Of a stretch of DNA of 21,986 nt, positions 1 through 21,986 are shown one piece after another. How positions within the stretch are numbered: the first letter of the stretch is position 1; each line of letters starts with the position of its first letter. Origin of the DNA: a virus; the IMG/VR virus record IMGVR_UViG_3300009079_000147, positions 1-21,986 of that record; one strand, written 5' to 3'. The notes under the pieces were generated by a model. It ran no database searches. It was not told the DNA's origin and was given only the letters and a program-made list of their open reading frames with translations. The position numbers were made by a program, and so were the translations under genes.

Positions 1-34
1 TAAAGTTTCCCATAGTTTCTAAATTGTCAGCCAT
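1..34 (-). CDS. Start of next late gene (partial)
   Basis: An ATG on the minus strand at 34 opens a frame reading MADNLETMGNF up to the window edge. It lies about 143 nt beyond the portal stop, in the same direction, so it is probably the next structural gene of the late operon. Only 11 codons are visible and the product cannot be identified. The upstream stretch is A/T-rich with no Shine-Dalgarno, as for most genes here. Confidence 0.5.
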   Translation of the reverse strand, partial: MADNLETMGNF

Positions 35-154
35 ATGTAGTTGTATTTGTGTTTGGTTTATTTAGTGTAAATGTATAATAAGAGTTTTGAATATCAAAGC
101 ATTATCAGTCAATGTGATTCAATATTGTTGATAATATAGCATTAATATTTTTAT

Positions 155-170
155 CTCCCCCGAAGAGGAG
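155..170. other. Stable hairpin in portal-next gene gap
   Basis: A 6-bp stem CTCCCC/GAGGAG (one wobble pair on the minus-strand RNA) closes a four-base loop that reads C(UUCG)G on the minus-strand transcript, a very stable tetraloop. It sits just after the portal stop. On the minus strand it is followed by A-rich rather than U-rich sequence, so it looks more like an mRNA-end or processing hairpin than a classic terminator. On the plus strand it is followed by six T residues, so it could stop antisense transcription entering the late operon. Confidence 0.45.
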
Positions 171-177
171 AAGTTTT

Positions 178-2763
178 TTAACCTTTTTTGTTATTCCTAC
201 CCTTAGCATTCTCTTTTGCAACAGCAAGATCGTTTGCCATATTCTCTCTTTGCACTGCTAATTTTTCTTTTTCTATAGACATTTTATCGTTAGCTTGTTT
301 ATTCTTAGATTGAATATCAGCCATCTTTAATCCATAGTCTTTGTTAGCTTTATTTTCAGCTTGTGTAAGTTTACTCATTTCTAATACATCAGGGATAGCA
401 TTAGCATTAACATCTTCGCTTTCAACATTACCAAATCCTGTAGCTTGTATGATAGCAATCTTTTCTTTAGATAGTCTATCAAGTTCTTTTTGGTAATCAT
501 TATTAGCTTGTTGCTCTTGAGCAAGTTGAGCTTGCTGTTGTAATTGAGCTTGTGCTTGTTCTTGTTGTTGTTGCAATTGTTGTTGTTGCAATTGATTAGC
601 TTGTTCTTGTTGTGCAACCTGTCTATCTCTAAGATCTTTGAATGTTTTCTTAAGATCTCTTTGTGATTTAGAACTGTATAGTTCAACAACATCATAAAGT
701 GTGCCACCATTTTGTATAATAGCTTGAGACAACTGTCTAAGCTCATTAAACATTTGTGTGTCTTCTGGTCTATTAGTAAGGAACACTTTCAAATCTCTAA
801 ATCTAAGATCTGTTCCATTCACTTGCACAAATGCAGATTCTCCTTCAGATGTAATATATGATAGAGTGGATTGTGGTTTGGCTGATTCTACATAAAGAGC
901 AGCATCTATAATACTCTGATACAATTGTCCCATCACATACTCATGTGCTACGAACAGAGGCTCTGTTTGAGAATAACTCTGTTGTATTGCAGTGTTAGTA
1001 CCTGTAGCTGATTCAGAAGCAGAAACAGACCCCATACGTTGTTTAGACATACCTACAAGTTCCCAACATTCTTGTTTAATCTGCATAGCAAGATTATATC
1101 TAGATTGTATCTCTTGTGTACGTGTAAGATCAAGAGCTGTAAATTGATTGAATGAGCTAGGGCTCTTCATATTCTCTGGGCTATCATCAATAAATACCAC
1201 ACCTCTGTTACGTGCTTCCATTTCCCATATATCAAGAGCATCTTGTGCATCTCCATCTTTAGGAATAGGAATGTGTCTCAATGACATAAGCTGCACCTTA
1301 CCAACTTCTTTCTCAAGTAGCTTGTAAAGTTGATTCATACATACATTATATATCACTTGGAAAGGCTTCATAAGATCAACAAGTGACTTAGCCTCTGTGT
1401 TTTTTATCTCATGCGTAGTACCAATAATAGGACAATAGTTTAATAATTTAAACGGTTTGATATGATAGATGTCTGGACCAATCTTTGTTCCTTGGTACCA
1501 TTGGTTAATCCATCCCCATTCTAATGATTCTTGTGTAGGAATAGTTCCTGATTTATATGATTCATCAACAAGCATGGATTGCTCATTACCCAATTCATCT
1601 ACATATATAAGTTTACCTATTTTCTTTTTAGATATCCAATAGCTTCTTACAACAACATACTTATATCCAAATGAACTAACATTATTGGTAAGGCCTAGGA
1701 AATCTTTAAGTCCATCATTGTTCTCTTTCATCTCACTCTCTATCATCATTCTTGTTTGTAGAACAAGAGGGTCAAATGTATCATAGTTTACAGAATCAAT
1801 ACCTTCTGGAGCATTAGGATTACCAAGATTGGATTCACGTACATTAATAAGTCCATAATCTTGTAAGGATGATCTAAGGTGATCTATTTCTTCTTTTGTA
1901 AGATCTGGAACAGACTCAATGATTTCAGACAGTTCCATAACTGTCACAGTACCAGCAGCATATGCACCTTGTGCTCTACCTGTTGGATCTGATATATACT
2001 TTCTATCTGGTGTAGATAGGAACCAAGTGTTCTTTGGGTTAGCTACCTCTATGTTAAATCCTAGCTTCGAGTTGTCTTCATATATATGATAGAACTCTCT
2101 AGCTGTGATAAGCATATCTCTAAATGCATCTTCGCTTTTTTCTTTAAGATTGAATTCAGCTTTCTGACATGTAAGAACATGATTGGCCCACTTCTCAGCT
2201 ATAGATGTATAGCTATCAAGCTCATCTTTAACTTGTTCCATTGTCATTTGTTGCAATTGCTCAGGATCAATTTCTTCTCCTTGCATTGCAGCTTTTGTAG
2301 CTAGTTGTTGTTTCACTTGATTGATTACATATTCTTGTAATGTATCAGTTTTGAACTGAAGCTCTTCTGCTTTACTGTCATCATCAAAAGCTTTCACTCT
2401 AAATGTATCAGGTCTCTTAGATATTTCTCCTACTAACTCATTAATAGGTGTTGTAACAATAGAATAATGTTTTACGTAAGCTGGAAGCTCAAGATCTGCT
2501 GTAAGCACATCTGTAAAGCTCTTCACCTCTGGTTCCTGATAGAAATCTTCCATACGAAGGATTCCTTTCATAAGATCATAGTTCTTTACAAATGTATCTC
2601 TATTCTTTATGTATTCAGCATAAGCTTTATTGGAAAAATAATCCATGGTATTCTTAATCCAGCTCTCATCTTGTTTCTCCTTCTCTGTCTTGAACTGATC
2701 AGGAAAGATGTTTAAGTAGGCATACCGTATGGTAGCGTCTTTTGTGTATCTAATTATTGCCAT
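178..2763 (-). CDS. Portal protein (crAss-like)
   Basis: This 861-residue protein is called a portal, the ring at the capsid vertex through which DNA is pumped and to which the tail attaches. The call rests on size, position directly downstream of large terminase in the same operon (1-nt gap), and a long alpha/beta body that resembles large phage portals. Residues about 715-770 are extremely rich in glutamine and form a coiled-coil-like tract. The C-terminus (about 790-861) is Lys/Glu/Asn-rich and probably helical or disordered. There is no signal peptide or membrane segment. The start at 2763 is the first ATG after the terminase stop, and the neighbouring T-rich plus-strand sequence gives an A-rich leader on the transcript. 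Individual portal sub-domains cannot be delimited by eye; the assignment leans on synteny. Confidence 0.85.
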   Translation of the reverse strand: MAIIRYTKDATIRYAYLNIFPDQFKTEKEKQDESWIKNTMDYFSNKAYAEYIKNRDTFVKNYDLMKGILRMEDFYQEPEVKSFTDVLTADLELPAYVKHYSIVTTPINELVGEISKRPDTFRVKAFDDDSKAEELQFKTDTLQEYVINQVKQQLATKAAMQGEEIDPEQLQQMTMEQVKDELDSYTSIAEKWANHVLTCQKAEFNLKEKSEDAFRDMLITAREFYHIYEDNSKLGFNIEVANPKNTWFLSTPDRKYISDPTGRAQGAYAAGTVTVMELSEIIESVPDLTKEEIDHLRSSLQDYGLINVRESNLGNPNAPEGIDSVNYDTFDPLVLQTRMMIESEMKENNDGLKDFLGLTNNVSSFGYKYVVVRSYWISKKKIGKLIYVDELGNEQSMLVDESYKSGTIPTQESLEWGWINQWYQGTKIGPDIYHIKPFKLLNYCPIIGTTHEIKNTEAKSLVDLMKPFQVIYNVCMNQLYKLLEKEVGKVQLMSLRHIPIPKDGDAQDALDIWEMEARNRGVVFIDDSPENMKSPSSFNQFTALDLTRTQEIQSRYNLAMQIKQECWELVGMSKQRMGSVSASESATGTNTAIQQSYSQTEPLFVAHEYVMGQLYQSIIDAALYVESAKPQSTLSYITSEGESAFVQVNGTDLRFRDLKVFLTNRPEDTQMFNELRQLSQAIIQNGGTLYDVVELYSSKSQRDLKKTFKDLRDRQVAQQEQANQLQQQQLQQQQEQAQAQLQQQAQLAQEQQANNDYQKELDRLSKEKIAIIQATGFGNVESEDVNANAIPDVLEMSKLTQAENKANKDYGLKMADIQSKNKQANDKMSIEKEKLAVQRENMANDLAVAKENAKGRNNKKG

Positions 2764-2764
2764 G

Positions 2765-4789
2765 TTATCTAAACAATTTATTTTTTGGTGTGTTAAACAT
2801 TGATCTGCTTTCTGTAAACAGTGTATTTCTTTTGTTCTTTGTGAACATTGATTGCATTCTTACATCTTGTTCTCCCCCTATTTTTCCTATTATGGGATCT
2901 AGTTTCATTGCCAGAGCTATAGCTAGTTCTGCTGCAATGATTCTATCAAAGTTACCTCCCTCATTATATTGTATCATCTCTTCAAGAAGAACAGGATCAA
3001 ATATCTTAGACATACCCTTTGTTTCAGACTTGATGTTTCCATCTTCATCCTTCTCTGTATGTATAACTTCTTCTGAATATTTCTTAAGACATCCATGTAA
3101 GAAGTCTCTAATTTTCTCAGAAGATCTATGTATTCCGTAATCTCTCCTTACAGTCGTGTTTGGGACTATTTCTTTTAACCAATCTGGTTGTCTCTCTAAG
3201 TAATGAGCATCTCCTTTGGCTATCATATAGTCAATGAAACTGATTTCATCATTCTCACATAGAGCTCTAGCGTTATAATACTTAATTAGATAGCGAGCTT
3301 GCTCTTCCCATGTTTCTTTCTTCTCTGGTCTAGCACAATAGCTAGCTACAAACATATCTTGATACTTCTCTCCAGAAATGCTATGCATACGTTTGTATAT
3401 ATAGACAGATCCTAATGAGCTTGAATAGGCAGACTTTCCTTGTCTATAAGGGTCAATCCCTGCTACATATAATCCATAAGGAGGACTCTCTATTGGAAAC
3501 TCATATATCACTACAGGAGCTTCTTTGTTATCAGTATTCTTAAGAGGGAAGTTTGATATAGGTAGCTTGTCTGTAAACTCATGTTTCACTCCTTGTCCAT
3601 CATCATAAAGAATAACAGGTGTTCCTGTTCTTTCTTGTGCTAATAGTCTAGCTTTCTGACGTTTAGTAGCTTCTATATCAAATATGTTTGTATCTTCATT
3701 AAGGAATATATCATCCACTTCTTGTGGGTAATACATCTTCTCTTTTAAATAAGCTAGTCTATCACCAGCTTTCTTTAATCTGTCAAGGTTATCATTTGTA
3801 ATCTTATCTGCTTTCTCTTCATTAGAGACTAGCATCTTTACATTATGTAACTCAGAATCTGCTGGTTGTTCAAGGTAGGCTCCTAATGTAGACTCCTCTT
3901 TAGCTTCCATTCTGTACTTATGGGAAATGAATAGCCCATGTACTCTCTGATCATCTTTAGCATTATTGTATGTAAGGAAATTGAAGTTCTCTACATCAAA
4001 CATAAGAGATTTAGCATCCATAAAGTTCTGCATATCTCCTCCAGTACCTGTAAGGATAGGGCTACATCCCCAACCATATGGTGTAGTAAAACCTGGTGTT
4101 GCAGCTTGTAGTCCTCTAAGGAAACTTCCTTTACCAATCTCATCAATAATTAATTTTCTAGGTTTAGTACCTGCAATTGCTTCTTCATTGTTACCACCAT
4201 CTAAGTTACGAATAAGGATCTGAGAAAAGGGGATTCGCTCTCCTGCTTTTGTCTTGATCCCTAAAGTAACTTGGTTTTTCCAATTGTCTTCCACCCTCTG
4301 CCATCTCCATGCTTCTGGTAGGAAGTTTAATCCTTTGTCAATCTTATCTGTGATAAGCTTTATATCGGGAGCATTCAACCCTGCTATAATGTTCTGGGAG
4401 TTCTCATCAAATGTAGCTCCCCAGCCTATATAACTGCTCTCAATTACTGACTTAGCCAAACGTCTAATGCCTAATATAACTAGGCCTTTCTTTTCTATTT
4501 GTGCTCTATCTATTTCTGTTGTAATAACCCATTCGTTATCACGTAGATAAGGATTGGCATATTTCTGTGATATACGTCCTCTCTCATCTATAATATCTAC
4601 CTCTGTGTTCCAGAAGTTTAAATGCCAATATAAAAAAGGATTGATATATACTCCTCCCATTGTACAACCATCCATGCACAGTTGTTTATGAAAAGCATAG
4701 AATTCCTTATACTCTTCCGAGTCTTTTTGTGGAACTCTCTTCTGGTTGATAAACCAGTCTTTGTAATCAATACTTTGTAGGCCATCCAT
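2765..4789 (-). CDS. terL: Terminase large subunit
   Basis: This is the packaging motor ATPase and nuclease that translocates DNA into the prohead and cuts the concatemer. At 674 residues it is a normal length for crAss-like TerL. Visible motifs: a Walker A-like loop GIRRLAKS (107-114), which lacks the usual GxGK pattern but keeps the Lys-Ser; Walker B LIIDEI (213-218) with the catalytic Glu; a coupling motif TGTGG (247-251); an RNase H-type nuclease with Asp446 in GIDPYRQG, Glu512 in CENDE, and a late acidic site near NFDRIIAAELA. The start codon overlaps the stop of the upstream small gene (TAATG), implying translational coupling. Portal follows directly. Confidence is high because three separate motif sets occur in the right order. 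Confidence 0.93.
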   Translation of the reverse strand: MDGLQSIDYKDWFINQKRVPQKDSEEYKEFYAFHKQLCMDGCTMGGVYINPFLYWHLNFWNTEVDIIDERGRISQKYANPYLRDNEWVITTEIDRAQIEKKGLVILGIRRLAKSVIESSYIGWGATFDENSQNIIAGLNAPDIKLITDKIDKGLNFLPEAWRWQRVEDNWKNQVTLGIKTKAGERIPFSQILIRNLDGGNNEEAIAGTKPRKLIIDEIGKGSFLRGLQAATPGFTTPYGWGCSPILTGTGGDMQNFMDAKSLMFDVENFNFLTYNNAKDDQRVHGLFISHKYRMEAKEESTLGAYLEQPADSELHNVKMLVSNEEKADKITNDNLDRLKKAGDRLAYLKEKMYYPQEVDDIFLNEDTNIFDIEATKRQKARLLAQERTGTPVILYDDGQGVKHEFTDKLPISNFPLKNTDNKEAPVVIYEFPIESPPYGLYVAGIDPYRQGKSAYSSSLGSVYIYKRMHSISGEKYQDMFVASYCARPEKKETWEEQARYLIKYYNARALCENDEISFIDYMIAKGDAHYLERQPDWLKEIVPNTTVRRDYGIHRSSEKIRDFLHGCLKKYSEEVIHTEKDEDGNIKSETKGMSKIFDPVLLEEMIQYNEGGNFDRIIAAELAIALAMKLDPIIGKIGGEQDVRMQSMFTKNKRNTLFTESRSMFNTPKNKLFR

Positions 4790-5121
4790 TATTTCCTACC
4801 CTTTAAGAAATCTTCTGCCATAGATCCAAGTTCAACACCACCTCTTACAGGCACCACTTTTGCTTCTTCTTTCTCACGTAGTTTCTCAACTTGTTCAAGA
4901 AGGGCAAGGTAGTTCTTCATTGTCTCTTGTACAAACTTACCTTGAGCTTCAATACTTGCAATCACCATAGGCATTGCTCCACCAGCTTTGGTTTCTTTCC
5001 ACTTGATTCTATCCTCCAATGTATGCAATGGATTAGCATCAACATATTGTTTCCAGCTGGATAATTGTTCTTCAGCCCAATCAAGTTCCGTATTAATGTA
5101 TGTAGTTTTCTTTACTGCCAT
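4789..5121 (-). CDS. Small protein before TerL, possible small terminase
   Basis: The protein is 110 residues from MAVKKTTYINTELDW. A start at 5160 is also open but would overlap the upstream gene by 29 nt, so the start at 5121, 10 nt after that gene's stop, is preferred. It is largely helical, with a probable coiled coil at about residues 68-90 (QETMKNYLALLEQVEKLREK) and a basic C-terminus DFLKGRK. Its place immediately upstream of terL, with overlapping stop and start, is where small terminase genes commonly lie. No helix-turn-helix can be seen with confidence, so the TerS idea is inference from position. Confidence 0.6.
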   Translation of the reverse strand: MAVKKTTYINTELDWAEEQLSSWKQYVDANPLHTLEDRIKWKETKAGGAMPMVIASIEAQGKFVQETMKNYLALLEQVEKLREKEEAKVVPVRGGVELGSMAEDFLKGRK

Positions 5122-5131
5122 GTTGTGTGTT

Positions 5132-5422
5132 TTAGTATTCCTCTTCCTCCTCAGCATCATTTGAGAATATACGTCCCAAATTCATACCATCTTTTATTAT
5201 CTTATCAAGGTCTTCTTCATCTGGATGACTAACATCCATCTCTAAGCTTGCCTCATATTTCTTTAATGATGTAAGAAGCTCTTTATCTGACACTCCCCAT
5301 ATATCTGGATAATCATTATCCAATGCTGTGGAAATGTGTCTTCCCATGTTATACGTTGGATGAGCTTTATGTAAGCTTTCCAATGTATTAATAATCTGTT
5401 TGTAATAGGTTGGTTTTGACAT
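5132..5422 (-). CDS. Hypothetical late-operon protein, acidic C-terminus
   Basis: The 96-residue protein begins MSKPTYYKQIINTLESLHK and ends in a run of Glu (DAEEEEEY). The middle has the pattern YNMGRHISTALDNDYPDIWGVSDKEL, suggesting a small helical domain. No family is recognised. It lies in the packaging operon between an acidic small protein and the gene preceding terminase, with only short gaps, so it is probably co-transcribed with the packaging genes. Confidence 0.7.
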   Translation of the reverse strand: MSKPTYYKQIINTLESLHKAHPTYNMGRHISTALDNDYPDIWGVSDKELLTSLKKYEASLEMDVSHPDEEDLDKIIKDGMNLGRIFSNDAEEEEEY

Positions 5423-5427
5423 ATGCG

Positions 5428-5736
5428 TTAGATTAGATTATCTATATCTTCATCCGAAAGACTTCTCTTATCCTCTATATGAATCTGTGTATGTGTATTG
5501 TTGGTGATATTATTATCATACTCATCATAATCTCCTGAATAATCCATCTCTATCTCTTCAATCATATCATCTTTGTCCATCATATATTCAGGTTTGATAG
5601 TGATTTTGATGATGTCTCTTAACTCATCACCCTCTGCATTATTTTCTCCTGATATATCAATGAAATCAGCTCCACTATCAAATAGATCTGTTAGGATTTG
5701 TAGAAGAGGCTCTAAAGGAATCTTACGTAGTTTCAT
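5428..5736 (-). CDS. Hypothetical acidic protein
   Basis: The 102-residue protein is strongly acidic in its second half, with many Asp/Glu in DKDDMIEEIEMDYSGDYDEY. No signal peptide, membrane segment or known motif is visible. Its start overlaps the end of the zinc-ribbon gene by 14 nt, so it belongs to the same transcript. The function is unknown. Confidence 0.65.
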   Translation of the reverse strand: MKLRKIPLEPLLQILTDLFDSGADFIDISGENNAEGDELRDIIKITIKPEYMMDKDDMIEEIEMDYSGDYDEYDNNITNNTHTQIHIEDKRSLSDEDIDNLI

Positions 5737-5992
5737 TATCTATTGGTATTTCTGTGGCTAGCCATTTCTTTAATGGACATTCACATGTTAAACATTTAGT
5801 CTTTGCTGAGAGTGTACATCCACATTCTGTGCAATGTGCATCTGGTCTCACTGATTTGTGCTTAGAAGAATGCTTGTCACATTGTTCACATATAGCAGTT
5901 CTAGACTGGCTTGTATATTCTATAAAAGCTTTATTTCTTTCTTCAGGGAGAAGATGATTCTTCCATCCCTCATATATCTGTCCTAGGCTCAT
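5723..5992 (-). CDS. Cys-rich zinc-ribbon-like protein
   Basis: The 89-residue protein has an N-terminal helix and then three cysteine clusters: CEQC (35-38), CTECGC (54-59) and CLTCEC (68-73), with histidines at 41, 45 and 53. This spacing is typical of one or two structural zinc sites. Zinc ribbons in phage late operons can mediate protein-protein contact, DNA binding or transcription. It overlaps its neighbours on both sides (23 nt with the HU/IHF-like gene, 14 nt with the acidic gene). The metal-binding call is well supported; the role is not known. Confidence 0.7.
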   Translation of the reverse strand: MSLGQIYEGWKNHLLPEERNKAFIEYTSQSRTAICEQCDKHSSKHKSVRPDAHCTECGCTLSAKTKCLTCECPLKKWLATEIPIDNETT

Positions 5993-6332
5993 GCATCTTT
6001 GGTTTTAATGTTTTGATATCCTTTAACACTGTAATCATTCTTTGTTCTGTAGCATTTCTTTTCTTATCTGTAATAGATTCGTCAGTTAATGTATTCTCAT
6101 ATGCTTGCTTCATGGCTAGAAGCTTATTGTAATGTGCCTCTGCTTTCTTTGTATTGAAGAAAAACTTACCAAACCCTGATATCTCTACAGTGTTATTTAA
6201 GTTGAGAGCATCATTGGCAGAATCAAATTGATGTTGTACAACTTGATCAATAATCTTCTCAGATGTTACTAAACTAAGAGCCATCCTCTTAATGATGAAC
6301 TCTTTCACAGACATTGTTGTTGGCTTATTCAT
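5970..6332 (-). CDS. HU/IHF-like DNA-binding protein
   Basis: In this 120-residue protein, residues 7-66 follow the HU/IHF pattern: an N-terminal helical pair (SVKEFIIKRMALSLVTSEKIIDQVVQHQFDSAND split over two helices), then the turn-strand signature VEISGFGKFFFNTKKA, matching the I-x-G-F-G-x-F core of HU and IHF. Residues 67-120 are a helical, lysine-rich extension not usual for HU. IHF-like proteins near the packaging genes are known in crAss-like phages. It probably bends DNA for packaging, replication or nucleoid-like organisation. It overlaps the upstream winged-helix gene by 8 nt. Confidence 0.75.
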   Translation of the reverse strand: MNKPTTMSVKEFIIKRMALSLVTSEKIIDQVVQHQFDSANDALNLNNTVEISGFGKFFFNTKKAEAHYNKLLAMKQAYENTLTDESITDKKRNATEQRMITVLKDIKTLKPKMHEPRTDI

Positions 6333-6675
6333 GTGTAAGTGTTACTCCTAATGTTAAATCTTTAGTGAAATCAATAACAATAACTGGGTTCACCTTCACC
6401 TTACCACCTTCCTTAATAAATATACCAACCTTCTTCAACTTGCTGATGATGTTGTTAATTGTAGGACCTGTTGTTTTGTGTAGTTTGCAGAATTCTTCCC
6501 TTACATTAGCATATGTAATGTTTCCTTTAATAGATGTAAAAGCTATGAGTTGAATTTCTCTCTGTGTGAGATGAAGAGAGTTTACAGCTGATAGAATAGA
6601 ATAATACTTCTCAGCTAGTTGTATATCAGTTGGTACAACTTTCCTTAGTCTTTGTAATGTTACTGTTGGTTCCAT
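6325..6675 (-). CDS. Winged-helix DNA-binding protein
   Basis: In this 116-residue protein, residues 35-95 read as a winged helix-turn-helix: helix LTQREIQLIAFTSIKG, helix ITYANVREEFCKLHK, recognition-type helix TTGPTINNIISKLKKVG, then a beta wing FIKEGGKVKVNPVIVIDF. It is the first gene of the minus-strand operon, directly after the divergent control region, where an operon regulator or a replication/packaging initiator would be expected. A promoter-like TAnnTTTG box lies about 24 nt upstream of the start codon. Whether it regulates the late operon is inference. Confidence 0.7.
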   Translation of the reverse strand: MEPTVTLQRLRKVVPTDIQLAEKYYSILSAVNSLHLTQREIQLIAFTSIKGNITYANVREEFCKLHKTTGPTINNIISKLKKVGIFIKEGGKVKVNPVIVIDFTKDLTLGVTLTHE

Positions 6676-6698
6676 AATTTAGTTTCATATTCTACATA

Positions 6699-6706
6699 CA
6701 AAGATA
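6699..6706 (-). promoter_or_regulatory. Bacteroides-type -7 box, late operon
   Basis: On the minus strand the sequence TATCTTTG matches the Bacteroides housekeeping -7 consensus TAnnTTTG. A TTG lies 15 nt upstream, shorter than the usual spacing of about 19. The predicted transcript would begin near 6692 and give a leader of roughly 17 nt before the winged-helix gene. This suggests that host RNA polymerase can read the minus-strand operon. Confidence 0.5.
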
Positions 6707-6820
6707 TATAAATAAAACTAACAATGAACATAATACATAAATATTTTTATATCATAGCTATATTATGACTAAATATTTGTATAATCTATATAAATGACTT
6801 ATTATTCTCTTATAGACAAA

Positions 6821-6834
6821 CCCACCCACCCGCC
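6821..6834 (-). repeat. G-tract, possible G-quadruplex (minus strand)
   Basis: On the minus strand this reads GGCGGGTGGGTGGG, three GGG tracts plus GG with single-base loops, in otherwise AT-rich sequence. Its arm CAAACCCACCC (6817-6827) is the exact reverse complement of GGGTGGGTTTG at 8607-8617. Together they bracket the first 1.8 kb of the plus-strand early region. Confidence 0.45.
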
Positions 6835-6927
6835 AAAGATAGAATATATTTCACATACCAACCAAAACTTTTTTCAAATTTTTTTTCAAAATTTTAGACC
6901 CCCATTGTGTGTGTGGATAGGTTGACC

Positions 6928-6946
6928 ACTCCAACCCAAGACCCCC
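6928..6946 (+). repeat. 19-nt leader repeat, diverged copy
   Basis: ACTCCAACCCAAGACCCCC matches the consensus ATTCCATCCCAARACCCCT at 16 of 19 positions. As in the other copies its CCAACC part can pair with flanking sequence: GGTTG at 6920-6924, or GGTTGG at 6961-6966. A GGGG-TATT-CCCC hairpin follows at 6965-6976. It lies upstream of the folded RNA at 6986-7188 and may belong to its promoter or 5' end. Confidence 0.4.
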
Positions 6947-6985
6947 AGTACAATTTGAGAGGTTGGGGTATTCCCCCTCTTTAAT

Positions 6986-7188
6986 CTATTAGATCGGAGC
7001 ATTATGCAGACTAATAGTCATCACCACAATAAAGTGGTAAAGAGCTTCTCTATGCTCAAGCACGCTGATTAATGTTCAGTCTAGAGTAGAGAAGCTGATG
7101 TTTACCTTATATAATAAATAGTTGTTAGGCTGAAGCTTCGTGCGAACCTAACATTAAATACCTGTGATAAGTTGGGTAGCTATTTATT
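6986..7188 (+). ncRNA. Structured RNA candidate with kissing loops
   Basis: No open frame fills this 203-nt block, but it is dense in base pairing. Stem 1 is CTATTAG 6986-6992 with CTAATAG 7011-7017. Its loop contains GAGCAT (6997-7002), complementary to ATGCTC (7052-7057) in the loop of stem 2, AGCTTCTCTA 7043-7052 with TAGAGAAGCT 7087-7096. Between them is a hairpin ACCAC/GTGGT (7023-7038). GGTAAA 7036-7041 can pair with TTTACC 7101-7106. A second domain has an outer stem AATAAATAG 7113-7121 with CTATTTATT 7180-7188, enclosing GTTAGG/CCTAAC (7124-7152) and TACC/GGTA (7159-7178). Strand is assumed from the neighbouring plus-strand genes. The pairing is seen in the sequence; the RNA's existence and role are inferred. 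Confidence 0.5.
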
Positions 7189-7204
7189 TATATCATTCTC
7201 TCGT

Positions 7205-7230
7205 GTCTTGAATTCCATCCCAAGACCCCT
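7205..7230 (+). promoter_or_regulatory. Leader hairpin with 19-nt repeat
   Basis: ATTCCATCCCAAGACCCCT (7212-7230) forms the loop and 3' arm of a hairpin: GTCTTG 7205-7210 pairs with CAAGAC 7221-7226. It is followed by a T/A-rich spacer containing AATAATTAA and then ACATTATG, the start of the gene at 7269. The same order (hairpin, ACCC, AATAATTAA, ACATTATG) recurs before the gene at 8039, so this is probably a shared control element, either a promoter or a 5' leader. Confidence 0.5.
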
Positions 7231-7268
7231 TGCACAATTTAATAATTAACCCTTAATAATTAAACATT

Positions 7269-7589
7269 ATGCTACACATTAAAATGCCCTTCGGTTACAA
7301 CAGAATTGTCTTTGACCATTCTCACGCTATCTTCACAGGTAAGATACGAGTTAAGATTGACATCATTGATTGCCATAAGATTCTTGGTCATCATCCACAA
7401 TTGCAATTGCAAGAGGGAGCCAATGGTTGCACTACCATTAAGTTCTTAACCACTTGCGAACAGACTAATGATTTCTTAATAGCAGAAATCAATGCAATGC
7501 TTTGCAAGATAATGCACGAACGCATTGATGCAAAATATGCACCAAAGAAATGGGAGCCTGAATTGAGTACTGAATACATTGCTCTTTAA
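7269..7589 (+). CDS. Hypothetical early protein
   Basis: The 106-residue protein is the first plus-strand gene after the divergent region. It has a mixed alpha/beta pattern with several His and Cys residues (DCHKILGHH, NGCTTIKF, TTCEQ, MLCKIMHER) and no clear zinc-site spacing. No family is recognised. The start is preceded by AAACATT and a repeated leader hairpin, and a strong terminator follows the stop, so it appears to be a single-gene transcription unit. Early position and its own control elements suggest high expression soon after infection; that is inference. Confidence 0.7.
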   Translation: MLHIKMPFGYNRIVFDHSHAIFTGKIRVKIDIIDCHKILGHHPQLQLQEGANGCTTIKFLTTCEQTNDFLIAEINAMLCKIMHERIDAKYAPKKWEPELSTEYIAL

Positions 7590-7599
7590 AACTAATAAG

Positions 7600-7634
7600 G
7601 GAACGCATTATCAGAAATGATGTGCGTTCCTTTT
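7600..7634 (+). terminator. Rho-independent terminator
   Basis: An 8-bp perfect stem GGAACGCA (7600-7607) with TGCGTTCC (7623-7630) is extended by flanking A/T pairs and followed by TTTT. Inside the loop, CAT and ATG give further pairing. It lies 10 nt after the stop codon of the preceding gene. Confidence 0.8.
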
Positions 7635-7648
7635 AATAACTAAATAAT

Positions 7649-7867
7649 ATGGAAGCAACAGCAATCCTACTTGATAGAGAGAATCAAGAAATACTGATTT
7701 ACTTTGGACACACAAACTATTGTGTTCATTCACCATTAGATTGGAAAAATTACAAACTCTATTGTTATTTTAATAACATTAAGATAGTGAGAGATGAAAT
7801 AGTTAGCGTTGATTATCATGGTAAGCAATTGTCTAATGTAGACTTTGATAAACTAATAGACATTTAA
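7649..7867 (+). CDS. Hypothetical small early protein
   Basis: The 72-residue protein begins MEATAILLDRENQEILIYFG and is rich in Tyr, Asn and Asp. It looks like a small beta-rich domain with no membrane segment and no recognised motif. It sits between two terminators. The 3' end of its coding sequence, including the stop codon, is itself part of the downstream terminator hairpin. Confidence 0.65.
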   Translation: MEATAILLDRENQEILIYFGHTNYCVHSPLDWKNYKLYCYFNNIKIVRDEIVSVDYHGKQLSNVDFDKLIDI

Positions 7868-7883
7868 TGTGTCTATTAGTTTT
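7850..7883 (+). terminator. Terminator containing the stop codon
   Basis: A perfect 13-bp stem, AAACTAATAGACA (7850-7862) with TGTCTATTAGTTT (7870-7882), closes a 7-nt loop TTTAATG that holds the TAA stop of the 72-residue gene, and the T-run continues to 7883. A ribosome at the stop would cover the stem, so translation and termination may compete. Confidence 0.75.
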
Positions 7884-7885
7884 AT

Positions 7886-7909
7886 CTCCTATATATATAT
7901 ATATAGGAG
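7886..7909. repeat. 24-nt perfect palindrome
   Basis: The palindrome has CTCC and GGAG ends flanking an alternating TA core, 12 bp per arm, with no central loop. It could be a protein-binding site, a cruciform, or a second hairpin supporting the adjacent terminator. Confidence 0.7.
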
Positions 7910-7937
7910 TGAAATCTATTTCTTTCTTGTTAATATA

Positions 7938-7981
7938 ATTCCATCAAAACCCCTTTGGGAACATTCCATCCCAAAACCCTT
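7938..7981 (+). promoter_or_regulatory. Tandem leader repeats and hairpin
   Basis: Two copies of the leader repeat lie in tandem: ATTCCATCAAAACCCC (7938-7953) and ATTCCATCCCAAAACCCTT (7963-7981). The second lies in a hairpin, TTTGGGA 7954-7960 with TCCCAAA 7969-7975, loop ACATTCCA. The stem differs in sequence from the hairpin at 7205-7226 while the loop motif is kept, as expected of a conserved RNA or promoter structure. The gene at 8039 follows after an AATAATTAA spacer. Confidence 0.5.
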
Positions 7982-8038
7982 TTTACATTAGGAGTAAATA
8001 AACTCAATATAAATTTAATAATTAAAAACAGAAACATT

Positions 8039-8557
8039 ATGTTACAATTTAAAAAAGCTTCAGAAAGAGTAAGCACATTAAAGACTATTGGTACAGTTGC
8101 ATCATTTGTTGGTGCAGGTGGTAAATTTGAGCTTGCAAGCACAAACAACTTCAAAGGAACAATCAATAAAGAAGGCGTAAGAATTCTTAAGAAAGTTTCT
8201 ATTAAGTTACTTGATAAGAATGGAGATTATGAATACGTTAATTGCTCAACACCTGTTGGTAATTGGTTGCGTGAATCATCATCAGAAACTGAATTGAAAT
8301 CAAGACTTGATGAAGTTGGTAGTTTTCCAATTCTTGAACTTCCTCAATTAGAGCGTGACGAGAATAGTCCTAACTTTGGTCAACCAATAATGGTGGTAAA
8401 CAAAGAAACAGGAGAAGAAGAGCCTTTAATTCTTTATTCTATCAGCTTCACAGGAGCAACAGACATGTCAGCAACAAGCGTGAGCATTACTGATGAAATG
8501 CTTAAGAAAGAAGTTGCTAAAAGAGCAATTAACTTTGAAGACCTTATTGCTGTTTAG
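8039..8557 (+). CDS. Conserved-looking early protein, function unknown
   Basis: The 172-residue protein begins MLQFKKASERVSTLKTIG. The frame is open from 7955, but the ATG at 8039 has the local ACATTATG start context and lies after the leader hairpin, so it is preferred. The sequence is well-ordered alpha/beta with a Gly-rich turn GTVASFVGAGGKFEL (22-36), a basic strand RILKKVSIKLLDKNGDYEYVN and an acidic middle (LERDENSPNFG; KETGEEEP). No membrane segment or catalytic motif is seen. Its dedicated leader and strong 3' hairpin suggest an abundant early product. A nucleic-acid-binding role such as an SSB-like protein is possible but not supported by a recognisable motif. Confidence 0.75.
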   Translation: MLQFKKASERVSTLKTIGTVASFVGAGGKFELASTNNFKGTINKEGVRILKKVSIKLLDKNGDYEYVNCSTPVGNWLRESSSETELKSRLDEVGSFPILELPQLERDENSPNFGQPIMVVNKETGEEEPLILYSISFTGATDMSATSVSITDEMLKKEVAKRAINFEDLIAV

Positions 8558-8564
8558 TAATACA

Positions 8565-8600
8565 ATAGTAGCAGGCTCATTAATTTGAGCTTGCTATTAT
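8565..8600 (+). terminator. Long hairpin after the 172-residue gene
   Basis: A 14-bp stem (8565-8578 with 8587-8600) including two G-U pairs closes an 8-nt loop, 8 nt after the stop codon. No clean T-run follows (ATATAAGGG), so it may act as a 3'-end stabiliser or an atypical terminator. Confidence 0.55.
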
Positions 8601-8606
8601 ATATAA

Positions 8607-8632
8607 GGGTGGGTTTGAAAAATATGGGTGGG
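8607..8632 (+). repeat. G-quadruplex motif
   Basis: Four GGG tracts at 8607, 8611, 8626 and 8630 are separated by loops of 1, 12 and 1 nt. This is conspicuous in AT-rich DNA. GGGTGGGTTTG (8607-8617) is the exact inverted counterpart of CAAACCCACCC at 6817-6827. The next 200 nt to the following gene hold only A/T-rich sequence with a repeated AAACTTTTT (about 8667 and 8690). Confidence 0.5.
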
Positions 8633-8836
8633 AAATAAAAGAAACATTCTACCTATATATATGTATAAAACTTTTTACGAGGGAGAAAAAAACTTTTTGT
8701 AAGAATATTACATAGCAATCATATGTTTTTATGTGAAATGTGTGTGTAAATATGTCGAGGTGTGTACCTTCATAGTATAATAAGTGATAAAAACAAATCA
8801 GAAATAACGTATAACATAAATAATATATATAGCATT

Positions 8837-9034
8837 ATGAAGACATTACTTGTAAACATTGGAGGAATATATGATACATATACATCTATTCTTATAGAAG
8901 GAGAATATACTAGATTATATAAAGGACTTAGATATGAATCTATTGAGTCTATATATATATTATCTACTATTGAGTTATTAGATCTTTCTGATGTCATTAC
9001 AATATTAATGATTCAAGAGGATATATATAAATAA
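8837..9034 (+). CDS. Hypothetical small protein
   Basis: The 65-residue protein begins MKTLLVNIGGIYDTYTSILIEG. An earlier in-frame ATG exists at 8762, but this start has the recurrent GCATTATG context seen at other genes here. The protein is rich in Ile, Leu, Tyr and Ser, with a C-terminal helix LSTIELLDLSDVITILMIQEDIYK. No clear membrane segment or known family is seen. A pseudoknotted RNA candidate follows the stop. Confidence 0.55.
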   Translation: MKTLLVNIGGIYDTYTSILIEGEYTRLYKGLRYESIESIYILSTIELLDLSDVITILMIQEDIYK

Positions 9035-9037
9035 TAG

Positions 9038-9125
9038 GCTCTTCTACGGGCCCTTTGTAATACAATCAACTACCAGTAGTGTGGTGCAATATTAGAAGAG
9101 CATTAGAAGTATGCTATAGTTGATT
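9038..9125 (+). ncRNA. H-type pseudoknot RNA candidate
   Basis: Two perfect 9-bp helices interleave: GCTCTTCTA 9038-9046 with TAGAAGAGC 9093-9101, and AATCAACTA 9064-9072 with TAGTTGATT 9117-9125. Small hairpins fill the connecting segments: TTGT/ACAA (9055-9065), ACCA/TGGT (9072-9085) and AGCAT/ATGCT (9099-9115), some of which compete with the long helices. There is no open frame. The A-B-A'-B' order is a classical pseudoknot. Whether it is a separate RNA or the 3'UTR of the upstream gene is not clear. Confidence 0.5.
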
Positions 9126-9137
9126 TTTATATTAACC

Positions 9138-9256
9138 TTCAGGAGTTCCATATGAGCCATCCTGAAACCAAAAGAGAATTATAGTAGAATAATAATATTC
9201 TCTCATAGTATGGAACATTCCTACTAACACATCTAGAGGACTATGAGAGATTATTA
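9138..9256 (+). ncRNA. Structured RNA candidate with kissing loops
   Basis: Hairpin 1 is TTCAGGA 9138-9144 with TCCTGAA 9160-9166. Its loop starts with GTTCCATA (9145-9152), complementary to TATGGAAC (9209-9216), which opens the loop of hairpin 2. Hairpin 2 is TAATAAT 9190-9196 plus CTCTCATAG 9200-9208 with CTATGAGAG 9241-9249 plus ATTATTA 9250-9256 (16 bp, 3-nt bulge). A competing hairpin GAGAAT/ATTCTC (9174-9202) suggests a possible switch. The arrangement matches that at 6986-7096. Pairing is seen directly; the function is unknown. Confidence 0.5.
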
Positions 9257-9319
9257 TAACACAACATATAATTTACAAATACATTGTTATTTGTTAGTTA
9301 TATTTAACATTATACAGAC

Positions 9320-9544
9320 ATGAACACAATTACAATTGACATTAGTGAGCTATTGATGCATTACATCATTCCTTACATTCTTATGTGTATTGGTTGGTAT
9401 TACATTATATCAACTGATTATGAAAGAATGTATTATAGATTTATATATATATGTTGGGCTTGTATATTAGCATTGTTCTCAACAGCAGTATATGTTTCTG
9501 TTTATGCTCTTCTGTCACAAATACATTTCAACATTACATTATAA
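9320..9544 (+). CDS. Small membrane protein, two TM helices
   Basis: The 74-residue protein has hydrophobic helices at about residues 9-30 (LLMHYIIPYILMCIGWYYII) and 40-68 (YRFIYICWACILALFSTAVY and beyond), joined by a short polar turn STDYERM. It is very rich in Tyr, Ile and Trp. It is the first of a run of tiny membrane proteins between structured RNA blocks. Possible roles are superinfection exclusion, membrane remodelling or lysis control; nothing in the sequence decides. Confidence 0.65.
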   Translation: MNTITIDISELLMHYIIPYILMCIGWYYIISTDYERMYYRFIYICWACILALFSTAVYVSVYALLSQIHFNITL

Positions 9545-9639
9545 TCATTTAACTCCTAGAACAGTAGGATGTAGTACATATACACCTTCAAACTCTGAAG
9601 ATTTGGTCGTTTTCCTTTTATGAATAACTATAAATGATT
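9543..9639 (+). ncRNA. Three-helix RNA candidate
   Basis: A perfect 9-bp outer stem, AATCATTTA (9543-9551) with TAAATGATT (9631-9639), encloses two 5-bp hairpins, TCCTA/TAGGA (9554-9569, loop GAACAG) and CTTCA/TGAAG (9586-9600, loop AACTC). The outer stem begins inside the stop codon of the upstream gene. It may be a small folded RNA or a structured intergenic spacer. The evidence is weaker than for the other RNA blocks. Confidence 0.35.
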
Positions 9640-9656
9640 TAACTAACACATACATT

Positions 9657-9752
9657 ATGTATCACGAGAATAAAAAGAACCAAGGATTACAAACTATACT
9701 ATGGATAATAGTTATAGCATTTGTATTCTTAATTAGATTATTAATCCCTTAA
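9657..9752 (+). CDS. 31-residue single-pass membrane peptide
   Basis: The peptide starts MYHENKKNQG, a charged N-terminus, followed by one hydrophobic helix LQTILWIIVIAFVFLIRLLI and a stop after Pro. The start has the recurrent ACATTATG context. It is too short to classify. Its plausibility comes from the start context, the clear membrane segment and the neighbours of the same type. Confidence 0.5.
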   Translation: MYHENKKNQGLQTILWIIVIAFVFLIRLLIP

Positions 9753-9763
9753 TAACAAACAAT

Positions 9764-9970
9764 ATGAAATCAACAAAAATTATGCTTGCTATAATAGCAT
9801 GCTTACTTACAACATGGACTTCTATAAGTCTTATTGGATATGCTCTATCAGAGCTATCCTTACGTGAATGTTACACACATGGTGGAACATTAATGCTTAT
9901 GTTAATATTTGGTTGGATACCAGCTGTTATAATAGCATGTGATTATGACAAACATCTTAATAGTTTTTAA
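9764..9970 (+). CDS. Small membrane protein, two TM helices
   Basis: In this 68-residue protein, helix one spans about residues 6-28 (MLAIIACLLTTWTSISLIGY) and helix two about 41-59 (GTLMLMLIFGWIPAVIIA), linked by ALSELSLRECYTHG, with a charged tail CDYDKHLNSF. It ends one base before the ATG of the lipoprotein gene. No family is recognised. Confidence 0.6.
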   Translation: MKSTKIMLAIIACLLTTWTSISLIGYALSELSLRECYTHGGTLMLMLIFGWIPAVIIACDYDKHLNSF

Positions 9971-9971
9971 T

Positions 9972-10097
9972 ATGAGACAGTTTAAGCCTTATGCAATAGC
10001 ATTAGTTCTTTTCACAGTTATATTACTGTGTTCTAGTTGTAGTAGTAATCATTGTTTCCACAAATCAAGCAGTTGGACACATAATAGTAGAAGATAA
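9972..10097 (+). CDS. Tiny predicted lipoprotein
   Basis: The 41-residue protein has a basic start MRQFKP, a hydrophobic stretch YAIALVLFTVILL and then CSSCSSN, giving a lipobox-like site ahead of Cys23 (LLCSSC). This is similar to the Ser-rich lipoboxes common in Bacteroidota. The mature part would be only about 19 residues, Ser/His/Arg-rich. Small phage lipoproteins elsewhere block outer-membrane receptors (for example T5 Llp) or take part in lysis (Rz1), so either role is conceivable. No Rz partner overlaps it, which argues weakly against Rz1. Confidence 0.5.
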   Translation: MRQFKPYAIALVLFTVILLCSSCSSNHCFHKSSSWTHNSRR

Positions 10098-10101
10098 CAA
10101 C

Positions 10102-10233
10102 ATGAAAAACATTAAAAAACAATTAGCTTACATGTGGAAACATAGAGAAGCTGTAATAGGGCTAATAATACTATTAGCTCTATTATTTTCTGGATTAGTA
10201 TTAATAGAAGTAATAATAGATAAAGCATTATAA
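10102..10233 (+). CDS. 43-residue single-pass membrane protein
   Basis: It begins with a basic amphipathic N-terminus MKNIKKQLAYMWKHRE, then one membrane helix (about 17-39, VIGLIILLALLFSGLVLIEV), ending IIDKAL. It follows the lipoprotein gene by 4 nt and precedes the next ATG by 4 nt, so it is part of a tight operon of small proteins. The basic-inside rule would place the N-terminus in the cytoplasm. Confidence 0.55.
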   Translation: MKNIKKQLAYMWKHREAVIGLIILLALLFSGLVLIEVIIDKAL

Positions 10234-10237
10234 CATT

Positions 10238-10429
10238 ATGAGAACAGAACAAATTGAACAGAGAATCAAAGACATCACTAATCAAATCTATGTATTAGAT
10301 AGTGTAAAAGACATGTATGATGATACAAATATCCATGAGATAGAACATCAACAAGAAGGATTAATTAATGAACGATATACACTAACACAATTGTTAGAGA
10401 GTTGTTTTGATCAAATGATAGGACTATGA
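10238..10429 (+). CDS. Small coiled-coil protein
   Basis: The 63-residue protein is almost wholly helical, with heptad-like spacing in QIEQRIKDITNQIYVLDSVK and again in HEIEHQQEGLINERYTLTQL. No membrane segment is visible. It is soluble, unlike its neighbours, and its stop overlaps the next start as ATGA, so the two products may be made in fixed ratio and could interact. Confidence 0.6.
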   Translation: MRTEQIEQRIKDITNQIYVLDSVKDMYDDTNIHEIEHQQEGLINERYTLTQLLESCFDQMIGL

Positions 10430-10587
10430 TAGTATTATATATTATTACATCATACTTAGTTATGCTAGGTGTGTTCATAGAGATTTATGATAAATTAGAT
10501 GATGTGAAGGCTCAGGCTTTCGCATCATTTATATTTAGTCCCATTCTATTACCAATTCTTATTGGTATGATATTAGGTAAGAAATAA
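10426..10587 (+). CDS. 53-residue membrane protein
   Basis: It starts in an ATGA overlap with the coiled-coil gene. Two hydrophobic segments, about residues 2-20 (IVLYIITSYLVMLGVFIEI) and 32-50 (FASFIFSPILLPILIGMIL), flank a charged loop YDKLDDVKAQ, with a GKK tail. It is a hairpin-type membrane protein of unknown function. Confidence 0.55.
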   Translation: MIVLYIITSYLVMLGVFIEIYDKLDDVKAQAFASFIFSPILLPILIGMILGKK

Positions 10588-10605
10588 TTAAACAAACAGA
10601 TAACA

Positions 10606-10836
10606 ATGAAGAAAGATTTAAAGACAATAGATCAGCTATTGAATGAATTAAAGACAATTAGAGCTGATGTACATGATTTTCATGTAAAAACAGAAAGACT
10701 AATAGACATTAAAGACAGTATAATAAATGTGCTAGAGAAACAGAAAGCTATATATAAGCGTGATTTGAACATCATGACTTGGATATGTGCTGTATTAACT
10801 GTAGCATCAATAACTGTATTCATCACTACGCTGTAA
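10606..10836 (+). CDS. Coiled-coil protein with C-terminal TM anchor
   Basis: In this 76-residue protein, residues 1-54 form a long charged helix or coiled coil (DLKTIDQLLNELKTIRADVH and IKDSIINVLEKQKAIYKRD). Residues 57-76 are a single membrane helix (MTWICAVLTVASITVFITTL) ending at the C-terminus, so it is tail-anchored. This layout is known for small phage proteins that sit on the inner membrane with a cytoplasmic coil, including some holin-related and exclusion proteins. The exact role is unknown. Confidence 0.6.
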   Translation: MKKDLKTIDQLLNELKTIRADVHDFHVKTERLIDIKDSIINVLEKQKAIYKRDLNIMTWICAVLTVASITVFITTL

Positions 10837-10837
10837 C

Positions 10838-10993
10838 ATGAGACCTAGAATTAGCAAGGGAACATTAGTTGGTTCAACTAATACCTACAGACATACATTG
10901 TCTAAGAGACTAATAGTGGAAGTGATATATAATTTCAAGAGAGGAATTATAAAACAAAGAACAATTGATGTAAGACATACACTTAATCAATAA
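10838..10993 (+). CDS. 51-residue basic protein
   Basis: It begins MRPRISKGTLVGSTNTYRHT and is rich in Arg and Lys, with a predicted strand pattern LIVEVIYNF followed by a basic tail RGIIKQRTIDVRHTLNQ. The positive charge suggests nucleic-acid contact. It ends the small-protein operon, 8 nt before the -7 box of the non-coding RNA locus. Confidence 0.5.
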   Translation: MRPRISKGTLVGSTNTYRHTLSKRLIVEVIYNFKRGIIKQRTIDVRHTLNQ

Positions 10994-11001
10994 TAATTTA
11001 T

Positions 11002-11009
11002 TATATTTG
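11002..11009 (+). promoter_or_regulatory. Bacteroides-type -7 box for the RNA locus
   Basis: TATATTTG matches the TAnnTTTG consensus exactly. No convincing -33 TTG is found at the expected spacing. The transcript would start near 11016 and run into the kissing-loop block, the tRNA-like element and the tmRNA, all without a clear terminator between them. Confidence 0.5.
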
Positions 11010-11031
11010 CAATTATTGTATAATCACTGGG

Positions 11032-11087
11032 GACTATAAACGCCACATAGCAGTTTAAATAGTCAATGTATGTGCTGCGTATCATTG
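11032..11087 (+). ncRNA. Kissing-loop RNA candidate
   Basis: Hairpin 1 is GACTAT 11032-11037 with ATAGTC 11059-11064. Its loop holds ATAGCAG (11047-11053), complementary with one bulge to CTGCGTAT (11075-11082) in the loop of hairpin 2, CAATG 11064-11068 with CATTG 11083-11087. It lies right after the predicted transcription start. The plan, hairpin loop pairing with the next hairpin loop, repeats that of 6986-7096 and 9138-9256. Confidence 0.45.
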
Positions 11088-11106
11088 AACTTACCTATAT
11101 TATACA

Positions 11107-11154
11107 TTTAGGTTACAGAGGAGTATTTAGAAAGGTTTGAATCCTTTCCTGAAA
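11107..11154 (+). other. T-arm-like RNA element
   Basis: GAAAGG (11130-11135), TTTGAAT and CCTTTC (11143-11148) form a hairpin very like a tRNA T-arm. TTTAGG (11107-11112) can pair with the following CCTGAAA (11148-11154) with one bulged G, as a short acceptor stem. There is room for a D-arm but none for an anticodon arm. The segment after it (11155-11203) carries D-arm and anticodon-arm-like sequence (TAGCTAAGCTGTGTAAAGCG, then CAGA/TCTG closing ACTTATAA). This is a rearranged or decayed tRNA cluster, or a new fold. Confidence 0.3.
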
Positions 11155-11203
11155 AATAGCTAAGCTGTGTAAAGCGTCAGAACTTATAATCTGTTAGAAG
11201 CTA

Positions 11204-11261
11204 AGTCAGGTGAATTGGTTCGGTAGTTTACTACAAGTGGGTTCAACTCCCACCCTGACTA
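11204..11261 (+). ncRNA. tRNA-like element without anticodon arm
   Basis: A perfect 7-bp acceptor stem, AGTCAGG (11204-11210) with CCTGACT (11254-11260), and a perfect T-arm GTGGG-TTCAACT-CCCAC (11237-11253) that fits the TTCRANY loop consensus are present. A D-arm-like segment AATTGGTTCGGTAGTT lies between. Only about 8 nt remain where the anticodon arm and variable loop should be, so it cannot read codons as a normal tRNA. The layout recalls the tRNA-like domain of tmRNA, and a tmRNA lies 100 nt downstream. It could be a decayed tRNA or a functional mimic. Confidence 0.5.
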
Positions 11262-11271
11262 CAAAAAAATC

Positions 11272-11356
11272 GTACACTATAGTTTCTCGTTTAGAATGCA
11301 ACTATAATGTGTGAATATGAATAGGCCATTCATAGTAGGTTAAGCGATATCCTACA
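11272..11356 (+). other. Hairpin-rich spacer before tmRNA
   Basis: Three hairpins lie between the tRNA-like element and the tmRNA: ACAC-TATAGTT with AACTATA-GTGT (two-base bulge), ATGAAT/ATTCAT with loop AGGCC, and GTAGG/CCTAC ending 5 nt before the tmRNA. They may guide RNase processing of the tmRNA precursor. Confidence 0.35.
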
Positions 11357-11360
11357 AATT

Positions 11361-11763
11361 GGGGGTGACATGGAATTGATTGCACATGTTACTTATTAAT
11401 GTTCAGCCCAGAGAGATAACTGGTTAAAACTAAGGTGAATCATTTTAAATGGAAACACAAACGAGAATGCCCAAGTACGAGCTAATATGACTGTTGTTCA
11501 CAACATCCTTAATGGAGAAGTTTCTGCTTCAAGAGAAGTAGAGTTAGCTGTGGCTGCCTAACCAAAGACTAGGTGATTGAGTCAAACACTGGCTGACTAT
11601 AAAAATTGCCATAGAAGACTTGTATGTTACTTTAAAAACATTCTGGTGGATGTCTTCTTAATAGTTGACCCTTTGTAACGTAAAGAGTTTAAACAAACGT
11701 AAAGCTGTATAAAACATTGATAATGAAGTGTGTAAGACAGGAGTTCGACTCTCCTCACCTCCA
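11361..11763 (+). ncRNA. ssrA: tmRNA (transfer-messenger RNA)
   Basis: tmRNA rescues ribosomes stalled on broken mRNA and tags the nascent chain. The 5' end GGGGGTG pairs over 7 bp with CACCTCC (11756-11762), followed by discriminator A; CCA is not encoded. The T-arm AGGAG-TTCGACT-CTCCT (11739-11755) is canonical, and no anticodon arm exists. TATTAATGTT near 11390 pairs with AACATTGATA near 11714 to give P2. The likely resume codon is GCT at 11481, with UA at -5/-4 as in other tmRNAs. The frame then runs 26 codons, ending E-L-A-V-A-A, and stops with TAA at 11559-11561. A pseudoknot follows (GAAGAC 11614 with GTCTTC 11652; GTTAC 11626 with GTAAC 11675). Host SmpB would be needed, since none is seen here. 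A start at the in-frame GAG 18 nt earlier is a less likely alternative. Confidence 0.92.
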
Positions 11764-11791
11764 CTTCCACAAAAATAACTGAGCACTTCCA

Positions 11792-11821
11792 TTGTTATTC
11801 CAAATGTATTTATTATATTTG
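11792..11821 (+). promoter_or_regulatory. Bacteroides-type promoter of HNH gene
   Basis: TTG (11792-11794), a 19-nt spacer and TATATTTG (11814-11821) together match the Bacteroides -33/-7 consensus well. The HNH gene starts 22 nt downstream. The cargo-like gene therefore has its own host-read promoter. Confidence 0.65.
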
Positions 11822-11842
11822 TATTATTAAATTAATACAACT

Positions 11843-12376
11843 ATGGAAAAGTATAAAAGAAAACAAGAAGAAGTGCAATGTTGTTATTGTAAAACAATCT
11901 TTAAGAAAGATATATCTGAGATAAAGAGAAGTTTAAAAGTAGGTAGATTACATTATTGTTCAATGAAGTGCTCAAAGAGTATTCCTTCTAATATAGAACA
12001 TTTGAACAAAGTTAATCCTAGAGATGCTACTCATCTTATTGCTAATAATAGAAGAGATGAGTTTAGTGACTTTAGAGAGCATCTAAGAAGAGCTAGTAGA
12101 AGAAACAAGTCTTTTGACTTATCTTTACAAGATTTAAAAGATCAATGGGATAAACAAAAAGGTTTGTGTGTATATTCTAAGGTTCAACTTATACATCCTA
12201 CACCAGGATCTAATTCTCATTTATACACAGCAAGTGTAGATAGAATAGATTCTTCATTAGGATATGTAAAAGGTAATGTGCAGTTTATAAGCATTGCTAT
12301 GAATCATATGAAAGCAAATATGTCTGATGAAGATATGTTTAAGTTATTAGCAATATTAAAGATAGCAGTTACTTGA
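11843..12376 (+). CDS. HNH-type homing endonuclease
   Basis: The 177-residue protein has an N-terminal Cys cluster CCYC (13-16) with YCSMKC (38-43) that probably binds zinc. The C-terminal half follows the phage HNH pattern: GLCVYSKVQL, then SVDRIDSSLGYVKGNVQFIS, then NHMKANMSDEDMFKLL. In this subfamily the first HNH histidine is replaced by the D-R-I-D arrangement, and the final Asn-x-x-Lys is kept. Such free-standing enzymes cut a specific phage or host site and spread by homing. It lies directly downstream of the tmRNA locus with its own promoter and is followed by a folded RNA and terminator, so it looks like an inserted unit. Its target is unknown. Confidence 0.8.
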   Translation: MEKYKRKQEEVQCCYCKTIFKKDISEIKRSLKVGRLHYCSMKCSKSIPSNIEHLNKVNPRDATHLIANNRRDEFSDFREHLRRASRRNKSFDLSLQDLKDQWDKQKGLCVYSKVQLIHPTPGSNSHLYTASVDRIDSSLGYVKGNVQFISIAMNHMKANMSDEDMFKLLAILKIAVT

Positions 12377-12486
12377 CGCAAATAGTACAGTAACAGACAT
12401 TGGGTAGTTTGCATACCACGAATGTTAAGTCCTTTCTACGCAAAGAAGGTGTTGAGTACTTAAGAGAAGGAAGTTCCAACCTCAAC
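12369..12486 (+). ncRNA. Pseudoknotted RNA candidate after HNH gene
   Basis: No frame is present. An interleaved pair of helices is visible: TTAAGT 12425-12430 with ACTTAA 12458-12463, and GTTGAG 12451-12456 with CTCAAC 12481-12486. The first encloses a hairpin CCTTTCT/AGAAGG (12431-12449). Upstream, ACATT/AATGT encloses GGTA/TACC (about 12398-12426), and GTTAC/GTAAC pairs across the HNH stop. A strong terminator follows 5 nt later, so the RNA would have a defined 3' end. It may be an HNH-associated RNA or the 3'UTR. Confidence 0.45.
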
Positions 12487-12490
12487 AATC

Positions 12491-12517
12491 AAAGCCTCTG
12501 TAACAAGAGGCTTTTTT
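12491..12517 (+). terminator. Rho-independent terminator
   Basis: An 8-bp stem AAAGCCTC (12491-12498) with GAGGCTTT (12507-12514) and an 8-nt loop is followed by three more T residues. It is the strongest textbook terminator in the window and ends the RNA/HNH block. Confidence 0.88.
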
Positions 12518-12547
12518 AATTTGTATTAATCCTTAATAACAATAGAA

Positions 12548-12694
12548 ATGAAGACAATTAAACTTACTCCTGTAGATTTCTACAGGTTCAGACAATTAGC
12601 GTTTGCTATGTGTGTAGCATTCTCATGTACAATAACACAAGGTGTGTATATTGTAGAAGCCAATATAGACCAACTGCATAAGTTGGGTTATTAG
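12548..12694 (+). CDS. Hypothetical 48-residue protein
   Basis: It begins MKTIKLTPVDFYRFRQLAFA and continues MCVAFSCTITQGVYIVEANIDQLHKLGY. The middle is hydrophobic but broken by Cys, Ser and Thr, so a beta-alpha-beta mini-domain is as likely as a membrane helix. It is bracketed by terminators on both sides and so is probably made from its own transcript, although no promoter box is obvious. No function is recognised. Confidence 0.6.
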   Translation: MKTIKLTPVDFYRFRQLAFAMCVAFSCTITQGVYIVEANIDQLHKLGY

Positions 12695-12706
12695 GGAGGA
12701 GAATTC

Positions 12707-12736
12707 AAGGGCTCTGTAGTGGAGCCCTTATTCTTT
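12707..12736 (+). terminator. Rho-independent terminator
   Basis: A perfect 8-bp stem AAGGGCTC (12707-12714) with GAGCCCTT (12722-12729) and a 7-nt loop is followed by ATTCTTTT. It lies 12 nt after the stop of the 48-residue gene. Confidence 0.85.
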
Positions 12737-12752
12737 TATAAACTACATCACA

Positions 12753-12902
12753 ATGGGAATATATGTACCAAAGAAGACAGCAGAAGAACATGCTGCTTAT
12801 ATGAGAGCATACAGAGCTAATAACAAAGAACGTATTAAAGCCATTAATAAGAAATGGTGGGCTAACAACAGAGATTTTATTAAACTAAAGAAATCATTAT
12901 GA
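12753..12902 (+). CDS. 49-residue basic protein, HNH-leader-like
   Basis: The pattern YMRAYRANNKERIKAINKKW followed by WANNRDFIKLKK resembles the N-terminal basic repeats of phage HNH endonucleases, such as the ANKELYKERHTEWRKNN stretch of the gene at 18536. No nuclease domain follows. It may be a decayed endonuclease start or a small DNA-binding protein. Its stop overlaps the next start as ATGA. Confidence 0.5.
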   Translation: MGIYVPKKTAEEHAAYMRAYRANNKERIKAINKKWWANNRDFIKLKKSL

Positions 12903-13159
12903 CACAAGAAACACTTGAAGAAGCTAAATATAGAGTTTACAAAGATTATTGGAACGAATACCATACACAACATACAAAATCAAATTTCTTAACAGCTTTT
13001 AAATTAGGTGCTAAATGGCAACAAGAAAGAAGTTATAGTGAGGAAGAATTAAAAGAAGCATTTATGGTAGGTCATAATATATGTAGATGTATTACAGATA
13101 ATAGAGATGAAGCTAAAGAATATTTTAGAGAATGGTTTAATATATTTAAAAAGAAGTAA
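12899..13159 (+). CDS. Hypothetical 86-residue protein
   Basis: A helical protein with aromatic-rich N-terminal half YRVYKDYWNEYHTQHTKSNF and the phrase AFKLGAKWQQERSYSEEELKEAF, a pattern common in small phage proteins of unknown role. It has a C-terminal basic tail FNIFKKK. The start is in an ATGA overlap. No catalytic or binding motif is recognised. Confidence 0.65.
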   Translation: MTQETLEEAKYRVYKDYWNEYHTQHTKSNFLTAFKLGAKWQQERSYSEEELKEAFMVGHNICRCITDNRDEAKEYFREWFNIFKKK

Positions 13160-13162
13160 AAT

Positions 13163-13366
13163 ATGTATAAAGCAATTGAAAATAAAAAATATTACTTAGC
13201 AGTTGAAACTTTCAGAAAACAACGTAAATCACTTAGCAAAGTTTATATTAGTGGAATTAGGATATGGGATTCTGATGATTCAAAAACATACTCTATAGTA
13301 ATATATACTTTTAGAATTATGTTTTCAATTAAAAAAGAATGTGGAGAAGTTTGTGGAACAATTTAA
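13163..13366 (+). CDS. Hypothetical 67-residue protein
   Basis: A basic, strand-rich small protein (KKYYLAVETFRKQRKSLSKV; TYSIVIYTFRIMFSIKK) ending KECGEVCGTI. It lies 3 nt after the previous stop and 6 nt before the next start, so it is part of the same operon. No family is recognised and no membrane segment is certain. Confidence 0.55.
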   Translation: MYKAIENKKYYLAVETFRKQRKSLSKVYISGIRIWDSDDSKTYSIVIYTFRIMFSIKKECGEVCGTI

Positions 13367-13372
13367 AAAGAA

Positions 13373-13615
13373 ATGAAAGAAATAGAAACAGAAGTAAATG
13401 TATATGATGTACGTTTAGATGTACATGGGTATTACTCTCCACCAGAACCAATGGTTATGTATTATCCAGATGGATCTGGTTATCCAGGATGTTCCGCTGA
13501 GTTTGAAATATCATCAGTTAAGTTAGAAGGAATAGTTATCACTGATTTACTTAGTGATGATGTATACAATGAAATAATAGAGAAAGTATTAGATAACCAA
13601 TTAAATCAAAAATAA
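13373..13615 (+). CDS. Hypothetical 80-residue acidic protein
   Basis: It begins MKEIETEVNVYDVRLDVHGY and has a Pro/Tyr/Gly-rich middle SPPEPMVMYYPDGSGYPGCSAEF, followed by ISSVKLEGIVITDLLSDDVY. A small beta-sheet domain is likely. The stop overlaps the next start by one base (TAATG), which suggests coupled translation. Confidence 0.6.
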   Translation: MKEIETEVNVYDVRLDVHGYYSPPEPMVMYYPDGSGYPGCSAEFEISSVKLEGIVITDLLSDDVYNEIIEKVLDNQLNQK

Positions 13616-13848
13616 TGAAAATAATTAACGGAAGATGGGTTGATGATAATGAACAACCTATAGATCATTTTAACATAACAGACTTCTTAGAAATAGGAGA
13701 GAATGTAAAGAAGATGTATGGAGAAGATATAACATATAGTAGAATCAATCTTGTTTCTGCTATCAAATCTCTTACACCACAACAAGAAGACTCTCTTGCT
13801 TATATATTAAGTCAAGATGGATTAATGGCAAAACTAGCTGGATATTAA
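13615..13848 (+). CDS. Hypothetical 77-residue protein
   Basis: It begins MKIINGRWVDDNEQPIDHFN and continues with helices ITDFLEIGENVKKMYGED and VSAIKSLTPQQEDSLAYILS, ending MAKLAGY. The N-terminal strand-turn followed by helices is a small mixed fold. It is translationally coupled to the gene before. The function is unknown. Confidence 0.6.
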   Translation: MKIINGRWVDDNEQPIDHFNITDFLEIGENVKKMYGEDITYSRINLVSAIKSLTPQQEDSLAYILSQDGLMAKLAGY

Positions 13849-13867
13849 CTTAAAACCCCCTAATAAC

Positions 13868-14161
13868 ATGGAAGAGATTTACATAGATGGTATACATGAG
13901 TATGACTATCTAAAAACAAACACAGAAGGTTCAATGATACACACATTGTATTATAGTGATCACCTTGAATGGGCTAGTAGTATTGTAGGAACAAAGGCTA
14001 TTGAGCTAATTGATAATGGTAATGGTGTACAGATAAAAGGACTATCATTAGAAGAAGAAGAAAACTATTTAAGAATAGAACAACTTCACATCATTCTAAG
14101 ACTATACAGTCAAGAGTGTACATATGAAATATCACCACAACCAATTAAAACAGGATTCTAA
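13868..14161 (+). CDS. Hypothetical 97-residue acidic protein
   Basis: It begins MEEIYIDGIHEYDYLKTNTE, with a second half containing LSLEEEENYLRIEQLHIILR. Its leader holds AAAACCCCC just before the start (13852-13860), echoing the CCC part of the early leader repeats, so a new transcript or control point may begin here. The stop overlaps the next start by one base. Confidence 0.6.
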   Translation: MEEIYIDGIHEYDYLKTNTEGSMIHTLYYSDHLEWASSIVGTKAIELIDNGNGVQIKGLSLEEEENYLRIEQLHIILRLYSQECTYEISPQPIKTGF

Positions 14162-14613
14162 TGTGGTATACAGGAGAAATAGTATTAAAGAGTTACCTTC
14201 CTTTTACATTAGAGGAGGGTATGCTCTTTGTCAATAGAATATCTGTTGGCATAATGGAACCATATGTAGAACTATGGGCACTAGAAGAAGTTCCTGAAGA
14301 TGCTGATGCATTTATGGCTGCTAGTGGTGCGCCTGTTGAACTATTCATCATAGATGATGATGAAGAACTATTAGCAACTGAAGAAGAACTTGGTTGGTGG
14401 GATGAGGGACAACATACAGATGAACTTAGAGAAATATCATTAGATGATATCAATTACTTATTAAGAGAGTGTGATGGATACATAGATATAGAACTAAGTG
14501 AGAATGATGAAGAACCAGGGCCTATATTATTTGAAGATAGAGTGATATTAAGAGTTCCTGAATCAGATGATGATTGGGATGAAACATTAGATGAACAATT
14601 AGAAGAAGAATGA
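14161..14613 (+). CDS. Extremely acidic protein, possible DNA mimic
   Basis: Of 150 residues about 47 are Asp or Glu against 6 Lys/Arg, net charge near -41. Acidic clusters occur throughout: IDDDEELLATEEELGWWDEG (about 64-81), ELSENDEEPGP and a tail DDDWDETLDEQLEEE. The N-terminal 60 residues have a normal folded pattern (GEIVLKSYLPFTLEEGMLFV). Small acidic phage proteins often imitate DNA to block restriction enzymes, CRISPR effectors or nucleoid proteins; that is the best guess here but rests on charge alone. It is coupled to the gene before and 1 nt from the gene after. Confidence 0.7.
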   Translation: MWYTGEIVLKSYLPFTLEEGMLFVNRISVGIMEPYVELWALEEVPEDADAFMAASGAPVELFIIDDDEELLATEEELGWWDEGQHTDELREISLDDINYLLRECDGYIDIELSENDEEPGPILFEDRVILRVPESDDDWDETLDEQLEEE

Positions 14614-14614
14614 C

Positions 14615-15160
14615 ATGGCTGAAAGAAAGAAAACTTATATAACCTCTAGCAACAAACATGCTGTTAGAGAGTTTTTAATCCAAAGGTTCCAATTTGAATC
14701 AATAGTTGGGTTAGCTGGTCCAGACATCAATGAATATCTAACTTATTTAGAGAGCAAAGGATGTAAAGAATTTGAAATTTATGAGAACAACTCATCAGTA
14801 GCATTAGCACAACTATCTAGAATCAAATCAAAATCAAAGATAGCACTGATATGTGGTGATATTCTTAAAGCAAACCCTAATAAACAAAATGTATTGTTTG
14901 ATCTTGATTTTTGTGCTTCTGTTAGATTCTTAACAGAGCATATAGCTAAGTTCAAGAACAATTTCATTATGACATTCAGTTATAGAATTGGCTTACAAGA
15001 GACAATTGATACATTTTTTAAAGCTAGGAAAGAGAGAGTGATAAGCAGTGTTGATGAATCATCACCTATGCCTCACACAATTTACACAACAAACAACGGA
15101 AACTATTTATTTATCAAGTATTATGACACATCAGCTATGTGTTGTTTTGCTAAAATTTAG
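14615..15160 (+). CDS. Methyltransferase-fold-like protein
   Basis: The 181-residue protein has an order of motifs resembling a class I SAM-dependent methyltransferase: VGLAGPDINEYLTYLESKG (31-49, like motif I), EIYENN (54-59, the acidic end of strand 2), ICGDILK (79-85), LFDLDFC (94-100, like motif IV) and FIMTFSYR (117-124). The glycine loop has only one Gly-Pro and no GxGxG, so SAM binding may be weak or lost. Neighbours are small accessory genes, not a restriction enzyme. It may modify DNA, or be a catalytically dead relative. The fold call is moderate; the reaction is not claimed. Confidence 0.55.
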   Translation: MAERKKTYITSSNKHAVREFLIQRFQFESIVGLAGPDINEYLTYLESKGCKEFEIYENNSSVALAQLSRIKSKSKIALICGDILKANPNKQNVLFDLDFCASVRFLTEHIAKFKNNFIMTFSYRIGLQETIDTFFKARKERVISSVDESSPMPHTIYTTNNGNYLFIKYYDTSAMCCFAKI

Positions 15161-15165
15161 AAACT

Positions 15166-15789
15166 ATGACAGATTTAGAAAAAATTCATAAAATATGGAA
15201 TGCATATGATGAAGTGATGGAACATACATCACTTACTCAAAGCAAGAATATAAATTATCAAATATCTGAAATAACAGACATTGATGAGAAAACAATAAAA
15301 GGATTCTTTAAAGTGGTAGACAGTGCAGCACAATTTATTAATGATAGATTGTATAGAGGCGAAATAACTATTAGTGAAGCATTAGACTTAATGAAAAATA
15401 ACAACAATGAATTAAAACCTATGGAACAAATAAAAAAAGTAGTTTTTTATACAGAAGAACAAACAGAGGAAATGATATCCATCTTAAAAAGTGGAAAAAT
15501 AAACGTAAATGAATTAAGTAGACAACTAGCTGTTAAATATGGTAAGACTATATTTTCTCTTAGATTTAAACTATATGATCTAAAGAAAAAGTTAAATCTT
15601 ACTAAGGGTAGACAATTAGATAAAGTAAGAGTGGGTAAAGTGATTAACAATATTCAACCATTAAACTTTGAACCTAATATAGAGCAAAAACCTGCAGAGA
15701 TAGGAATAGAAGTACCACATGGTATGACATTCGAGGGTAAGCCTAAGAAGATTATGTTACACTCTGATCACTTCAGAATATATTTCTAA
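15166..15789 (+). CDS. HTH-containing protein, function unknown
   Basis: In this 207-residue protein, residues about 92-133 (FYTEEQTEEMISILKSGK then NVNELSRQLAVKYGKTIFSL) look like a helix-turn-helix of Myb/SANT or resolvase type, followed by a basic region KLYDLKKKLNLTKGRQLDKV. The N-terminal 80 residues are helical. The C-terminus (EVPHGMTFEGKPKKIMLHSD) is a compact strand segment. It is probably DNA-binding, and a transcription or replication accessory role is likely but unproven. It follows the methyltransferase-like gene by 5 nt. Confidence 0.6.
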   Translation: MTDLEKIHKIWNAYDEVMEHTSLTQSKNINYQISEITDIDEKTIKGFFKVVDSAAQFINDRLYRGEITISEALDLMKNNNNELKPMEQIKKVVFYTEEQTEEMISILKSGKINVNELSRQLAVKYGKTIFSLRFKLYDLKKKLNLTKGRQLDKVRVGKVINNIQPLNFEPNIEQKPAEIGIEVPHGMTFEGKPKKIMLHSDHFRIYF

Positions 15790-15790
15790 T

Positions 15791-16042
15791 ATGCAATTAA
15801 TATTTTCAGAGAAATATACAAAAGAAAGAAGAATAGCTGAATTAATAACAAAGAAGCTAAAAAAGACAGCTGCTACATTAAAATCAAATGATCCAACTCA
15901 CAAGAATGGTGTTAAATACATGATATCAAGAAAAGTGTATGATGATATTATAACAGTTGAGCTTAGTAAAAAAAAATTATCAACTGATACAATGATGATT
16001 GTTGTAGAGTTTATTAATTGTAAACTTAAACCAATTAAATAA
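15791..16042 (+). CDS. Hypothetical 83-residue basic protein
   Basis: It begins MQLIFSEKYTKERRIAELIT and is strongly basic (KKLKKTAATLKSNDPTHKNG; LSKKKLSTD), with strands TVELSKK and MMIVVEFINCKL near the end. Charge suggests nucleic-acid binding. It starts 1 nt after the previous stop. No family is recognised. Confidence 0.55.
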   Translation: MQLIFSEKYTKERRIAELITKKLKKTAATLKSNDPTHKNGVKYMISRKVYDDIITVELSKKKLSTDTMMIVVEFINCKLKPIK

Positions 16043-16052
16043 CATTTTTGCT

Positions 16053-16060
16053 TATCTTTG
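16053..16060 (+). promoter_or_regulatory. -7 box, probable leaderless promoter
   Basis: TATCTTTG matches TAnnTTTG, and the ATG of the next gene begins only 6 nt beyond it, at the expected transcription start. If used, the mRNA would be leaderless. No -33 TTG is found at a normal distance, so the call is moderate. It would drive the membrane protein and the DNA polymerase behind it. Confidence 0.45.
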
Positions 16061-16066
16061 TAGGCT

Positions 16067-16261
16067 ATGAAATTTATAAATTATTTAGTTAGATGGATAT
16101 CAAATAATCTTGCTATGCCCTTCTGGGTAGTAGGACATATCCATCTTTCTATTAATATATATGAAGACATAGCAGAAATATTAGCATCATTTGGTATGAA
16201 TATTATTGTAGCTATAGGATTTTGGTTAGATTGGAAAGATCATAAAAAAACAAAACTATGA
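16067..16261 (+). CDS. Small membrane protein upstream of polymerase
   Basis: The 64-residue protein has a hydrophobic stretch at about 16-32 (AMPFWVVGHIHLSINIY) and a clearer helix at 41-55 (FGMNIIVAIGFWLDW), with a basic tail KDHKKTKL. It overlaps the DNA polymerase start by 4 nt (ATGA), so the two are translated together. It might place replication at the membrane, but this is inference from position. Confidence 0.6.
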   Translation: MKFINYLVRWISNNLAMPFWVVGHIHLSINIYEDIAEILASFGMNIIVAIGFWLDWKDHKKTKL

Positions 16262-18219
16262 AAGAAGTAATTATATATGACATAGAAACAATGCAAGAAC
16301 TGTTTGCTGTTGTTTGTATGGTGCCTGGTAAAGCTGGTAAGAGCTTTCAAGTGTCTAAATGGAAGAATCAACTAGATGCTTTTGTTAGATACACAGAAGC
16401 TAATAACAATGCCTATTGGGTGGGATATAATAATCTACGCTTTGATAGTCAGGTGGTTGAATGGATCTTGAGAAATCATGACAATTGGCATGAGTTAACA
16501 AACCTAGAAATATGTGCTAGAATAGCACAGAAAGCTGCTGATGTGATACATGATGCTAATTATGATGTGTTCCCTGAATACAGAGAGCACGAACTATCAT
16601 TAAAACAACTTGATCTGTTTAAGATACATCACTATGATAATAAGAATCGTATGGTCTCTCTTAAAAGACTGGAGTTTGAAATGGATCTTGAGAACATAGA
16701 AGAGATGCCTATACATCACACTAAAACAGATATGACAAAAGAAGAGGTAGCAATGACTATTGAATATTGTCACAATGATGTTGATGCTACGTATGAATTC
16801 TATAAGATAACACTTGGTGAGACAGATCATCCCTTATACAAAGGAGATAACAGAATAGAGCTTAGAATGGATATCGAAGAAGAATTTGGTATTCCTTGTC
16901 TAAACTATTCTGATAGTAAGATAGGGGATGAGATGATTAAGAAGTATTATTGTCAAGAGAAAGGAATAAACTATAGAGAGCTCCCTAAGAAGGGATATTT
17001 CAGAAAGAGTATTGATGTTAAGAATTGTATTGCTAGGTATGTTGAGTTTCAAACACCACAGCTTAAGACATTCTTAACTAAGATAAAGAAACTGCAGCTT
17101 GGTCTGCAAGATGATTTCAAAGAGCATATAGATTTCTATGGAAATGTATATTCTTTTATGAAAGGTGGTCTTCACACAGAGAATAGTCCTAAGATATTTG
17201 AAGCTGATGAAGACTATGAGATAATCGATTGGGATGTTAGTTCTTATTACCCAGCAATCATTATCAACAACGGTAAGTTTCCTGCTCATTTAGGGAAAGA
17301 GTTCCTTAGGGGATACAAACAGATGTTTGATAAAAGATTAGAGCTTAAGCCTCTTGCTAAGAGTGATAAGAAGATTAAAGGAATTGTTGGAGCACTTAAA
17401 CTTGCTGTTAACTCTGTATATGGTAAATCATCAGATATGCAAAACTGGATATATGATAGGCAACTCACAATGTTCACCACAATAACTGGTGAACTATCAT
17501 TGATGATGCTTATTGAACAATACGAGTTAAATGATATACATGTGATTTCTGCCAACACAGATGGTGTAACTATCAAGATTAAGAAAGATTTGATTCCTTT
17601 AATGTATGAGATCAACAAAGACTGGATGGACCTAACACAATATGAATTAGAGAGGACTGACTATTCCAAGATTATTTTTAGTACAGTGAATGATTACTTA
17701 GCAATTATGACTAATGGAGAAATTAAGAAAAAAGGTGATTTCCTTACTGATTTTGAATTGCACAAGAACAAGTCAGCTAGAATTGTTCCCATTGCTCTTG
17801 AGCGTTATTTTGTTTATGGCACTCCTGTGGATGTTACAATTCGTTCTCACAAAGATCTGTATGATTTTTGTTTAAGACAGAAAGCAACTAGAAGCTTTCA
17901 TTATGAAGGAACGAATAGAACTACAGGAGAAACTACTGTGTACAACAAGTTGATACGTTACTATGTATCAAACGATGGTGATAAGATATTTAAGGTGAAG
18001 AATCCTGAATGTCAAACTAGAGCTGCTGCAATTAGTCAGATAGAAGCAGGCGAATGGGTATGTAAAGTTTGTAATTACTTACCAAAACGCAGTAAAACTG
18101 ATAATGTAAACTATGATTATTACATAGAGAAAGCAAACAGACTAGTCACCAAGATTAACAATGAAGGCAGAAGAATCAAAACAGTGTATATACCTAACCA
18201 ATTAAATTTATTTGAATGA
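16258..18219 (+). CDS. polB: Family B DNA polymerase with proofreading
   Basis: The phage replicative polymerase, 653 residues. Exonuclease motifs: Exo I YDIET (Asp8, Glu10), Exo II YNNLRFD (57-63), Exo III YCHND (Asp174). Polymerase motif A is DWDVSSYYP (Asp326), motif B is KLAVNSVYG (381-389) and motif C is SANTDGV, where the usual D-T-D is N433-T-D435. The second Asp, the essential one in most family B enzymes, is kept. The last residues, NQLNLFE, closely match a bacterial beta-clamp-binding peptide (QLxLF), so the enzyme may use the host sliding clamp. The protein is shorter than T4/RB69-type enzymes, and no terminal-protein-priming insertion is obvious. It is coupled by ATGA to the genes on both sides. 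Confidence 0.93.
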   Translation: MKEVIIYDIETMQELFAVVCMVPGKAGKSFQVSKWKNQLDAFVRYTEANNNAYWVGYNNLRFDSQVVEWILRNHDNWHELTNLEICARIAQKAADVIHDANYDVFPEYREHELSLKQLDLFKIHHYDNKNRMVSLKRLEFEMDLENIEEMPIHHTKTDMTKEEVAMTIEYCHNDVDATYEFYKITLGETDHPLYKGDNRIELRMDIEEEFGIPCLNYSDSKIGDEMIKKYYCQEKGINYRELPKKGYFRKSIDVKNCIARYVEFQTPQLKTFLTKIKKLQLGLQDDFKEHIDFYGNVYSFMKGGLHTENSPKIFEADEDYEIIDWDVSSYYPAIIINNGKFPAHLGKEFLRGYKQMFDKRLELKPLAKSDKKIKGIVGALKLAVNSVYGKSSDMQNWIYDRQLTMFTTITGELSLMMLIEQYELNDIHVISANTDGVTIKIKKDLIPLMYEINKDWMDLTQYELERTDYSKIIFSTVNDYLAIMTNGEIKKKGDFLTDFELHKNKSARIVPIALERYFVYGTPVDVTIRSHKDLYDFCLRQKATRSFHYEGTNRTTGETTVYNKLIRYYVSNDGDKIFKVKNPECQTRAAAISQIEAGEWVCKVCNYLPKRSKTDNVNYDYYIEKANRLVTKINNEGRRIKTVYIPNQLNLFE

Positions 18220-18473
18220 AAAAAACAATCAATCGTACAAACATTACGGATCATCTAATAGAATACCAACTAAAAATGATTGGTAAGACTGTTGATGAGA
18301 TTAAAGAAGATGAGTTGTGGTATAGTAATAATACTATGACAGAAGAACAACATGAGGAATTCAAGCGTTATGCTATTCCATTACTAAAGAAAATATTTAA
18401 GTTTAACAAGAGTAAAGCTGAGTCAACCTTCGGATGGTTTGACCTACAGTTTGGGTTGAAAATTAAATCATAA
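18216..18473 (+). CDS. Hypothetical 85-residue protein after polymerase
   Basis: A helical protein with IEYQLKMIGKTVDEIKEDEL and EQHEEFKRYAIPLLKKIFKF, ending in STFGWFDLQFGLKIKS. Its start overlaps the polymerase stop as ATGA, suggesting stoichiometric production and perhaps a polymerase accessory role. No known domain is recognised. An HNH gene with its own promoter interrupts the operon after it. Confidence 0.65.
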   Translation: MKKTINRTNITDHLIEYQLKMIGKTVDEIKEDELWYSNNTMTEEQHEEFKRYAIPLLKKIFKFNKSKAESTFGWFDLQFGLKIKS

Positions 18474-18481
18474 ATAATTAG

Positions 18482-18509
18482 TTGGTTTGATTATTTTGTT
18501 ATATCTTTG
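18482..18509 (+). promoter_or_regulatory. Bacteroides-type promoter of second HNH gene
   Basis: TTG (18482-18484), a 17-nt spacer and TATCTTTG (18502-18509) fit the Bacteroides -33/-7 pattern, slightly short in spacing. The HNH gene starts 27 nt downstream of the box, as in the other HNH gene. Confidence 0.55.
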
Positions 18510-18535
18510 TTTTTTAATAAACAAAATATAATAGA

Positions 18536-19228
18536 ATGGATTGTACTTGTAATATTTGTGGTTTAACAAAACCATCTACTGAGTTTAGATCACGTAGTAA
18601 ATGTAAAGAATGTAGAAAGAAGTATTTAGCAGAATTTTCTAAAAATCATTATCAAGCAAATAAAGAACTATATAAAGAAAGACATACTGAATGGAGAAAA
18701 AATAATTCAGAAAAATCTAAGGGATATAGTAAAAAATGGATTGAGAAAGATGATAATAAAGAAAAACAATATGCTAAGTCAAAAGAGTATCATACAAAAA
18801 ATAGAAAGATTCTAAGTGAAAAAGAAAAACTTAGAATTCAGAATGATGTAGAGTTTAAAATTAAAAAAAGACTTAGGACTAGATTGTACATAGCTGTTAC
18901 TTCTAAAGGAACAATTAAAACTAAAAAAACTTCAGATTTATTAGGTTGTTCTATTATAGAACTAAAAGAATATCTAGAATCTAAGTTTATTCCTACAATG
19001 ACTTGGGAGAATTATGGTAAGTATTGGCACATTGATCACATTATTCCTTGTTCTTCTTTTAATCTTATTGATGAAGAAGAACAGAAAAAATGTTTTCACT
19101 ATACTAATTTACAGCCACTGTTTGCATTTACACAGATTATAGAAGGTGTTGAATATATAGGGAACATTAATAAAAGTGATAAGATTCTTCTTATCAATGA
19201 AAATGGTGAGCAATATTTGATAAATTAA
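18536..19228 (+). CDS. HNH homing endonuclease, classical type
   Basis: In this 230-residue protein, CTCNIC (3-8) with CKECRKKY (about 22-29) forms an N-terminal zinc finger. A basic helical region with repeated YxxxNxxxYKxR-like units (residues 34-100) probably tracks DNA. The catalytic ββα-metal core is WHIDHIIPCSSFNL, with DH at the active site, then KKCFHYTNLQPLFA with the conserved Asn. After NLQPL the usual short link to the last Asn-Lys is lengthened (FAFTQIIEGVEYIGNINKSD), an insertion of about 9-10 residues that may affect activity. It sits inside the replication operon between polymerase and helicase genes and carries its own promoter, like a mobile intruder. Confidence 0.88.
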   Translation: MDCTCNICGLTKPSTEFRSRSKCKECRKKYLAEFSKNHYQANKELYKERHTEWRKNNSEKSKGYSKKWIEKDDNKEKQYAKSKEYHTKNRKILSEKEKLRIQNDVEFKIKKRLRTRLYIAVTSKGTIKTKKTSDLLGCSIIELKEYLESKFIPTMTWENYGKYWHIDHIIPCSSFNLIDEEEQKKCFHYTNLQPLFAFTQIIEGVEYIGNINKSDKILLINENGEQYLIN

Positions 19229-19268
19229 AAAAGAAATTAAAAATCATTAACAATTAAAGAAAGAAAAC

Positions 19269-19532
19269 ATGGAAACAAATTCAGTTATTATTATTACAGG
19301 AGTGGTTGCTGTTGCTACAGCAATAATTTTAAGTCTATTCAAATCATCTAGAGACTTAACAGTTACAATTAAAATGGAGAATGATGAGGATTATCCAATC
19401 AAAAGTGATGATGTAGTAGAGCTAGAAGTTAAGCCAAAGAGAAAATACACAAAGAGAACTCCTAAGGCTAACGTTATCAAAACTACAACAGGTGCTAAGA
19501 AGCAAGTTGGAAGACCTAGAAAAGCTAAATAA
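19269..19532 (+). CDS. Membrane-anchored AT-hook protein
   Basis: The 87-residue protein has an N-terminal membrane helix, residues 6-24 (VIIITGVVAVATAIILSLF). An acidic linker (ENDEDYPIKSDDVVELE) follows. The C-terminal third is highly basic, with KPKRKYTKRTPK (55-66) and a canonical AT-hook core GRPRK inside KKQVGRPRKAK (77-87). AT-hooks bind the minor groove of AT-rich DNA, which suits this genome. The layout suggests a protein that tethers phage DNA to the inner membrane, perhaps organising replication or injection. It lies just upstream of the helicase loader and helicase genes. Confidence 0.75.
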   Translation: METNSVIIITGVVAVATAIILSLFKSSRDLTVTIKMENDEDYPIKSDDVVELEVKPKRKYTKRTPKANVIKTTTGAKKQVGRPRKAK

Positions 19533-19534
19533 TT

Positions 19535-19744
19535 ATGGACTGGCTGTTACAAGATTGGGAATACACCAATGATGAAATCTATGCTGTTGAAAGACAAAAA
19601 GAGATTGAGGCAGCATGGCATAAATGGGAAGATGAACAGGAGAATAAGAAAAGAAAACCTGCAGTAATTAAAATAGTAAAACATGAAATTAACAATAAGC
19701 CCTCAACAATACGAGGAGCTCATCAAAAGAGGACACAACCTTGA
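19535..19744 (+). CDS. Hypothetical 69-residue charged protein
   Basis: The protein is rich in Trp in its first half (MDWLLQDWEYTNDEIYAVER; AAWHKWEDEQEN) and basic at its end (KKRKPAVIKIVKHEI and onward). Its last 62 nt overlap the start of the next gene in another frame. It may be a small partner of the helicase loader; no family is recognised. Confidence is reduced by the long overlap. Confidence 0.55.
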   Translation: MDWLLQDWEYTNDEIYAVERQKEIEAAWHKWEDEQENKKRKPAVIKIVKHEINNKPSTIRGAHQKRTQP

Positions 19745-20312
19745 TGTTATATTTCTACTGAAGCTGATAGACGAACAGTATGATGTCTCTCCTCTATGTG
19801 AGGGGAGTATGAAGATTGCTTCTGTCTATCAGTCTTTAATAAGAAAGGCATTGATAACAAAAGATGATGAGAAACTCACAGTGCTAGGTAGAGATTTGTT
19901 GGTGTTTATAGACACTAAGATGAACACTAAGATTGTAAGAAGAAGACCTGCCACAACAGATTTTGAAGAGTGGTGGAAGACTTACCCAGGTACAGATTCA
20001 TTTGAACACAAGGGTAAGACATTCAAGGGCACTAGAGCACTTAGATTACATAAAGATGATTGTAGATTGAAATTTGATAAAATACTCTTAGAGGGAGAAT
20101 ATACAGCTGAACAACTTATAGCTGCTCTCAACTTCGAGGTGAATCAAAAGAAAGAAACATCCATTACAGAGAATGCTAATAGACTTAAGTTTATGCAAGG
20201 TTCTTCTGTATATCTAAATCAAAGAGCATTTGAGCCTTTCATTGAACTAATTAAAGATGGTGGAACAATCACTGAAGCTAAACTAAAACCAACAGGAGGT
20301 ACAGATATCTAA
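19683..20312 (+). CDS. Probable helicase loader / replication protein
   Basis: In this 209-residue protein, the N-terminal 75 residues look like a winged-helix domain (SVYQSLIRKALITKDDEKLT). The C-terminal part follows the pattern of phage replisome organisers: FEEWWKTYP (94-102), then GKTFKGTRALRLHKDD, then EQLIAALNFEVNQK and finally SSVYLNQRAFEPF, like the W-x-P/L-N-x-R ending found in DnaD-related and phage replication proteins. Its place one gene before the DnaB-type helicase supports helicase loading. The start at 19683 overlaps the previous gene by 62 nt, and no other ATG is near enough to keep the winged helix. Confidence 0.65.
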   Translation: MKLTISPQQYEELIKRGHNLDVIFLLKLIDEQYDVSPLCEGSMKIASVYQSLIRKALITKDDEKLTVLGRDLLVFIDTKMNTKIVRRRPATTDFEEWWKTYPGTDSFEHKGKTFKGTRALRLHKDDCRLKFDKILLEGEYTAEQLIAALNFEVNQKKETSITENANRLKFMQGSSVYLNQRAFEPFIELIKDGGTITEAKLKPTGGTDI

Positions 20313-20545
20313 TGACACCAAAAGAAAAAGCTAAAGAATTAGTATATAAATTCTATCCTAACGTACAATGGAAACTTGGACAAGAAGATTGTTTAGAAAG
20401 AGCTAAAAGTTGTGCATTGATACTTTGTAGAGAAATGATTGAAGAATTTGAAGACATGCTTGAAGGAGATGAAAGACCATCTGCTGCAGTTTATTATCAA
20501 TGGGAATACTATAAAGAAGTTAAACAAGAAATAGAACTATTATGA
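20312..20545 (+). CDS. Hypothetical 77-residue protein
   Basis: A helical, acidic protein (MTPKEKAKELVYKFYPNVQW; LILCREMIEEFEDMLEGDE; YYQWEYYKEVKQEIELL). The start overlaps the loader stop (TAATG) and its end overlaps the helicase start (ATGA), so it is tightly coupled to replication genes. Small phage proteins of this MTPKEKAxELV type are frequent, and their role is unknown. Confidence 0.7.
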   Translation: MTPKEKAKELVYKFYPNVQWKLGQEDCLERAKSCALILCREMIEEFEDMLEGDERPSAAVYYQWEYYKEVKQEIELL

Positions 20546-21609
20546 GCTTTGAACTATTAAATGCAGAAGTTGAGAAAGGCATGAATGATCTCAATAAAGG
20601 AATTCCTATGGGATTTGATCGCTTGACTAGATATGTAGGTATTCGTAAGAGTATGTATTATCTTGTAGGTGGTCTAACTGGTAGTGGTAAGACATCTTTC
20701 ATTGATGATGCATTTGTTCTTAATCCTGTTGATTGGGCTATGTCTAAAGAAGGAATTGCTTCAGGTATCAAAGTGAAAGTGTGGTATAGGTCCATGGAGA
20801 GAAGTAGAACATACAAGATGGCCAAGTGGGTATCTCGTAAGATATTTCTAGACCAGGGAATCATTATTCCTGTAGGTAAGTTGCTTGGTTGGACTGAGAA
20901 GATGACTAAAGACGAACATGACTTGTTTCTACACTATAGAGATTATGTAGAACAACTAAGTGAAATCGTTACAATCATTGATGGACCAGAGAACCCTGTA
21001 GGTATAGCAAAAGAACTAAAAGACTATGCACTAAAGAATGGTAAGATTGAGCAATTAGATCAATGGAACAAGATATATGTTCCAGATGATCCAAGTCAGA
21101 TAACTATGGTGGTTATAGATCACATTGGTCTTCTTAAGCTTACTAAAGATCAACCTACAAAGAAACAAGCTATTGATAAGATGTCTGATGAGCTGAGATA
21201 TGCTCGTGACTTCTATGGATATAGTCCTGTAGTGGTCTCACAGTTTAATCGTGATATCTCTAATCCTTCAAGAATAAAGAATGGAGATGTAGAACCTCAA
21301 CTAGAGGATTTTGCAGACAGTTCAGCAACACAAAATGATGCTGATGTTGTTATGGCCTTGTTTGATCCTATGAGATACAAGGTGGCAGATCCTAGTGGTT
21401 ATGACCTTGATAAGTTGAAAGATCAGTATGGAGCTAAATACTTCAGAAGCTTGAGACTAATCAAGAATTCTTATGGAGAAGATGATGTGCGTATTGGTTT
21501 GGGCTTCTTAGGCCAGATTGGTATGTTCAAAGAGCTCCCTAGAAAGAAAGACATCACAGACAGTGATTATGAATCTATTACTAACAAATCATATTTCCTA
21601 AGAGAATGA
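20542..21609 (+). CDS. DnaB-type replicative helicase (SF4)
   Basis: The 355-residue protein has a single RecA-like ATPase domain: Walker A GGLTGSGKTSF (43-53), a catalytic Glu in RSMERS (Glu86, equivalent to the DnaB SLEMS site), Walker B MVVIDHIGLL (189-198, Asp193), and motif III VVVSQFNRD (231-239) with its sensor Gln. Then DSSATQNDADVVMALF and RLIKNSYG carry the DnaB C-terminal pattern and a likely arginine finger region. It lacks the N-terminal DnaB collar domain, so it is a short form that may depend on the neighbouring loader and host primase. It unwinds DNA at the phage fork ahead of the family B polymerase. Confidence 0.9.
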   Translation: MSFELLNAEVEKGMNDLNKGIPMGFDRLTRYVGIRKSMYYLVGGLTGSGKTSFIDDAFVLNPVDWAMSKEGIASGIKVKVWYRSMERSRTYKMAKWVSRKIFLDQGIIIPVGKLLGWTEKMTKDEHDLFLHYRDYVEQLSEIVTIIDGPENPVGIAKELKDYALKNGKIEQLDQWNKIYVPDDPSQITMVVIDHIGLLKLTKDQPTKKQAIDKMSDELRYARDFYGYSPVVVSQFNRDISNPSRIKNGDVEPQLEDFADSSATQNDADVVMALFDPMRYKVADPSGYDLDKLKDQYGAKYFRSLRLIKNSYGEDDVRIGLGFLGQIGMFKELPRKKDITDSDYESITNKSYFLRE

Positions 21610-21818
21610 TAAGAAAAGAAAAACCAGAAGGATTTATTCCTTTATTTAAAGAGAGGAGTGATAAAGAACAATTTAGATTTGAAAATGATTCATGGGTTAA
21701 AACCACTGAAACAGTTATTATGTCTATGTGGTATGCATGGGGAGTTCGTAAAGATGGTTCTAAGTATGAAGATGAAGAAGGTTTCACTGTGTATGGATAT
21801 ATAAAGAAAGAAGAATGA
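21606..21818 (+). CDS. Hypothetical 70-residue protein
   Basis: A small acidic protein, MIRKEKPEGFIPLFKERSDK, with an aromatic C-terminal strand region VIMSMWYAWGVRKDGSKYED and ending VYGYIKKEE. It is placed between two helicase genes with ATGA overlaps on both sides. No family is recognised; a helicase cofactor is possible by position only. Confidence 0.65.
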   Translation: MIRKEKPEGFIPLFKERSDKEQFRFENDSWVKTTETVIMSMWYAWGVRKDGSKYEDEEGFTVYGYIKKEE

Positions 21819-21986
21819 CAATAAGAGATAAAAGACAGAAAGAGTTTGCTGACACATGGCTCAAGCATGGTAAGTATGGCATATTGAACTTATGTCCTAG
21901 GTTTGGAAAGATTAGAACTAGTATACTAGCTCTAGAGAAAATCAATCCTGAGAGCATATTGATTGCTTATCCAGATAATAAGATTA
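21815..21986 (+). CDS. SF2-type helicase (start only)
   Basis: The frame is open from ATG to the window edge, 57 codons. DTWLKHGKYGILNLCPRFGK followed by IRTSI looks like a helicase motif I (P-loop variant RFGK-IRT), and ILIAYPDNKI looks like motif Ia, in the style of SNF2/UvsW-like superfamily 2 helicases. Such helicases accompany DnaB-type helicases in crAss-like phages. The start overlaps the previous stop as ATGA. The rest of the gene is outside the window, so the subfamily cannot be fixed. Confidence 0.65.
   Translation, partial: MTIRDKRQKEFADTWLKHGKYGILNLCPRFGKIRTSILALEKINPESILIAYPDNKI

Follow-up and report, generated by a model that had tools for sequence, protein, structure and literature searches.

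Do the hairpins that recur between the genes of a phage genome belong to a single family of RNAs built on a common kissing-loop plan, or are they different RNAs that share only a topology? This question is raised by a 21,986-base IMG/VR virus record (the window, meaning the whole stretch of DNA analysed here), which carries portal and large terminase genes on its minus strand and DNA polymerase, helicase-like and endonuclease genes on its plus strand. Because its tmRNA region resembles Cellulophaga phage phi14:2 and Flavobacterium phages, we read the window as probably coming from a crAss-like phage that infects a Bacteroidota host, of which it would be a 22-kb fragment; its placement among the crAss-like phages is in part an assumption.

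A preliminary description of the window had proposed that three blocks of RNA form one multicopy family, in each of which the loop of one hairpin pairs with the loop of a downstream hairpin. All three blocks lie in plus-strand gaps between small open reading frames (ORFs), and the hairpins and loop complementarities are located as described, covering 6, 8 and 6 nt in blocks 1, 2 and 3, respectively. The blocks also lack an open frame, with no ORF of at least 40 aa over any of them on either strand, and the gaps were rightly described as holding structured non-coding RNAs. The initial observation is therefore confirmed in part. We could not confirm that the blocks form a single family, and block 3 alone is a genuine kissing-loop RNA.

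The kissing-loop plan in shuffled sequence

To score the plan, we scanned for two successive hairpins, requiring 6 bp or more in each stem and a loop-loop match of 6 nt or more. The scan yields 44 clusters in the whole window, 5 of them in 1,691 bases of intergenic DNA, compared to 3.7 ± 1.2 clusters in dinucleotide shuffles of the same intergenic DNA (1.7 kb). Since shuffles nearly match the observed count, the plan alone is not evidence. A topology that recurs in the AT-rich intergenes of a phage does not by itself indicate a family, as had been proposed; the preliminary description had itself named an equal frequency in shuffles as grounds for refutation, and for the topology this is the outcome.

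Individual blocks differ in how far they depart from chance. A shuffled loop gives an equal loop match with a chance of about 0.10 for block 1, 0.002 for block 2 and 0.05 for block 3, all uncorrected for the choice of hairpins. Relative to shuffles, blocks 1 and 2 fold with unusual stability (MFE z -3.8 and -4.0, respectively), and block 3 folding alone is no better than shuffles (z -1.4).

Block 3 is a conserved kissing-loop RNA

Block 3 extends beyond positions 11032-11087, to which it had been assigned. In full it is a 90-nt three-way junction on the plus strand (11017-11106; module A below). More specifically, P1 (11017-11024/11099-11106, TGTATAAT/ATTATACA) closes the junction together with a short P1b (11028-11031/11094-11097), and P2 (11032-11037/11059-11064) and P3 (11065-11068/11083-11086) arise from the junction. 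The kissing helix is formed between the P2 loop (11041-11049, CGC + CACATA, of which CGC is invariant) and the P3 loop (11069-11079, TATGTG-CT-GCG), and contains the complementarity of CACATA (11044-11049) with TATGTG (11069-11074).

Pattern scans of viral contigs found block 3 in 22 contigs, or 21 besides the window after removal of L101, where the match lies inside a gene, is rejected by the covariance model and was attributed to chance. We aligned 20 copies (alignment A4), representing 13 distinct variants. Over these variants, 97.5% of the cells of the five helices are paired, and the kissing helix is paired in 93% of its cells. Double-sided changes affect six pairs: four in the kissing helix, one in P1 (U-A to C-G in L100/L102) and one in P3 (A-U to G-C in L009). 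None of 500 shuffles reaches the covariation score, and pairing falls to 18-52% when the register of the helix is slid.

The best single piece of evidence for the block 3 kiss is the L009 class, in which both loops have changed. Pairing between its own two loops is worth -9.2 kcal/mol, compared with -4.9 kcal/mol when they are matched with the loops of the window. Because the copies are 94% identical in sequence, the covariation rests on few independent events, clearly so L009/L016/L048 and, in P1, L100/L102. The L023 class keeps pairing, yet its loop 1 pairs better with loop 2 of the window and the change is not specifically compensatory in energy; the kiss is weaker in some other variants (L029, L047 and L050). 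Under nearest-neighbour rules, the kiss is about neutral, with 4.4 kcal/mol for opening against a return of 4.2 kcal/mol for six pairs.

These data bear on the alternative that the kissing complementarities are due to chance and that only the nested hairpins matter in all three blocks. Such an explanation would fit the frequency of the topology in shuffles, the energetics of block 1 (below) and the high sequence identity, which restricts the covariation test in block 3. We nevertheless consider it improbable, given that the loop-loop pairs of block 3 covary while staying paired and that the L009 loops are mutually specific. Block 3 is instead a genuine conserved kissing-loop RNA, common to different bacterial viruses and moved like a building block. 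Kissing loops had been proposed for all three blocks, with covariation among relatives as a check; block 3 passes this check and its relatives keep the loop-loop interaction, and no other block gains such support.

Blocks 1 and 2 are different RNAs

The slot of block 1 is opened by a repeated phage promoter-like motif (6931-6976, plus strand; GGTTGGGG..CCCCC) that is conserved in L002-L004, where the slot carries sequence other than block 1. In the window, block 1 (6986-7096, plus strand) consists of a hairpin (6986-7017), a small hairpin (7023-7038) and a long imperfect hairpin (7043-7096). A 3' domain of the block 1 RNA (7108-7195, plus strand) folds into a stem, AUAAAUAG/CUAUUUAU, with inner hairpins (z -1.3), and no homologue of this domain was found. 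The loop complementarity joins GAGCAT (6997-7002) to ATGCTC (7052-7057). Both segments are already paired locally, and freeing them costs 9.1 kcal/mol for a loop duplex that returns 6.5 kcal/mol; the block 1 kiss is energetically unfavourable.

No relative of block 1 is present in 38 related records, and its structure model returned one chance match only over 461 kb of loci. A 20.9-bit match in L045 was dismissed, being on the opposite strand of an ORF. The presence of GTTCAGTCTAGAG prompted the idea that block 1 might be part of a group I intron, which we rejected because the window gave no such Rfam match. This leaves block 1 an orphan.

Block 2 has a composite build, with a 3' stem-loop that is a module of its own. 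Hairpin 1 (9138-9166, plus strand), whose loop contains GTTCCATA (9145-9152), occurs only in the window, L005 and L056. The 3' stem-loop (9190-9252, plus strand), whose loop contains the complementary TATGGAAC (9209-9216), is near-invariant and independent of it, being 95-100% identical in L056, L048, L065/L067 and L066. In L048, L065/L067 and L066 it is preceded by other RNAs, and the partner GTTCC is absent from up to 600 nt examined upstream. The energetics of the kiss are favourable (a cost of 3.0 kcal/mol vs a return of 8.7 kcal/mol), and it may exist where hairpin 1 and the stem-loop are combined. It is not what the stem-loop is conserved for.

Two further candidates were set aside. A distant match to the block 2 stem-loop in G011 (L107) has no consistent stem. 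A fourth ‘kiss’ at 9036, between GCTCTTCT and AGAAGAGC, was dropped: GGGCTCTTCTACGGGCCC is a terminator-like hairpin, found without a partner in L031, L054 and L060.

To compare the blocks directly, we searched with covariance models of blocks 1 and 3, and neither recognises another block. The block 3 model matches itself alone within the window; for block 2, the block 1 model reaches only 10.2 bits (E 0.43), a score that noise equals. Copy number points the same way. In a 35-record survey, each of the 13 records that carry block 3, several of them longer than 110 kb, has just one copy, and 7 further records give one match each. Compensatory loop-loop changes are present in block 3; those block 2 copies that carry both loops are invariant, and block 1 is without relatives. 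On the cross-searches and copy number we rejected a multicopy family, and on present evidence blocks 1, 2 and 3 are not one family.

A related reading would have the three blocks as diverged copies of one phage RNA with a common kissing-loop fold. All three do have a loop-loop complementarity, and blocks 1 and 2 have small features in common, with CAU:AUG where the kiss ends on its inner side and CTAGAG towards the end of the second loop; they are also linked by the weak model match, which is full-length. That match equals noise, however, the block 3 model recognises neither of the other blocks, shuffles produce the topology about as often, and the 3' stem-loop of block 2 lacks its partner loop in three of four distinct contexts. 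Common descent is thus very unlikely. Blocks 1 and 2 would be other structured RNAs of the same phage, unrelated to block 3, and their likeness in plan may be a coincidence (block 1) or tied to one combination of modules (block 2).

Block 3 opens a mosaic of RNA modules

Just upstream of block 3 lies a candidate Bacteroidota-type -7 element, TATATTTG (11002-11009, plus strand), identified by consensus only. In most copies of block 3, this element is flanked by an inverted repeat, ATCCCTG..CAGGGAT, and most relatives have a fuller promoter-like form, ATCCCTG..TATATTTGCAGGGAT, ahead of their block 3 homologue. Most copies are located 25-60 nt downstream of the preceding ORF and shortly after the TATATTTG element; in L023, L051, L053 and L100, block 3 starts 9 nt after a stop codon. 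Many of the contigs carry tmRNA or tRNA genes downstream, and L050 and L052 have small ORFs about 180 nt downstream. In L100/L102, which are phages of another type, block 3 stands between a gene for a 98-aa protein and an AAA ATPase gene. Because these neighbours are two protein genes, block 3 must be more than a piece of a tRNA precursor.

The RNAs around block 3 follow a fixed order: module A (block 3), module B or a small tRNA-like element, module C, and then D, E, a tRNA or a tmRNA. The order of modules A, B, C and D/E is constant and each of them can be missing. In the window, module C is a 54-nt three-way junction downstream of block 3 (11151-11204, plus strand) that adjoins a tRNA-like element, and the tmRNA gene of the same RNA operon lies at 11361-11764 (plus strand; Rfam RF00023, 81.9 bits; also called by ARAGORN).

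An exact 22-mer of module C is found in 30 viral contigs, some longer than 100 kb and one of 430 kb, and its third helix covaries, with four pair types at one position. Module C is also present in the cultured Flavobacterium phage elemoA (host strain BAL314). It abuts the 5' ends of tRNAs in L015, L026, L034 and elemoA, the tRNA being a suppressor with a UUA anticodon in L034 and tRNA-Ala in elemoA. A self-cleaving ribozyme was considered for module C; it matches none of the known ribozymes and the idea stands as a lead only.

Searches of bacterial genomes gave no match to either block 3 or module C, and annotated phage records gave none to block 1, block 2 or block 3. Modules A to E have no Rfam match, and no description of the modules was found in the open-access literature, yet they are near-identical in dozens of viral contigs that differ in size and gene content. 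We regard the mosaic that these portable RNA modules form as the more interesting finding. We tentatively suggest, at rather less than even odds, that small RNA modules form a kit common to Bacteroidota phages and are recombined to serve as leaders and spacers that come ready-made; within this kit, block 3 would represent a new class of cis-acting kissing-loop leader controlling the fate of untranslated transcripts. Members of the kit that can be named are block 3, the junction at 11151-11204 and the block 2 stem-loop, among others, and the genes served are tRNA, tmRNA and other genes. Cis action of the modules would mean that the phages of this phylum have a transferable set of RNA tools with which to express stable RNAs.

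Proposed role of block 3

Because block 3 always stands at the start of an untranslated stretch, we infer a role in cis. The reading we favour, to which we give a little under an even chance, is that block 3 works in cis as a portable RNA domain, by protecting, processing or antiterminating phage RNA that is not translated. Its three-way junction, shaped by pairing between the P2 and P3 hairpin loops, would open the untranslated stretch of a transcript, either a few nucleotides behind a promoter-like element or some 9 nt past a stop codon, and would act on the RNA behind it, which in the usual case comprises tRNA-like RNAs and a tmRNA. It may give this downstream RNA a 5' end that is compact and protected, or mark a boundary for processing, and/or may let RNA polymerase pass through untranslated DNA.

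Comparison with known systems

The last of these modes recalls the put RNAs of phage HK022, short phage RNAs near the transcript start that, like block 3, are presumed to act in cis. Block 3 might be a put-like antiterminator, whose nascent RNA binds the polymerase and leads to terminator read-through. Its placement agrees with this, as a short structured RNA right at the start of an untranslated transcript (after a promoter-like element in most copies) or just past a stop codon (by 9 nt in L023, L051, L053 and L100), and so do its portability between unrelated phages and cargos and a strong sequence conservation of the kind that polymerase contact would predict. However, put RNAs are two stem-loops and not a three-way junction, and the L100 copy lies within an operon, between two genes. 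We regard this explanation as rather unlikely, and keep the broader reading of a cis-acting domain.

In architecture, block 3 resembles the purine riboswitch (RF00167), in which the P2 and P3 loops of a three-way junction likewise form a helix. A ligand-sensing riboswitch of this build would account for the shared P1/P2/P3 plan with L2-L3 pairing and for a junction and stems that are nearly invariant beside variable loops. Block 3 differs in its junction sequence, an extra P1b, a zero-length J2/3 and unrelated downstream genes (tmRNA, tRNA and AAA ATPase), which have no common pathway. No expression platform is seen, block 3 has no Rfam match to any riboswitch, and cmscan with the purine riboswitch model, which includes the conserved junction core, gave no match up to E 5. 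We therefore think sensing of a ligand highly unlikely.

GOLLD and ROOL are phage-encoded RNAs found near tRNA islands; they contain kissing loops, reach several hundred nt in length and assemble into cages (PMC12286853). The modules described here could be parts of a similarly large ornate RNA, with the kissing loop aiding assembly. A location in phage tRNA/tmRNA clusters together with kissing loops, as reported for GOLLD and ROOL (PMC12286853), and tandem modules that adjoin without linkers would be consistent with this. In contrast to GOLLD and ROOL, block 3 is 90 nt long and matches neither Rfam model; the modules are found singly and in varied combinations, and in L100 block 3 occurs alone between protein genes. 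Membership in such an assembly is accordingly quite improbable, and a portable domain acting in cis remains the reading that we prefer. A known RNA does occur beside it in relatives L050 and L052, where DUF805b RNA (RF02914), a 35-nt motif that differs from block 3 in sequence and structure, lies directly behind block 3 and module B.

A conserved 54-nt junction beside tRNA and tmRNA genes

Module C, an RNA module at window positions 11151-11204, folds as a 54-nt three-way junction that is strongly conserved in about 30 viral contigs, where it lies immediately 5' of tRNA, tmRNA or other RNAs. The gap between module C and the 5' end of a tRNA is only 0-2 nt, and the cultured Flavobacterium phage elemoA carries the module as well. 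Rfam holds no entry for module C, which is possibly a processing element or a ribozyme. In the related viral contig L034, at 2462-2582, a suppressor tRNA with anticodon UUA follows the module directly on its 3' side.

Beside module C in the window are two truncated tRNA-like elements (11108-11153 and 11204-11262), each comprising an acceptor and a T arm but lacking a complete anticodon arm. With the tRNA model the second of them reaches 24.7 bits, under the model cut-off of 29. A phage tmRNA at 11361-11764 encodes an unusually long tag, ENAQVRANMTVVHNILNGEVSASREVELAVAA. The tmRNA genes of two relatives contain group I introns in the 3' part of the gene, both on the minus strand (L042, 3998-4221; L061, 3280-3538).

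Other structured and repeated elements

Elements J and K (9062-9130 and 9545-9645) are two further conserved structured RNAs common to other phage contigs, with closing stems ATCAACTA/TAGTTGAT and AATCATTTA/TAAATGATT. At 9036-9056 lies a near-invariant terminator-like hairpin, GGGCTCTTCTACGGGCCC-TTT, which about a dozen contigs carry directly 3' of stop codons. The motif CCAtCCCAAgACCCCyt..ACAATTTgA, repeated 5' of genes in the window (6931-6960, 7213-7240 and 7940-7990), is a candidate promoter for a phage-encoded RNA polymerase.

RNA modules and DUF805

A DUF805 gene (L010, 3498-3834) takes the place of block 3, the module with a three-way junction upstream of module C, and the Rfam DUF805b RNA is found immediately 3' of block 3 and module B in two other contigs (L050, 492-524; L052, 6695-6727). 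Together, this replacement and this adjacency hint at a connection between these RNA modules and DUF805.

Follow-up and report, generated by a model that had tools for sequence, protein, structure and literature searches.

The tmRNA gene and its neighbours

The window, that is, the whole stretch of DNA analysed here, is a virus record of 21,986 bases, with a portal, a large terminase, a DNA polymerase and a helicase that have matches among phage families. Its terminase is closest to that of Leptolyngbya phage Lbo-JY46 (40%) and next closest to those of Cellulophaga phages phi17:2 and phi4:1 and of gut crAss-like phages, a kinship that marks the window as a crAss-like relative. The initial annotation had placed a tmRNA at 11361–11763, and two programs bore this out: ARAGORN reported a tmRNA at 11361–11764, and the Rfam tmRNA model RF00023 aligned end to end (model positions 1–374) at 11361–11766 with a score of 81.9 bits, above the gathering score of 47 (E 1.1e-30). 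The one-piece gene, on the plus strand, is a genuine phage-borne copy of bacterial tmRNA.

The gene opens with the 5′ acceptor strand GGGGGTG (11361–11367), which carries the G3 of the G3-U70 alanine signal. It closes at 11739–11763 with the T arm AGGAG-TTCGACT-CTCCT (11739–11755), the 3′ acceptor strand CACCTCC (11756–11762) and the discriminator A (A73, at 11763); CCA is not encoded. The acceptor strands, T arm and discriminator stand in the sequence exactly where the gene ends and T arm had been drawn at the outset. Among the pseudoknots PK1–PK4, one covarying hairpin at the PK1 position was resolved in the family; in the window it occupies 11408–11423, with the stem CCAG/CTGG and the invariant loop AGAGATAA. 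The interval between hairpin and tag holds the conserved strand AACTAAGGTGA (11428–11438), which is common to most family members. A scan for promoters and terminators gave matches no more numerous than expected by chance.

Comparison with relatives and the Rfam alignment place the putative resume codon at GGA (11451–11453): parsed relatives start with GGA, GGC or GAC after a TAA and two variable bases, and the GCA of the Rfam model aligns where this GGA stands. From there the frame common to the relatives runs to a TAA stop (11559–11561) and encodes a tag of 36 residues, GNTNENAQVRANMTVVHNILNGEVSASREVELAVAA (11451–11561 with the stop). Both the 32 residues read by ARAGORN and the 26 codons counted initially are partial readings of this tag, for which the end ELAVAA had been given correctly. 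With its 36 residues and VAA end, the tag does not fit the short ssrA type of about 10 residues ending in LAA. A Caulobacter tag that ends in AVAA is mentioned as a lead only.

Upstream of the tmRNA, at 11153–11203, lies AAATAGCTAAGCTGTGTAAAGCGTCAGAACTTATAATCTGTTAGAAGCTA, a conserved, roughly 50-nt element that is probably a small structured RNA. Another 15 phage loci, of which two nearly match the window, also carry it, 136–617 bases before the tmRNA motif, and it is often identical where the flanks differ. A tRNA-like element at 11206–11265 has acceptor, D and T arms and lacks an anticodon arm. It is probably a remnant, since in locus L083 the same 50-nt element is accompanied by a tRNA(Leu)-like form that is longer and shares the acceptor stem of the shorter one. 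Loci L086 and L091 have tRNAs with odd anticodon loops, and in L014 (3286–6973) twenty consecutive tRNA genes lie downstream of the tmRNA. Directly after the tmRNA of the window comes an HNH endonuclease gene (11843–12376; phrog_3322, E 1.4e-21), preceded by TATATTTG, which resembles Bacteroidota promoters. This endonuclease might help to spread the tmRNA region between phages.

A tmRNA family in viruses of Bacteroidota

A similarity search with the tmRNA matched Cellulophaga phages phi14:2, Calle (Calle_1), phi38:1 and phi40:1 as well as Flavobacterium psychrophilum phages of the Fpv (Fpv1) and FPSV groups. The isolate carriers span at least two unrelated phage groups, phi14:2 belonging to Crassvirales and Calle and phi38:1 to Pervagoviridae. 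Rfam scores were 87.6 bits for phi38:1, 86.6 for Calle, 58.2 for Fpv1 and 46 for phi14:2, the last lying under the cut-off of 47. Among the isolate records opened, a tmRNA is annotated in Calle only, with none in phi14:2, phi38:1 or Fpv1.

We scanned for an RNA motif common to the isolate tmRNAs, AGAGATAACTG-n-AACTAAGG. It was present in at least 119 viral stretches in IMG/VR, at least 117 of them genuine. In 84,980 species genomes of bacteria and archaea none of its matches was genuine; this one strict motif covers tmRNAs with this hairpin and not the same core behind another hairpin. Two bacterial and two viral matches (L126, L127, L058 and L101) were discarded as chance, with no tmRNA at those sites. 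An independent scan for the peptide core of the tag found 60 loci, 29 of them on new contigs, and the RNA motif or a variant preceded the tag in 55. The remaining five comprise L178 and L187, which score above the Rfam cut-off, the ARAGORN tmRNAs L182 and L183, and L152, which is cut by a contig end. When the lists from both scans were counted together, at least 146 viral contigs carried a family tmRNA. One phage contig of 105 kb holds two near-identical tmRNAs (L195, 871–1271; L205, 1397–1776), which agree almost fully in tRNA domain, hairpin and core and diverge in the tag's C-terminal part and in the stretch that follows it.

Among the matches listed, A73 was found in all 73 distinct full-length genes and G3-U70 in 72, the one exception looking like a frame mis-set by the parser; 22 of 123 loci, some at contig ends, stayed unparsed in this acceptor analysis. 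Within the acceptor and T stems, 8 of 12 pairs showed changes on both sides and no pair was broken. Since the parser demanded a minimum of 6 of 7 acceptor pairs and 4 of 5 T pairs, the percentage paired is partly built in, but this filter does not dictate how varied the pair types are. The hairpin before the tag has changes on both sides in each of its four stem pairs and an unchanging loop, AGAGAUAA; most of the rows compared were taken from the peptide scan, and they were chosen by the loop, not the stem. At the level of sequence, the kept G3-U70 and the compensatory stem changes argue for a working RNA.

With the canonical one-piece tmRNA (RF00023) the family shares tRNA-like ends, G3-U70, a T arm, a resume codon, a stop-ended tag frame and an xAA end. 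It differs in its long tag with a conserved internal core, in the AGAGAUAA hairpin that replaces a recognisable PK1, and in the low Rfam scores of several members, such as phi14:2. Phage tmRNAs have been reported in mycobacteriophages and Bacillus phage G (PMC4131195), in OM43 phage Melnitz together with a survey of 402 phages (PMC9004378), and in Cellulophaga phage Calle (PMC8776804), which is a member of the present family. In their accessible text, these reports cover presence, origin or gene form, and no conserved long tag is described there; nor did we find a description of the long-tag family or its tag in the literature searched, whose coverage is thin for subscription journals. The window tmRNA is a member of this large family, which viruses of Bacteroidota carry and which is apparently undescribed, with a tag about three times the usual length and a conserved, predicted helix.

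The tag and its conserved core

The 78 distinct complete tags among the matches listed are 24–49 residues long (median 35); in the tmRNA database, tags of 10 residues are the most frequent (PMC11915505). All but one of them share the core Q-[VI]-x-A-N-M-x-x-V-x-x-[LI]-[LI], with ANM in 77; in the window the 13-residue core is QVRANMTVVHNIL, at 11472–11510. The core is followed by a variable segment and usually by an xAA end. In the same set of listed matches, 41 tags end in VAA, 10 in IAA, 9 in LAA, the common end of ssrA tags (PMC9382460), 6 in MAA and 12 in other ways, and an xAA end was present in 72 of the 78. One family tag, GNIDNDAQEVVDINYTFSTPMMVVHKGERKSVSPSQDLSWGTRQVAIAA (L038, 2559–2705), is without the ANM core.

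The initial annotation had linked the lack of leucine at position −3 in the window to slower ClpXP recognition. This proposal is unsupported, because the absence of that leucine is the family norm, VAA being the commonest end. Its broader claim, a phage tmRNA with an unusual tag, stands; what makes the tag unusual is its length and the conserved internal helix, which had not been isolated there. The general form of the slower-recognition idea is that the tag protects or sorts chains instead of marking them for degradation. A long helical tag is indeed unlike short degradation tags, and some members end in VGV or MVA. However, the xAA end of ssrA tags is the part read by ClpXP and is retained in nearly all family tags, and the −3 leucine is rare family-wide and so no special feature of the window, which makes protection or sorting in place of degradation quite improbable.

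Across the 65 distinct nucleotide sequences that encode the core, Q, A, N and M were invariant and V changed once, while codons varied at the third base (Ala GCT/GCA/GCC/GCG, Asn AAC/AAT and Val GTA/GTT/GTG); pS was 0.67 and pN 0.26, in related sequences that are not independent events. The core was kept in L178 and L187 though the RNA hairpin there is replaced. These alignments show the pattern of a selected peptide. That the core is instead conserved as an RNA element, or that the gene was left behind when a prophage integrated into host ssrA, is scarcely credible: tmRNA genes are frequent integration sites (PMC11590407), but third codon positions vary while the residues stay, the genes are full length, and the motif is without a genuine match in the species genomes scanned.

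The same conservation bears on whether the gene is a plain backup tmRNA, which would supplement host rescue with a lengthened but otherwise ordinary degradation tag whose core has no function of its own. A complete tmRNA with an xAA end would suit such a role, as would the general proposal that phage tmRNAs maintain hijacked machinery (PMC9004378). We nevertheless consider it unlikely, since protein-level conservation of the core extends over many divergent phages, two unrelated groups and two kinds of PK1 region, while the flanking parts of the tag vary freely.

AlphaFold2 modelled residues 7–20 of the tag as a helix with moderate to good confidence (mean pLDDT 86 for the block 11–20) and the rest as mostly loose. 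In this model, the hydrophobic core positions 2, 6, 9, 12 and 13 would share one face of the helix. Outside the tags, the core was found in no other protein of about 1.08 Mb of loci. A profile of the tag had no match among solved structures and gave scattered weak matches only in Pfam, none of them convincing.

Predicted use of the tag during infection

No SmpB above the cut-off was found in 36 carrier records, and host SmpB would therefore serve. The same 36 records yielded no SspB and no ClpP above the cut-off, with one weak ClpP-like match in G009. The lack of a phage SmpB would imply competition for the host protein, as expected of an inhibitor or decoy of host trans-translation, a role with a precedent in the proposal for the tag-less DS6A tmRNA (PMC4131195, PMC11915505). 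A conserved, selected tag frame with a stop would be pointless in a decoy, however, and we regard this reading as very improbable.

The reading we favour, and hold to be probable, is that of a functional one-piece phage tmRNA that rescues ribosomes during infection and adds a phage-specific three-part tag with a predicted core-binding partner. By analogy with known tmRNA biology, host alanyl-tRNA synthetase would charge the RNA, the host CCA-adding enzyme would complete its 3′ end, host SmpB would load it on ribosomes stalled on broken messages, and translation would resume at the GGA at 11451 and end in release. Less certainly, the xAA end would act as a ClpXP-type degradation signal, a partner, which is probably a protease, adaptor or chaperone of the host, would bind the internal helix, and phage-tagged chains would thereby be treated in another way than chains that carry the host tag. 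We found no protein common to phi14:2, Fpv1, G008 and Calle. Because Calle and the three crAss-like carriers compared share none, a host factor is a likelier partner than one encoded by the phage, although a small or divergent phage protein would escape such a comparison.

It is possible, if doubtful, that the helix is a new trans-translation signal that recruits a specific host factor, in which case every chain that the phage tmRNA rescues would receive a fate that the host tag does not confer while the C-terminal part diversifies. That fate may be a different protease, protection or sequestration, and the contig with two tmRNAs (L195/L205) would exemplify the diversification. A precedent for a tag that switches handling is the longer ssrA tag of the Mollicute Mesoplasma florum, which is read by Lon, a non-ClpXP protease (PMC9382460). 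It differs from the family tags in lying on a bacterial chromosome, in lacking the Q-x-x-A-N-M core and in its NYAFA end, which is absent from all family tags among the matches listed.

Proposals in the accessible literature for phage tmRNA are the upkeep of hijacked ribosomes or the recycling of host proteins. Present annotation misses the tmRNA gene in the phi14:2, phi38:1 and Fpv1 records, and the long tag could become the basis of a degradation or sorting tag for use in Bacteroidota. Because the family tag is long and has a conserved helix, these phages probably label stalled proteins otherwise than their hosts do, a contrast with the host ssrA tags of Bacteroidota that draws on general statements about tags. 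A core held by selection across many phages indicates that the tag, and not rescue alone, matters to these viruses.
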